A stretch of DNA of 64,000 nucleotides. Source: Candidatus Cloacimonadota bacterium (GTDB taxonomy: Bacteria > Cloacimonadota > Cloacimonadia > Cloacimonadales > TCS61). Both the position numbers and the translations under genes were made by a program. The notes beneath the pieces were generated by a model. The model searched no databases and had not been told where the DNA came from. It was given only the letters and a program-made list of their open reading frames with translations. The stretch lies in NCBI GenBank assembly GCA_021736135.1, contig JAIPGO010000002.1, positions 46,698 to 110,697 on the forward strand. The letters run 5' to 3'. Position 1 is the first letter of the stretch. Every line of letters begins with the position of its first letter. Of the stretch, positions 1 through 64,000 are shown piece after piece.

Positions 1-852
1 TTCTTCTATTTCCAATCCCGTAAATACGTTATCCGCGTCAGTATATTTGAAATTATCAAGTTCCCGGGCATCCATTAATTCATAACCGTTCGCCAGAATT
101 ACTGCTCCTGCCAGAAGATCTGTTGTATCCCCGGTCTGATTCTGTTTCAGCACGATCTCAAAATTACCCAGAAATCCCACGATCTTCTCTAATTCTGTAT
201 TTCTAAAAATCCTGATATACTGGTTATTTTCCACTTCTTTGATTTTATTTTTCAGGTCGGCAATATCACTCTGATGTGGTAAAAATTCACTGAATAAGGC
301 TGCTTTGCCCCCGAGAATACTCGTCTTTTCGATTAAATAAACATTACGGCTTTTCCCTGCCAGAACCAGGGCTGCCGTTAACCCGGCCATGCCTCCGCCT
401 ATGATCAAAACATCAGGATTGCTTTCCAGTTGTTTTTCAAATAACGGCTCCTGGTAAAGCACTCTGTCTATGCCGCCTCGAATATATTGTATTGCTTTAT
501 CCGTGGCTTTTTCCTTGTCCGGTATTATCCAGGCGCATTGCTCTCTAATATTCACTATCGTGTACATATAAGGATTAAGCTGTGTTTTTTTGCAGACATT
601 GATGAAGGTGGTGTCATGATCGCGCGGGGAACAGGCAGCGCATACCAGATGCGTAAGTTCGTTATTTTTTATCTCTTCTTCCAGAAAGGCTTTCCCACCC
701 ACGGAACAGAGAAGTTTATGCGGTTTAACTATCAGTTCTTTATCACTGAATTCTTCCAGGTTTGATATCTCTGCGATGATCCGGTCAATATCAACTCTAC
801 CGGAAATATTAGGCCCACATTCGCATACGTAAATTCCTATCTTATCACTCAT
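1..852 (-). CDS. HdrA-like FAD/Fe-S heterodisulfide reductase subunit A family protein (partial, runs off the left edge)
   Basis: Reverse frame is open from ATG at 852 to the window edge; I checked every triplet and found no stops. Translation MSDKIGIYVCECGPNISGRVDIDRII...KPHKLLCSVGGKAFLEEEIKNNELTHLVCAACSPRDHDTTF...PDVLIIGGGMAGLTAALVLAGKSRNVYLIEKTSILGGKA is typical HdrA/QmoB-like. Not in the ORF track because it is truncated. Confidence 0.9.
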   Translation of the reverse strand, partial: MSDKIGIYVCECGPNISGRVDIDRIIAEISNLEEFSDKELIVKPHKLLCSVGGKAFLEEEIKNNELTHLVCAACSPRDHDTTFINVCKKTQLNPYMYTIVNIREQCAWIIPDKEKATDKAIQYIRGGIDRVLYQEPLFEKQLESNPDVLIIGGGMAGLTAALVLAGKSRNVYLIEKTSILGGKAALFSEFLPHQSDIADLKNKIKEVENNQYIRIFRNTELEKIVGFLGNFEIVLKQNQTGDTTDLLAGAVILANGYELMDARELDNFKYTDADNVFTGLEIEE

Positions 853-861
853 TTCTCCACC

Positions 862-2142
862 TTAATCCTGCAGAAATCTCAAAATCTGTCCAACCGCTGC
901 TTCGCTTTGCAGCACGGATGACTGGATATCACGCGGTCCCGTTGCACAACCCGCCACATAAATTCCGTCCCTGGTCGTATTCACTGATCCGGTTTCCGCT
1001 TTTACAAAACCGTATTTATCGCGCTCAATTTCCAATAGTTCAGTCAGATCTTCCAGCCCTGCCGGCGGCGTTATTGCTACAGCCAATATAGCCATATCAA
1101 CGAGCAATTCTTTGTGCTGATTACCGGCATCAGGATATTTGATCTTTAATTTATCGCTTTCTTCACTGATTTCCAGTTTTTCCAGGTCTGCTGAAAACAG
1201 GTATTCGGCTTTCTCTTTTCTGGTTTCATAATTTAATTTCTGATACGCTTTATCCGGAAAACAAAGATCACCATATATATCAAATATCTTCACTCCCGGT
1301 ACTTTTTCCGTCAGAAAATGCGCATATCTGGATGGATATGAACAGCACACGTTTGAGCAATAGCCCACTTCCTTTCTGCCGGCACAATGGATGATCGCTA
1401 TTTTTTCGGGAATTCTTTCACCGTCACGCATCTTGATAACGCCTTCGGTTGGTCCGTTTGATGCCAGCAGACGCTCAATTTCATAAGCAGTATAAACTCC
1501 CGCAAATTTTCCATATCCCAGATTTTTAATAATTCTGGCATCAAGTGTGGAAAATCCCGTTGCCACGATAATTGCCGCAAAATTCTCTTCCAGAAGTTCA
1601 TCCTTTTCACTGAAATCTATCGCTCCAAATATACACGTCTCAGCACAAAGATTGCATTCCTCACTGCCATTCAACCGCAAGCATAAAGAAGGATCGATCA
1701 CCGGAACGTTTGGCAGCGAACCGGCACATTCCACATAAATCGCTTTTTTCTCCACCAGTCCCTGTTCCCAGAAATTCGGCTGACTAACCGGGCATACCGG
1801 ATAACACATCCCGCAGCCCAGACAGGCGGCAATATTTACATATCTGGCTTTCTTCGTCAGGGATACGCCAAAATTTCCCGCTTTGCCAATAACTTTTTCC
1901 ACTTTGCTGACCGTTAATACAGTGATATTCTTATCCTGAAGTATTAACTGCTGAATTGGCGCTACCAGACACGTCGAACAATCCATATTCGGAAACGATT
2001 CTCCCGTTTTGATCACATTTCCGCCAATCAAGGGCAATCGTTCTACAAGATATACTTTTTTCCCGGCTTTCGATAACATCAAGCTCGCTTCCATGCCTGC
2101 TATGCCGGAACCGATTACCAGAATTTTATCTGATGGATTCAT
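862..2142 (-). CDS. HdrA-like flavoprotein with 4Fe-4S motifs
   Basis: N-terminal FAD Rossmann motif ILVIGSGIAGMEASLMLSKAGKKVYLVE, CxxCxxxC ferredoxin clusters (CLGCGMCYPVCP, CNLCAETC), and the HdrA/QmoA signature YCSNVCC. Confidence 0.9.
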   Translation of the reverse strand: MNPSDKILVIGSGIAGMEASLMLSKAGKKVYLVERLPLIGGNVIKTGESFPNMDCSTCLVAPIQQLILQDKNITVLTVSKVEKVIGKAGNFGVSLTKKARYVNIAACLGCGMCYPVCPVSQPNFWEQGLVEKKAIYVECAGSLPNVPVIDPSLCLRLNGSEECNLCAETCIFGAIDFSEKDELLEENFAAIIVATGFSTLDARIIKNLGYGKFAGVYTAYEIERLLASNGPTEGVIKMRDGERIPEKIAIIHCAGRKEVGYCSNVCCSYPSRYAHFLTEKVPGVKIFDIYGDLCFPDKAYQKLNYETRKEKAEYLFSADLEKLEISEESDKLKIKYPDAGNQHKELLVDMAILAVAITPPAGLEDLTELLEIERDKYGFVKAETGSVNTTRDGIYVAGCATGPRDIQSSVLQSEAAVGQILRFLQD

Positions 2143-2176
2143 TAAGCTTTCCTTGTTATATTTGTTAAGTTTCTAA

Positions 2177-2605
2177 TTAAAATCTTAAATCACTATTTAT
2201 CGGATTAGGTCCCAGTTTTCTGATCTTTTCGGAAAATTCATTGACGATCTCAATATAGCGCTTGCCCTCAGATGCCGATACCCAGGAAAGCTGGATTCGT
2301 TCCGGCTCGATCTGCAGTGTGGACATAACCTTTTTTAACAATGCCACCCGGCGTCTTGCATAATAATTACCAACCTGGTAATGACAATCGCCCGGATGTC
2401 AGCCGGCTACCAGTATGCCGTCTGCCCCATTGAAATAGGTGGTCAATAATAAATTATGGTCAATACGGCTGGAACACATCACCCGCACCACATTCAATGA
2501 TGCCGATATTTCCTTTTTCGATGCCCCGGCCATGTCCGCTGCTGCATAAGTGCACCAGTTACACAAAAAACCCACTATCCGTGGTTGAAATTCTCGCTCT
2601 TCCAT
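2177..2605 (-). CDS. mvhD: MvhD-type (methyl-viologen-reducing hydrogenase delta subunit) iron-sulfur protein, predicted selenoprotein with Sec at in-frame TGA 2399-2401
   Basis: ORF 2399..2605 ends GADGILVAG*. Reading through the TGA in frame gives UHPGDCHYQVGNYYARRRVALLKKVMSTLQIEPERIQLSWVSASEGKRYIEIVNEFSEKIRKLGPNPINSDLRF, stop TAA at 2177-2179. The whole fits the MvhD family, whose conserved motif is GADGVLVxGCHPGDCHY. Confidence 0.93.
2366..2382 (-). promoter_or_regulatory. Candidate bacterial SECIS hairpin downstream of the mvhD UGA
   Basis: On the mRNA strand AUUACC-AGGUU-GGUAAU forms a perfect 6-bp stem. The 5-nt loop has G at position 2 and starts 22 nt after the UGA. Confidence 0.75.
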
Positions 2606-2644
2606 TAAACCTCTATATTTATTTCTATTTTTTTTAAAATTTCT

Positions 2645-2678
2645 ATATGCGTATTCGGGAAACCCCGAATACGCATAT
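2645..2678. other. Perfect 15-bp inverted repeat (hairpin) between tusA and mvhD
   Basis: ATATGCGTATTCGGG-aaac-CCCGAATACGCATAT. Confidence 0.9.
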
Positions 2679-2685
2679 TTCCGAT

Positions 2686-2910
2686 CTAAAACTGGATCTG
2701 AGCAGAATGTGTGCCCGTGCCATCATCTGCGCAAAACATTAATGTCTTGCCAGTACGATTACACCAGGCTTGAATATCTGTCGGGAATGACGGACAATCT
2801 GCTACTACTTCCAGAATATCACCTTCTTCCATATTTGGAATAAAAGCAACTACTTTCAAAATCGGTTGCGGGCACTTTAACCCGACGCAATTTAATGTCT
2901 TTACGGCCAT
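2686..2910 (-). CDS. TusA/SirA-family sulfur (or selenium) carrier protein
   Basis: NCVGLKCPQPILKVV, the CPxP TusA signature; 74 aa. Confidence 0.93.
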   Translation of the reverse strand: MAVKTLNCVGLKCPQPILKVVAFIPNMEEGDILEVVADCPSFPTDIQAWCNRTGKTLMFCADDGTGTHSAQIQF

Positions 2911-3178
2911 GTTTCCTCCGGTTATTTTTTTGGGAAAGCTATTTTTAAATCAGATCTATGATACTTAAATAAGTATTCATAATCAATAATTTCTATTATC
3001 CAATTCATTTTAAAACTATCCTGTATCTTTCCAATATTATCATTCTTTTTCACTTACTTTCCTTTCTTAAAACAGAAATCAGTATTTTATTATCTGTCAA
3101 GAATAAATTTTCCACTGAGATAATTTCTGAGTGCTCCATGACACCCCTTAAATTCGTTCACAATTCATTTTAACTGTA

Positions 3179-4333
3179 TCAAGTCTTTTGTTGGGAGCGT
3201 TGATATTTTTTTTCGGCAAAATCATGTATTAATGTTTGTATTTTCTTGTTATCTGCACCGTCTTGAAAAAGGAATCCACCTCCTGAGTTTTCGATATAGC
3301 CTTGATTAAGTGCTCCTGAATATACTTCTCTGCCAATCGTGCTTCTTACCACAATCGTTGTATAACCATCATCTGAACCTAATCCTCCCGCCGATATGTC
3401 TGAATAGTCGTTGGAAAAATCTGAGCAGGAAAGACATGCCGGCCGCGCGATTTGTGCTATTTCCGCTAATGGTATATTGATTGTTATTCCTGATTTCATT
3501 TGCAGGATAAGTTTTTCTTTGATATTAACTTTTTCAATATCTTCAATATTGATGCTGTGTTTGGCTGCAAAATCACGCTTCAACAGATCTTCAAGCGTAA
3601 AACACTGCATACAAAAAAGACCTATTGTGAATATTATCAAATCTGACGGAACAATATTTAACTCCTGCATTTTCCGGATAGTATTAATTTGACAGGGAGT
3701 TCCAACCATTGCCAGTTTCTTGACATTTCGATCTTTGGTAGTTATTTTATTGATTACGCTTATCACCTGATACTTAGATGCATAGATGTCGCCCAGTTTA
3801 TCAAGATGAAATGCTTCAGTAAAAAAAGAACCGGCAGCATTAATGACATCTTCTCGATTATATGCTATTGTCGGAGTGCGTACGCCTTGATCATTATGGG
3901 AAACTATTGCGCCATCTATTATATGATTATCAAGCATATAAGTCAATAATGAACTCACAACGCCGCCATCCGTTGCAGCAGCCAGGATATTAGCATCAGT
4001 TGATCGTGATGAAAATATTTTTTCCCAGTTGCCTTGAGGATATTTCCACTTGTGTGTAAATTTTATTTCCTCATCAAGTATTCCTGTCTGGGGACAAAGA
4101 AGATAACATAATCCCCCTTCCAGACATTTACTTTGATCAGCAAATCTCGGGTATCCATCTTCCCCAAACTCAAGAGCCCCTAAATTGTTTGCACTGCAAA
4201 ATGACACACATCCACCACAGCGAGTACACAATTCAGTCTTGATTATTTCATTGTATAAACCCTCAAAGCTTAATGATCTTCCTGATAACATTCTATCCTC
4301 CCAGTAAATGGAAAAATCAGGGAGTGGATACAC
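3179..4333 (-). CDS. FrhB/FpoF-like coenzyme F420 hydrogenase/dehydrogenase beta-subunit family Fe-S flavoprotein
   Basis: LCTRCGGCVSFC ... CLEGGLCYLLCPQTG ferredoxin clusters, then DGGVVSSLLTYMLDNHIIDGAIVS and MVGTPCQINTIRKMQ, typical of the FrhB family. Confidence 0.85.
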   Translation of the reverse strand: MYPLPDFSIYWEDRMLSGRSLSFEGLYNEIIKTELCTRCGGCVSFCSANNLGALEFGEDGYPRFADQSKCLEGGLCYLLCPQTGILDEEIKFTHKWKYPQGNWEKIFSSRSTDANILAAATDGGVVSSLLTYMLDNHIIDGAIVSHNDQGVRTPTIAYNREDVINAAGSFFTEAFHLDKLGDIYASKYQVISVINKITTKDRNVKKLAMVGTPCQINTIRKMQELNIVPSDLIIFTIGLFCMQCFTLEDLLKRDFAAKHSINIEDIEKVNIKEKLILQMKSGITINIPLAEIAQIARPACLSCSDFSNDYSDISAGGLGSDDGYTTIVVRSTIGREVYSGALNQGYIENSGGGFLFQDGADNKKIQTLIHDFAEKKYQRSQQKT

Positions 4334-4350
4334 TCCCTGATCTCAAATAT

Positions 4351-5202
4351 CTATTCCACCAAATTAGAACTATCAGAATCCCATTCGTAAAATGCTCCGT
4401 CATATACCCGAACTTGCGGATAATCCAGCAGAGAGGTCAGTGCTACATATACTATACCGGCTCTCACACTAGTGGCACAATAAAGAATGATTTCCTTGTC
4501 GCTGGTGATATTGGCGGATTTCAGCAGAGCAGCGATTTCTTCTTTGGATTTCAGGGTTTCATCTTCATTTAATAACTGCACATAATTAAAATTGATGGCT
4601 CCCGGAATGTGCCCTTTTCTCTTCAACTTTTCATCTTCGTTTTTTCCCATAAATTCTTCCGGACTGCGCACATCCACAAGCAAAACACCCTTGTCAGCAA
4701 GATGTGATCTCACATAATCCATGGAAGCGTAAATATTCTCATTTACTGAAGCATTAAAAGTAACAGGAGCGACTTCTGTAGCTTTTGCTGTTACTGGTTT
4801 GCGTGCTTTCATCCAGCTTTTAATGTGACCGTCGAGAATGCTCATATCTTTAGCGCCCATATATTTCAAAATCCAGTATAACCTTCCGGCAGCCTTATTA
4901 GAGCCATCATCATAGATCACGATCTTGCTGTCTGCAGAAATCCCTGTCTCGCCCAGTATTTTAGCTATCTCGGCTACTGGTTTAAGCATTGCTTCCACAC
5001 CTTCTGCCGCATACAGGTCATTGGGGTATAAATTTATTGCGCCAGTTATATGTTTGCTGGCATAATCTGAAGGATTACGCGCAGAAACAACCACCACATT
5101 TTCGCTCTTCATCATGTCTGCCAGTTCTTTTGCGGTGACAACACCCGCAAAAACCTGGATGCTGATCAGAAGAACAATTATTAATAATATGAGTCTCTTC
5201 AT
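4351..5202 (-). CDS. Exported two-domain rhodanese (sulfurtransferase)
   Basis: Signal peptide MKRLILLIIVLLISIQVFAG; two rhodanese domains; second-domain active-site segment IILYCATSVRAG. Confidence 0.9.
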   Translation of the reverse strand: MKRLILLIIVLLISIQVFAGVVTAKELADMMKSENVVVVSARNPSDYASKHITGAINLYPNDLYAAEGVEAMLKPVAEIAKILGETGISADSKIVIYDDGSNKAAGRLYWILKYMGAKDMSILDGHIKSWMKARKPVTAKATEVAPVTFNASVNENIYASMDYVRSHLADKGVLLVDVRSPEEFMGKNEDEKLKRKGHIPGAINFNYVQLLNEDETLKSKEEIAALLKSANITSDKEIILYCATSVRAGIVYVALTSLLDYPQVRVYDGAFYEWDSDSSNLVE

Positions 5203-5217
5203 ATCGAACTCCTCTCG

Positions 5218-6267
5218 TTAAAATTTTACCTGCAACTGCATCAATATCTCGTCATTGGCTTCTTCCCAATCTTCTTCTGCCTTGTAGAGATAGTTCAACT
5301 GCAAGCGCGTCCAGTCGTTGAAGTAATAGTTGATGCCAAAGGTTGTTGTTTTGTGCAAAGCTAAAACACTGGAACTGCTTTCTTTATCCGTGTCAGGATC
5401 ATACTGTTCATATTTTACTATCGGTTGTAAATTCCAGGGTGTCATATACATAAGTTGTGCCCAGAAACCGGCATAATTAGCTGAACCGAGGACCACCTCG
5501 GGAGCATCCCCTCAGTCTCCGCCGCCTTTCAGATGTGATCCGATATCTTCTGCCACGATGTATTCACCTTGAAACAGAAAATCATTGTATGTCAGTTCCA
5601 GGTCGAAAGCCGTTCTGGTCTTCTCATCTTCTTCTTCTATAGTAGGATCAGGTGATAATGACGTTCCAGTTTTGTAGCTTACTCCCAGATTTACATATTC
5701 AATCGGACTTACAACAACTCTTCCGGCAAAGGTCTTGTTTTCATTATCATCCAGACTTTCTCTGCCGGTTCCATTCATGAAGGCAAATGAATATTTTACC
5801 AGATCATTATAATTACCGGTAAACATTATACCGCGATCTCTATCAGGACTTGCCAGCACATTGACTACTTCAGAACGTTTTACTGTATAAAGTCCCTGAC
5901 AAGGCGTATTCAGTTCCAGACTGAAAGGTGATTTGAATTGTCCCAAAGATAAACTTACATAAGGTGAAAAACGTGAATAAGTGATAAATCCATCTAATAA
6001 ATAGGGTGCTCCTTCTTTATTGGGACTGAATTCAAACATGATATAATAGCTGAAATCATAAGGAATATTTCCCACCAGACCCATACGCGCACGGTTAAAT
6101 GTAAAAGTGTTTGTGTCTTCATTCTCGCCAAACTGGTATTCATACTGTGCCTGCAAATAACCGACCACATTCACGCCTTCATCTGAGGAAGCACTCATGC
6201 AGCCCTGACCATAAACCAGGCTCGCTATCGTAAAAAGAAACATTAAGAATAATATTCTATATTTCAT
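5218..6267 (-). CDS. Outer-membrane porin (phosphate-selective porin O/P-like barrel) with one in-frame TGA at 5512-5514; candidate selenoprotein
   Basis: ORFs 5512..6321 and 5218..5496 are in the same frame, separated only by TGA plus 5 codons. Read-through gives ...EYIVAEDIGSHLKGGGD-U-GDAPEVVLGSANYAGFWAQLMYMTPWNLQPIVKYEQ...LQVKF*, a continuous barrel ending in a C-terminal aromatic. Likely start MKYRILFLMFLFTIASLVYG. Confidence 0.8.
5486..5501 (-). promoter_or_regulatory. Candidate bacterial SECIS hairpin downstream of the porin UGA
   Basis: On the mRNA strand CCGAGG-UGGU-CCUCGG forms a perfect 6-bp stem. The loop has G at position 2 and begins 16 nt after the UGA. Confidence 0.6.
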
Positions 6268-6335
6268 AATTTCTCCTTCTAACCTTTCAAATGGGGTCAA
6301 GGCTTTGTTGCCCTGACCCATATTGAATTAACTGA

Positions 6336-7313
6336 TTATGGTGTTGTGACGTATGGAAAATCCGCAGAACCATGCCACTGTTTGTCAGATGCCAGATTGT
6401 CATAGATCATACTATTTACACCAAATCTCAAACTTGCGGCATCATAACCAAGCACTGTAAGATAAGCGGAAACCACTGATGAGGTCATACTTGTCCAGCA
6501 ATAGGTTACGATTTGTTTGTCAGGATCAAGTTTTGAAAGTTCAAGAGGTTTGATGCGATGTGCACCCGCGATATTTCCATAAGTCTCCACATCTGAGGCA
6601 TTCCAGAAATTGTTGATGAAGAAATTCTCCGGCACTTCCAGAACTCCAGCTCCCTCATTAATAGCTTTAACGCCTTTAAATCCGCCAGCAAGCATCGCGG
6701 CAACTCTTTCTGCCAGAATCTCCGCTCCTGTTTCACCTGTAACATCCAGTTCCGGATAGCCATAAGTCATATCTTCTGCAATACTGCCTGGTGCCGCTAC
6801 CCAGTTGTCAGTTTCTATTGTTGCAGTATTAGCTGACCACATATCAAAATCAGTATGCCAGCCGCTCATTCCATATTTTAATACCCTGGCATCATAACCG
6901 CTTAAACGCAATGCCATAGCGTTAAATCCGGCTGACTGTCCGGTCCAGCAGACAACAATTATTGGTTTGCCATCTGAGGCTGCAGCATCAGCTATAATTG
7001 TTGCTGAAGAAGTCAATACGGCACCTTCAATATGACCATCATCATAATCAGGAATACCATTTGCAGGTTTATAGTCACCACTACGCAGATCCATCACATA
7101 ATAATCAGCAATATTTGCATAAAGTGTTGAATCTGGAGCCACTATCCAACTGGTGAGAAGCTCATCAATAGTCATACCATTGCTGTTCATATAGTTGATC
7201 AGCAATTCAAAGTTGCTTTCACTGTTTTCATCCTTTGAACAGCTAAAAATCATCATTAACGGAATTAGGGCAATTAACAAAAACCTAATACTCTTTTTCA
7301 TACTTTTCTCCTT
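6336..7313 (-). CDS. Double-rhodanese-domain lipoprotein
   Basis: Lipobox MKKSIRFLLIALIPLMMIFSC|SKDEN; two rhodanese-like domains with IIVVCWTGQSAG and IVTYCWTSMTSS. Start taken at MKKSIRF, within the longer ORF 6336..7331. Confidence 0.88.
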   Translation of the reverse strand, partial: KEKSMKKSIRFLLIALIPLMMIFSCSKDENSESNFELLINYMNSNGMTIDELLTSWIVAPDSTLYANIADYYVMDLRSGDYKPANGIPDYDDGHIEGAVLTSSATIIADAAASDGKPIIVVCWTGQSAGFNAMALRLSGYDARVLKYGMSGWHTDFDMWSANTATIETDNWVAAPGSIAEDMTYGYPELDVTGETGAEILAERVAAMLAGGFKGVKAINEGAGVLEVPENFFINNFWNASDVETYGNIAGAHRIKPLELSKLDPDKQIVTYCWTSMTSSVVSAYLTVLGYDAASLRFGVNSMIYDNLASDKQWHGSADFPYVTTP

Positions 7314-7317
7314 TTTA

Positions 7318-7857
7318 TTATCCACAGCCACCTGAGCTTTTTACAGCTTCTTCTTCAGGTGCATTCGGATCTAACCATTTTCTATATCCGCCTTTCAGGC
7401 TTTTCACATTTTTGTATCCGAGTTGTTTCAAGGCAAAGGCTGCTAAAGTACTGCGATCACCAGCCTGGCAGTAAAGAACTATTTCTTCGTTTTTAGTCGG
7501 CATTTCCAGCCATAATTCATCATCCCAGTAATCCTGGCTGTCGATCTTAAATTCCAGTATGCCGCGCGGGATGTTCACCGTAAACGTTTCAGCATAAGGA
7601 TATTCGCCTTCTTCATCAGGTTCATTGATATAGCCTTCCGCATATTCACCCGGTTCTCTTACATCAATTAATACACGCAGTTTTCCCTGCTCCATCATCG
7701 CCATCAGATCATCACGGCTGATTTCTGTTATATCAGATTTTACTTCATTTGCCAGAGCTTTACCATTGGCAAAATATCCGCCTTCCGAAAATCCTTGTCC
7801 ACAGCCGGCAATTAAGAGAAGGAGAACAAGTGGTATCAATATTATTAGTTTTTTCAT
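7318..7857 (-). CDS. Single-domain rhodanese lipoprotein
   Basis: MKKLIILIPLVLLLLIAGCGQG lipobox; rhodanese motif IVLYCQAGDRSTLAAFALKQLGYKNVKSLKGGYRKW. Confidence 0.92.
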   Translation of the reverse strand: MKKLIILIPLVLLLLIAGCGQGFSEGGYFANGKALANEVKSDITEISRDDLMAMMEQGKLRVLIDVREPGEYAEGYINEPDEEGEYPYAETFTVNIPRGILEFKIDSQDYWDDELWLEMPTKNEEIVLYCQAGDRSTLAAFALKQLGYKNVKSLKGGYRKWLDPNAPEEEAVKSSGGCG

Positions 7858-7869
7858 TGTTTCCTCCCT

Positions 7870-9087
7870 TTATAATGCCGAAAACTTGCCGGTTTTCTCA
7901 TTCCATTTCACAAAAATATACCAAAGCAACAGGATAAATAGTACCAGGATCACGGCTCCGGTATAACCAAGAACATCTGGTAAAAATAGCTCCTTGCTCG
8001 TTGATTCCGGGATGATTTTCATTACCCAGGGTACAATAAAACCTTTTGATACAGGCGCAAGTATGGCAAAACCCGCTGCCGAAAACCATAACTTCACATG
8101 TCCTTCCCCTGCTCGCCATAATGTTCCCACAGCGCAGCCACCAGCGATGGTCATGCCCAGTCCGAATATGAAACCGCCGATCAAGGCCCGTAACCAGAAG
8201 TTGGCATAAACTGATTTCAACTCGATGGCTCTTACTGATAACTCACCGGCATTACCTACGCCAAAATATTTGATCACTGTAAATCCTAACAGAGCTACAA
8301 TCACACTGATAATAATTGCTACCGGTGCTGTGGCTTCTCCTGTCATAAAAGGTTCCCTGAAGGCACGCACGATACAGTAACGCGAACGCTGCAGTATTAT
8401 TCCCAGTATTAAGCCTATAAGTATATGCCAACCCAGAACTTTCATCGTGCTGGTTCCCTGACTGGTATAATGATGCACTACCCAGAGCACTGCCAGAATT
8501 AAAATCCAGCCCAGCCATCTCTGCCAACCGGTTTTAGGCTGGGATCCAGGCAGTAATGTGCAGGATTTACCCATACTTATTCCGGGTAATGCTTCCATTT
8601 CCCAGAGGATGTACTTTAACGCCACTATCGTCCCCAGCAGAAATCCCAATGATAAAAACAGGGCACCGCCGGATAAAGCCGCTACGCCTGAAAAAAATCC
8701 CCCGGTTGTGCAGCCGATTCCCACTGTGGAACCAATCGCCATTAAACCACCACCGATAAATCCTTTTACCAGTTCGCCCACCGGGGCAACTCTGATGCCG
8801 AATTCCCTCGAAAATAAAGCGGATACGAACGCTCCTAATATTATGAAGATATTAAGAAGCGCTACAGTATGCAGATTTATGGGCGTGTTTGTACCCAACG
8901 AGGATACTCCCAGCCAGTGAAACAGATTCTGCCCGATATTAACATAACCACCACTTGCTCCCCAGGGATACTTGATCACAAATAGAAGTGTACTCAACAC
9001 CGCCAGCAGGATCCCGCCTATCCACATCGGCCAGGTCTTGCTGAAAAGACTGTCAAATAACTCCCTTAAAATTCCCTTTTTGAACAT
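7870..9087 (-). CDS. YeeE/YedE family sulfur (thiosulfate/selenium-type) transporter
   Basis: Polytopic protein with conserved Cys/Gly motifs STVGIGCTTGGFFSG, QRSRYCIVRAFREP and MTIAGGCAVGTLWRAGEG. Confidence 0.93.
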   Translation of the reverse strand: MFKKGILRELFDSLFSKTWPMWIGGILLAVLSTLLFVIKYPWGASGGYVNIGQNLFHWLGVSSLGTNTPINLHTVALLNIFIILGAFVSALFSREFGIRVAPVGELVKGFIGGGLMAIGSTVGIGCTTGGFFSGVAALSGGALFLSLGFLLGTIVALKYILWEMEALPGISMGKSCTLLPGSQPKTGWQRWLGWILILAVLWVVHHYTSQGTSTMKVLGWHILIGLILGIILQRSRYCIVRAFREPFMTGEATAPVAIIISVIVALLGFTVIKYFGVGNAGELSVRAIELKSVYANFWLRALIGGFIFGLGMTIAGGCAVGTLWRAGEGHVKLWFSAAGFAILAPVSKGFIVPWVMKIIPESTSKELFLPDVLGYTGAVILVLFILLLWYIFVKWNEKTGKFSAL

Positions 9088-9099
9088 GGCTGCTCCCTT

Positions 9100-9327
9100 T
9101 TAACCTTTTTTTATGTAAAACTTGAATGCGCCATCTTCCTCTTTTTGTTCTAAAAATACATTCCCGGTTTTTTCACACCAGGCGGGAATATCTGTCTTGG
9201 AACCTGGGTCTGTTCCCAGTAATTCCAGAACCTGACCACTTGCCATCTTCTTGATAGCCTTGCTTAACTTAATGATTGGCATGGGACAGGAAAGTCCTTT
9301 GCAGTCTAAACTTTCATCAACTTGCAT
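9100..9327 (-). CDS. TusA/SirA-family sulfur carrier protein
   Basis: LDCKGLSCPMPIIKLSKAIKKM; directly upstream of the yeeE-like gene. Confidence 0.94.
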   Translation of the reverse strand: MQVDESLDCKGLSCPMPIIKLSKAIKKMASGQVLELLGTDPGSKTDIPAWCEKTGNVFLEQKEEDGAFKFYIKKG

Positions 9328-9546
9328 AATAATTCTCCTTCAGTTTTTTTATCGGCTTGTGAAATCTTTCCTGAAAAATAAAAAACAGCGTATCTCATTA
9401 CTGAAAGCGCTGTTTTCTTGATTTCTATTATAGCTCTTGCTGAAAATACTCCTGTTCCGTATTTTCCTGCAGAACTTTTTCTCTCCATAATGTTATGGAC
9501 TAAGTCCATACCTTATCTCTTTTTTCCTTTTCCCGCCAATTGATTA

Positions 9547-9906
9547 TTAAAATGAGAAGCAAAGATCCGAACCACTCGCCTCTGCTACAAACGTGGTTGC
9601 TCCCACTACCTCTAAGCCTTCTATCAGATCCTCTTCTTTTAAACCATGTACTCCAAATCCCAGCTCACAAACCAGGAACCGTGCTCCCAGCATCTGGAGA
9701 CCTTCCATCATTTCAATAAGATCAGGAAGATTCTTTGCAGTTTCATTCATCTTCTCCATGTAACCTTTGACAAATGCCGGTAAGGCACTCGGCAATATGA
9801 AAATGATCACGTCATCACCACTCGCTGCCGCCGAAACACCTATTGTCACTGTGGGATAAATGTTCTTAACCTCTGAACCATTCAATGTAATTGATACTTT
9901 GCCCAT
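9547..9906 (-). CDS. DsrE-like sulfur-relay family protein
   Basis: 119 aa; VTIGVSAAASGDDVIIFILPSALPAFVKGYMEKM...ARFLVCELGFGVHGLKEEDLIEGLEVVGATTFVAEA, DsrE/DsrF-like fold. Confidence 0.85.
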   Translation of the reverse strand: MGKVSITLNGSEVKNIYPTVTIGVSAAASGDDVIIFILPSALPAFVKGYMEKMNETAKNLPDLIEMMEGLQMLGARFLVCELGFGVHGLKEEDLIEGLEVVGATTFVAEASGSDLCFSF

Positions 9907-10171
9907 CTTTAACTCCTGATATTTTTTATTTACCTTAAAAATATAGTTTCTGCTCTCTTGTCAAGAATAAATTTCATCTTAGTGAAATCTGATACAATGA
10001 CCTAATCTTTTCTTCCATCTAATGAATAGGTTTACAGGTTGTTACGAATTGCCGGTTCTCGATCTGGTTTTATTTTTTCTCGTTTTTGCTTTTACTTAAG
10101 CCCCATTTCATACTTGACAGAATTAATACTCCTTTTTTTTAATATCATTCAGGTTCGTTCAAGGAGTAATT

Positions 10172-10858
10172 TTGGAAATAAAGAAACGTAAGGAATGGGA
10201 AAAACGCTCGAAACAAAGCCGCATTGTGGATATTGCCGAAGAGCTTTTTAATGAAAATGGCTACGAAGCCACGACTCTTGATCTTATTGCCAAGGAAGCC
10301 GGCTACAGTAAAAGAAATCTCTACCAGTATTTCGTTGATAAAAATGATATTTTTAATGCTGTTACTCTCAAGGCATTAAAAAGACTGAATGCAAAAATTA
10401 CCGATATCTGTGCTCTGGATGTTAATGGCTTAAAAAAGACCGTTACCATTATCAACACTTTCTTTACTTTCTATATGAATTACCGGAAATCCTTTGAAAA
10501 TATCATTTTTTTCGATATCACCTATTGTCATAATGCCAATTCTCATAAATTTGCCGCAGACCTTGGCTCTTTCGGTATTCAGGCAAAAACACTTCATGAT
10601 GCTAATCTTGATCTGATGTTGAAAGCAATTGAACTGGGCGTTCAGGATGGTTCTATTCTTTCCACTTTCACTCCTAAACAGTTATTGCTTATCATCTGGG
10701 GTCAAAATCTCGGTATCATTCATTCCATCGCCACCAGGCAGGATACCTTGCTTTCTGAATATGATTCCACTCCCGAACAGGTTTTTTCAAATTATCTGAA
10801 AATGATCAATAACTGCCTGCAATGCCGGATTACTGACAGTCCCGACATTAAAAACTGA
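10172..10858 (+). CDS. TetR/AcrR family transcriptional regulator
   Basis: RIVDIAEELFNENGYEATTLDLIAKEAGYSKRNLYQYFVDKNDIF helix-turn-helix; TTG start; divergent from the sulfur locus. Confidence 0.93.
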   Translation: MEIKKRKEWEKRSKQSRIVDIAEELFNENGYEATTLDLIAKEAGYSKRNLYQYFVDKNDIFNAVTLKALKRLNAKITDICALDVNGLKKTVTIINTFFTFYMNYRKSFENIIFFDITYCHNANSHKFAADLGSFGIQAKTLHDANLDLMLKAIELGVQDGSILSTFTPKQLLLIIWGQNLGIIHSIATRQDTLLSEYDSTPEQVFSNYLKMINNCLQCRITDSPDIKN

Positions 10859-10885
10859 TACGCATAATCCATAACGGGAGTATAT

Positions 10886-11449
10886 ATTAAAATTACTGCA
10901 ATTCTCGGCAGTCCTCATAAAAACGGGAACACTGCCCTTCTGCTTTCTGCATATCTCAGTGGCGTACTGGATGCTCATCCGGACGCTGTTATCAAAAATG
11001 TCATTCTCGCTGATCTGAATATTGCACCTTGTAACGCCTGCAATGCCTGCAAAAACGCTGATGACAGTAAATGTATCCTCGAAGATGATATGTCACTGTT
11101 ATATGTCTGCGTGGAAAAATCTGATGTCCTCATCTTTGCCACACCCATATACTGGTGGAATATGACAGCCCAGATGAAAACATATATAGACCGGCTATAT
11201 GCCATGAAGTATGATAAACGGGTACTTAAAAACAAAAAGATAGTTTTTCTCACTACATTCGGTGCGCCCGATTTTGAGTCTTCCGGCGCTAATATCGTGA
11301 AACAAAGTCTGCAGAGAATTGCCAGCTTCACCGGCATGGGTTTCATTCATTCCTATGGCGTCACATCCCAGCCGGAAAATAATCCCGCCTTCCAAAAAGC
11401 CCTCATAGAAGTCTTCGATCTCGGCAAATCACTAATTATTAATTATTAA
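10886..11449 (+). CDS. NADPH-dependent FMN reductase / flavodoxin-fold oxidoreductase
   Basis: Frame of ORF 11090..11449 extends upstream without stop: (ATT)KITAILGSPHKNGNTALLLSAYLSGVLDAHPDAVIKNVILADLNIAPCNACNACKNADDSKCILEDDMSLL... IYWWNMTAQMKTYIDR. GGGAG RBS precedes an ATT start. Confidence 0.85.
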   Translation: MKITAILGSPHKNGNTALLLSAYLSGVLDAHPDAVIKNVILADLNIAPCNACNACKNADDSKCILEDDMSLLYVCVEKSDVLIFATPIYWWNMTAQMKTYIDRLYAMKYDKRVLKNKKIVFLTTFGAPDFESSGANIVKQSLQRIASFTGMGFIHSYGVTSQPENNPAFQKALIEVFDLGKSLIINY

Positions 11450-12146
11450 TCGCCTTAATCAGATCTTCCTGAGTATCAATTCCCCAGCCCTGATATTCCG
11501 TTGCCACCATTCTGATCGAATAGCCGTTTTCCAGTAAGCGCAACTGTTCCAGCTTTTCCAGATTTTCAAGTCTGCTTTGCGGTAGTTTCACAAAGTTTTC
11601 CAGCATTTCTTTGCGGAATGCATATACCCCGATATGTCCCCAGAATTCTGCCTTATGCTCATTATCTCGTTCAAAGGGAATTGCTGCTCTGGAAAAATAG
11701 AGGGCATTATGATTTTTATCAAATACCACTTTCACCTGGTTGGGGTCATCAATATTATCAAGTATCCTGTTCATCAAAGTCGCCGTCTGCACCTGCGGAT
11801 CATCGAATGCGGAAACCAGTTTCTGCAGAGGTGCTTTCGTGATAAAGGGCTCATCCCCCTGCACATTGACCACTATCTCAAAATCATGTTTCCGGCATAC
11901 TTCCGCCACTCTATCGGTTCCGCTGCGCAGATCAATTGATGTCATTTCCGCTGTTCCGCCGAATTCTTCTACTGCCTTCAATATCCGCTCATCATCAGTC
12001 GCCACGATCACTTCCGCAAAAATACCGCTTGTTAGCACCCGCTCATAGACATGCTGGATAATATATTTACCCTTCAGCAGCACTAAAGGTTTTCCGGGAA
12101 ATCTGCTGGACTGCCATCTTGCCGGGATTACTGCTATGATCTTCAT
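11439..12146 (-). CDS. kdsB: 3-deoxy-manno-octulosonate cytidylyltransferase
   Basis: MKIIAVIPARWQSSRFPGKPLVLLKGKYIIQHVYERV...VVNVQGDEPFI. Confidence 0.95.
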   Translation of the reverse strand: MKIIAVIPARWQSSRFPGKPLVLLKGKYIIQHVYERVLTSGIFAEVIVATDDERILKAVEEFGGTAEMTSIDLRSGTDRVAEVCRKHDFEIVVNVQGDEPFITKAPLQKLVSAFDDPQVQTATLMNRILDNIDDPNQVKVVFDKNHNALYFSRAAIPFERDNEHKAEFWGHIGVYAFRKEMLENFVKLPQSRLENLEKLEQLRLLENGYSIRMVATEYQGWGIDTQEDLIKAINN

Positions 12147-12943
12147 AACTGCATCTCCATCTGCAGATATACAGTATATCCCGGACCACCGCTGCCCAGA
12201 TAGCGCCGCATATAGCATCGCTTCAAATTCATGGCACCCATTCTTTTTGTTGTTTCCAGAGTTATCAATCTATCCTCCATCTCATTAATATGATATACGC
12301 TTCCGCTCACATCTGTTTCCAGATATTCTGCCAGCCTGATGCGCACCGCATCCTGCGCTTTTGCCCAGGCACTGATGGCATCAAAAGATATTCCTGCTGC
12401 TGCTGCCGTTAATTTATCCTCATTTCTCCGCAGTTCGGCAGAATACCATTCGGGCTCTGCCGCGTCCGGTTCTTCGATGATCTCGATCCCGAGCCTGCGT
12501 TTATCAAAAGCAGCATCTGCCCAGCCATATAGTCCGATATAATTATCATAAAACCAGAAACTATCCAGCTTAACCAGCTTCTCACTGGCTGCCTGCAGCA
12601 TTTGCGGTTCACTACTCACGATCACGCGAAATCTCGCCTCACCAGAAGCCATTAATATTTCGCTTTCCCTGATCGCCTGATTATTCACGATGTAACTGCT
12701 GTGATTGCGGCAATAACTGACAACGGCATTCTGGAAAGCTGCCATTTCCATTTCCAGGTTCATAAAGCTTAATTTTGATATGCCGATAACGTAATCTCCT
12801 GCGGGTAGTTCCAGAAACCAGGCTGGTATTTCCATGATACGTGTTCTGCTTTCGGGTTCTTCAATTACGATCTCCCTTTCCTGTGCCGCGCATCCTGTCA
12901 GCAGCAGGATTAAAACGATTATCAGTAAATAGGCGGTTTTCAT
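12143..12943 (-). CDS. LPP20-like lipoprotein
   Basis: Lipobox LLLTGCAAQ; weak similarity to LPP20-type (WFLELP... SEAR..) proteins. Confidence 0.6.
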   Translation of the reverse strand: MKTAYLLIIVLILLLTGCAAQEREIVIEEPESRTRIMEIPAWFLELPAGDYVIGISKLSFMNLEMEMAAFQNAVVSYCRNHSSYIVNNQAIRESEILMASGEARFRVIVSSEPQMLQAASEKLVKLDSFWFYDNYIGLYGWADAAFDKRRLGIEIIEEPDAAEPEWYSAELRRNEDKLTAAAAGISFDAISAWAKAQDAVRIRLAEYLETDVSGSVYHINEMEDRLITLETTKRMGAMNLKRCYMRRYLGSGGPGYTVYLQMEMQL

Positions 12944-14775
12944 TATCCCATCCTGTTCTTTTTCAGATGAACAATTAAAGCATTGATATCTGTGCTGTTT
13001 ATTCCCGGTATCCGTGCTGCCTGTCCGATTGATGCCGGTTTGATGCGGTTCAATTTTTCCCTTGCTTCCCAGGCGATACTGTCTATTTGCATATAATCAA
13101 TTTTTTCGGGCAGCAGAGAAAGTTCCATCCGTTCAAATCTCTCAATATCCCGCAACTGCCGCCGGAAATAGCCTTCATATTTCACTTCCAGCAGGATGCG
13201 GTTACGGATGGATGGCGTTAGATCAGCAGGTATTGTATAGCCATATTTCTCCAGATCTTCATAAGTCATCTGCGGACGTTTTAGCAGGTTGATCAGCCGC
13301 GTTGGCTCTTTCAAGTCTTCATGCTTGCCCGTACTGGTTTTCATTAAAAATTCTATTTCACGTTCCCGTATTTCTTTTGCTTTTTGATAACGCTGCCAGC
13401 GTTTTTCACTCACCAGTCCTAATCGATAACCAGTCGGCATCATGCGGTCATCGGAATTATCCTGCCGCAGATATAACCGGTATTCCGAGCGAGATGTGAA
13501 TAAACGGTAAGGCTCATTTGTACCCTTGGTCACCAGATCATCAAGCAAAACGCCCAGATAGCTCTGCGAACGGTCAAAATATTCCGTTTTTCCGTCCAGA
13601 CTTAATACGGCATTTATCCCGGCAGCAATACCCTGCGCTGCTGCTTCCTCATAGCCGCTGGTGCCGTTGATCTGGCCCGCCAGATATAATCCTTTGATCT
13701 TTTTCGTTTCCATGGTCGCTTTCAGATTATCAGGTATCACGTAATCATATTCAATGGCATAGCCATAACGCATGATGCGGGCTTTTTCCAGACCCGTAAT
13801 GGAAGCGATCATCTGGTTCTGCACGTGTGGCGGCAGACTGTTGGAAACGCCGTTCACGTAAGCTTCGTAAGTATTTAAGCCTTCCGGCTCAATAAATACG
13901 TGATGATGCTCTTTTTCTTTGAATTTCACTACTTTATCTTCTAAAGAAGGACAGTAGCGCGGTCCCGTGCCACTAATAAATCCGCCATATAATGATGATT
14001 TTGCCAGGTTATCGCTGATTATCTTGTGCGTTTCCGGATTTGTCCAGGTCAAATAACAGTCCACCAGGTTTTTCAGCTCAATATCGCGGTAAAAAGTAAA
14101 GCCTTCCGGATTTTCGTCTCCGGGCTGTAGATCCATTTTACTGATATCTGCTGTACGCAGATCTATGCGCGGGGGTGTTCCTGTTTTAAATCGTGCCAGA
14201 TGCAGTCCCAGCTTTTCCAGAGAACCCGAAAGCTCATTAGCTGCCGGTTCACCTGCCCGTCCTGCCGGATATGATATATCACCCACAAATACCCTGCCCC
14301 GCAGAAATGTTCCGGCACAGATTATCACCCGTGGTGCATAATATTCCTGTCCCAGATGCGAGCGTACTCCCGTTACAATTCCCTTTTCTACTATAATATC
14401 TGTAATCGTAGATTCCATTATTAAAAGATTATCCGTATTTTCCAGTTCCTCAGTCATAAAACGGGTATATAATCCGCGGTCATTCTGACAGCGCGGCGCC
14501 CAGACTGCCGGACCCTTACTGCGGTTCAGCATGCGGAACTGAATTCCGGTGCTGTCTGCCGCTTTGCCGATCAATCCGCCCAAAGCGTCAATTTCTTTAG
14601 CCAGATGACCCTTCGCCGGTCCCCCGATAGTGGGATTACAGCTCATCCGCGCAATGCTCTCAAATTTGATCACAAATAAAAGAGTTTCAGCCCCCATCCG
14701 AGCTGCAGCACTTGCCGCTTCCACGCCCGCATGTCCCGCTCCCACCACGATTACATCATATTTATTCAAATACAT
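12943..14775 (-). CDS. mnmG: tRNA uridine-5-carboxymethylaminomethyl modification enzyme MnmG (GidA)
   Basis: YDVIVVGAGHAGVEAASAAARMGA, SCNPTIGGPAKGHLAKEIDALGG, INGTSGYEEAAAQG. Confidence 0.97.
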   Translation of the reverse strand: MYLNKYDVIVVGAGHAGVEAASAAARMGAETLLFVIKFESIARMSCNPTIGGPAKGHLAKEIDALGGLIGKAADSTGIQFRMLNRSKGPAVWAPRCQNDRGLYTRFMTEELENTDNLLIMESTITDIIVEKGIVTGVRSHLGQEYYAPRVIICAGTFLRGRVFVGDISYPAGRAGEPAANELSGSLEKLGLHLARFKTGTPPRIDLRTADISKMDLQPGDENPEGFTFYRDIELKNLVDCYLTWTNPETHKIISDNLAKSSLYGGFISGTGPRYCPSLEDKVVKFKEKEHHHVFIEPEGLNTYEAYVNGVSNSLPPHVQNQMIASITGLEKARIMRYGYAIEYDYVIPDNLKATMETKKIKGLYLAGQINGTSGYEEAAAQGIAAGINAVLSLDGKTEYFDRSQSYLGVLLDDLVTKGTNEPYRLFTSRSEYRLYLRQDNSDDRMMPTGYRLGLVSEKRWQRYQKAKEIREREIEFLMKTSTGKHEDLKEPTRLINLLKRPQMTYEDLEKYGYTIPADLTPSIRNRILLEVKYEGYFRRQLRDIERFERMELSLLPEKIDYMQIDSIAWEAREKLNRIKPASIGQAARIPGINSTDINALIVHLKKNRMG

Positions 14776-14854
14776 ACCTCAACCAGATCTGTAATTTATC
14801 TTACCTGCACAAATCCGCCTCTGACTGTCAATCCTTTTATGGAGTACTATAACC

Positions 14855-15292
14855 ATCAATCTTCCCAGATTGATATTTTAAAAAACTTAATCAAGATGAT
14901 TAAGCTACATACTCTCGCCTGGCGGCTCGATGCATTATGTAGATCAATCTTTCCAGATTGATATTTTAAAAAGCTTAATCAAGATGATTAAGCTACATAC
15001 TCTCGCCTGGCGGCTCGATGCATTATGTAGATCAATCTTTCCAGATTGATATTTTAAAAAACTTAATAAAGATGATTAAGCTACATACTCTCGCCAACTG
15101 GCTCGATGCATTATGTAGATCAATCTTTCCAGATTGATATTTTAAAAACTTAATCAAGATGATTAAGCTACATACTCACGCCAGCTGGCTCGATGCATTA
15201 TGTAGATCAATCTTTCCAGATTGATATTTTAAAAACTTAATCAAGATGATTAAGCTACATACTCTCGCCTGGCGGCTCGATGCATTAGCGGG
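14855..15292. repeat. Tandem array of five ~88-bp units with internal palindromes
   Basis: ATCAATCT(T/C)TCC-style units start at 14855, 14943, 15031, 15119 and 15206 (spacing 88, 88, 88, 87). Confidence 0.95.
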
Positions 15293-17420
15293 AGCTAATG
15301 CACTCCATAAGAAGACGCACTTTAGTGAGCAGATCGTAACCTGCTTTGCCTTCGTAAGCATCGTAAACCGGTTTAAGAAAGCCGGTGCCAAGTCGGTGAA
15401 ATAATCTCATTAGATCTTCCACTTCTTCCGAGGTGGGGAAATTATCCTCTTTTCCGGGTACACGCTGCAATCTGTTTCCTTCCTGAACATATCTTTCCAG
15501 ATGTTTGACGATGGTGTCTTCAATAACGTTATACTCAATCGCCAGTGCCGGCACGGTCAGGCCCTGATTAAATTTTTCACTGACTTCCTCGAACCTTTTC
15601 TTAGCCAGGGTGCGGATACCTTTGAAGATTTCCGTTTTGCCTTTTTCCCGGGCATAGTCACTAATGAGCGGAAGAAAAACTTGAGCATACGCCGCGCATT
15701 TAGCAGCACCAACCCCGTGCATCTGTAAAAAGCTTGCCTCAGTCTGCGGATAATATATTGCCATATCCTGCAAAGATTTATCTGCAAAGATCACATAAGG
15801 CGGTACCCTCTTTTCATCGGCAATGCGTTTCCTTTCCCGGCGCAGGATCTCAAAGAGTTCCACGTCGTAATCCCGTGTTTCTACTTTGTCCGGTTTATGT
15901 TCTTGATGCAGTTTACCCAGCAGTTTCTCATTATTTTTCATAATATCCCAGGCTTTGGGAGTTAGTTTCAGTGAGCCATGCTCTTCTTCACGACGGATAA
16001 TGCCGCCGCTGTGCAGTTTGCCGGAAAGTTCCAGCCACTGATTTTTGCTTAATTCATTTCCGATATTATAGGTGGAAAGTTCCTCATGATGCCGGGCTAA
16101 AATGCGCTGGTCACGCGAACCGCGTAAAACTTGAATTATATAATTCGCCCCGTAAAGTTCACCGGTGCGCCACATGCAGGATAGGAATTTCTGCGCTGGC
16201 AGGGTCAGGTCTTCCAGTTCCTGTTCGGAAAGCTGGCAGTTATCACAATTGCCGCAATGTTCTGCAGCGGCAGTTTCGCCAAAATATTTCAGGAGTAGTA
16301 CGCGCCGGCAAACGTCTGCTTCGCAATAGCGGATCATTTCCGTCAGCAGATTATTAGCATGAATCAGTTCTTCTTCCGACTTTTCCTGAAAGAAGAACTT
16401 GATCTTGCCGATGTCTCCGTAATTAAAAAGCAGCAGACATTGAGCCGGTTCACCATCACGCCCGGCACGCCCAATCTGCTGATAATAGGTTTCAATGTTT
16501 TTTGGCAGGTCGCTGTGCATTATGAAGCGAACATTCGGTTTATTTATTCCCATCCCGAAAGCGATGGTTGCCACCATGATCAGTGCATCATCACGACTGA
16601 ATTTTTCCTGGTTTTCCCAGCGCTGGGCATCTGTGAGCCCTGCATGATAAGGCAGCACGGAATAATTACGCTGCTGCAATTCACGGGTGAGTGTATCCAC
16701 CTGCTTACGCGTGGAACAATAAATAATGCCGGACTGCTGCGGGAACTTTTTAATGAAATCCAGTATCTGGCGCAGTACATCTGTTTTAATATCCACTTCC
16801 AGAAAAAGGTTGGGACGGTTAAAACTGGAAATGAATATATTCGCCGGATCAATACCGAGAATGTGAGCAATATCGTGGCGTACCTGTTTTGTGGCAGTGG
16901 CAGTTAGAGCCAGAATGATGGAATCAGGGAATTTTTCCCGCAAAATGGTCAACTGGCGGTATTCCGGACGGAAATCATGTCCCCATTCCGAAATGCAGTG
17001 CGCTTCATCAATGGTGATCAGGCTTATTTTTAGGCTTTGTAGCACGTTCAGGGTACGCTCCAGCAGCAGTGTTTCCGGTGCCACGTAAAGCAGTCGGAAT
17101 TTGCCTGCCAGAATCGCGGCAATGGTTTCCTCATATTCCCAGCGGTCCTGCGAACTATTCAAAAAAGTGGCTTTTATCCCCAGTTCCCGCAATTGATCAA
17201 CCTGGTCTTTCATGAGACTGATCAGGGGTGAAACTACGATGACCATTCCGGGTAAGATCAAGGACGGTAGCTGGTAACAAAGTGATTTTCCGCTGCCCGT
17301 GGGCATTATACCCAGGCTGTCTTTGCCATCCAGAATGTTTTCGATAAGTTCTTCCTGCAGATCGCGGAACTCGGTATATCCAAACACGCTGGCCAGTAGA
17401 TCATAGATTTTCTTATGCAT
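15285..17420 (-). CDS. recQ: ATP-dependent DNA helicase RecQ
   Basis: GIMPTGSGKSLCYQLPSL, DEAHCISEWGHDFRPEY, QQIGRAGRDGEPAQCLLL; RQC and HRDC regions. Confidence 0.97.
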   Translation of the reverse strand: MHKKIYDLLASVFGYTEFRDLQEELIENILDGKDSLGIMPTGSGKSLCYQLPSLILPGMVIVVSPLISLMKDQVDQLRELGIKATFLNSSQDRWEYEETIAAILAGKFRLLYVAPETLLLERTLNVLQSLKISLITIDEAHCISEWGHDFRPEYRQLTILREKFPDSIILALTATATKQVRHDIAHILGIDPANIFISSFNRPNLFLEVDIKTDVLRQILDFIKKFPQQSGIIYCSTRKQVDTLTRELQQRNYSVLPYHAGLTDAQRWENQEKFSRDDALIMVATIAFGMGINKPNVRFIMHSDLPKNIETYYQQIGRAGRDGEPAQCLLLFNYGDIGKIKFFFQEKSEEELIHANNLLTEMIRYCEADVCRRVLLLKYFGETAAAEHCGNCDNCQLSEQELEDLTLPAQKFLSCMWRTGELYGANYIIQVLRGSRDQRILARHHEELSTYNIGNELSKNQWLELSGKLHSGGIIRREEEHGSLKLTPKAWDIMKNNEKLLGKLHQEHKPDKVETRDYDVELFEILRRERKRIADEKRVPPYVIFADKSLQDMAIYYPQTEASFLQMHGVGAAKCAAYAQVFLPLISDYAREKGKTEIFKGIRTLAKKRFEEVSEKFNQGLTVPALAIEYNVIEDTIVKHLERYVQEGNRLQRVPGKEDNFPTSEEVEDLMRLFHRLGTGFLKPVYDAYEGKAGYDLLTKVRLLMECISSR

Positions 17421-17511
17421 AGTGCCTCCTCGGTTCAGAGTATAAAAAATAAAATTAATCCCAGGAAGTCAAGTCACGAAATTAAAAATTACTAAAATGA
17501 TTCAAAATTGT

Positions 17512-17554
17512 AAGTGAACGTTCACCAGTGCGCAGCATGGGGAATGAACACGAC
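17512..17554 (+). repeat. Dispersed ~43-bp repeat, copy A
   Basis: aagtgaacgttcaccagtgcgcagcatggggaatgaacacgac; related copies at 38757, 58704 and 58798. Confidence 0.9.
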
Positions 17555-17616
17555 TCACGACCCACTTCTCACTTCTCACGACCCACTTCTCACTTCTCAC
17601 TTCTCACTTCTCACTA
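17555..17616. repeat. Short tandem repeat (acttctc)n
   Basis: tcacgacccacttctcacttctcacgacccacttctcacttctcacttctcacttctcac. Confidence 0.85.
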
Positions 17617-18218
17617 TATCATACGTTCATTCTCTTTTTAATCAATTCAACTTACGTAGCCTTTTTTTCGCAAATTTCTCCCTAAATTCCCCTTTTTATA
17701 ACCTTATCTTACTTTCTTATAACTATATACATCTTTCTTATGTCCCTAGGGAGAGGATGCTGTGGGGATGCAGTGGCTTCTAAATGACACCAATTCAATA
17801 TTGCCACTTATCATCACTAATTAGAACATTTGTTATAATGTGATATTATCAATTCATTGTTCATTTATGGGTGAAAAAATAATTTCAGTAGATAGATCTA
17901 TCCTCCTGATTTGTCCCACCTGTCCATTGTAAGGTCAGACCTGTGTGTCTGCCCCTTTATTAAAACCGCCAGAGTAACCATGATATGGTATTAGTACCAG
18001 TACCCAAACCCAGGGTATCAGTTTCCATATCTCGTTTATTGGATTTCAGTTCCCGTTGAAAATACTTAGAATTACTTTGTCCGTCACACAACGTGTTCAT
18101 AGCAGCATATTACTTTTTTAGCCGGAAACATCTGGATGTGTCCGATATATATAACTCCCGTAACCACAACTGGAATGGAAATTGCACTGATTAGTAATAA
18201 AAAACAGCAGGAGGTCGC

Positions 18219-19598
18219 ATGTTTGAGCTTGATTTGATGAAATATAGTACATTTTTCAACGAATATGGAGAACTTCGTTTACACCGGAATCAGATGATGT
18301 ATCTGAATCTGCTGAATGGTGACGTTGATACCAACAGCAGCAATAGTTCGGAGGGATTTTCCGTACGTCTCGGCAGAGGCGGCATCTGGGGCTTTTCCTC
18401 AGCGGCAGAGATAACTGATGCTCAGATAAAAAAAGCCTTTCAAGCCACAGAAGATAAATATAAATGGCTTTCCGGGAAGCAGAATAAGGCCTTAGCTCCG
18501 ATTTCCGCGATTAAGGAAAGCGGAAACTGGTTATATCTACCAGAGAATACTGCCTGGGGCACCAACCGTAAACTGGCATATCTGCGCGAACTTGATATAT
18601 ATATTTTGAAAAAATATCCGGAATTGAATATGCGCAGCCTGACATTGATCAGCAGCGATGTGGAGAAAAAAGTCCTTACTGCCGCCGGCAGCGAATTTCA
18701 TCTGAACCGTCCCCTTTATAATCTGGTGATCAGCCTCACGACCAATAAGAGTGGTGATCCTACTTCGTTATATGATGTTTTTGGTGGCTTTGGCTTTATT
18801 GAAGATGACCTGCAGCCGGTGGAAACATATTTTGAGAAAATTGATGAATTATATGAGCATCTGATGCGTAAATCAGAAGGAGTATATCCGCAGCCCGGGA
18901 TGCATGACGTGGTTATGGATGCTGATCTGGCAGGTATTTTGTCACATGAGGCAATTGGGCATACCACAGAGGCTGATCTGGTTATGAAAGGTTCGGTTGC
19001 CGGAGACCTCCTCGGTGAGAAAGTTGCCTCCGAACAGGTTACCCTGGTTGATATTGCCCATACTTATGAAGGTAAATTATGCCCGGTGCCTGTATTTATG
19101 GATGATGAAGGAGTTCTGGCAGAAGACGTGGTGATCATAAAAGACGGTATTTTGCAGGATTTTATGCATGACCGCGCTTCGGCACAGAAAATGAACATGC
19201 TGCCAAAAGGAAATGCCCGTGCCCATTCTTACTTTGACGAACCCTTGATCCGTATGCGAAACACCATGATCATGCCGGGTAATTCCAAACTGGAAGATAT
19301 GATCGCCGGAGTGGATGACGGTTATTATTTGATAAAATCATCAAACGGACAGGCGGATACGACTTCCGAATTTATGTTTGGAGTTGTGCAGGGTTACGAG
19401 ATAAAGCAGGGCAAATTAGGTAAAGCGCTCAAGGACACTACCATTTCCGGAGTAGCATTTGATGTTTTGAAATCAGTGACGGCAATTTCTGATGACTATA
19501 AATTCAATACAGGTACTTGCGGGAAAAAGCAGAACATACTGGTTGGCATGGGTGGACCTGCCGTCCGTTGCCGTGTTAATATTGGAGGTAAGGCATGA
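18219..19598 (+). CDS. tldD: TldD-family metalloprotease
   Basis: LSHEAIGHTTEADLVMKGS (HExxxH) and TldD-type C-terminal region. Confidence 0.94.
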   Translation: MFELDLMKYSTFFNEYGELRLHRNQMMYLNLLNGDVDTNSSNSSEGFSVRLGRGGIWGFSSAAEITDAQIKKAFQATEDKYKWLSGKQNKALAPISAIKESGNWLYLPENTAWGTNRKLAYLRELDIYILKKYPELNMRSLTLISSDVEKKVLTAAGSEFHLNRPLYNLVISLTTNKSGDPTSLYDVFGGFGFIEDDLQPVETYFEKIDELYEHLMRKSEGVYPQPGMHDVVMDADLAGILSHEAIGHTTEADLVMKGSVAGDLLGEKVASEQVTLVDIAHTYEGKLCPVPVFMDDEGVLAEDVVIIKDGILQDFMHDRASAQKMNMLPKGNARAHSYFDEPLIRMRNTMIMPGNSKLEDMIAGVDDGYYLIKSSNGQADTTSEFMFGVVQGYEIKQGKLGKALKDTTISGVAFDVLKSVTAISDDYKFNTGTCGKKQNILVGMGGPAVRCRVNIGGKA

Positions 19599-20881
19599 AT
19601 ATGAAAGAATTATGTATCAAGATCATCAGCGATCTGCAGCAGCGGGGTGCGGATAAGGTTGCCGTTACCGCTGATGTTTCGCAGATGGAGGAATTACAAT
19701 TTGAATTCAATGAAATAGATCTGCTGCGCTCCTTTACGGAAACTACGCTCTATATCAAGGTAATTAAGGATAATAAAAAAGCGAATATCAGCCTTAATCA
19801 GCTCAATGAAGCTGCAATATCAAAAGCTATGGACAGCGTGATGGCAGATGCGGAAAATTCACAGCCGGACCCGGCTTATGATATTGCACCGTGGCAGGAA
19901 AGCGGAGTTTTTCATCTGGGACCTGAAACGGCAGATCGCGATAGAATGTATTTTCTAATTGATACTTTTAAAGAGGAATGCTCTAAAAAATACCCGGGCT
20001 TAAGACTGGAAGGCAATATTACGCATTATTATTCCACCCAGTACTATTATAATTCCAATGGGGTTGATTTTCAGCAGACGCGCGGAGGCTACGTATACGT
20101 GGCAATGTTCTCGGCACGCGAAGGTAAAAAAGTAAGTTCTTTTAACTATACCTACGGCAACTATGTTGATCTGCAGAAATCGTACTGGGATGTTTCCCTG
20201 CTGCAGGAATTGATTGAACAATCCGTCGGCTCTCTGGAATGTAAACCTGTGCCGGCAACCTTTACCGGTGATGTCATTCTGGTTCCCACCATGGTTGATG
20301 AATTTATCAGTTCTCTGGTTAATACACAGCTTACGGATCGCATGATCATAACTAATAACAGCATTCTAAAAGGCAGGATCGGTGAAAAAGTACTCAGCGA
20401 AGCTGTCAACTTGAGCAGTTATCCTACTGATCCCGATCTGGCTGGCGGCTATTTTGTAACCGGTGACGGATTCCGCTCCGAGAAAGTTGATATTTTTTCC
20501 GCTGGCGTCCTACAAAACTACCTGCTCAGCCATTTTGGCTCACGGAAAACCGGGTTGCCCATGAGCAAAGCCGGCGGCTGTTTTGTGCTGGAACCGGGTA
20601 CAGATAAACTGGCAGATATGATCAAGGGAATTGATAAAGGACTGCTGGTCGTGCGCTTTGCCGGTGGAAACCCCAGTATTAACGGTGACTTTTCAGGCGT
20701 AGCCAAAAACAGCTTCTATATTGAAAATGGCAAAATCAGCTATCCGGTTAATGAAACCATGATCTCCGGTAACCTGCTGGAAATATTTAAAGATGTGAAA
20801 GGCGTAAGTAGTGACGTTCTCAATAGCGGAAATTTCAAGATGCCCTGGGTCAGATGCGGAGGAGTGACTATTTCTTCGTGA
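19595..20881 (+). CDS. pmbA: TldE/PmbA-family protein
   Basis: Paralogous TldD/PmbA fold lacking the HExxxH; overlaps the tldD stop. Confidence 0.88.
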   Translation: MNMKELCIKIISDLQQRGADKVAVTADVSQMEELQFEFNEIDLLRSFTETTLYIKVIKDNKKANISLNQLNEAAISKAMDSVMADAENSQPDPAYDIAPWQESGVFHLGPETADRDRMYFLIDTFKEECSKKYPGLRLEGNITHYYSTQYYYNSNGVDFQQTRGGYVYVAMFSAREGKKVSSFNYTYGNYVDLQKSYWDVSLLQELIEQSVGSLECKPVPATFTGDVILVPTMVDEFISSLVNTQLTDRMIITNNSILKGRIGEKVLSEAVNLSSYPTDPDLAGGYFVTGDGFRSEKVDIFSAGVLQNYLLSHFGSRKTGLPMSKAGGCFVLEPGTDKLADMIKGIDKGLLVVRFAGGNPSINGDFSGVAKNSFYIENGKISYPVNETMISGNLLEIFKDVKGVSSDVLNSGNFKMPWVRCGGVTISS

Positions 20882-20928
20882 ATCGAAAATAAGACCAGGG
20901 ATGATCTTGCTGTCCTGATCCGGATTTT

Positions 20929-21504
20929 TTAAGTATTATGGTATAAGCTTATTATTTCCTGCTCAACCTGGGGAGGAACTAATCCATTGATGCTTTTTCC
21001 GGTGGTGACTAGTTCTCTGATTTCTGATGATGAAATATCCTGCGGCGCCATTTCCACAAATTGTTTGTTTTTTAAGAAATCGGCAGCGCTCAGATCATAA
21101 TTTCCCGGTCGGTTGATGATGATGAACCGGGCATTATCCCGCAGCCACGGGTAATTATACCATCTATTCAGTTCGGGTATAATGTCATAACCGATAATGA
21201 AATAAAATTCGATTTCCGGAAATCTATTCTCCAGTTTCTGGAGGAGAACCGCTGTAAAACTGGGTGCATCACCCTGATTATCATAGTCAAAAACAAAGCA
21301 TTGAGGAAGACCGGCAACAGCATCTTTTAGCAGATGCAGCCGCTGCTCGAAACTGAGGCAGATAGAGTGATTTTTTAAAGGGTGAAAAGAAGAGGGAAGC
21401 AGCCAGATATTTTCAACTATACCGCTATCCAAAACATTCCGGGCAATTTCCAGATGTCCGTTATGGACGGGATTGAAAGAACCACCCAGAATACCGATAC
21501 GCAT
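20929..21504 (-). CDS. nadD: Nicotinate-nucleotide adenylyltransferase
   Basis: MRIGILGGSFNPVHNGHLEIARNVLDSGIVENIWLLPSSFHPLK...SSSEIRELV; start internal to ORF 20929..21591. Confidence 0.95.
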   Translation of the reverse strand: MRIGILGGSFNPVHNGHLEIARNVLDSGIVENIWLLPSSFHPLKNHSICLSFEQRLHLLKDAVAGLPQCFVFDYDNQGDAPSFTAVLLQKLENRFPEIEFYFIIGYDIIPELNRWYNYPWLRDNARFIIINRPGNYDLSAADFLKNKQFVEMAPQDISSSEIRELVTTGKSINGLVPPQVEQEIISLYHNT

Positions 21505-21505
21505 C

Positions 21506-22273
21506 TTATTCTTTATCTTTCCGTTTCTGCAGTTTCTTTTCGAGATTCGCGATCTTATTGCGTAATTTCCGGGCTTCCGGTGTATTATCATAGCGCGTAT
21601 AGAAGGTCTCAGCCATTTCGCTGGCGTTTATAATATCTTCCCTCACAATATACATCATCGTGGAATAATAGCGTGATTTCTTATCCAGTTCATTAAGGTT
21701 ATTCAGAGCGATAATTTCTTCAAAATAGAGCAGTGCGGAAGGAAAATCTGATATCTTGTAATAGGCATAGCCGTTGTAGTATCTCTTTTCCAGCAGTTTA
21801 TAGCGGCATTTATTGATATATTCAACGGCATCCTTTTTGCGTTCGTCGAAAGGGAAACGGTCAATATATTCGGTGAAAGCATCTATAGCGGAAAAAGTTT
21901 CCGTCTGGTCATAATGTGGAGCTAGAGAAAGCTCAAAATAGCAGACCCCGATCTTGTAAAAGGCTTTGGCAACATCTCGTGAATCAGAGAATCTGCGAAT
22001 GAATTCTTCATATTCAAACCTGGCATCAATGTAATCATGGCGCTGGAAATAGCAGTCAGCCAGTTTCATCTGGGCCTCAGCCATCAAAATGGAATTGCTT
22101 TCGTTAATTATTTTCTCATAAAAGGGAATTGCCTTTTTTAATTTACCTCGTTCAACATAGGCATCAGCAATTTTCATTGCTTCTGCGGCATTGCTCTGCT
22201 TCAGTTGCCGGTTTCCGGAACAAGCGCTGAGAATAATTAAAACCATAATTCCATAAAATATCTTTTTAGCCAT
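21506..22273 (-). CDS. BamD/YfiO-like TPR outer-membrane assembly lipoprotein
   Basis: Lipobox MVLIILSACSG; TPR repeats KAIPFYEKII...DARFEYEEFIRRFSDS. Confidence 0.85.
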   Translation of the reverse strand: MAKKIFYGIMVLIILSACSGNRQLKQSNAAEAMKIADAYVERGKLKKAIPFYEKIINESNSILMAEAQMKLADCYFQRHDYIDARFEYEEFIRRFSDSRDVAKAFYKIGVCYFELSLAPHYDQTETFSAIDAFTEYIDRFPFDERKKDAVEYINKCRYKLLEKRYYNGYAYYKISDFPSALLYFEEIIALNNLNELDKKSRYYSTMMYIVREDIINASEMAETFYTRYDNTPEARKLRNKIANLEKKLQKRKDKE

Positions 22274-22327
22274 TATTTCACTCCAGAATATGGGGGGCAA
22301 ACACTGAAGTGACTGCCCCTGTATTTA

Positions 22328-23749
22328 TTAACCTTTCAGGAAAAAGGTCTTATAAGCTTTGTAAGATGAATAAATATCTGCCTTGCTGGTGAGTTCATAG
22401 AGAGAATGCATACCCAGAACTCCCGGTCCGCAGTCAATTACTTCCGCGCCGTATTCAGCCATGAATTTGGCAATTGTGCCTCCACCGCCTTCATCAACTT
22501 TTCCCAGTTCGCCGGATTGCCAGCAAACTTTTTCACTGTTGAAAATGCGGAAGATATGGGCATTAAACTCGGCATTGGCATCATTGGAACCACCTTTGCC
22601 CCCGGAACCGGTAAATTTGGCAATCCCTACGCCATATCCCAGATGTACGGCATTCTGCATTTCATGAACAGAGGGGAAATTGGGATTAATGGCAGCATTT
22701 ACGTCAGCAGAAAGCACCTGGCTGTTCAACAGGGTTTTACGCAGGGTTACGCTGTCATTCTTTTCGCCGCAGGCTGCCAGCAGATCTGCAATGAAGTCAA
22801 TAATAAAAGCAGATCTGGCTCCGGAGTTTCCTTCGGAACCGATTTCTTCTTTATCAGCGAGAAAAACAACGGCCGTCTTTTCAAACTCACCATCTGCAAT
22901 ATCAAGCAGTGCTGAGGCAGATGTATAAGCACATATACGGTCATCCTGACCATAAGCAAGAACCATACTCTTATCAATCCCGGCATCCCGTGCTTTCCCG
23001 GCAGGTACGATCTCAATCTCCGCACTGAGCAGGTCTTCTTCAATTATATCGTATTTTTGATTTAAAATATTCAAAGCATTTAGTTTTACGGCATTCTTCA
23101 CATCTTTATCTGCTTCCTCAAAATAAGGGATGGAATTGAAGATCATATTCATATTATCCGCTTTCACGGCAGCACCGAGTTTCTCATTATACTGAATATT
23201 TCTTGCCAGATGTGGTAAAAGGTCAGGCATCACAAATACCGGATCTTCATCAGCTTCACCAATAGAAATATTGATTTTTGTGCCATCCTGTTTAATAATA
23301 ACTCCATGAATTGCCAGGGGGGTTGACATCCACTGATATTTCTTAACTCCTCCATAGTAATGGGTTTTGATTATGCCCAGCCCCGTTTCACTGTCCTGCG
23401 CCAGGGGAGACTGCTTAAAATCAATCCGAGGTGCGTCTATATGGGAAACAATAAGATTTATACCTGCACTGACAGGTGCTTTGCCTTTGACAGCAAAAGC
23501 GACATTTTTATCTCTGGCGGTGCGGTAAAATTTTTGGCCGCCGGCTTCAATGTCCATCAGGGCAAAACCATGCTCTTTGAGAATTTTCTCGTAAAAACGC
23601 GTCGCTTCCCGTTCTGTTTTACTGATATCAAGAAACGCTTTGTAACCTTCGGAAAAATCGAAAGCGGATTGTGACTCATCACTGAATTCTTCCCAGAAAT
23701 TCTTCCTGTTATAGGTTAATTTTTTAACTAACTTTTCACTTTTTTTCAT
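22328..23749 (-). CDS. M18 family aminopeptidase
   Basis: VSHIDAPRIDFKQSPL, LADKEEIGSEGNSGARSAF. Confidence 0.93.
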   Translation of the reverse strand: MKKSEKLVKKLTYNRKNFWEEFSDESQSAFDFSEGYKAFLDISKTEREATRFYEKILKEHGFALMDIEAGGQKFYRTARDKNVAFAVKGKAPVSAGINLIVSHIDAPRIDFKQSPLAQDSETGLGIIKTHYYGGVKKYQWMSTPLAIHGVIIKQDGTKINISIGEADEDPVFVMPDLLPHLARNIQYNEKLGAAVKADNMNMIFNSIPYFEEADKDVKNAVKLNALNILNQKYDIIEEDLLSAEIEIVPAGKARDAGIDKSMVLAYGQDDRICAYTSASALLDIADGEFEKTAVVFLADKEEIGSEGNSGARSAFIIDFIADLLAACGEKNDSVTLRKTLLNSQVLSADVNAAINPNFPSVHEMQNAVHLGYGVGIAKFTGSGGKGGSNDANAEFNAHIFRIFNSEKVCWQSGELGKVDEGGGGTIAKFMAEYGAEVIDCGPGVLGMHSLYELTSKADIYSSYKAYKTFFLKG

Positions 23750-23764
23750 ATATCCCTCAGTTTA

Positions 23765-24235
23765 TTATTCTATAGTCAATATCTTATAACTGAAATCACC
23801 GCGAGGTGCTTTAACCGTAATGACATCACCGACTTTTTTGCCAATGAGCGCTGTGCCGCGGGGAGATAGGATGGATGTTCTTTCATAACCGTCTTCGGTG
23901 GTATATACTTCATCAATACCAACGAGCTGAAGTTTGACTATTGTGCCTTCATTCACTTCTTCCATCGTTATGCGTGCGCCGAATCTGGCTGAATCCTTGG
24001 AGATGCTGGCAGGATCAATAACCATCAATTGACTGCTTCTCTTTTTCAAATGATTATATTCCTTTTCGACGGCATTCTGTTTCTCACGGGCGGCATGATA
24101 CTCGGCATTTTCACTGAGATCACCCATTTCCCTTGCTTCCACTACATGCTTGATTACTTCCGATCTTACCTCAATAAGATGCTGCATTCTTTTACGCAGG
24201 CGCAGCATTCCTTCTTTTGTGATATAATCAGCCAT
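23765..24235 (-). CDS. greA: Transcription elongation factor GreA
   Basis: ITKEGMLRLRKRMQHLIEVRSEVIKHVVEAREMGDLSENAEYHAAREKQ; C-terminal ILSPRGTALIGKKVGD. Confidence 0.96.
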   Translation of the reverse strand: MADYITKEGMLRLRKRMQHLIEVRSEVIKHVVEAREMGDLSENAEYHAAREKQNAVEKEYNHLKKRSSQLMVIDPASISKDSARFGARITMEEVNEGTIVKLQLVGIDEVYTTEDGYERTSILSPRGTALIGKKVGDVITVKAPRGDFSYKILTIE

Positions 24236-25047
24236 TATTTTGTCCTTTTCTTCTTCACAAATTTTTGTCCTAACAGACCAAATTTTTTAAGATGAACATT
24301 TCCGCTGTGCGCCCAGTAATTAACTGCTTCTTCAATATCAGGATGATAGCCCAGAAGCGCACCGGTCAATATTTCGGCAAATACAGGTTCTCTACTGTGC
24401 TTGTAATGATTGAATATCCCGTAATAAAAGTCCGGATCTATCTTAAATATTGCCCTGAGAACCGCGATATTGAGCTTGATCATTGGTTCGTCTGCCTGCA
24501 TCCAGCCTGCTTCCAGATGCTGGAATATTTCCGGGATGTTTTCAGGATGCGTCTGCATGATCTTCACCAGCAGCTTTTGCATACATAAAGTTAAACTCGG
24601 ATGGTCTTTCTTTGCCCATTTGATGATGATTTTCTGGTATTTTGCCGGATCCTTGCGCACCAGGGGACTTATCGCCTTATCAACGATCATTATTGCCAGT
24701 TTCACATCTTTCAACTGAAAGAGTTTCTTCTCCAGATATGGAAAAAAAATGCCTGGCTCATTTTGCAAAGCCCTACTGATGATCAGGGCAAAAATAACCT
24801 TGCCATTCTCTCCTTTATGAGAGAATATGTAATCATAAAAATCAATATAATCTGCCGGATTATGGGCTATCCGGGACGCTATCTGCTTACCTACATAGGT
24901 GATTACTTCTCCGGGTATGTTATTATTGATCCGCAAAGGATATGCATTATAGATAATCTCTATATCATAAAACTTTTCCGGCAGCTTTGTCCTGTAAAAA
25001 TCTTCTGTATCCCTGCATAAACGCTCTTTCCAGTCTAATGATATCAT
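24235..25047 (-). CDS. HEAT-repeat-like / DNA alkylation repair-like helical protein, function unknown
   Basis: 270 aa helical protein; SPLVRKDPAKYQKIIIKWAKKDHPSLTLCMQKLLVKIM. Start overlaps greA operon organisation. Confidence 0.6.
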   Translation of the reverse strand: MISLDWKERLCRDTEDFYRTKLPEKFYDIEIIYNAYPLRINNNIPGEVITYVGKQIASRIAHNPADYIDFYDYIFSHKGENGKVIFALIISRALQNEPGIFFPYLEKKLFQLKDVKLAIMIVDKAISPLVRKDPAKYQKIIIKWAKKDHPSLTLCMQKLLVKIMQTHPENIPEIFQHLEAGWMQADEPMIKLNIAVLRAIFKIDPDFYYGIFNHYKHSREPVFAEILTGALLGYHPDIEEAVNYWAHSGNVHLKKFGLLGQKFVKKKRTK

Positions 25048-25076
25048 TCTAATTCTCCTTTCCTGGGTAAAAGGGC

Positions 25077-28000
25077 CTAATTTATCACTGCAATCTTACC
25101 CCGTTGCAGTTCCACTCCTATCTGTAATATATAAAAATACAACCCGGAAGATACTTGTTTACCATGATTATTACAGCCATCCCAGGCATAATAATTTTCC
25201 AGCATACTGCGTGGTGATATGCTGCTATGATAGACCTGTTCTCCGGTCAATTCATAAATCCAAACCTCTCCTTTTTGCCCTAAAGGCAACGAAGCAAACC
25301 GAAATTCCTCATATTTTCCCGTATAAAAAGGGTTTGGGTATGTTACCATATTTTCAAGCGAGCTATTTGTCAAGGTGAAATATGTTTTATTACCCAGGTT
25401 ATTGATCCGGTTACCGGTTAAGTCTGTTATCTTCTCCACCCGCAAATAATAAGCCTGATTCCCGGAGCATAAATCATGAGCAAATGTAAGATATACTTCC
25501 TGTCCGTCTGCTTCAACGGCTGTCAGATAATTATCCAGGTCAACCTTAGGCAGTTCAAGAACATAATTTTCCATATTTTCAGCGATATCTGTTCGTACTG
25601 GTTCACTGAAATCAATTCTGACTCTGTTATTACTGATCACTTCACTACCGGTTATTTGAGGTGGAAAAGTATCAGCCTGCCAGATAAAAGAATAATTTCC
25701 CTCCGGAAAAGCAATGCCGGATTCTGCTGCCAGACCACTGATTTGTATTTCATAATCAGAAGCTTCTGATATTTCCTGGTGATAAGTAAGTAACACTCCT
25801 CTTTTCTGCCGGATCATATTCACTGAGACTGGTCTTCCCTGTCCGTTGTTTATGTTGTAATGTCCACTGTTGACGGCGTTATTCGCGAGCGTCTGGTCAA
25901 AAACGATCTGCAGGTTCCACGGAGAGATCATCATGATTTCTTCTGCCAGTTGCGGTGGATTGCTGGTGATGACGGATTTCCAGAAAGTTGGCAGACTTTC
26001 GCTGGGCGTGTATTCACCGTTATAAGAACGTAAACGGTATGCCCAGATAATATTTTGTCCCGGTTCCGGATCAATATATGTCAATTCAGTGATCTCCGCG
26101 ATAAATACTTCCAGAGCATCGTCTTCTTCCAACTGTTTGCGAAAAATCCGGTAACTCTGGGCGCTGTCATTTGCCAGCCAGCTTAGTGAGACACCATTAG
26201 TACCGGTAACTGAAGCCTGAAATCCTGATACAGGCTCAGGTCCTGTGCTAACTTCTGCCGGATAATAACAGAATGCCTGTCTTTGCTCATTTTGCAGACA
26301 ATTGGCGATGATCTGCCCGGGATTACCTGCTTCTGCCGGTATGGCGGATATGGTCTTGGGATAATGCTGATCTGAATCTCCGCGCCAGACCGGGCGAAAG
26401 GCATCAGCAATTAAATCACCATCAGTATCAATGTAATCTACAATGTAAATATAAGGATCAACCGCCAGAATTATTTCTTCATAATTATCACCATCCAGAT
26501 CACAGCTCGAGATGCCGATATTTTCCCGATATTCATCAAAAATAAGAGTATCCAGAACCACATATCCGTTATCTGTTCCGTCACTGCCAATAAAAACAAA
26601 CCAGGAAAAGGTCTTCTCGGCACTCTTTTCGTCATAATTCCAGGCACCTATACAGAATTCCGGTGTTTCAGACCCTGTGAAATTACCGGAAGCCATATAA
26701 TCAGCATTTTGTATCGGCAGACGTAAGGTCCAGGATTGAATAAACGTGCTGAGCTCATTATTATATTCATAAATGATAATATCACCATCACTGTCTGAGG
26801 TTAAAATATCCTGTTTGCCATCCGTATCATAATCGGCGCAATTAACCTGATTGAGGAATTCATTTTTGCTGTATGTTTCCGTATTGTTATAGATAATATA
26901 CTGTGTCTGCCAGTTATTGCCGAATTTCTTGTGCAGGCTCAGCACGCGATATGTTATACTGCCGATCGTTACATTCTGGATCAATCCCAGGTCATCTATA
27001 CCGTCATTATTATAATCTATAAATGAGCCGCCATAGCTGTTATTAAGAAACCAGGCTTTTTCTGCATAGCTTCCTTCCACATTATAAACCGTTGAAGTAT
27101 TCGCTTCCACTCCCACAATTTCAAAGCTGCTGCCCGAAATATTGCCAATAATGTGTGGCCAGAAGTTTGCAGCAAATCCATCCAGCACATAGCGGTGATT
27201 TAGATTCGATCCATTACCTTCCCAGACGGATATAGTCCGGGTCATATCATCAGCCAGATGCATTCCTATCAGATCATTGTTCCGCTCATCATCATCCAGA
27301 GCAAATGCCCTATCCAGGCAGACCAGCGCTTCTCCTGCCGTCTGTTTAATCCAGGAACTGTAATCAAGGCAATTACGTTTTACCGGTAAATCCTGCTCTG
27401 TGTTAAAGGTGGCAGCGAGGCCGCATACATTTCTGGCAGTTATGGCAGCGCTATACAGCCCTGGCTCTATTAAGAGGGGTAATCTCAGGTAATGCAGAGT
27501 GTCTCTCGTGCTGGAATACAGCTGAATCTCATCGCCTGACACGCAGCTTAAAACTGCCTCAACATCTACCGCTTCATCAAAGGCAAGTTTCAGATAATTC
27601 ACCAGGTTCTCATCTTCATAACGATACTGGATAGCGGTTTGGTCTTCCATAAGCGCGGGTGGACTTTGATCTATAAATATGGTGAAGGGATAAGTATAAT
27701 GTTCATTGGTTCGCGTGACCAGCTCTACTTTGACCAGGAAATCCCCGTCATCTGCCGGTATATCAAACCAGGCCAGCTCTCCGTTTAATACCGGTTCCAG
27801 ATACCAGTTTGCACTCATTGAATGCGGGTTTTCCACACTACGCCAGTCAGTTGTTTCCGGTTGCAAAGTATTGCTGAACATCACGCAATACTTGGAAAAA
27901 TCAGGGGCTGTTGCCGTACCCATAATCGCAAAACTGCTGCTTACTCCCAGATTATCTGAAGGATAAATTACCTCAATAAATGGCACATTATCCGTTTGCA

Positions 28001-29429
28001 GTAAACCGGCAATATTAAGCAGTCCATTACCGTAATACGGATCAAAGCCATTCGCACCCAGATCGACAGCACTTTGTGCCAGTCGGGACCGTATAGTGGC
28101 ATAATCTAGATCCGGTTCGTGGGATAACAGAAGTGCAACGGCTCCGCTCACATAAGGAGCGCTCATAGAGGTGCCGCTCATCTGTTCATAGAAGGGTTCC
28201 TCAATATCGAAACAGCTCATTACATTTACACCCGGCGCCATCAGATCAAGCTGGGCACCGTAACTGGATTGCCAGAACCGCTCCCGCTGTCCATCTACTG
28301 ATCCCACGGAAATTGTATGCGCCAGATGGGCAGGATACATCAATCCCTCAGAAGCTGTGTTCCCTGCCGAAACAACCACGATGCAGCCCCGCTGAAAGGC
28401 ATATTCACAGGCATCCGCAATGATGGGTGAATACACATAGTCTCCCCAGGAAAGATTGATCACGTCTGCTCCCATATCCGCAGCGTAGATGATTCCGGCT
28501 GAGGCATCATCATCCTGCAGCACGCCGGATAGTCCGTCTGCTGTTTTGAATCCCGCTCTTATGGAAAGAATGTTCACTTTCCAGCAGATACCGGAAACGC
28601 CAATGCCGTTATCAGTTGTGGCGCCGATTATTCCTGCCACGTGAGTACCATGGTTATATTCATCTTCGGGATAATTATCCTGCAGCAGATAATCACCGGA
28701 CGCGATATTAGCCAGCTCTGCCGCATCAGTAAAATCCCAGCCCATGATATCGTCACAGTAACCGTTTCCATCATCATCTATCCCGTTCATCAAGATTGAA
28801 GATTCCGCTACTAGATCAGCATGGGTGAGCTCTCCATCATTATCAAAATCATAGTTGTTTTCACTAAAGTATGCCATAAGTTCCGGATTACTGATTCTGT
28901 TATCGGTATTTTCATCAATTTCTGCAAAATATGCGGCAGGAATCTCTCCACTGTTGATAAACAGGTTATTCTGCAGGTCAGGATGGTCAAAATGTGTTCC
29001 GGAATCAACAACGCCTACGATGATATTGCGGGATCCGGTGGTAATATTCCAGGCAGCCGGAGCAGATACAATATCCATGCACTGTTCGTAAAGATAAGGG
29101 TCATCCGGCAGCAGCAGAAATTCATTCAAGTAATTAGGCTGCATATATTCCACGCCTTCCGGATGCAGGCTCTCGATTTCTTCCCAGTCAATATCTTCAT
29201 TAAAAGTGATCACGAAAAACCGGCTGCTCGCCTGTTCTCCCAGAGTTCTGATCTGCTGGCAGCCTCTGGATGTTAAATAGCTGTCCAAAGCTGCCAGACC
29301 CAGTCCTTCCCGCGTTAAAGACCTTTCTTCTGTGGTTTTAACGATCAGTTCCCGCGGCACAATACTTTGCGAAAACAGTATGCCCAGCGTTAGACTCAAA
29401 ATTACGAACAGCAAGGTTTTTCGGGTCAT
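25077..29429 (-). CDS. S8 (subtilisin-like) secreted serine peptidase with FG-GAP-like repeats and C-terminal sorting domain
   Basis: Catalytic motifs VGVVDSGTHFDHPDL, NHGTHVAGIIGA, GTSMSAPYVSGAVALL; C-terminal VTYPNPFYTG...SSGLYFYILQIG. Confidence 0.95.
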   Translation of the reverse strand: MTRKTLLFVILSLTLGILFSQSIVPRELIVKTTEERSLTREGLGLAALDSYLTSRGCQQIRTLGEQASSRFFVITFNEDIDWEEIESLHPEGVEYMQPNYLNEFLLLPDDPYLYEQCMDIVSAPAAWNITTGSRNIIVGVVDSGTHFDHPDLQNNLFINSGEIPAAYFAEIDENTDNRISNPELMAYFSENNYDFDNDGELTHADLVAESSILMNGIDDDGNGYCDDIMGWDFTDAAELANIASGDYLLQDNYPEDEYNHGTHVAGIIGATTDNGIGVSGICWKVNILSIRAGFKTADGLSGVLQDDDASAGIIYAADMGADVINLSWGDYVYSPIIADACEYAFQRGCIVVVSAGNTASEGLMYPAHLAHTISVGSVDGQRERFWQSSYGAQLDLMAPGVNVMSCFDIEEPFYEQMSGTSMSAPYVSGAVALLLSHEPDLDYATIRSRLAQSAVDLGANGFDPYYGNGLLNIAGLLQTDNVPFIEVIYPSDNLGVSSSFAIMGTATAPDFSKYCVMFSNTLQPETTDWRSVENPHSMSANWYLEPVLNGELAWFDIPADDGDFLVKVELVTRTNEHYTYPFTIFIDQSPPALMEDQTAIQYRYEDENLVNYLKLAFDEAVDVEAVLSCVSGDEIQLYSSTRDTLHYLRLPLLIEPGLYSAAITARNVCGLAATFNTEQDLPVKRNCLDYSSWIKQTAGEALVCLDRAFALDDDERNNDLIGMHLADDMTRTISVWEGNGSNLNHRYVLDGFAANFWPHIIGNISGSSFEIVGVEANTSTVYNVEGSYAEKAWFLNNSYGGSFIDYNNDGIDDLGLIQNVTIGSITYRVLSLHKKFGNNWQTQYIIYNNTETYSKNEFLNQVNCADYDTDGKQDILTSDSDGDIIIYEYNNELSTFIQSWTLRLPIQNADYMASGNFTGSETPEFCIGAWNYDEKSAEKTFSWFVFIGSDGTDNGYVVLDTLIFDEYRENIGISSCDLDGDNYEEIILAVDPYIYIVDYIDTDGDLIADAFRPVWRGDSDQHYPKTISAIPAEAGNPGQIIANCLQNEQRQAFCYYPAEVSTGPEPVSGFQASVTGTNGVSLSWLANDSAQSYRIFRKQLEEDDALEVFIAEITELTYIDPEPGQNIIWAYRLRSYNGEYTPSESLPTFWKSVITSNPPQLAEEIMMISPWNLQIVFDQTLANNAVNSGHYNINNGQGRPVSVNMIRQKRGVLLTYHQEISEASDYEIQISGLAAESGIAFPEGNYSFIWQADTFPPQITGSEVISNNRVRIDFSEPVRTDIAENMENYVLELPKVDLDNYLTAVEADGQEVYLTFAHDLCSGNQAYYLRVEKITDLTGNRINNLGNKTYFTLTNSSLENMVTYPNPFYTGKYEEFRFASLPLGQKGEVWIYELTGEQVYHSSISPRSMLENYYAWDGCNNHGKQVSSGLYFYILQIGVELQRGKIAVIN

Positions 29430-29433
29430 TTTC

Positions 29434-30327
29434 TTAGAATTTCAGGTTTATGCCCAGATAGTGCACGTCATCCAGGTCTTCATTAATGGGATTATAAGCG
29501 TAATTAAACTCAAAGCGTTTCATCCTTATTCCAAATCCGCAACTGAAGCTTTCCAGTGCGTAGTTGAATTTATAACCTGCCCTTAAAAGGATTTGCTCCA
29601 TAAACAGGGCTTCTGCCCCGATGGCTGCTTTCAATTTGTCATTATCAATATCCTTTATCAGCCGGCTTTCGGCTGTTATCCTGCTGCCATTTAATTCCAG
29701 ATCCTTACTCAAACCCAGTTCTGCCGTAAAAGGCAGATCAATCTCTTCATTATCCATTTTTGAAGTACTGCCAAAATTCTTCAGCGCTGCCAGTAATTTC
29801 AGATCCTGAATGGGCGTAAGATATATATAGCCCAGATCAGCCGATATACCCGTGGCTGATGAGTCATCAATCTTCTCATATAAGCCGCGCAGATTTACTC
29901 CCAGAAAATGACTGCTGAGGAGCCTGTAACCGAAATTGAATATGATATTCATATCCATCGGGTGATATTCCCCAATCTCAATACCCTGTTCATTGCGGTT
30001 TTCTATTGTGCCGTAATCAAGATAGCGGATGGCAAATCCAAAGCTCTTCCTGCCATTACTGTTACGGTAACCGATATTACTCATGCTCGTGTCAAAAAGC
30101 CACATATTCTGGCTGAAGGAAACAGCCTTAACTCTTGTCAGTAAACCTGCTGCTGCATTATCCAGGTAATTGAAACCGGATTCGGAATTTACCGCACCAC
30201 TGCCTGCCTGGCCTGCTGTTGCCGGATCTGATAATATCCGCAGCATCTGGAATCCTCGACTGCCATCAACTTCTGCCCAGACGCTTATTCCCAGCGCCAG
30301 TATTATGATCACTAATATCTTTTTCAT
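29434..30327 (-). CDS. PorV/PorQ family outer-membrane protein
   Basis: Signal peptide then GFQMLRILSDPATAGQAGSGAVNSESGFNYLDNAAAG; beta-barrel pattern; FGFAIRYLDYG. Confidence 0.85.
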   Translation of the reverse strand: MKKILVIIILALGISVWAEVDGSRGFQMLRILSDPATAGQAGSGAVNSESGFNYLDNAAAGLLTRVKAVSFSQNMWLFDTSMSNIGYRNSNGRKSFGFAIRYLDYGTIENRNEQGIEIGEYHPMDMNIIFNFGYRLLSSHFLGVNLRGLYEKIDDSSATGISADLGYIYLTPIQDLKLLAALKNFGSTSKMDNEEIDLPFTAELGLSKDLELNGSRITAESRLIKDIDNDKLKAAIGAEALFMEQILLRAGYKFNYALESFSCGFGIRMKRFEFNYAYNPINEDLDDVHYLGINLKF

Positions 30328-30338
30328 ATATCCTCCGA

Positions 30339-33300
30339 TTATTTCTCTATGCCAAATTTTAATAACTTCTGTGCTCCAGCGGTTTCCAGCTTCGCAAAAT
30401 ATACGCCGCTGGCCAGCTTTTCAGCATCCACCAGATAACTTTCCGCATTGTAGGATGATAACATCATCTCTTCTGATAATATCCGGTTGCCGGCGATATC
30501 ATATATCTTTATTTTTACTGTCCCCGGAATGGAAAGCATTATCCGTATTGCCACTTTTCCTGTTTGCATTGTCCCATTGCAGATAGCAGTGTTGAATATG
30601 GTACTGTAAGGGTTGGGGTAAACATAAGTCTCATCATCTACGAAAATATTAACTGTTTCATACTGATTACTGCCGGCTTCATAAAAAGTGCACCCCGTTC
30701 TTTGCAGGTTGGCATATTCTACAGCCAGTTCCTGTTCGGGTAAGATTCTACCTGCATCGCGATAAATCCGTCCATTATCTGAGGGAAACAGCAGCATCCC
30801 ATCCCTAAAAAGCGGGTAATTACGGCTGCGCGAACCATAGGCAACCGGATAATACCGCTTCATCTCAAAGTCATTATTGGCCACGTTTTCCCAGATGCAA
30901 AGCCGGTTCTGGCTCATCATGCTCACCACTTCTAGCCCGTTTTCAGTATTAATTGCCACGGCTCCTGCCATTATACCTGCCGAATCTGGTGAAGTTAATT
31001 CCCGTGCCGGTCTGCTTAATTCTCCCTCTTCATTCATAGCAAGGAAACTGTTTTCTCCACCCAGCAATAACTCCGGTTTACCGTCCCCGTTTATATCTGC
31101 CAGAGAAGGATAGGAATTTACCACAAATGGAGTTGCTATTTCCCGGCTGGTTTGGATCATACCTCTATCCACACAATTGTCATAAGTTAAAATTACTATC
31201 AAACTATCGGCAGTTGTCATTAAGATATTGTTGCAATTATTGCCTGATATTCCATATTGAAATACCTGAGTAGGTTCAAATACCGCTTCTGTTTCGTAGC
31301 TGTAATTATAGTAGTTGCCGGTTTTGGCAATCAGGCCTATAAAGCTGTTTCCTTCATTTCCGGAAACCGGTATTAATACTTCTTCGCTATATATCATATT
31401 GGCTGTTATGCTATATTCCGGCAGGGATATTGTACTTAAAGTATTCAAGTCTGCATCTTTAACTATTAGCTGGCAGCCGTTTTCCGAAGTGCTGTTAAAG
31501 CCCATAACAATATAACCGTCATCATTTATCAATATAGGCGCTGCCCATTCCCAGCCGATAAAAAGTTCCGGTGTCTGATAGGCAAGTTCACCGTCTATGG
31601 CATATAACAAGGCCACATCATTTGTCTGGGCAGGTAGCAGTATTTTTTTATTCTGCGGTTCCCAGCTCCAGCACTGACTCAAGGTATCTGCCGAAAGAGC
31701 TGTTTCTGCAATTATCTCATTATTTTCCCATAATACAAGACTGCCGTCCGGCATCGGGTAAAAGAGCTTATCCTCTCCGTCCCCAAAATCAAGAAATGCT
31801 GCCGGCAATGTATTTATACCAATATATCCGCTATCCAGCGACCATTCATAATCCACAGAAAAACTCATCACGCTGTCTGCTGCACTGATGTCACGAATCT
31901 CCAGTTGAATACCGCCATAATAACTTTCCGCCGTAGGCGTCCATGGCAGTCCATTATGCTCCAGGTAACCAAAATAATCATTATTGCCAGCCCGATATGT
32001 ATCATCACGATTGCCGTAATATCCATAAGTATCCAGTCCCTGGCTGCCGTCTGCTTCTTCCAGATCGACTGCTTTATGCAACTCATCCCCGTTGGGAATG
32101 TTTATCTCTTCTTCAAGATTGAATTTCTCGCGCATTACCAGTTCGTCCACATGCCAGATGCAGATCCCGCTGCCATCCTGCGTTAGAGCATCACCTTCTC
32201 CGTAACCAGGCAGATAAAAATCCCATTCGCAGCCGGCATAAGTATTTTCCATAAAATTGAAATATGGCTGACCGGCATATGGATGTCCTTCAGGATAATA
32301 TTCCTGACCCGGCACGATCGCAAAACTGAAGGTCGCCAGAGTATCGCCATCGCCGTTCACAAAAGTGCTGTTATCAGGATTCTGCACCCGGTTTTCCAGT
32401 AAATAATATTCATCCTGGCTGATAAGTACTCTATAAATACTCGGTGTTTCGCCATCTGCCAGCAGCGAACCCAGTATCTCCAGATTTTCCGTATCTTCAT
32501 CGATCACTTCCAGGTTCTCTATTTCCCAGCCCATATATATCCGGCTCCAGGCACAAGGCAAAGGCGGCACGAATCCTGCCGCATTCCATAATCCCGTTCC
32601 CATCACACCATAATTGCCAATTCCGGCGGATTTGCCGTTGGATGACTGATTATCATAAAGAGTCGGCAGTCCCATCTGTCTGCCGAATTCGTGGCAGAGC
32701 ACGCCCAGTAATCCAAATATCGGATCTGCTGCCTGAATATCGGGCTGTCTTTCGGTTTCCGGTGCAATAATGAATTCCTTCAATATCTTTCCGTCATATT
32801 CCAGTCCCGGAAAATCGTCGTTTTCCGGATCAAGCCCTTCCTGCAGAGTACTGCGCGTTACAAAAGTAGTCCAGATATCAGCAACGTTCAGTCCCGTTAG
32901 ATCTGCTTCCTGTCCCGCTCCCGCATGAAATATCATATAGCTGTCATAAGCACTATAATCCACATCCGCATCTGCCATATCCAGAAGTTCCACTATCATC
33001 TCGCTTACCCGCTCAGTACTCAGGTCATCATCACCATAATAGCTCATCGGTTGGCTGAGTGTATATACTGCAGGCAAAAGTGTAAAATTATCGGTCGATA
33101 GATCGTAATGTCCATGCGATACATCACTCCAGTATGTGGAAAGATGAAACAATAACCGCTCAAAATAGGCCTCATCATGCGGTAGGGTGTCAGGATTGCC
33201 CGGAGGGTATTCCGCATCCAGGTCGAAACTTACATCACTGAACTGACAGCGTAAAACCAGTATACTGTCCGGTATGCCGCAGGTTCTGCTCAGGTTGCTG

Positions 33301-33431
33301 CTCCCGTATATCTCACTCACTCCTTTAAAAGAACCGTCTTCCTGCCAGAAACTCAAAGGATGCGGCGGTGCCGACCATAACAGCACCAGGCTCAATAGCA
33401 GCAGCGTTACAATCAATTCCTTTCTTTTCAT
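30339..33431 (-). CDS. M6 (immune inhibitor A-like) metallopeptidase family protein with C-terminal sorting domain; zinc motif degenerate
   Basis: GLLGVLCHEFGRQMGLPTLYD at the HExxH site; C-terminal YPNPYSTIFNTAI...SGVYFAKLETAGAQKLLKFGIEK. Confidence 0.88.
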   Translation of the reverse strand: MKRKELIVTLLLLSLVLLWSAPPHPLSFWQEDGSFKGVSEIYGSSNLSRTCGIPDSILVLRCQFSDVSFDLDAEYPPGNPDTLPHDEAYFERLLFHLSTYWSDVSHGHYDLSTDNFTLLPAVYTLSQPMSYYGDDDLSTERVSEMIVELLDMADADVDYSAYDSYMIFHAGAGQEADLTGLNVADIWTTFVTRSTLQEGLDPENDDFPGLEYDGKILKEFIIAPETERQPDIQAADPIFGLLGVLCHEFGRQMGLPTLYDNQSSNGKSAGIGNYGVMGTGLWNAAGFVPPLPCAWSRIYMGWEIENLEVIDEDTENLEILGSLLADGETPSIYRVLISQDEYYLLENRVQNPDNSTFVNGDGDTLATFSFAIVPGQEYYPEGHPYAGQPYFNFMENTYAGCEWDFYLPGYGEGDALTQDGSGICIWHVDELVMREKFNLEEEINIPNGDELHKAVDLEEADGSQGLDTYGYYGNRDDTYRAGNNDYFGYLEHNGLPWTPTAESYYGGIQLEIRDISAADSVMSFSVDYEWSLDSGYIGINTLPAAFLDFGDGEDKLFYPMPDGSLVLWENNEIIAETALSADTLSQCWSWEPQNKKILLPAQTNDVALLYAIDGELAYQTPELFIGWEWAAPILINDDGYIVMGFNSTSENGCQLIVKDADLNTLSTISLPEYSITANMIYSEEVLIPVSGNEGNSFIGLIAKTGNYYNYSYETEAVFEPTQVFQYGISGNNCNNILMTTADSLIVILTYDNCVDRGMIQTSREIATPFVVNSYPSLADINGDGKPELLLGGENSFLAMNEEGELSRPARELTSPDSAGIMAGAVAINTENGLEVVSMMSQNRLCIWENVANNDFEMKRYYPVAYGSRSRNYPLFRDGMLLFPSDNGRIYRDAGRILPEQELAVEYANLQRTGCTFYEAGSNQYETVNIFVDDETYVYPNPYSTIFNTAICNGTMQTGKVAIRIMLSIPGTVKIKIYDIAGNRILSEEMMLSSYNAESYLVDAEKLASGVYFAKLETAGAQKLLKFGIEK

Positions 33432-33598
33432 TTATACTCCCCTGTATTTTTCTTATTATTCCTTATTTTACACCAATAGACCATTTCTCTGTATTTCCTG
33501 TCACTGTCCACTGTTTTTGTCTTCCAGGTCAATATCCTGGTTCACATGAAAAGGAGGCAGCCGTCTGCCGGTTTGACGGTTGCCTCATGATCAGTTTT

Positions 33599-35389
33599 CT
33601 ATTTGAGAAGATTCATTCTTCCACAGACCATTTTGTCATCACTCTTTATCCGGACCATGTATATCCCGCTGCTCATATTCCTGCCCTGCTCATCTCTGCC
33701 GTTCCATCTCCATTCATGCCAGCCTTCCGGCTCATTCCCCCTTATCTCTCTGATGATCTTTTCCCCTTTAATATTATATATTGCTATTTCCGTTTTGCTG
33801 TTTTCCGGTAGATAATAACTTATCACCGTGCTCGGATTAAAGGGATTGGGATAATTTCTTACCTGCATTACGCCGGTAACGATGTCTTCATCTGCTGCAC
33901 TATTGTCACCTACTGGTATGTTCTCACTGAAATAAAAATCAGCTTTTCCATCGGTTCCCAATGACCAGCAGACTATTTGACCATCATCCCCTTCGACCAT
34001 ACTGGCGGGTAATTCCGCTAAATATTCTGCTCTGCCGCCACTCACTTCGGCATTACCGGAAAGAACGATCTCACCTGGTCGCCAGCGATTATATTCAAAA
34101 GTCACATCTTCAATTGTATGGCTGTATTCTATCCAGCTGCTAGCTTCCATTATCACAAAATGTGCTTCTTCATATTCAAATCCGCAATTCCAGCCGCACA
34201 GTGTCTCTGTTCCCGGAAGCAGATCAGTGATTTCAGGTTCCAGTTGCAAAGCAGCGGCATCTCCCGCCCGGATTTTGCCCAGAGGATCTCCGAAAAGATT
34301 GTATTTTTTCGAATTACTTATCGAGGCTCCACTCTCAGCTTTTGCCAGACGCAATCCTGTTCCCCAATCATCACCGTCATTATATAACCTCGATAGTAAA
34401 AGGCAGCCTAATTGAATATTTGATAGCGGCGAAGAATCATAACTGGCAAAAACGCCACTTACTATGCCTCCTTCCGTAAACATTAACCTTTCTGCCAGAC
34501 AGGCTTCCTCCCCTGAAAAGGCTCCTACATTGCAGCCGGCAACAAACATGAATGGCTCTTTGCCAGTATTGCTTAGTTCCGCTATATCTTCCACCTGGAA
34601 ATAATGCTCGTCTCCAAGAAGTGTTCCGGACGCATGCCCCACAAACGTCCAGAGATTTACACCTTCATTCAATGTTGCGATTATATCGTTTTTTGCCTGC
34701 GGTTTCTCGCCATTCTCATCCATTTCGTAATCAATCCCATAAACCTGTTTGATGATAAAGGGATTCTCTACCGCTGCCATTAATTCATCACTCTTTTGGG
34801 AATGATTCATAGGACTGCTGGACGATGTTCCTTCCAGCTCCCCGTTTTTCATTTCGTCATCTGCGCTAAATAAAAGCCTGCGCTGCCATAATCCCGCTTC
34901 TGCTTCCGTCATATAAGCATAATACTTTTCCAGATAACTTTCCAGATCCGCAGAGTTACTGGCGGGTATCCTTCCTATTGATACATCAGGTAAGGAATCT
35001 CCGTCAAAATCTACATACATTCCGTCACTGGCTATTTGATTTGTGATATATACCGGAATCCGGTTACGCTCACTGCCGCTGTTCCAGTTGGATGTCCCAC
35101 TCCCCAAAAGTAATACACTGCTCGTATCCCATTCGATCAAAGGATCAGAAAAATAATCCTCCAGAAATAAATACAGTGATTCTGCAGGATTCCATGACCC
35201 CGCTATGATATCTTCGATGAAATAAATTTCCCGCACCACTTCAAATTCTCCCAGAGAAAATGACGTCAGCTCTGTGGCTGCATTCTCAAATTCCTCGGGC
35301 GAGATGATCAGATGATGCGCTTCCTGCGAAAATAACCTGTTTCCAATTAAGACAACCAGGAGAAGGATTAAAAATTTCCACTTACTCAT
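33599..35389 (-). CDS. C25 (gingipain-like) cysteine peptidase with C-terminal sorting domain
   Basis: LWTFVGHASGTLLGDE and FMFVAGCNVGAFSGEEACLAERLM; C-terminal RNYPNPFNPSTVISYYL...SSGIYMVRIKSDDKMVCGRMNLLK. Confidence 0.9.
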   Translation of the reverse strand: MSKWKFLILLLVVLIGNRLFSQEAHHLIISPEEFENAATELTSFSLGEFEVVREIYFIEDIIAGSWNPAESLYLFLEDYFSDPLIEWDTSSVLLLGSGTSNWNSGSERNRIPVYITNQIASDGMYVDFDGDSLPDVSIGRIPASNSADLESYLEKYYAYMTEAEAGLWQRRLLFSADDEMKNGELEGTSSSSPMNHSQKSDELMAAVENPFIIKQVYGIDYEMDENGEKPQAKNDIIATLNEGVNLWTFVGHASGTLLGDEHYFQVEDIAELSNTGKEPFMFVAGCNVGAFSGEEACLAERLMFTEGGIVSGVFASYDSSPLSNIQLGCLLLSRLYNDGDDWGTGLRLAKAESGASISNSKKYNLFGDPLGKIRAGDAAALQLEPEITDLLPGTETLCGWNCGFEYEEAHFVIMEASSWIEYSHTIEDVTFEYNRWRPGEIVLSGNAEVSGGRAEYLAELPASMVEGDDGQIVCWSLGTDGKADFYFSENIPVGDNSAADEDIVTGVMQVRNYPNPFNPSTVISYYLPENSKTEIAIYNIKGEKIIREIRGNEPEGWHEWRWNGRDEQGRNMSSGIYMVRIKSDDKMVCGRMNLLK

Positions 35390-35770
35390 TAGTTCCTCCC
35401 AGGAAAATGTTCTGGTAAAGATAAAAAATCTCCATTATTAAAGTGGATTATACTCCTGACTGGTACATGTTACTTGTAATATTCCGCTCATTAAACCGGG
35501 CTTCCGCATAACGCCTCCTGGTAATTTTTTTCTGATTCTCAAGTAAATCTAATAAAATTACGCAATTAGAACGTTATTAACCCCCAGTTATTTATCAAAT
35601 CCAATTTCTCCATCGTAATTATTTTAGTCAATAGTTTTATTCGTTTCACGATTATACATCTTCGGATATTAAATCAATATATAATTGAGTTACTACAAAA
35701 ATTAATTGAACTAATATTGCTCTAGCTGATTACCGGCTCATCAAGAAAGATGTATGAACCGAATAACTAT

Positions 35771-35856
35771 TTATATCTTCGAGACCGCTACAGGGCAGAC
35801 ACCCATAACGACAGAATGTTATGCGTGTCCGCCGTGTAACAGTCTCGAAGATATAA
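35771..35856. repeat. Long imperfect inverted repeat (about 39-nt arms, 8-nt loop)
   Basis: Outer 15 bp perfect TTATATCTTCGAGAC / GTCTCGAAGATATAA; inner arms 19/24 matched. Confidence 0.92.
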
Positions 35857-36298
35857 TCGACTACAAATTAAGCTAAGGTATTAGGGTGCAAAGGTTTTGG
35901 TGAAACGTAACATCACTGGAGATAGATACGACTAATTCCATGTAATATATACTGATCGCTTTCCTTATCAGTCATTATCCTCGGATCTGTGTGAAAATAT
36001 TTTATTCATAAACAATGAAGCTAATACAATCTGAGTTATTAGTTTTGGACTGTGCTCAGGAACAAAGCCTGTTCCTATCTATGGGAGATTTTTGAATTAC
36101 TTAATCAATTTCTATGTTTTAATGCATTAATGAGAATAAATCACACTCCAATCATCAGTATCATTATACCGGATAATTGATTATAATAATTCTAGAGGAA
36201 AATCTCAGGTAGATCAGATTTTTTTAACTAAATATTTGACAAATTATTAAAACATAACAATAGATGTTTATACATTATATCAATGAAAATAGGGGGCA

Positions 36299-37636
36299 AT
36301 GATGAAAAAACAAATTATGTTTTTACTATTTACGTTTTTGGCAATAGGTGCATTGGCAACAACAATATACGTACCTGAGGATTACGCAACTATCCAAGAG
36401 GGAATTAATGCATCTGAAGATGGAGATGAGATTATTGTATCTCCGGGTACTTATGTGGAGAATATCAATTTTGCTGGCAAAGCCGTAATTCTGGGGTCGT
36501 TATTTTACACTACCCAGAATACAAGCTATATATCACAAACGATCATTGATGGCAATCAAGATGGCTCTGTGGTCACATTTGAAAACGAAGAAGATTCTAC
36601 TTCTGTATTAACCGGTTTTACGATTACTAATGGGCATATTAATTTTGGTGATATGGGTGGTGGGATTTACTGCATGTATTCCAGTCCAAATTTAGCGAAT
36701 TTGACGATTACGGGTAATTCGAGTGATTATGGTGGCGGTGGGATTTTCTGCGAGTCTTCCAGTCCGAGCTTAACGAATGTGACGATAACAGGTAATTTTT
36801 CAAATTTTGGTGGTGGGATTTTGTGCTCTGCTTCCAATCCGATTTTAGAGAAAGTGACGATTACGAATAATTCAGTTTGGGATTTTGGTGGTGGAATTTG
36901 CTGCGGGACTAATTCCAGTCCGAGTTTTGTGAATGTAACGATTACGGGTAATTCGGCTGTAGAAGATGGTGGTGGAATTTGGTGCGGGGATAATTCCAGT
37001 CCGAGTTTAGTGAACTGTATTTCCTGGAATAACTCACCCCAGGAAGTTGAATTTTATAATTATGAAACCCCAAATACAATAACTATTGCCTATTCTGATA
37101 TTGACGGAGGATTGGAGGGAATTGAAAGCAACAATAATGGTATAGTTAACTGGTTAGATGGAAATATTAATGCTGATCCATTATTCGTGGATGCTTTGGT
37201 GGGTGATTATCATCTAACGGAGGGTTCACCTTGTATTGATGCCGGTACTAATTATTTTGAGTATGAAGGTATAGTCCTGGTTGATCTAAGTGAAGACGAA
37301 TATTATGGAATTGCTCCAGATATGGGTGCTTATGAATATAGGAACGTCAATACTGAAGAATTGAAAATTGAAAATGTAAAATTGAAAATTAATACTTATC
37401 CCAATCCTTTCAATCCTGAGACTAATATAAGCTTTGAACTTTTTGAAGCTGGTAATGTCCTCCTGGAAATCTACAATATAAAGGGACAGAAAGTTACAAC
37501 TCTGGTCAATGAGCCTTATTTAGCTGGCAGTCATAAAGTTACCTGGAATGCTTTTGATCAAAGCAGCGGCATCTATCTGCTGAGATTTAATACTGCTGAT
37601 AAAAGTGAGATGAAGAAACTGATGCTGCTGAAATAG
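36299..37636 (+). CDS. Right-handed beta-helix (DUF1565-like) secreted protein with C-terminal sorting domain
   Basis: Signal peptide; repeated GGGIxCxxSSPSLxNVTITGNSS; C-terminal TYPNPFNPETNISFELFEAG...SSGIYLLRFNTADKSEMKKLMLLK. Confidence 0.92.
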   Translation: MMKKQIMFLLFTFLAIGALATTIYVPEDYATIQEGINASEDGDEIIVSPGTYVENINFAGKAVILGSLFYTTQNTSYISQTIIDGNQDGSVVTFENEEDSTSVLTGFTITNGHINFGDMGGGIYCMYSSPNLANLTITGNSSDYGGGGIFCESSSPSLTNVTITGNFSNFGGGILCSASNPILEKVTITNNSVWDFGGGICCGTNSSPSFVNVTITGNSAVEDGGGIWCGDNSSPSLVNCISWNNSPQEVEFYNYETPNTITIAYSDIDGGLEGIESNNNGIVNWLDGNINADPLFVDALVGDYHLTEGSPCIDAGTNYFEYEGIVLVDLSEDEYYGIAPDMGAYEYRNVNTEELKIENVKLKINTYPNPFNPETNISFELFEAGNVLLEIYNIKGQKVTTLVNEPYLAGSHKVTWNAFDQSSGIYLLRFNTADKSEMKKLMLLK

Positions 37637-38073
37637 GGAATCGTGAGTCGTGAGTCGTGAATCGCATAATCTGCAAATTTCTTATCAACCACATCTTTCG
37701 CATAAAGCTACGGCACGGCAGGCTGAAGGCACTGAAACTCACAGAAAAAAGAAAAACAATACTGAATAAGTTTTCTTTTCTTCCTTCTGTGTGTTTCTGT
37801 CCCTTCTGTGGTTGAAAAAAATATTGTGTTGTGAGACAGTCCCCTAAAGAGAATATTCAAAATGATTTAAACTCGACTGCGTCTCGTTGCATTAATATGC
37901 CTAATGCACTCCAAAAAGTCTAAAGTCCAGGCTCAAGTGGATTTTCACCAATATAAAAAGATCGATTTATGGAGGAATATAATACTCTTCTGTTCTTATT
38001 GTTTGTTGCTAAATGAAATCTTAACTGCAATTTTGCTCGCAACTTGTTCCTGGCTGTGAAATCATTATCACTT

Positions 38074-38631
38074 TTATGGTTTAAGGAATACCATAGCGCG
38101 ACTCAGATTTACTTTGGGGCTTGCTTCTGTCCGGAAACCTGCATTCTGGGCATAAGTAATGGCCTGGAGAAAGAACTTTTTAGAAACGTGATGTTTGGGA
38201 TCTGCCAGAAAGAAGATTCCTCCGGGATTGAGCAATTCATAGATCTGCCGGAGGAAAGCTTTATAATCCGGGGTTTCATGTATCATCCAGAAAGCAAGTG
38301 CAAAATCCACCTTTTGAGTGAGATTGATCTTATCCGGCTGGCAGGTCTGGGTGACGATCGTATTTTGCAGGTTTCTTTTTTGGGCTCTTTTTCTGACCTG
38401 TTTAAGCATACCGGGTTGCAGGTCAACAGCATAAACTTTACCTGTTTCTCCGACAATTTTTGCCATAGCAAGTGAGAAGAAGCCCATCCCGCAACCCAGA
38501 TCCAGAACCTGCATGCCGGGTTTCAAGTAGTCTTTGAACATTCTGGCAGGATTATGTATCAGTCTGCGCAGCGGATTATCAAAAGTGTATGCCATCCAGA
38601 CGGGGCATACGTAATTACAGTTATTTTCCAT
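38074..38631 (-). CDS. Class I SAM-dependent methyltransferase
   Basis: PGMQVLDLGCGMGFFSLAMAKIVGETGKVYAVDLQPGML motif I. Confidence 0.92.
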   Translation of the reverse strand: MENNCNYVCPVWMAYTFDNPLRRLIHNPARMFKDYLKPGMQVLDLGCGMGFFSLAMAKIVGETGKVYAVDLQPGMLKQVRKRAQKRNLQNTIVTQTCQPDKINLTQKVDFALAFWMIHETPDYKAFLRQIYELLNPGGIFFLADPKHHVSKKFFLQAITYAQNAGFRTEASPKVNLSRAMVFLKP

Positions 38632-38756
38632 TCTTTTTTTCCTCTACGGATTATCTTCCGTTTCCCACTTTCCGTTGTTTTTTTTTAAACCCGTTTTGTG
38701 CGAAAAAACCTTACAACTCTTTGCGCAACCTCCCAAAGGATTAAATGCGAGGTAAA

Positions 38757-38800
38757 GGTCGTGTTCATTCCCCATGCTGCGCATTGGTGAACGTCCACTT
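38757..38800 (-). repeat. Dispersed ~43-bp repeat, copy B (inverted)
   Basis: ggtcgtgttcattccccatgctgcgcattggtgaacgtccacttgca. Confidence 0.9.
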
Positions 38801-38874
38801 GCATTTCTCAGCGAAGAGTAAATTACAAAAAGCTTAAGAAAATATCAATATAATTTTTCCTTTATCGGGATACT

Positions 38875-41800
38875 TTATTTTAAAAGCAGGGTTCTTTTTA
38901 TATCCTGAGAGCTATCGGTTTTGAATTTTAAGAAGTAGATCCCGGAAGATAGATCAGCGGCATCCCAGATGAGATTATGCTTTCCGGCTGGTAATTGCTT
39001 ATTAAGGATTTCAGCGATTTTCTGACCTTTGACATTATAAACAGTTAAGGAGACATTTTCCTGCTGAGCCAGCCTGAAGCTGACGGTAGTGCGGGGATTG
39101 AAGGGATTCGGGTAAATACCGGTCAATTCGGTAACCTGGGGGATATCCGTTGCAGTAGCTTCACTGGCAACCACTTCCAGATAAACGGGAATAATGGTTT
39201 CATTACCAAAATTATCAAAAACGATAATGTTCTGCTGATAAATGCCTGTTTCCAGGTCTGCCGCAGAGAAACTGAGAATAATTTCGTCATTTTGTCCATA
39301 AACGAGAGCGCCATTATTACTGCTGAGTGTGAGCCAGCCGTTGGTCAGATTTCCGAGCCTGATCTGCTGCTGGATAAGCGAACCCTGGTCACCCGTGATC
39401 TGTGCCTCCAGAATAACTGACAGAGGAGCTTCCCCGGCGATAGTCACATTCACGGCGCATTGAGCAGTTTCACCCGGTAAAAGATATCCGGTACCCTCTT
39501 CTGTGGCACCATGCCAGTTTACCGTAATCCCGCTGCCCGTGCTGCCGTCCGGCATTAAAACACCGCCACTGCCACCGGTGAGAGGTGTGGCAACATTAAC
39601 ATTCACTTCTGCGGGGAAAGTAACATCAAGGTCAGTTATGGCCTCGCTGCCTGTGCCGTTATTTTCCAGGCGCAGCAGCCAGCCTGTCGTCTGCCCCGGA
39701 TAATATTGATAAGTATTGATGGTAAGGCGGGAATCTGCCAGATCACGTGTGTTATCCTGGAAATAGAGGTAATATTCCACACTGCCGGCACCGGCATTAG
39801 TCAAATAGAGTGAGACATCAGCTTCATTACCCTGTCCGAGGGTCATATTGATCATATCGGTATCGATAACCAGTAAGGGTGGGGGAGGAGGGGACATATT
39901 GGGAAACTCAATGCGGTCGATCCAGGCGCCATCATAACCGAGGGTGGGATCCATATCTTTTTCAAAGATCCAACGGAAAGTGTGAGGACCGGAGGGAACT
40001 TCATACTGCAGGAACTGCCAGGGTCGGTTGCCGCCCCAACTGGCAATTTCTTGCTCATCAATGAGGAAATAGAGTATCCCGCCGTTATTATCCGGCAGGC
40101 TGGTATCGGCATAGAGTTTGCGGTAAAAGCCGATCACAGCATCTTCGGCAAGGAATCCGGAAACAGCCAGCTCCGCCCAGGAGTTAACGCCCATCAGCTC
40201 CGAGCGTGCCGAAAAACTGCCGCTGGCAGCATCCGTATCTATCATCCAGCCGCAAGTGCCATTCATCTGCCAGTCGAAAAGACTGAAATCACCAGCTTCA
40301 AAATCTTCTACGGCATAACCATAGTTACCGCTCATCAGGCGGTCAAAGTTATAAGCGCCACTGCTGACGAATGCCTGCAACTGGTAATCAAGCCCCAGAG
40401 GTGCTGAAGGTGAAATCGTACCTGTGAACTGCAGGATAACCGGCTGAGTCCCCAGACTATCAAGTACGATCTGGGCAGGAGTGACGGAAATATATGGATC
40501 GTAACTCAGCAACAATACCATTACATCTTCTATGGAAGAGCTGCCGCTGTTAATAACGGGCAAATTAATTATTACAGTTTCACCGGGATCAGCAGCACCG
40601 TTATTATTGCCATCTTCATCACTTATGGAAAAATAACCGGTATTAAGCTGTGGCGCATGCAGCAGGATCTCCTGCTCAAAATTGAATTGGGCTGAGCTGA
40701 TCTGCAGAAGAGCACCTGCACCATCAGGACAATTATCAGCTATTGCAAACTGAAACATATCGGTTAAATTCACGGTTGCCAGAGAGGCAATTGACCCAGT
40801 GAAGTTATAATAATCATTAATTATCGTAACATAAGGACTGGCAGAAGCAAGAGTAAGGTCAAAACCGGTTACTGTTTCCAGACCTATATTATGCAGTTGC
40901 ATACCAAGGTTAATGGTCTCGCTGAAATCAGCCAGTCCATTACTATTACCGGCAGCATCATCCAGCAGCAGGGTTTCCAGTTCCAGAAAACCCGCCTGCG
41001 GGGGAATTACCGTTATCACAGCGGTATAGGGCAGTTTCTGTGAATATGAAACCGTTAAAACCAGTTCATCAACATAGCTGAAGGCACCAGGTGTTATATG
41101 GGCAGTATTATCAAACCCGCTGATTCCCTGAGCAATCACTTCTTCACCATTCCAGAGAGTGCAGATTGCGCCCGTTAATCCGGCATTTACCGTCAGTTCT
41201 GCAGAACCGTATTCCAGCAGGTTATTATGCGTCACATTCAGCTCTACTGGCTGAGTAGCCCAGATTTCCATTGTAGGATCGCCGAACCATTCAAATTCTT
41301 CGTAAGTGATCCAGAGGTAATCCTCAAAATGACTGTTCAGGCTGAGATATATTTTTCCGTAATTAACCACGTCACCCATGCGGTAGATGGCATTATGATT
41401 CGGATAGTCTGCGCCACACCATTCCAGGAAATCGGGCCAGATGGCATCCATCAAACCCCAGACGAACCGGTCATTATTCCCGGAATAGCTTACTCGCGTG
41501 GAACCGACAATGCCGATCGCTCCCCCATTGGGATTGCGAAACCAGTGTTCCACGAAGCATTCGCTGTTATCGCCGGTTCCGGCTCCCGGTTCATCAGTTT
41601 CATTGTCGAAATATCCCGTCAGGCAATTAACTGACCAGACCACCGGCAAAAGGTTGCCATTAACCAGTTGATCAACTTCGCTACTGCCATAATCGGGTTC
41701 ACCCCAGCCGCTGCGGCCTCCATGATCACGATGCGAAAGCAGGAAACTACCGGCATTCATGGCGCTGTTTACATCAAATCCCGTAGCATTCCAGGGAAAC

Positions 41801-43167
41801 TGCGGTTTTTGAATTTCCAGAGGCAGTTCTCCACCGGGAATATCATTTTCAAAGATATAGGTATTCTGATTCCAGTAAGTGGGGTAAATTGTACTATTGT
41901 TATATCCGTTATATTCAGCATAGATCCGCTCCGGCGCGTAACCTGCCTGAGACAGAAAATTTCTGATATCCTCAGAAGTTTTGGCAAAACGGCGGTCAGC
42001 ATAAGTATCCGGTGGTGAACCACTGGAACCATCCTGAAAAGCGCCGGCAATGACTGCTTTCTGATAAAACAGCGGGTCAGTCGGCGGATCAAGCTCATAA
42101 CTGATAATATTATCCACCATGCGCTGGGCATCTTCCAGTGTATCCAAAGGCAGACGTCCGAAGGCAAAATCAAGCAGATAATCAAACTCCATTTCCAGGT
42201 CAGCATAATATATATCGGTTCCCAGCATCATGCCGTCATACGGATCCTGGTGTACATACCAGGGCGGGATGAATTCCGCATCGCCGAAAAGCATAATGTA
42301 TTGGGGCGCAGGATCGTTGTTTTCACAGTAATCAGCAATATAATTACTGATACTGAAAGAAGTGGCCCCGGATATAGAGGTAGGTACCACCTGAGTAATA
42401 ATGCCTTTACGCTCTTTCCAGTCTGCCAGATCATTTGCTGGTCCCACAAAGATATCCGGGCAGAAGATCAGCAGGTCGCAGCCGGTATCACGCCAGTTCT
42501 CTCGTGCGCCAGCCAGACTGTTTTCATAAGAGACTATTTCCTCACCGTTAATGGTAAAACTGCTGATATATTCCTGCAAACCGGGATAATTCAGATTTTC
42601 TTTTAAAGGCTGCGCTGCTCCCTGGAAGGTTATATCAGCGCGAATGTAATTATTTATCTGTAATTCGCCGCTCTGGGGATTGTATTGAAAGGGGTAAAAA
42701 CGCACAACCGCACAGGACTGGCTGCGGTAATCGCTATCCTTTTCCAGAGCTGCCGGGGATTGCGGATAAATCTGGTTGCTGCCATATATCTTTTTATTAC
42801 AGATATAGGCCGGAGCCGGAGCATCTTTCATTTCCGGAGCCGGTTGTGGAACCGGAGCCAGGTTGTTTTCCCGGATCATAGCCACGTCTTCAGTCTTAAA
42901 CGAAATATCTGCTTTAGTTCCCCGCGGAATAGCGATCCAGACCGCTTGAGTAGGCAGATCCGGTGCTCCTGCTTCCAGGCTGCCGCTACCATCGGCAAAT
43001 ATCTTTCTGAAATTCTGATCATCAACGTTTATATCCCGGAGAGCATAATCACCAAGTTTAAACTCCAGGCTCAAGTGGGCAGGTGTAGAAGACACTACTC
43101 TGATTTCAGATAATAAAGCATTTGAAAAGAGGATAAATATAGCCGCAATTATCAACTTTTTATACAT
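38875..43167 (-). CDS. C25 (gingipain-like) cysteine peptidase, large, with C-terminal sorting domain
   Basis: YIMLFGDAEFIPPWY..., LLSHRDHGGRSGWGEPDY...VVWSVNCLTGYFDNE; C-terminal YPNPFNPRTTVSFRLAQQENVSLTVYNVKGQKI...LLLK. Confidence 0.93.
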   Translation of the reverse strand: MYKKLIIAAIFILFSNALLSEIRVVSSTPAHLSLEFKLGDYALRDINVDDQNFRKIFADGSGSLEAGAPDLPTQAVWIAIPRGTKADISFKTEDVAMIRENNLAPVPQPAPEMKDAPAPAYICNKKIYGSNQIYPQSPAALEKDSDYRSQSCAVVRFYPFQYNPQSGELQINNYIRADITFQGAAQPLKENLNYPGLQEYISSFTINGEEIVSYENSLAGARENWRDTGCDLLIFCPDIFVGPANDLADWKERKGIITQVVPTSISGATSFSISNYIADYCENNDPAPQYIMLFGDAEFIPPWYVHQDPYDGMMLGTDIYYADLEMEFDYLLDFAFGRLPLDTLEDAQRMVDNIISYELDPPTDPLFYQKAVIAGAFQDGSSGSPPDTYADRRFAKTSEDIRNFLSQAGYAPERIYAEYNGYNNSTIYPTYWNQNTYIFENDIPGGELPLEIQKPQFPWNATGFDVNSAMNAGSFLLSHRDHGGRSGWGEPDYGSSEVDQLVNGNLLPVVWSVNCLTGYFDNETDEPGAGTGDNSECFVEHWFRNPNGGAIGIVGSTRVSYSGNNDRFVWGLMDAIWPDFLEWCGADYPNHNAIYRMGDVVNYGKIYLSLNSHFEDYLWITYEEFEWFGDPTMEIWATQPVELNVTHNNLLEYGSAELTVNAGLTGAICTLWNGEEVIAQGISGFDNTAHITPGAFSYVDELVLTVSYSQKLPYTAVITVIPPQAGFLELETLLLDDAAGNSNGLADFSETINLGMQLHNIGLETVTGFDLTLASASPYVTIINDYYNFTGSIASLATVNLTDMFQFAIADNCPDGAGALLQISSAQFNFEQEILLHAPQLNTGYFSISDEDGNNNGAADPGETVIINLPVINSGSSSIEDVMVLLLSYDPYISVTPAQIVLDSLGTQPVILQFTGTISPSAPLGLDYQLQAFVSSGAYNFDRLMSGNYGYAVEDFEAGDFSLFDWQMNGTCGWMIDTDAASGSFSARSELMGVNSWAELAVSGFLAEDAVIGFYRKLYADTSLPDNNGGILYFLIDEQEIASWGGNRPWQFLQYEVPSGPHTFRWIFEKDMDPTLGYDGAWIDRIEFPNMSPPPPPLLVIDTDMINMTLGQGNEADVSLYLTNAGAGSVEYYLYFQDNTRDLADSRLTINTYQYYPGQTTGWLLRLENNGTGSEAITDLDVTFPAEVNVNVATPLTGGSGGVLMPDGSTGSGITVNWHGATEEGTGYLLPGETAQCAVNVTIAGEAPLSVILEAQITGDQGSLIQQQIRLGNLTNGWLTLSSNNGALVYGQNDEIILSFSAADLETGIYQQNIIVFDNFGNETIIPVYLEVVASEATATDIPQVTELTGIYPNPFNPRTTVSFRLAQQENVSLTVYNVKGQKIAEILNKQLPAGKHNLIWDAADLSSGIYFLKFKTDSSQDIKRTLLLK

Positions 43168-43290
43168 AAAGACTCCTGTATATTTACTGGATTACAAAAT
43201 GATGAGTAATCAATGACTGTCAATTAAAAGAAGGGAAGCATAACAGGCAAGAAAGCATTTCCGGCGATGAATAATATTTCTGTGGGTATA

Positions 43291-43325
43291 AAAAAAAGGA
43301 GGCCCTCGAATGGAGGGCCTTTTTA
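43291..43325. terminator. Bidirectional Rho-independent terminator
   Basis: aaaaaaagg-AGGCCCTC-gaatg-GAGGGCCT-tttta, perfect 8-bp stem flanked by A and T runs. Confidence 0.88.
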
Positions 43326-43335
43326 GAGGAGGAGG

Positions 43336-43360
43336 CCCGGGCGGGGCTGCCCGGGTTTCT
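43336..43360 (+). terminator. Second GC-rich hairpin adjacent to the bidirectional terminator
   Basis: CCCGGGC-ggggct-GCCCGGG followed by TTTCTT. Confidence 0.5.
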
Positions 43361-43373
43361 TAAACGCTCTGAG

Positions 43374-46300
43374 TTATTTCATCAGTGCGATCTTGGTTAC
43401 GGTAGTGTAATCTGTGGGTTCACCACTATTACCATCAGGTCTGCCGTCAATTGACTGGGCAGTGAATTTACAGAAGTAAACTCCCGTGGCTGCCTGATTA
43501 CCGTATATATCTTTTCCATTCCAGTGAACATTGTGTTCACCAGTCTGATAAGTTCCATTAACCAAACTTGATACAAGTTGTCCGCGTATGTTAAATATGT
43601 CAAGTTTTATATTGCAACTTTGTGCTAATTTAAATTTTAAATTCGTATCGGGATTAAACGGATTAGGATAAGCGCCGATAAATTCAGTAAGTTCCAGAAT
43701 TTCACCATCGCTGGTGGGAGTGTTTAAAACTGAGAGAGCTACCGGAATTGTAAAAGTATTGCGCTCGTCACTTACAATAATATCTGCTGTATAAGTTCCA
43801 TAGCTAAGACCGGCAGAATTGAAATAAATGATAACGTCATCCTCTTCAAATGTATTCAGAGTTCCCGTGTTATGTGAAAGATTGCACCAGCCGATACCGA
43901 GACTGAAAAGGTAAATACTGCCGCTTTCCAGGCTGCCATCGCTGCCCAGAAGGTCATAGTTCAGTTGCACTTCTCCGGTAAAATCGGGAGCAACCGTCAG
44001 GTTTATGCCAGCCGTGGCATCTTCGCCAGCCAACAGACCCGGGTCAGCAGTCCAGTGAATAACAGCACCATTACCACTGGCATTATCGGGCATCAGCGGA
44101 TTGCTACCGCCATAAAATCCGGTAGCTATATTGACCGTGATACCTTCGGGGAAATCAAGAACCACTTCCACAATTTCTTCAGCATCGGGCGAATCATTAA
44201 GCAGCTCAAAAACCCAGCCGGTTGTTTCGCCAGGGGTATAGCTGCCTGTATTACAGCTCAGGTAACTGCCTTCAAGATCACGTTCGGCGCTGGTATCAAT
44301 CACCTGCACAGAATAATTGATCTCGCCTACTCCCAGGTTTTCCAGAGTAAGGGTTTCAGTTGTTTCACTTTCGGGCAGCAGTTCCAGATCAATAGCTTCC
44401 AGATTAAGAGCCAGCTCAGGGGCAGGTGGCGGTCCCATTGGCGGGAAGACGATATAATCGATCCAGCCGGCATCGGAACCACTGGCTACAGCCTGGTCCT
44501 TACGGTAGCGCCATTCAAATGTATGCAATCCTTCAGTAACATTATAGGTTTCCAGACTCCAGGGGTCTTCTCCATCCCAGCGGTCTCTCTGCGAACCATC
44601 AATATAAAAAGCCAGCCAGTCATAATTATGGTTTTGAGGGTCAGCTTCGCAGGAAACTTTTTTATAGAAGGAAATTTCACCAGCCGCGCGCACCCAGGTT
44701 TCCAGAACCATCGCGGTGATAGTATTATCCCCGATCGAGGCGGAACGGGCACTATTTTGACCCATATAGGCATTATTGCTAATCGTCCATTCCTGACCCG
44801 TAAATGTCCAGGGGTAACTGTTAAAATCACCGGTTTCAAAATCTTCGAGAACTAGTCCTACAGTCAAACTGTAGTTACCGGAAGCTTCATATTCTCCGGC
44901 AGAAACGCTGAACATGAAACTAACCGAAGTCCCTTCAGGTGTTTCAGGTGCAATAGTAATTTCAAAGTCAAAATTTCCCTGCATTCCCGGTTCCAGCGGT
45001 TCTGAAATGGCAGTTGCCGTATTAACAGTAACCCAGGGATCAAAAGACAGCAATACTGCCAGGAGATCTTCAGAATCGGAATTTCCTATATTTGCAGTCG
45101 GGATGGAGAGAATCACAGTTTCTCCGGCATCCAGAACGCCATCATCATTACCGGCGCTATCATCAACAACGGGGTATCCGCATTCCAGAACGGGCGCATT
45201 CAAAGTAAGACGGAAAGTAGTAGTCCACTCCGTTCCTTCGTCATCTTCAATAATCAACTGAAATACAGCTTCGTGCTGATCTTCCACATCCGGTTCGATT
45301 TCCAGGGCAAAGGCGGCAGCTAGCTCAATAACGGTTTCGCCATTAATATCGCCGCAATCGACAGAGTTATCCGTAATAGCCACATTCTGGTCGAACGTAG
45401 TGATTGTGGCAGTAACTCCGGAAGCTAACTGATTACCAACATTATTAAGTATTAAATCGAGATTCACTGATTCTGCATAATCAATCTGGTTATTATTATT
45501 ACCGGCAGCGTCATCAATACCGATCGACTGCAAAACCACGTAGGGCTGGTCAGTTACGATAATTATATTTCCCAGAAAGCGGTTCTTATTATGTGCAATA
45601 GCCGAAACGGTGATCAGCCCGGGTGATGAAATCGGGTCAAAGGTGTCAATATTAACCAGGCCATTATCATCAGTAACTCCCCGACCGATGAGAGTGCCAT
45701 TTTGCACCAGCCCGATGCGCGTAAAGGGTGTACTGGAAGTGATCTGAATAGTACTGATGCCAATGGGCAGTGATACAGGGTGTGTTATCGTAAGATCAGT
45801 TGGTTCCGCCGTCCAGATATCCAGGGAAGGATCCCCAAAAAGATTGGTCTGATAACATACCCAGCGCATATTGCTGTTCGCCTGCATCAGACCAACGTTA
45901 TCCTCATGTGAAAAACGGTTTACTGCACCAATCTCTGAAAGTCCCTCACCAAATATTCCCTGAAAGAACATACGGTCATAATACTGGGATGAACTATTTG
46001 TTCCACCTGGCATATACCAGCCATAGCGGGAATTGGCAATACAGGCAACTTCACCGGTTGGAATAGTATTCACCATCTTTTCAGCAAAGCTGTCTTCATT
46101 AATATAATAGCCGTTATAATGCCAGTTATCAAAAGAACCGTTATAACAGCCCTGAGAATAACCGATGGCAAATCCGCGTGTTAATCCATTATTGGTGAAA
46201 TTATTTACGGTCAGATCACCAGTATCCATTTTCATATTATAAGTTGGACTGGAATGTCCCAGATGGTTGATCAGGTTCACGCCCACATCGGAGAACTCGT

Positions 46301-47615
46301 CAAATAAATCATATTTATTCCAGCCGCCATCGCGGTCGTAGAAAGTATTAATATTGAAGTTATCACTAAAACCTTCCGTGTAATACCCGTCATAATTTCC
46401 GCCGTCGGCTATCTGATCTTTATAGTTTCCACCATAAGTCCAGGGATTATTATTCAGTTCTTCACCAACCATAACGCCTTTTTCAATATCCTCAATAACT
46501 GGTTCATTCTGATACAGGATATGTTTATCGATGGTATTAGCAACTTCCGAAACGCTATCCACACACATTCTGCCGATCATCACTTCGGCGTAAGGATCAA
46601 TTTCATTCTGTTCACCCCAGTAGTTGTCACCGTCATTATTCCAAGTGCCATCCAGGTTGGAAAAATACATATCGGAAGGAAGAGTGGGATCGTCATCCAC
46701 GGCAAATCCGCGATGGGGCACAATTGCTGTCTCGCTGGTATTTCCGGCATCACCTCCCAGAATCACATATTCTATATCATAGCTCTGGTAATAGCTGATA
46801 ATGCAGCTTCTCACCTGGGCAGCTTCATCAATCCCGGTGTAACTGGAATATATATCTTCAATCGTCTCAACTGCCACGGAGAAGCCTGTGGATTCCTTGA
46901 ATTCGATATAATCAGCAAAATAGGGAGCAAGGGCATTATTGGTGATCAGCAGCATATCATAATCGATTGTACGTGAATTATTGCTGTTATAATGATAAGC
47001 AGAGAGCATTTCAGTATTTTCTATTATGCGCTGCAGCCGAGTTTCAATATTATGATTAATTTTCAAATTTGCTTCTGCATCCTGGGCACGTGCTGCCGAG
47101 GAGGTCTCAACGCTGAAGCTTATGGAAGAAATGAACCTGATCGTTCCAGTAACAGGATTATATTCAACAGGACAGAAATTCAGGGTGGCTATTCCATGTC
47201 CGCTTAAAAATCCGGTATAAGGCTCTGATATACTGTTGGCAGGATATATGGCATCAAGTTCATATATTGCCGGATCAGGTATAACCTCATAATTTGCCGG
47301 AGCAGGTAATGATATGGGAAATGGACGCGCTGCCGGCTGGATCATTCCATTTTCAGTAACCGGATAATATTCTATGTCGAGTATGTTTACACCTACCGCA
47401 ACTTCGTTCTGAGGTAATAATAGATCTATCCCCTTCTGAGGTAGTAAAGGTGCACCTTCCTCTCCCAGTAAAATACAATCGTCATAACTAATTTCCAGAT
47501 ATTCACCGTTTACATTTAATTCCGGGAATTCTATTGTTTCTGTATATTCTACATTCCCCGCAGTCAAAGCACTGATTAACAGCACTATCCCCAAAACCAG
47601 ACTCAGTTTTCTCAT
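43374..47615 (-). CDS. C25 (gingipain-like) cysteine peptidase, large, with C-terminal sorting domain
   Basis: YDMLLITNNALAPYFADYIEFKESTGFSVAVETIEDIY, LINHLGHSSPTYNMKM...GFAIGYSQGCYNGSFD; C-terminal YPNPFNPDTNLKFKLAQS...ATGVYFCKF. Confidence 0.93.
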   Translation of the reverse strand: MRKLSLVLGIVLLISALTAGNVEYTETIEFPELNVNGEYLEISYDDCILLGEEGAPLLPQKGIDLLLPQNEVAVGVNILDIEYYPVTENGMIQPAARPFPISLPAPANYEVIPDPAIYELDAIYPANSISEPYTGFLSGHGIATLNFCPVEYNPVTGTIRFISSISFSVETSSAARAQDAEANLKINHNIETRLQRIIENTEMLSAYHYNSNNSRTIDYDMLLITNNALAPYFADYIEFKESTGFSVAVETIEDIYSSYTGIDEAAQVRSCIISYYQSYDIEYVILGGDAGNTSETAIVPHRGFAVDDDPTLPSDMYFSNLDGTWNNDGDNYWGEQNEIDPYAEVMIGRMCVDSVSEVANTIDKHILYQNEPVIEDIEKGVMVGEELNNNPWTYGGNYKDQIADGGNYDGYYTEGFSDNFNINTFYDRDGGWNKYDLFDEFSDVGVNLINHLGHSSPTYNMKMDTGDLTVNNFTNNGLTRGFAIGYSQGCYNGSFDNWHYNGYYINEDSFAEKMVNTIPTGEVACIANSRYGWYMPGGTNSSSQYYDRMFFQGIFGEGLSEIGAVNRFSHEDNVGLMQANSNMRWVCYQTNLFGDPSLDIWTAEPTDLTITHPVSLPIGISTIQITSSTPFTRIGLVQNGTLIGRGVTDDNGLVNIDTFDPISSPGLITVSAIAHNKNRFLGNIIIVTDQPYVVLQSIGIDDAAGNNNNQIDYAESVNLDLILNNVGNQLASGVTATITTFDQNVAITDNSVDCGDINGETVIELAAAFALEIEPDVEDQHEAVFQLIIEDDEGTEWTTTFRLTLNAPVLECGYPVVDDSAGNDDGVLDAGETVILSIPTANIGNSDSEDLLAVLLSFDPWVTVNTATAISEPLEPGMQGNFDFEITIAPETPEGTSVSFMFSVSAGEYEASGNYSLTVGLVLEDFETGDFNSYPWTFTGQEWTISNNAYMGQNSARSASIGDNTITAMVLETWVRAAGEISFYKKVSCEADPQNHNYDWLAFYIDGSQRDRWDGEDPWSLETYNVTEGLHTFEWRYRKDQAVASGSDAGWIDYIVFPPMGPPPAPELALNLEAIDLELLPESETTETLTLENLGVGEINYSVQVIDTSAERDLEGSYLSCNTGSYTPGETTGWVFELLNDSPDAEEIVEVVLDFPEGITVNIATGFYGGSNPLMPDNASGNGAVIHWTADPGLLAGEDATAGINLTVAPDFTGEVQLNYDLLGSDGSLESGSIYLFSLGIGWCNLSHNTGTLNTFEEDDVIIYFNSAGLSYGTYTADIIVSDERNTFTIPVALSVLNTPTSDGEILELTEFIGAYPNPFNPDTNLKFKLAQSCNIKLDIFNIRGQLVSSLVNGTYQTGEHNVHWNGKDIYGNQAATGVYFCKFTAQSIDGRPDGNSGEPTDYTTVTKIALMK

Positions 47616-47833
47616 ATATTCTCCTTCAAAAAATATTTATATCTACTATTACTATATATAATATAACGCAATTATTATTCCATGATATATTTCGGCAAGC
47701 TTTTTCACTCTTTCACCGCATTCCCCCGGAATTTTTGAACCAGTTTTGTAACTTTCTCTGCTACAAGTCCTCCGTAGCATAGGGGAATGACAGAAAATTG
47801 GTGCTTTTTATGAAATCCTGCTGCACAAATTGG

Positions 47834-48290
47834 AATAAAGAGATACATAATAACTACAATAGCAGATTTTATCCTCCTGTAGCACAGACGTCTCGTCTGT
47901 GACCCGCTTTGGCTGTCCTCGAAATATTACCTCTAACCTCTCGGCTTCAAATTAGTACCAGCTTCTTCAAAGATCATTCAATAATTTCCGCACCCCTTCC
48001 CAAACAGGATAAAGATATACATAATAACTACAATAGCAGATTTTATCCTCCTGTAGCACAGACGTCTCGTCTGTGACCCGCTTTTACTGTCCTCGAAATA
48101 TTACCTCTAACCTCTCGGCTTCAAATTAGTACCAGCTTCTTCAAAGATCATTCAATAATTTCCGCACCCCTTCCCAAACAGGATAAAGAGATACATAATA
48201 ACTACAATAGCAGATTTTATCCTCCTGTAGCACAGACGTCTCGTCTGTGACCCGCTTTGGCTGTCCTCAAAATATTACTTCTAACCTCGA
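47834..48290. repeat. Three near-identical 174-bp direct repeats (third partial)
   Basis: taaag(a/-)gatacataataactacaatagcagattttatcctcctgtagcacagacgtctcgtctgtgacccgcttt... with aaag anchors at 47837, 48011 and 48185. Confidence 0.95.
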
Positions 48291-48348
48291 AGCAGGAAAA
48301 AATTACGAAAGCAATAAACTTCCAAAAAGCCATACCGGCAACTTTGAA

Positions 48349-50640
48349 TTATCTTATAACCGTCACCTTCTGTTGAGTGATAATTTCTCTATCTATTTTC
48401 AGTCTGATAAAATATATCCCTGTTGATACCGGATTACCGTACCTGTTGCAAAAATCCCAGGTTGTACTCAGTGAATTCTGCCCTGATCCGGGAAAGATAT
48501 CAATCTTTTCAACCTGTTGTCCCTTAAAATTGAAGATTGCCACTTCAGCAGTAGTAACTTCTCTTTGTTGAGAGTTTCGCCACCAGATCTGCAGTTCCTG
48601 TTCTCTCATACTTTTCGGATATGCCGGATTAGGATAACAGATCAAGTCAGGATCAATATATTCCAGTTCTGTCTGCGAAGACGGTGAATCCCAGGGATTC
48701 CATTCATAAGCACCAATATCAATATGATCTCCGTAAATTCTGATCCTGCCCGAGGCATCAAATTCCGGTAATTCAATCCCTTCCGGAAGATCAAGTGTGC
48801 CTGCATCTATGGCAGGTGAACCTTCACTTAAACTGTAATTATTCTCCTCCGGTGCAAAGAAAAGCGGATCGAGATTGTAATTCGTATTATTATCCCAATT
48901 CATTATTCCGGCACTGCCGTAAATTCCACTATGACCATTCTCAAATATATTATGATGGGCTGTGAATTCGGATGACGCAGCATTATATAATATCAGTGAA
49001 TGTGTCAGATCATTACCCCAGATTATTGAATTTATCAATGTCAGATCACTTCCTGATGCAACTGCTATTGGGGCATTTGCAATGTAAGGTCCTTCCATGT
49101 TGTTTGTTGTAAATGTACTGTTTATAATATATGACTGTACATTTTCAGTTGAACCATAGCTGATGTACGTTGGCGCCATAGGCTGACCTGTGTCGTTTAT
49201 GTAATAAAGGTTACTGAATTCACAACCAATAACATTGACTCTTAAATCACTCGTTTGACTGGATGTTGAAACATCTCCTTCTGATTCTTTAAATTGACAG
49301 TTGATCAGATCCATCCTGGAATAATTAGAAGATACAGGTATGGCGGTGATGATATTTCCAGTAATAATATTAGTGAATGAGCAGTTAATGTATTCAATTA
49401 TAGAGGCAATATTGATAATTGTAAATGCGCTGTTTACGCAATTATCTAATGATATGTTTTCGAAAATGATCGGTTCCGGGTGTGATTCCGTGTGATAGAT
49501 ATCAATGATCTTATTCCAGGATCCATTCCCACCATTTAATACTTTCAAGCCTTCAATTGTATATCCAGTATAATTTCCTCTATTGATGATAAATCCTGTT
49601 TCACCTTCTAAGTCTATGATTGTTTGATTTTTCCCTGCTCCAACAATTGAAACATAATCCCGGATTGTTACAGGATACATTTCACCGTTACTTACAGGAA
49701 AATAGGTACCTTCTGCCAAGTGAACAGTTCGGCGATGCAGGCTGTCTGCCTTAATATATCTTAAAGCAGTTTCCAGGCTCTGCATCGGATCATCAGGAGA
49801 TAGGCCACTGTTATTATCATCACCATCAAGTGATATATATAAGTCAGCTTCAATTCTTTCAATTTTCGCTGCATTGAAATCAATGTAAGTTTCATCAAAG
49901 TTTATTATGTAGTCATCATGTTGAATAACATCATAACCAAGTGGTTCATAGCTCGTTAGAGTGTCTGCAATAATATTACACATTACACCATTTCCATAGA
50001 AATTCATTATGTCTTTACCCCATGGTGAGAAGTTTAAGTAAATATTACACCTATTTTCTGAAGACATTTGGATTGGAGTATTTAAATTTCCACTGCTTAT
50101 ACCTCCTCCCTGATAAAATGCTCTGTTAAATCTTATAGTTGTACCAATAAGTACGACGTTACTATTAACAATACTTAATCCTCCTCCATTTTCGGATTCA
50201 TTATTTTCAATAATGCAGTTAGTTATTATTATAGACGATTCTCTAATATAGAAACCTCCACCATATCTTTTGTTTGAAGAATAATATCCTATTCCATTTG
50301 TAATAGTAAATCCTTGAATAAGTGTTTCGTTGCTTTCCCCGTTACTTATTCTTACGCAACAGCTTTGCTGATCACCGTCTATGATCGTTTCGTGGATATA
50401 GTGTCTTTCACCGGTCTGCCATTCCAGACTGACAACTGATATGGTCTTACCCATAAAATTGATGTTCTCAAAATACCTGCCGGGATAAACAAGCACGATA
50501 TCACCATTATTCGCATCATTGATCCCTTCCTGAATAGTCTCAAAATCTCCGCTGCCGTCAAGATTGACTTCGATAGTCACGGAGAACAATCCCCTACAGA
50601 CCAATATAAAGCATAAAAACCACAGCGTCCTTCCCATCAT
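48349..50640 (-). CDS. Right-handed beta-helix secreted protein with C-terminal sorting domain
   Basis: EVNLDGSGDFETIQEGINDANNGDIVLVYPGRYFENI...; C-terminal CYPNPAYPKSMREQELQIWW...STGIYFIRLKID. Confidence 0.9.
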   Translation of the reverse strand: MMGRTLWFLCFILVCRGLFSVTIEVNLDGSGDFETIQEGINDANNGDIVLVYPGRYFENINFMGKTISVVSLEWQTGERHYIHETIIDGDQQSCCVRISNGESNETLIQGFTITNGIGYYSSNKRYGGGFYIRESSIIITNCIIENNESENGGGLSIVNSNVVLIGTTIRFNRAFYQGGGISSGNLNTPIQMSSENRCNIYLNFSPWGKDIMNFYGNGVMCNIIADTLTSYEPLGYDVIQHDDYIINFDETYIDFNAAKIERIEADLYISLDGDDNNSGLSPDDPMQSLETALRYIKADSLHRRTVHLAEGTYFPVSNGEMYPVTIRDYVSIVGAGKNQTIIDLEGETGFIINRGNYTGYTIEGLKVLNGGNGSWNKIIDIYHTESHPEPIIFENISLDNCVNSAFTIINIASIIEYINCSFTNIITGNIITAIPVSSNYSRMDLINCQFKESEGDVSTSSQTSDLRVNVIGCEFSNLYYINDTGQPMAPTYISYGSTENVQSYIINSTFTTNNMEGPYIANAPIAVASGSDLTLINSIIWGNDLTHSLILYNAASSEFTAHHNIFENGHSGIYGSAGIMNWDNNTNYNLDPLFFAPEENNYSLSEGSPAIDAGTLDLPEGIELPEFDASGRIRIYGDHIDIGAYEWNPWDSPSSQTELEYIDPDLICYPNPAYPKSMREQELQIWWRNSQQREVTTAEVAIFNFKGQQVEKIDIFPGSGQNSLSTTWDFCNRYGNPVSTGIYFIRLKIDREIITQQKVTVIR

Positions 50641-50727
50641 AATTTATCTCTCCAATGATCCCTGATCTGCAGATTTTCCGCAGATCAGGGATTCACTCAT
50701 TCATAATTCATAATTCATAATTCAAAA

Positions 50728-53700
50728 TTATTTGAGCATTACAACTTTTCGATATAGATTCTTTGACCCTGCTTTCATTCTGATGAAATACACTCCGCTG
50801 CCGGTCTGTTTATCCTGCTCATTACGTCCATTCCAGACGAGTTCATATTCACCGGTTCTGAACAACTCACTGGCTAGTGTTTTAACCTTCTGACCCTTGA
50901 TGTTATAAATATTGATCTCAATCTCAGTTTCTTCTGCCACATTAAAGGCAATATTCAAAGAAGGATTAAAGGGATTGGGATAGCAACACATCTGGATTTC
51001 TGCCGGTGGAATTTCATCATCTGCATAGAAAGACACCAGGTAGAAATCATCATTCATACCGGTTACAATGCTGTTACTGAATACTTCTTTATCAACCGGA
51101 TCATGAACCAGATAACTTTTATGTCTGACTGCCGGTTTACGAGAACCATACCAGAACTCAAACTCTATTTCCTCTCCCGGTGGTTCATCTAATATATAGC
51201 CGCAGATCTGGGTAGTATCGGCATCGACCTTTTCGGCACCCTTGCATACTCCGTCAATGAAGATGGCTATCTCTTCCGGCAGGTTTTCAGGATCAAGAAT
51301 GGTATAAAACGGCAGGTAATCGGATTTCTCCTCGTATTCGTAATGCTCAGCCATCGGTCTGTAAACCGGTTCTCCACCTCTATGTTGGTTCCACGTAAAG
51401 ACCGTATCTCTCTCCGTACCCAGTATGACAAGATCTCCGTAATTAAGAGTATATTTGGGTGGATATACCCAGGGCTGTCCCGAACTCGGACGGCTCATAC
51501 TCCAGCGCCAAGTCTTGATCAATACCAGGTCATCTATCACGTCTTCCGGTATCGCATCTTTCACATTCTGGCTGTTCTCCAGGAAATAACCAACCCAGTT
51601 CTCGCCGGTTCGATCCAGTACCATTTTAACATCCGGATCACTTAATGCTCCCCTGTAGAACAGCTTACAGCACAGACTGTCCTTGGCTATCTTCAAGCCT
51701 AAGGGACTATTGATATTTCTGTTATTGACTGGATCCCAGATCCATTCATATACATCGTCCCATTCACCAAGAAGCCAGTCTTCTTCTAATTCATGCTGCA
51801 CAAAAATACTATCGGGTCGTGGGTTCCAGTTCGTGAGAACGCTGTCCGGATGTATTGACTGCCCGGTATTAAGGGAATCAACAATCATCAGTTTCGGGAA
51901 ACAGCGCCATTCCCAGACGATTCTTTCACCCTGTGTATAATCCCAGCCTAATACATCCTGTTCATAGAATTTATAACCAAGATCGGGTATTGAACCTTCC
52001 GGATCGCTTTCCGTAGCATCTCCGGCGTCAATACACGGACTGCGCCAGTGCAGTTCATAAGTCTCCTCATTATCAAATATAGGATCTTCATTAAAACAAT
52101 GATTGCTTGTATAGGGATAATCCTCAATATCACAATATGTGATATTACCCGTTGGGATAACAGCGTCAACTTCATCTCCTGAATTATTCCAGAAAATGCA
52201 TTCTTTGATGTTTACAAATAAGCTGTCTGTTTCATCTCCCAGATCAATACCACCACATCCCGTTACGGTTGTATCGCTTATATTATTGCAGATCGTGCAA
52301 TTCTCTATGCGTATATCCTGATTTTTTACTAAGGCAATGGCTCCCAGATATGTTGTATCAGCAGCAACATTGTTGCTTTGAAAATTATCGGCTATCAATA
52401 AGTTATTAAAATAACCAATATTTAGATCATCTGAATCAATCGAAATTGCACTGCCCCCTTCATTGGAATTTCCGGTGAAGATGCAGTCACTTATATTATA
52501 TTGACCACAATCTAACATAAATAGTCCTCCTCCTGCTGCATCAGTGGAAATTTCTCCTCCATTAGATACATTATCAATAAATTCACAGTTGTTAATGTCA
52601 ATTGAATTGGCTACATTACCCAGGGAAATACCGATCCCGCTATTAAATCCTGAATTTCCTGATATCACTGTATCTTCCATTATCAAACTATAAAAACTAC
52701 CGACAATGCCACCTGCTCCACCACCGGGAGCTTCATTATCTCTGATTTCACAGGCGTCAAATTCGATTGTGCTTGTTTCAGTTCCTCCTCCAATGGCAAA
52801 ACCTCCTCCAGACCCACAAGTATGCTCATTATTAATGATCTCAACGTTCGCCATTCTAACAACATGGCAATTGCCACCTTTAATTCCTCCACCTGATGGA
52901 AAAGGACAACCATAGCCTTCTGCCACATTATTAGAAACTTGAGAATCGACCATTTCCAGATTGCAGCCATTAGAAGAATTATTTGAAATTAAATAGATTC
53001 CACCTCCGTCAGTCCTGGCGTAATTGCTGTCAATAAGCGTATTCTCAATAGATATGTTACTGTCTAAAACTTCAATCCCTCCTCCGTTTGACAGTAAAAT
53101 CGAATCCTGAGTAGTTACCGTATTATTCAAAATCTCACAATTCAATATTTTTATTCCATCTGTTGTGATAGTACCGGATTGAATAAATTTAAGTCCACCG
53201 CCACTTTCTGCCAGATTATCAGAAATTTGACATTCAATAAAAGACATACTTGCTAATTCATATTGCGTGTATATGCCACCACCTGTCAATCCTCCATAAT
53301 TCGAGGCGATTGTCGAATTAGCAATTGTGATTTTCTGGGGAGTAGAAGCTAATGTATTTTCAATGGCAATCCCTCCACCATATCCAAAAGATGAATCATT
53401 CACAGTATTTTCGATAATTGTCGTATTTTCAATTCTGATTTCATCGCTAATGTTATATAACGAAATACCTGCACCAATCCGCGCCAGATTATACTTAACT
53501 TCACAATTTGCTATTGATATTAATCCTTCCGTTTCACTTTCCACGCCTGATTCTACTCTGATTCCTCCGCCACTAAGATTATTCTCCGGATCGCCATTAT
53601 TACGAATATCACAATATTCAATACTTACTTCAGAGGTTGTCAAACTGTCACCTCCGGCAATCATGATTCCTCTGCCAAATACTGAATCCAGATGTGTGAT

Positions 53701-54060
53701 GGTGAAACCTGCCACAAAGATACTGGCAGTATCAATTTCTGAACGCATAAAGTTAATAATATCAGAATCTATGCCATTGCCACAGATATAGGTGTTATCA
53801 GTCAGGTAATCACCGCTGCCATTTCTTTGGCTGCATAAAGTGAAAGGAATATCTCGTGAAATTACCAAACTTTCATAATAATGTTCAACACTGTCAATAC
53901 ATGACCAGACGATAATACTGTCTCCTGCAGCAAGAGCAGTAGTATCGATTGCCGTCTGAATCGTTTCGAAATCCCCGGTTCCATCATGTCTAACTGTCCA
54001 GGATACTGATAATAAAAACACTGGTACTACTAAAAGAAAAGTAACAATAATCCTTTTCAT
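50728..54060 (-). CDS. Large right-handed beta-helix secreted protein with C-terminal sorting domain
   Basis: MKRIIVTFLLVVPVFLLSVSWTVRHDGTGDFETIQTAIDT...; repeated GGGIxI...NCEILNN; C-terminal CYPNPFNPSLNIAFNVAEETEIEINIYNIKGQKV...VVMLK. Start internal to ORF 50728..54141. Confidence 0.9.
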   Translation of the reverse strand: MKRIIVTFLLVVPVFLLSVSWTVRHDGTGDFETIQTAIDTTALAAGDSIIVWSCIDSVEHYYESLVISRDIPFTLCSQRNGSGDYLTDNTYICGNGIDSDIINFMRSEIDTASIFVAGFTITHLDSVFGRGIMIAGGDSLTTSEVSIEYCDIRNNGDPENNLSGGGIRVESGVESETEGLISIANCEVKYNLARIGAGISLYNISDEIRIENTTIIENTVNDSSFGYGGGIAIENTLASTPQKITIANSTIASNYGGLTGGGIYTQYELASMSFIECQISDNLAESGGGLKFIQSGTITTDGIKILNCEILNNTVTTQDSILLSNGGGIEVLDSNISIENTLIDSNYARTDGGGIYLISNNSSNGCNLEMVDSQVSNNVAEGYGCPFPSGGGIKGGNCHVVRMANVEIINNEHTCGSGGGFAIGGGTETSTIEFDACEIRDNEAPGGGAGGIVGSFYSLIMEDTVISGNSGFNSGIGISLGNVANSIDINNCEFIDNVSNGGEISTDAAGGGLFMLDCGQYNISDCIFTGNSNEGGSAISIDSDDLNIGYFNNLLIADNFQSNNVAADTTYLGAIALVKNQDIRIENCTICNNISDTTVTGCGGIDLGDETDSLFVNIKECIFWNNSGDEVDAVIPTGNITYCDIEDYPYTSNHCFNEDPIFDNEETYELHWRSPCIDAGDATESDPEGSIPDLGYKFYEQDVLGWDYTQGERIVWEWRCFPKLMIVDSLNTGQSIHPDSVLTNWNPRPDSIFVQHELEEDWLLGEWDDVYEWIWDPVNNRNINSPLGLKIAKDSLCCKLFYRGALSDPDVKMVLDRTGENWVGYFLENSQNVKDAIPEDVIDDLVLIKTWRWSMSRPSSGQPWVYPPKYTLNYGDLVILGTERDTVFTWNQHRGGEPVYRPMAEHYEYEEKSDYLPFYTILDPENLPEEIAIFIDGVCKGAEKVDADTTQICGYILDEPPGEEIEFEFWYGSRKPAVRHKSYLVHDPVDKEVFSNSIVTGMNDDFYLVSFYADDEIPPAEIQMCCYPNPFNPSLNIAFNVAEETEIEINIYNIKGQKVKTLASELFRTGEYELVWNGRNEQDKQTGSGVYFIRMKAGSKNLYRKVVMLK

Positions 54061-54660
54061 CAGATCCTCCCTTTTCTCTAATCCGAAGCATCCTCTTTCC
54101 TGAGAACTAACATCAATTTTTTTATAAAATGATGCAAGCATTTTTTTCCTGACAAACGGAATGCCTGTCTGTCAGTATGATCTCAGCAGTATGCCCCTGC
54201 AAGTTCTATTGATACACTTGTACATATTCAGGAAGTTATCAGGATCGTAACAGCATTTTCAGGCTGTTTTCCTGCTAAAAAATGGTAAAGCACCTTAAAC
54301 ATAAGTAATATAATAATATAAGCTCTTTTCTGATTCCAATTAGTGTCACGTTTAGGCTACAGGTAGGCTTCGAGTGGGTTCTGTGTGGGTTGATAATTTG
54401 TCACCTCCAGGTGACTTTAACTTAGCAGACTGGATTATAACCACTGTTCTATTTTTTTCTCAGTTGCTGCCAGGTTGATGACTCATACATTATTTGCCCC
54501 CTGTTTTGTTCAAACGCTTCACTGAAATTTCGGCGAAACTCTGCGACGGATAGAACAATTGACCCGATATCATGTAAACTTGATGTCTCCGCTCCTAACT
54601 CACTGAATATCAATAATTTAATAATACAATAGTTTCTCCACGCTTTAACCGTGGGAAAAC

Positions 54661-54699
54661 AAGGCACAATCTAACACTTTTTCGTTAGATTGTGCTTTG
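54661..54699 (-). terminator. Hairpin terminator downstream of the M42 peptidase gene
   Basis: GCACAATCTAAC-actttttc-GTTAGATTGTGC, perfect 12-bp stem. Confidence 0.7.
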
Positions 54700-54725
54700 T
54701 TATTACATTCGTTACAGGGAAATTT

Positions 54726-55757
54726 TTAGATTATTTCGAGATAGGCTGCGAGTAATTTCAAAGTGGCAGATACCGCTTTGCTGTGTGACCGTTCATAACC
54801 ATGCGAGGCAGCTACACCGGGACCGATGAGTCCATGTTTGATATTATATCCGGCACGGAGGGTAGCGCCTACGTCGCTGCCATAATAAGGATAAATATCC
54901 ACGGCAAAATCAAGTTTATGTTTTTCCGCCTGTTCAATGAGCCGGGACGTGACTTCATAATCATAAGGACCGCTGGAATCTTTGGCACAGATGGAGACCT
55001 TGAGTTCATCGGTAGTCAGGTCATCGCCCACGGCTCCCATGTCCACGGAGATCATTTCCGCTGTATCATCAGGAATACCGCTGGAACCGCCGTGCCCGAC
55101 TTCTTCATAAGAAGTGAAAATAAGTGTCAGTTTCCGGGTAAGTTTGATCTCTTTCTCAGCAATATATTTTGCCAGCGCCAGGAGAATGACGGCAGAGAGT
55201 TTATCATCCAGATGCCGGGATTTGATAAAGCCGGAAGGCGTGATCACGGTACGCGGATCAAAGGTGATGAAGTCGCCGGCGGATATGCCCAGTTTCTTAA
55301 GATCATCTGCCGAACTCACGATTTCATCAACAACTACTTCCAGGGTCTGATCATTCCGGGGAGAAGTAGATACGTCCTTATTGACGTGAGCTGCCGGATC
55401 GCAAAGATGGATGGTGCCCGTATATTCTTTACCCTTGCGGGTGTGAATGATCACGTTTTCGTTTTCCACATTCTGGAACGGGAAGCCGCCGATGGCAGTG
55501 AAACGCAATCTGCCATTAGATTTCAGAGATCGCACCATGGCACCAAGAGTATCGATGTGAGCAGCCAGTACGAGGTGGTCGCCTTCACCACCAAGAGTAA
55601 CGGAAACAGCGCCTTTGGTATTTTTTACCGGCTGAAAACCAAGGCTCGTGAGTTCATTAAGCAGAAATTCTGCCGCCTGTGCTGTGAAACCGGAAGGACT
55701 GGGAATAGCGCAAAGTTTCTTTAATTGCGTCAGCGCATAATCTGTGTATTTAATCAT
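54726..55757 (-). CDS. M42 family metallopeptidase (FrvX/glutamyl aminopeptidase type)
   Basis: LVLAAHIDTLGAMV, KSRHLDDKLSAVILL, FTSYEEVGHGGSSGIP; start MIKYTDYAL internal to ORF 54726..55832. Confidence 0.94.
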   Translation of the reverse strand: MIKYTDYALTQLKKLCAIPSPSGFTAQAAEFLLNELTSLGFQPVKNTKGAVSVTLGGEGDHLVLAAHIDTLGAMVRSLKSNGRLRFTAIGGFPFQNVENENVIIHTRKGKEYTGTIHLCDPAAHVNKDVSTSPRNDQTLEVVVDEIVSSADDLKKLGISAGDFITFDPRTVITPSGFIKSRHLDDKLSAVILLALAKYIAEKEIKLTRKLTLIFTSYEEVGHGGSSGIPDDTAEMISVDMGAVGDDLTTDELKVSICAKDSSGPYDYEVTSRLIEQAEKHKLDFAVDIYPYYGSDVGATLRAGYNIKHGLIGPGVAASHGYERSHSKAVSATLKLLAAYLEII

Positions 55758-55998
55758 AATAACTCCTAAAATATTATTTCTGATATTCAAGAAAAAGGAT
55801 GATTTTTTGTCAAGCGATGAAGAATCCTTCATTACTCTCAGGTGGGGTTAATGAATGGTATATCGGTAAAAATCAAACCAGGAGTAGTCCTGATTGTTAC
55901 GAATCACGAATCACGAGTAATGAATCACGTGTAAACATAATTTCCTTTACATTCTAAGGACAGCTAATGTTTTTTACTTCATTATATTTGCAGGAAAT

Positions 55999-58620
55999 AT
56001 GAGGTTAATATATATGAAAAGCAGTAAAGTGATCAGACAGGAATTCATTGATTTTTTTGTCAGTAAAGGGCATAAGATCGTAAAAAGCGCTTCCGTTATC
56101 CCAATAGAAGATCCCACCTTGTTATTTACTAATGCCGGGATGAACCAATTCAAGGATATATTTTTAGGGCGGGTGGAACCGGAATCCGGCAGAGTGGTGA
56201 ATAGTCAAAAGTGCATCCGCGCGGGTGGGAAACATAATGACCTGGAAGAGGTGGGTCGTGACGGGTATCATCACACATTTTTTGAGATGCTGGGGAACTG
56301 GAGTTTTGCAGATTATTACAAGAAAGAAGCAATTACCTGGGCCTGGGAACTTTTGACGGAAGTCTGGAAACTGCCTAAGGAAAAACTTTACGGCACAGTG
56401 CACATCAGCGATGAAGCTGCGCATGATATCTGGGAAAATTTTACTGATATTGACTGTAAGCACATTGAGTATCATGGCGATAAGGACAATTTTTGGGAAA
56501 TGGGTGATAGCGGACCCTGCGGTCCATCCAGTGAAATCCATATCGACCTGGGTGAAGATTTTTGTAATATGAAAGATGTACCGGGGCATGAATGCCGCGT
56601 GAATGGGGATTGTCACAGGTTTATTGAACTCTGGAACCTGGTTTTCATCCAGTATAATCGTGATGAGAACGGTGAACTGCATCCTTTAAAACATAAATAC
56701 GTGGATACCGGTGCCGGTTTTGAGCGTATCTGCCAGGTATTGCAGGGCGTGAGATCCAATTATGATACTGATCTATTTATTCCGATATTAAAAGAGATTG
56801 AAAAGATCAGCGGAGTTGCTTACGATAAAGGTGAAAAGGGAGTTCCCCATCGCGTAATCGCTGATCACATACGCTGCCTGAGCTTTGCTATAGCCGATGG
56901 CGGGATGCCTTCCAACGAAGGGCGTGGTTACGTATTGCGCAGAATATTACGGCGTGCGGCGCATCATGGAAGGCTGCTGCATCTGAGAAAGCCGTTCCTT
57001 TCGGAACTGGTGGAAGTGGTCGTGGAAAACCTGGGACATCATTATGCGGAATTGAAAGAAAAGAAAGCTTATGTGAAGATGATAATTTTTGCGGAAGAAG
57101 AGCGCTTCAATCTGACGCTGGATAACGGACTGGCAAGGTTTGAGGAGATCAGGGCAAAACTGGCAAAAGAAGATTTTGCTGAGATCCCCGGTACTGATGT
57201 ATTTACACTTTATGATACATACGGTTTTCCACCGGATCTAACGGGACTGCTGGCAGAGCGCTATGGGCTAACCGTGGATAAAGAAGGCTTCATTCTGGAA
57301 ATGCAGAAACAGCGGGATAGAGCGCGCTCAGCTTCGCATTTTACCATGGATATCACCAGTGAGGAAATGCTGCGCCTGCTGAAACAACCGGTCACCGAAT
57401 TTCTCGGTTATGAAACTCTGCAGACGAAGAGCCAGTTGCTGGACTTTTTTCTGGATGAAGGCAAAGTCACCTTCGTTATGGATAAAACGCCGTTTTATGC
57501 CGAAGCCGGCGGACAGGTGGCTGATGTGGGCTTCGTGAAAGGGAGCGATTTTTTGATCCGCGTGACGGATGTGCAGAAAGATAATGAAATATATATCCAT
57601 CAGGGTATGATGATAAATGGCATACCGCATAGTGAAGAAGTTTTTGCGGAAGTTGATGAGGAGCGGCGCTTGCGCATTATGCGCAATCACACTTCGGCAC
57701 ATCTTCTGCAGGCGGCATTGCGCCAGGTTCTGGGTGAACACATTCAGCAGAAAGGCTCTTACGTGCATCCTGATCACCTGCGTTTTGATTTTGCGCATTT
57801 TCAGCAGATGAGCAAGCGCGAACTGGACATGGTGGAAAATATCGTTAATGAGAAGATCCGGGAATGCCTGCCCGTGACCAAAGAAAGCAAAGATATTGAA
57901 ACCGCACGCCAGGAAGGGGCAATTGCGCTCTTTGGCGAAAAGTATGGTGATATTGTGCGGGTTGTATCTGTAGGCGAGTTTTCCAAGGAATTCTGCGGGG
58001 GCACGCATCTGGACTATACCGGTCAGATCGGCTATTTCAAGATCATCTCCGAAAGCTCTATTGCTGCCGGTGTCCGCAGGATTGAAGCAACAACGGGAGA
58101 TAATGCGGAAAAGATCATCAAACAGGAAGATGAAGTTTTAACTGAAGCCGGAAGACTGTTGCACAGCAACAGGCAGGATATAATAGAAAAACTGGAAAAA
58201 CTGCTGGATGAAAACAAGCTTTTCCAGAAAGAAATCGAAGCTCTGCAGCAGAAAGCAGCAGGCGGTCAGCTTGATGAACTGGTGCAGAAAGCGGAAACCA
58301 TTAACGGCATCAAAACCGTGATCAGCCGCATTAAAATAAATAGTACCAAAGATATGCGGGGCATCGGCGACCAGCTTAGAGATAAACTGAAAAGCGGGAT
58401 CGGAGTACTGGTTGCTGCAGTTGATGATAAAGTTTCCATTCTCGTCATCGTGACCAGTGATCTCACCGGCAGATTCCAGGCAGGAAAGATCATCGGTGAA
58501 GTGGCAGCAGAAGTCGGCGGCAAAGGCGGCGGCAGACCGGATATGGCGCAGGCGGGCGGCAAGGATATTGACCGGATTGATATGGCACTGGAGAAGGCGA
58601 GGGGAATGATTAATGATTAA
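55999..58620 (+). CDS. alaS: Alanyl-tRNA synthetase
   Basis: FFVSKGHKIVKSASVIPIEDPTLLFTNAGMNQFKDIFLG; NHTSAHLLQAAL; EFCGGTHLDYTGQIG. MKSSKV at 56014 is an alternative start. Confidence 0.97.
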   Translation: MRLIYMKSSKVIRQEFIDFFVSKGHKIVKSASVIPIEDPTLLFTNAGMNQFKDIFLGRVEPESGRVVNSQKCIRAGGKHNDLEEVGRDGYHHTFFEMLGNWSFADYYKKEAITWAWELLTEVWKLPKEKLYGTVHISDEAAHDIWENFTDIDCKHIEYHGDKDNFWEMGDSGPCGPSSEIHIDLGEDFCNMKDVPGHECRVNGDCHRFIELWNLVFIQYNRDENGELHPLKHKYVDTGAGFERICQVLQGVRSNYDTDLFIPILKEIEKISGVAYDKGEKGVPHRVIADHIRCLSFAIADGGMPSNEGRGYVLRRILRRAAHHGRLLHLRKPFLSELVEVVVENLGHHYAELKEKKAYVKMIIFAEEERFNLTLDNGLARFEEIRAKLAKEDFAEIPGTDVFTLYDTYGFPPDLTGLLAERYGLTVDKEGFILEMQKQRDRARSASHFTMDITSEEMLRLLKQPVTEFLGYETLQTKSQLLDFFLDEGKVTFVMDKTPFYAEAGGQVADVGFVKGSDFLIRVTDVQKDNEIYIHQGMMINGIPHSEEVFAEVDEERRLRIMRNHTSAHLLQAALRQVLGEHIQQKGSYVHPDHLRFDFAHFQQMSKRELDMVENIVNEKIRECLPVTKESKDIETARQEGAIALFGEKYGDIVRVVSVGEFSKEFCGGTHLDYTGQIGYFKIISESSIAAGVRRIEATTGDNAEKIIKQEDEVLTEAGRLLHSNRQDIIEKLEKLLDENKLFQKEIEALQQKAAGGQLDELVQKAETINGIKTVISRIKINSTKDMRGIGDQLRDKLKSGIGVLVAAVDDKVSILVIVTSDLTGRFQAGKIIGEVAAEVGGKGGGRPDMAQAGGKDIDRIDMALEKARGMIND

Positions 58621-58703
58621 TAATTAATGATGGGCTTTCAACCGCGGATTAAGAGGATTTACGCGGATAACAGAAAATTTTTGTAAGCTTAATTAAACAA
58701 TCT

Positions 58704-58747
58704 AAGTGGACGTTCACCAATGCGCAGCAGGGGGAATGAACACGACC
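58704..58747 (+). repeat. Dispersed ~43-bp repeat, copy C
   Basis: aagtggacgttcaccaatgcgcagcagggggaatgaacacgacc. Confidence 0.9.
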
Positions 58748-58797
58748 TTTTTGATTCTTTAATCCTCAATCGTCCATTGTCCATCGTCCATTGTTTT

Positions 58798-58839
58798 CCG
58801 TGTTCATTCCTCAAGCTGCGCTTTGGTGAACGTCCACTG
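58798..58839 (-). repeat. Dispersed ~43-bp repeat, copy D (inverted, forms a pair with copy C)
   Basis: ccgtgttcattcctcaagctgcgctttggtgaacgtccact. Confidence 0.85.
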
Positions 58840-59039
58840 TTCTGGTCTCACATTTTCAGTTTCTCAGTTTCTCAATTTCGAGTTTCCGATTTCGTATCTC
58901 GGATCTCGATTCACTGTTTTGGCAGATGTTATTAATTGAGAATAGAAAATGGACGGTTCAGGGGGTGATATGTACAGTTCATCGCCATTATTTTGACCTT
59001 TCGTGGAGAATATTTATGATACTCGCCAAGGAGTAAGTT

Positions 59040-60590
59040 ATGAAAAAGATCATTATTTTGGTTTTGTGTATCTGGGCAGCATTACTGGTTGCCGGAATCG
59101 CTGAAGACATGAGCTCTGCTGAGGCGGAAGCGGCAAAGGGAAATTTGAAAGAAGCAACTTTGTTAATGGAGAAAGTGGTGGCAGCCAATCCGGGATCTGC
59201 TGATGCTCTGGCGCAGTATGGTTTATATCTTAGTCAGCAGGCGGGACAGGCGGGTATGATGGAGGCAGGAGAATTAACAGGGAAAGCTTTTGAGCAGTAT
59301 GAGCGCGCTTTGGCGATGGAGCCGGAGCATATTAATGCCCGTCTTTATAGAGGCATATTGAGCGTGAATATTCCCAAGTTCTTTGGAAAACTGGAACAGG
59401 GGTTAGCCGATCTGGAATATATTCAGAAAAAATATAGCTCTGATCAGCATCTTTATATGGTAACGAGTTATTACCTGGGCATCGGTCAGCAGAAGGCTGG
59501 CAATATGGAAAAAGCGAAAGAAGCTTTAAAGTTCGTGGTAACTTATGGCAGAGATACCCAGTTTTATGAACAGGCAAAAGCAATATATGATGAACTTTCT
59601 GTAGAAAAAGAAACGCAGAATAATAATAGTTATGAACAGGGGATGAAGAGCATGGAAGCCGGTGATCTGCGTACGGCTTTGGAATATTTCCGGCAGGCAG
59701 CGAAACAGAACCCTGATAATCTGGAAATGCACCTGATGCTGGCGCGGACTCTGGGAACAATTGCCAATCAGGGTTATGACGAAACAATTCAGGATGACGT
59801 AACCGACCGTGCCGGTATTGCTAATGAGGTTTTTGAAGTGCTGTCGCATTGCGTAGAACTGGCGCCTGGTGATGAGCAGATACTTTTTTTGCGAGGCTCT
59901 GTTGCCATTTATCTGCCTTTTTTTGTCAACAGTCTGGAGACGGGAATAGCAGATATGACGTATCTATCCGAAAATGGCAGCAGTGATGAAATGAAAGGGA
60001 AAGCAGAGAAATTACTGAAAGAAGCAATAAAAAAACGTGATGTGAATAAATTAGCGGAAGCGGGTTATCTGGCAGAAACCGAAGCTGAACGGGAAGAACT
60101 GCTGCCGCAATTTATAGAATCGGAAAGTCCGGTGCACCAGATGCAGCCGGAAGGTGATTATATGAAGATTGAAATGCGGCTGGGCTACCGTGATCAGATC
60201 GCTCCCCAGACGGCTGTATGGATAGAGGATATTAATGGTAACTATATCAAGACTTTGTACATCTCCAGTTTTGCTGCTTTTGTGAAAGAAAAACAGGAAC
60301 ACTTGTCACAGTGGGCAGATAAATCGAAATTCGAGGGCATTTCGGCAGTTACATCTGCCAGTATTGATTGCGGAAAGCATATATTTTACTGGGATTTTAC
60401 GGATACTGCTGGCAGAAAGATCAATAGTGAGGAATTCGTGGTTTGCGCCGAGATCTGTCACTGGCCTCATGTGCAATACCGCAAACTGGAATTGCCTGTA
60501 GATACGGTCAAAGAGAATGATTTCAAGCTGGCAAGCAGGGATTTCTTAATACCGGAGTTGACAGTTACGGTAAATAAAATAAGCCAGTAA
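59040..60590 (+). CDS. Exported TPR-repeat protein
   Basis: Signal peptide MKKIIILVLCIWAALLVAGIA; TPR units NPGSADALAQYGLYLSQQ, MEAGDLRTALEYFRQAAKQNPDNLEMHLMLA. Confidence 0.88.
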   Translation: MKKIIILVLCIWAALLVAGIAEDMSSAEAEAAKGNLKEATLLMEKVVAANPGSADALAQYGLYLSQQAGQAGMMEAGELTGKAFEQYERALAMEPEHINARLYRGILSVNIPKFFGKLEQGLADLEYIQKKYSSDQHLYMVTSYYLGIGQQKAGNMEKAKEALKFVVTYGRDTQFYEQAKAIYDELSVEKETQNNNSYEQGMKSMEAGDLRTALEYFRQAAKQNPDNLEMHLMLARTLGTIANQGYDETIQDDVTDRAGIANEVFEVLSHCVELAPGDEQILFLRGSVAIYLPFFVNSLETGIADMTYLSENGSSDEMKGKAEKLLKEAIKKRDVNKLAEAGYLAETEAEREELLPQFIESESPVHQMQPEGDYMKIEMRLGYRDQIAPQTAVWIEDINGNYIKTLYISSFAAFVKEKQEHLSQWADKSKFEGISAVTSASIDCGKHIFYWDFTDTAGRKINSEEFVVCAEICHWPHVQYRKLELPVDTVKENDFKLASRDFLIPELTVTVNKISQ

Positions 60591-60601
60591 CGAGGTATAA
60601 T

Positions 60602-61603
60602 ATGCGGAAAATATCAATATTGATTCTGATAAACCTGGTGATCAGCGCACTGCTGACGATCCTGATGAGTTCAAGCGACCCGGACAGGATGTTGACCTTC
60701 TTTCTGGTCAACCTGATTTTTGCCAATTGCATCGGCTTTTCGATATATATCCTGCTGACTATAATCAATCTCACGCGTTTTCCATTTATTTTAAGGATAT
60801 TCTCGAGTCTGATATTTATCCTGGCAGGTGGATTTTTGGGAGGGATTGCCGGGACATTTCTCGCGGCAAAATTGCTGAATATCGAAATTTCTTTCTTAAA
60901 TCTGAGAACTCTGTCCTTCTTCCTGCCGTTAATTCTGGTTTTAGGGGCAAGCGCTTATGCGATATTTTTATTGATCGGCGGCATCGAGAGCAATAAGATC
61001 AGGTTCTGGAAAGAGCGTCAGGCAAGAACGCAGGCAGAACTGATTTCCTTGCGGAACCGGATCAATCCGCATTTTTTGTTTAACACTTTGAACTCCATAT
61101 CGGGATTGATCTATTCTGATCAGGCGAAAGCGGAAGAGATGATCGAACAGCTTTCGGAGCTTTTGAGATATAACCTGCAGATGGCGGAAAAGCCGTTGAT
61201 AAGTATCGAAGCGGAGCTGAAAGCTATTGCAGATTACCTGAAAATTGAAAAGATACGTTTCGGAGACAGGTTGACATATCAGATCAAAAATGAAATAGTG
61301 GATTTGCAGTTGCCACCGCTGTTATTATTGACTCTGGTGGAAAATGCCGTCAAACATGGGATTGCCAAAAGTGTTAGTGGGGGTAAAGTGGAAATCCTTT
61401 TAAGCGGAACGGCAGAGAAGGTCAGTTTAGAGGTTTTTAACACCGGCTGCGGACTGGAATCCGGTTCTGGTGAAAGTACAGGACTGGCAACCTTGCGGGA
61501 ACTGCTTAGAATTCAATATCAGGAAAAGGCGCAGTTCAGCTTAACCTCAGAATCCGGCGGAACACTCGCCAGGATCGAGATCAGCAGGAGAGTAAAGGTT
61601 TGA
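60602..61603 (+). CDS. LytS/YehU-type membrane sensor histidine kinase
   Basis: Four N-terminal TM segments; RINPHFLFNTLNSISGLI; LPPLLLLTLVENAVKHGI. Confidence 0.93.
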   Translation: MRKISILILINLVISALLTILMSSSDPDRMLTFFLVNLIFANCIGFSIYILLTIINLTRFPFILRIFSSLIFILAGGFLGGIAGTFLAAKLLNIEISFLNLRTLSFFLPLILVLGASAYAIFLLIGGIESNKIRFWKERQARTQAELISLRNRINPHFLFNTLNSISGLIYSDQAKAEEMIEQLSELLRYNLQMAEKPLISIEAELKAIADYLKIEKIRFGDRLTYQIKNEIVDLQLPPLLLLTLVENAVKHGIAKSVSGGKVEILLSGTAEKVSLEVFNTGCGLESGSGESTGLATLRELLRIQYQEKAQFSLTSESGGTLARIEISRRVKV

Positions 61604-62325
61604 AATACAGGACAATATTGATTGAAGACGAACAGGTAGCCATGCAGAACCTGGAACGGCTGCTCAGGGAACACACAGATAAACTGGAAATAATCGGTAA
61701 GGCAGTTAATGGAATAGAAGCGCTGGAGCTGATCAACAGTCAGAAACCTGATCTGATATTTCTGGATATCCAGATGCCGGGAATGAACGGATTTGAAGTT
61801 CTGGCAAACCTGGAGCATCTGCCACTGGTAATATTCACCACAGCATATATTGAATATGCTTTAAAGGCGTTTGAGACCCATGCCGTTGATTATATATTGA
61901 AGCCGCTGTCACAGCAGAAAATTCAGAATGCCCTGGCAAAACTGGAACATTTTTCGCAGAATCCCGACTGGCAGGCAATACTGCAAAATCTGGTTAATGA
62001 TCTCGGAAAAACTACGCGGCTGGCGATCCCCTTTAATAACCGCATCATATTTGTTGATTATAAAGATATCTACTATCTGAAAGCAGATAACAAATACACG
62101 GAAGTACATCTTTTTGAAAAAAGCTATTTAATAAATCAGACGCTTACGGAACTGGAAAGCAAATTAGGCGGAGATTTTGTGCGGCTGCACAGAAGTAACA
62201 TTGTAAACCGGAACTACATAAGTGAAATAATCAAACTGTTCACGCGAAAATGGGTTGCCAGGTTAACTGATAAAGCGAATACTGAACTTCCCATCAGCAG
62301 AGAATCTCGGGAAAAGCTGTTTTAG
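61600..62325 (+). CDS. LytTR family response regulator
   Basis: Receiver domain TILIEDEQVAMQNLERLL...DLIFLDIQMPGMNGFEVL; LytTR DNA-binding domain YYLKADNKYTEVHLFEKSYLINQTLTELESKL. TTG start overlaps the kinase stop. Confidence 0.95.
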   Translation: MKYRTILIEDEQVAMQNLERLLREHTDKLEIIGKAVNGIEALELINSQKPDLIFLDIQMPGMNGFEVLANLEHLPLVIFTTAYIEYALKAFETHAVDYILKPLSQQKIQNALAKLEHFSQNPDWQAILQNLVNDLGKTTRLAIPFNNRIIFVDYKDIYYLKADNKYTEVHLFEKSYLINQTLTELESKLGGDFVRLHRSNIVNRNYISEIIKLFTRKWVARLTDKANTELPISRESREKLF

Positions 62326-62332
62326 GGATCCT

Positions 62333-63787
62333 ATGGAAATAAAAAGGTTTAGCGAAGATTTTACGGAATATCTGCAGGATGAATCACGACAATGCGGGAA
62401 GGCGGAGTTTATCTGTTTTCCCGAAAATGCGGAAGAGATCAATGAGGCAATCGAATTTTGCCGGAAGCAGGGACTCCATCTCACAATTCAGGGGAGCAGA
62501 ACCGGTATTACGGGTGGTTCCGTACCTGATGGAGGTTTGATCTTAAACCTGGAGCGGATGAATAAAGTCACCGGAATGAGCCGTGATGATACCGGATTTT
62601 ATTTGCGCTGCCAGCCTGGTTTGAAACTTTCCGAATTGCGGTCAATACTGGCAGAAAAAAATCCGGATACGACAGGATGGAAACCGGCTGAAAAAGAGAT
62701 ATGGCGGGAATTTCAAAGTTCAGGTCACTGGTTTTTTCCTCCTGATCCCACGGAAACTTCGGCTTCCTTAGGTGGAATGGCAGCCTGCAATGCTTCCGGG
62801 GCGCGCAGCTATAAGTATGGCGCTACGCGGAACTGGATTTCAGATATCCGGGTATTACCGACCTTTTCTAATTATGACAAAATTTCCCATTGTGTTATAA
62901 ACCGAATCAGTCCTGATCTGAAAAGTGCTGCGGGTTATTATTTACCGGCTCAACGGCGGGAAATTGACCTGATGATCGGAGCAGAAGGCACACTGGGCGT
63001 TTTATATGAGCTGGAATTGAAGTTACTGCCGCAACCGCTGCATTATCTGGCTGTGATGCAGTTCTTTAAGGAAGAACCTGCCGCCGTAGAATTTAGTGAA
63101 AAGTTACGTGAAATGAATCTGAAACCTGATGCCATTGAATATTTTGACGCAGCAGCGATGATTCTTTTGCGCCGGAACCGGCAATTATGGCAGGAACTTC
63201 CGGAATTGCAGGATGACTGGCAGCAGGCAGTATATTACGAATTCAGCGGTAATGCGGAGGAAGAACTGGAAGCAGCAGCTTTTGAAGCTGCCGATCTGGC
63301 AGAGGTTTACGGTTCGCAGGAAAACGACTGCTGGATAGTTGATAAAAGAAATGAAATAGAAAACCTGAAGCTTTTCCGGCATGCCGTGCCGGAAGCAATC
63401 AATCTGAAACTCGATGAACTCAAAAGGAATTTTCCCGGAATTGCCAAGATCAGCACCGACCTGGCAGTACCGGATGGCTGTCTTTCTGAAATGCTTCATC
63501 TCTATCGCGAGACGCAGAAGCAGGGCTGGCAGGTAATAGTATTCGGGCATATCGGCAATAATCATCTGCATACAAATATTCTACCGCGCAATGAAGATGA
63601 ATACCGGCGCGGTAAAGAAATAGCATTAAGCTGGGCAAAAAAAGCCGTGGAACTCGGCGGAACAGTTTCCGGCGAGCACGGCATCGGTAAAATAAAACGC
63701 AATCTGATGCCGGTTATGTATGATCCGCAGGAATTAATGCTGATGCAGAAAATTAAGGACCATTACGATCCGGAAGGTTTATTTTAA
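62333..63787 (+). CDS. FAD-linked oxidase (glycolate oxidase GlcD / D-lactate dehydrogenase family)
   Basis: LTIQGSRTGITGGSVPDGGLILNLERMNKV; VSGEHGIGKIKRNLM; FGHIGNNHLHTNILP. Confidence 0.92.
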   Translation: MEIKRFSEDFTEYLQDESRQCGKAEFICFPENAEEINEAIEFCRKQGLHLTIQGSRTGITGGSVPDGGLILNLERMNKVTGMSRDDTGFYLRCQPGLKLSELRSILAEKNPDTTGWKPAEKEIWREFQSSGHWFFPPDPTETSASLGGMAACNASGARSYKYGATRNWISDIRVLPTFSNYDKISHCVINRISPDLKSAAGYYLPAQRREIDLMIGAEGTLGVLYELELKLLPQPLHYLAVMQFFKEEPAAVEFSEKLREMNLKPDAIEYFDAAAMILLRRNRQLWQELPELQDDWQQAVYYEFSGNAEEELEAAAFEAADLAEVYGSQENDCWIVDKRNEIENLKLFRHAVPEAINLKLDELKRNFPGIAKISTDLAVPDGCLSEMLHLYRETQKQGWQVIVFGHIGNNHLHTNILPRNEDEYRRGKEIALSWAKKAVELGGTVSGEHGIGKIKRNLMPVMYDPQELMLMQKIKDHYDPEGLF

Positions 63788-64000
63788 TCCTGAAAATATA
63801 TTGTAATTCGTCCTATACACAGATATTCATATCTTACCCACATTTAATCATCGAATTGATATTAACCCATCTTTCGACCCAAAAAGCCGGAAATAGCTAT
63901 TTTGCTTTTGTAAGTCATTAGAAAATAGTAATTATTTTTCTGAAAACGTTCAAAAAGTGACCAAATTAGTGTGGATAACTTTTTACTTGACAGGTTTTTG

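Follow-up and report, generated by a model that had tools for sequence, protein, structure and literature searches.

The reading frame at positions 2177-2605 is almost certainly an intact gene for an MvhD selenoprotein, in which a single in-frame UGA would be decoded as selenocysteine (Sec). For the fuller reading, a Sec-containing MvhD of the FlpD family that would act as an electron relay, we estimate a probability of about 0.9. Positions refer to the window, i.e., the whole 64,000-nucleotide stretch of DNA that was analysed, which corresponds to C34:46698-110697 of a 4.14 Mb genome (98% complete, 148 contigs); the features are collected in Table 1. The nearest named relative of this genome, Cloacimonetes bacterium TCS62 (LSCM01000005.1), places the organism in Candidatus Cloacimonadota. 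An ORF caller applied to 2177-2605 returns 68 aa followed by a stop, and reading TGA 2399-2401, the sole interruption of the MvhD/FlpD frame, as U gives an open frame of 142 aa that ends in TAA. The Sec residue, U69, occupies the position of the first Cys of the G(C)HPGDCHY motif. The first-pass annotation had proposed this split, the context GADGILVAG-U-HPGDCHY and an MvhD selenoprotein with its UGA at the conserved Cys. The split and the context are as it described them, and the selenoprotein itself is borne out by the full-length MvhD match, the Sec machinery of the genome and a site that carries only TGA or a Cys codon.

The read-through protein is identified as MvhD by Pfam, by NCBIfam and by solved MvhD chains, a comparison that had been suggested at first pass. 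It matches PF02662 (FrhD/MvhD/VhuD; FlpD/MvhD) over the entire profile (1-123 of 123) with 166.7 bits, compared to a cut-off of 22.3, and its closest solved relatives are the MvhD/VhuD subunits of heterodisulfide reductase complexes (5odc_D, E=4.7e-43), a similarity that settles the fold. Residues C15, C18, C44, U69 and C74 (CxxC, CS, CxxxxC) align with invariant columns and with 5odc_D. The N-terminal CxxC reads CNWC, with Cys at its second position, and Sec lies in UHPGDC, so that the CxxU motif is absent. The MvhD subunits of the Mvh-Hdr, Fdh-Hdr and Elp-Hdr complexes (PDB 5ODC, 7BKB; PMC12350162) are thus similar to the present protein over its whole length and in their Cys positions, whereas the latter has Sec at one of these Cys positions, is encoded with other input modules and belongs to an operon that lacks HdrB and MvhAG.

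The gene, termed here paralogue C, is one of three stand-alone MvhD genes in the region, and TGA is found at the identical codon in all three. Paralogue C is 47-48% identical to paralogues A and B and 45-76% identical to Cys homologues. The only other MvhD copy in the genome is an HdrA2-MvhD fusion, without TGA. Among 78 distinct readable sequences from 125 scanned Cloacimonadota genomes, the site codon is TGA (53 sequences), TGT (16) or TGC (9), with no other codon. These data bear on the possibility of a sequencing or assembly error at the TGA, or of a pseudogene cut in two. An assembly of 148 contigs and the splitting of the gene by standard annotation would be compatible with such an origin, but the same TGA recurs in the three paralogues and across dozens of independent assemblies, the reading frame continues undisturbed on either side of it, and the hairpin described below is conserved. 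Since homologues have a Cys codon or TGA at the site and nothing else, the comparison across genomes refutes an error or a dead gene for all practical purposes; this also answers the first-pass reservation that a Cys codon might underlie the TGA. Standard annotation splits such genes, and consequently the central electron carrier of the operon would seem to be absent or defective in genomes of Cloacimonadota, and metagenomic counts of MvhD would be underestimates.

Decoding of UGA as Sec in this organism, likewise asserted at first pass, agrees with the presence in the same genome of selC (tRNA-Sec with a UCA anticodon), selB, selA and selD; selB and selC had been named as the genes to look for. 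The SelD gene (G000:C63:13404-14324, L022) has its own in-frame UGA at the UAAK catalytic site and is therefore itself predicted to encode a selenoprotein. This machinery speaks against insertion of another residue, e.g., Trp under an alternative code, and against general stop read-through. An open frame beyond the UGA would fit either of these, but TGA terminates several genes nearby, none of which extends for 25 residues or more beyond it, and the homologous residue is always Cys and never Trp; both are exceedingly improbable.

According to the proposed mechanism, SelB and tRNA-Sec(UCA) would read the UGA as Sec owing to a hairpin located downstream in the coding sequence (Table 1). An Rfam scan of the whole window at gathering thresholds gave no match, and the fold of this gene taken alone is unconvincing: the z-score of the hairpin region is -0.75, and all seven pairs arise at that place by chance in 5.4% of synonymous recodings (p about 0.05). 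The putative SECIS was therefore judged by comparison. All seven pairs are formed in 41 of 42 distinct Sec genes (six in the remaining one), versus 2 of 108 distinct Cys homologues, and the codons under the hairpin (CAT TAC .. GGT AAT) are fixed in the Sec genes (42 of 42) and free in the Cys genes. In a thinned cross-phylum set, 94.7% of the cells of the 7-pair helix are paired, and the closing pair changes between A-U, U-A and U-G; covariation is confined to this pair, the others being near invariant and uninformative alone. The predicted hairpin is decisive only through the contrast between Sec and Cys genes across relatives and is weak as lone evidence, so that its first-pass designation as a good SECIS candidate holds for the comparison and not for this gene by itself. 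Two Sec genes from other lineages (L216, L236) lack such a hairpin, and the element is thus not universal.

The distribution of the Sec site was also followed in a wider genome collection. In 80 loci the site is nearly always Cys, the exceptions being Cloacimonadota, a Delongbacteria genome and one Dehalococcoidales gene. In Desulfobacterota the pattern U-H-x-G-[D/E]-C-H-Y was found in 124 of 395 sampled genomes, and all fetched examples are MvhD; the reversed pattern, used as a control, had no match among the genomes listed for this sample. Most of the checked Desulfobacterota genes and one Dehalococcoidales gene have both the same Sec site and the same hairpin. A CxxU site is used instead in L095, L225 and L230, and both sites occur in L242 and L248, two Desulfobacterota loci with two in-frame UGAs (CTWU and GUHxG[D/E]CHY), i.e., a double-Sec MvhD in bacteria. 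The UxxxxC site is common in Desulfobacterota, although a 2026 review tabulates CxxU as the motif of the family (PMC13188914). A triple Sec-MvhD operon is present in a genome titled Candidatus Delongbacteria (G127:C11; L228, L100), which may be due to lateral transfer, or to a bin that is contaminated or wrongly labelled. Another relative (G073, L087:2373 and 2946) contains, besides its Sec copies, a tandem pair of Cys-MvhD genes, one B-like and one C-like; similar pairs occur in other relatives and resemble the Vhu/Vhc pairs that serve methanogens as a selenium back-up.

Bacteria have been known to contain Sec forms of FrhD/MvhD since 2006, when a set of 19 bacterial sequences was described (Zhang et al. 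2006, PMC1794560), and Desulfobacterium autotrophicum possesses four Sec MvhD proteins (MvhD1,2,3,5; PMC2702500). The first-pass statement that Sec forms of MvhD/VhuD exist in methanogens was thus correct as far as it went, with the addition that they also occur in Deltaproteobacteria and Clostridia, and Sec-MvhD is not new in kind. As in the Sec FrhD/MvhD/VhuD of Methanococcales and of Deltaproteobacteria and Clostridia, the present gene belongs to this family, has a UGA for Sec and lies beside hdrA; it also has in common with the bacterial Sec-MvhD genes examined here a bacterial-type SECIS right after the UGA. What is new is the phylum, Cloacimonadota, the occurrence of Sec in each of the three MvhD copies of a single operon, and the type of operon, which is Hdr/Flx-like, has no adjoining hydrogenase genes and includes a YedE/TusA/DsrE/rhodanese sulfur module. 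A further difference from the described forms is the UxxxxC site in place of CxxU. A text search of the literature for Cloacimonadota together with selenocysteine returned no paper.

Table 1. Features of the mvhD region (window positions, unless a contig is named)
Feature	Position	Strand	Remarks
mvhD paralogue C	2177..2605	minus	predicted selenoprotein of 142 aa; frame runs from ATG to TAA across a single UGA; PF02662 E=2.7e-49
Predicted UGA Sec codon	2399..2401	minus	residue 69 (VAG-U-HPGDCHY); only TGA/TGT/TGC at this codon in the relatives read
Predicted bacterial SECIS hairpin	2366..2382	minus	AUUACCA-GGU-UGGUAAU; starts 16 nt after UGA, 7 pairs, loop GGU
Sec-MvhD paralogue A	G000:C34:39382-39750 (L017)		upstream of window start (A and B 5-10 kb off); separate old paralogue group
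Sec-MvhD paralogue B	G000:C34:43249-43605 (L019)		upstream of window start; separate old paralogue group
HdrA-like flavoprotein, 560 aa	1..852	minus	runs past window start, full ORF C34:45867-47549; hetero_SS_HdrA2 NF040770 E=6.2e-67, below family cut-off
HdrA-like Fe-S flavoprotein, 426 aa	862..2142	minus	adjoins mvhD; NF040770 E=4e-100, below cut-off; order conserved in relatives
TusA-like sulfur carrier	2686..2910	minus	adjoins mvhD in relatives; PF01206 E=6.2e-17
FrhB/FdhB-like Fe-S flavoprotein	3179..4333	minus	PF04432 E=7.9e-38
Double-rhodanese sulfurtransferase	4351..5202	minus	signal-peptide-like start by eye; PF00581 E=2.2e-39; mercaptopyruvate sulfurtransferase and ExtH NCBIfam below cut-off
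Porin_O_P outer-membrane porin, second predicted selenoprotein	5218..6321	minus	TGA 5512-5514; PF07396 E=9.3e-21
Rhodanese-like lipoprotein, two repeats by eye	6336..7331	minus	ORF with conserved place by YedE in relatives; named by eye
Rhodanese-like lipoprotein	7318..7857	minus	ORF with conserved place; named by eye
YedE/TsuA-type sulfur (thiosulfate/selenium) transporter	7870..9087	minus	PF04143 E=2.7e-47
TusA sulfur carrier	9100..9327	minus	PF01206 E=3.2e-28
DsrE-family sulfur carrier	9547..9906	minus	PF13686/PF02635

The gene is part of a predicted operon of 23 minus-strand genes (C34:31572-56603). In the order of transcription, its first part encodes DsrE, TusA, YedE, two rhodanese-like lipoproteins, the porin, an exported rhodanese, an FrhB-like protein, TusA and MvhD-C. 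These are followed by two HdrA-like proteins, two Fe-S proteins, MvhD-B, a 1019-aa HdrA-like protein, DsrE, MvhD-A and an Fe-S protein, and the operon ends with AsrA-like, AsrB-like and HdrC proteins and a 1476-aa GltD-HdrA-like protein. Several phyla retain the core order DsrE-TusA-MvhD-HdrA-HdrA-FeS-FeS-MvhD; in Fermentibacterota, Latescibacterota, Eisenbacteria, WOR-3 and Stahlbacteria, the MvhD of the operon is a Cys version. Sec and Cys versions of one operon are thus available in nature, and a comparison of the two could show the contribution of selenium to a [2Fe-2S] relay beside a bifurcating flavin. Hydrogenase genes (MvhA, MvhG) were sought in the operon and not found; the rest of the genome contains a single partial match to the NiFe family. 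The operon also encodes no CCG-domain HdrB; the CCG protein of the genome is located on C116, next to the HdrA2-MvhD fusion with Cys, and a search of the genome for DsrA found none.

FlxABCD-HdrABC is an NADH-linked complex, and most of its parts have counterparts in the operon: NAD(P)H-binding, Fe-S, MvhD-type, HdrA and HdrC components are present, and HdrB is not. Paralogue A in particular lies beside AsrB/AsrA-like NAD(P)H/Fe-S subunits and HdrC/HdrA-like genes. Unlike FlxABCD-HdrABC, the present operon has HdrA-like proteins that are duplicated and fused, lacks a CCG-domain HdrB and is joined to TusA, DsrE, rhodanese and YedE genes. In solved complexes, the [2Fe-2S] cluster of MvhD is positioned near the HdrA flavin and relays electrons from the input module (PMC12350162). 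Given this role, the present MvhD would link NAD(P)H/Fe-S modules to HdrA-type flavoproteins. The [2Fe-2S]-binding fold has five conserved Cys positions, one of which would be taken by Sec, probably as a cluster ligand or its immediate neighbour, where it may lower the potential or speed electron transfer. As in Mvh-Hdr, Fdh-Hdr and Flx-Hdr, MvhD would pass electrons between an Fe-S/flavin input module and the HdrA flavin, and its putative partners are those encoded here, namely the HdrA-like proteins, the AsrA/AsrB-like NAD(P)H subunits and the sulfur carriers, with no hydrogenase. We consider it probable that the protein is an electron relay in a sulfur pathway, and its likeliest role would be in electron transfer that couples NAD(P)H and ferredoxin to the oxidation, reduction or disproportionation of sulfur.

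Two known sulfur clusters are relevant to this assignment. A Cloacimonadota cluster of Hdr, TST, TusA and transporter genes, for which sulfur oxidation was proposed (Williams et al. 2021, PMC8542988), is probably the same gene cluster, and that text is silent on selenium and selenocysteine. The complete YTD cluster of sulfur disproportionators has been reported from Desulfobacterota and Nitrospirota only (PMC12998232). As in the YTD cluster (PMC12998232, PMC9751629), yedE, tusA and dsrE stand in a row here (7870-9906, minus strand), and the additional genes look rhodanese-like; YTD also comprises conserved hypothetical chp genes, and the comparison covered yedE, tusA and dsrE.

The same neighbours could be taken to suggest that Sec-MvhD is real and that the operon serves selenium handling (selenite uptake or detoxification) and not energy metabolism based on sulfur. 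Links to selenium also exist for YedE, TusA, rhodanese and an ExtI-like porin, and two neighbours match the selenium-related NCBIfam models YedE/FdhT and ExtH, albeit below the family cut-offs. In Geobacter, ExtI, a Porin_O_P protein with an adjacent rhodanese, affects selenite reduction (PMC5877670), and the porin gene is beside a rhodanese gene there as well as here. We consider selenium handling unlikely, however: the operon encodes mostly Hdr/Asr-like proteins, its core is found with Cys MvhD in other phyla, and the similar cluster of Williams et al. was read as sulfur oxidation. The occurrence of Cys orthologues within the same operon in other phyla, with no switch of any kind, also bears on the idea that the UGA is mainly a selenium-controlled switch that yields a 68-aa truncated product under selenium starvation. 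UGA/Sec genes are indeed expected to stop early without selenium, and the extra Cys MvhD copies of some relatives (L087) could then take over; the truncated product, on the other hand, would be devoid of the conserved motif residues past position 69, and such a primary function is very improbable.

The history of Sec usage was assessed in an unrooted tree of 143 rows and 125 columns. Paralogue C falls in a Sec-only clade (support 100/98), the nearest neighbours of which are Cys genes of Fermentibacterota, Eisenbacteria and Latescibacterota, and paralogues A and B each form a Sec clade of their own next to Cys genes. The tree requires approximately 10 changes between Sec and Cys, at least 8 of which are forced by well-supported branches. 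Because the operon occurs with Cys MvhD in several other phyla, parallel gains, from Cys to Sec, would fit best as the direction of change. Within genomes, a 39-nt core around the UGA is 95-100% identical between the B and C copies, compared to about 55-66% in the flanks, which suggests that the SECIS patch was either copied once or is very tightly constrained. A test for gene conversion between B and C gave a small excess of within-genome identity (0.974 vs 0.962 for genome-shuffled pairs, p=0.011) that derives in part from closely related genomes, and ongoing conversion is therefore not proposed. We lean, by a modest degree, towards one sulfur/electron-transfer operon having turned to selenium as a unit, in which three old MvhD paralogues exchanged the same Cys for Sec in parallel, with a near-identical SECIS patch in two of these genes, and the outer-membrane porin became a selenoprotein as well. 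If true, Sec would be a tuned feature of a flavin-based sulfur pathway.

The porin is the more novel finding of the two. The first-pass annotation had considered that Sec decoding in this organism would strengthen the case for its in-frame TGA, and the case is indeed stronger: of the 13 close homologues found in the phylum (L178-L190, this porin counted), with identities down to 46%, 12 retain one in-frame TGA in the same loop, and the thirteenth has Cys there. The accessible parts of the literature on selenocysteine and phosphate-selective porins contain no identifiable description of a Sec Porin_O_P protein; an outer-membrane selenoprotein of the MtrB/PioB type has already been listed (PMC9312934). 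Judging from the conservation of the codon, the porin UGA looks real, and the protein may be a hitherto undescribed selenoprotein porin. The UGA is located in a Gly/Asp-rich loop and is followed by hairpins, mostly with a GG or GU loop, whose stem sequence differs between genomes.
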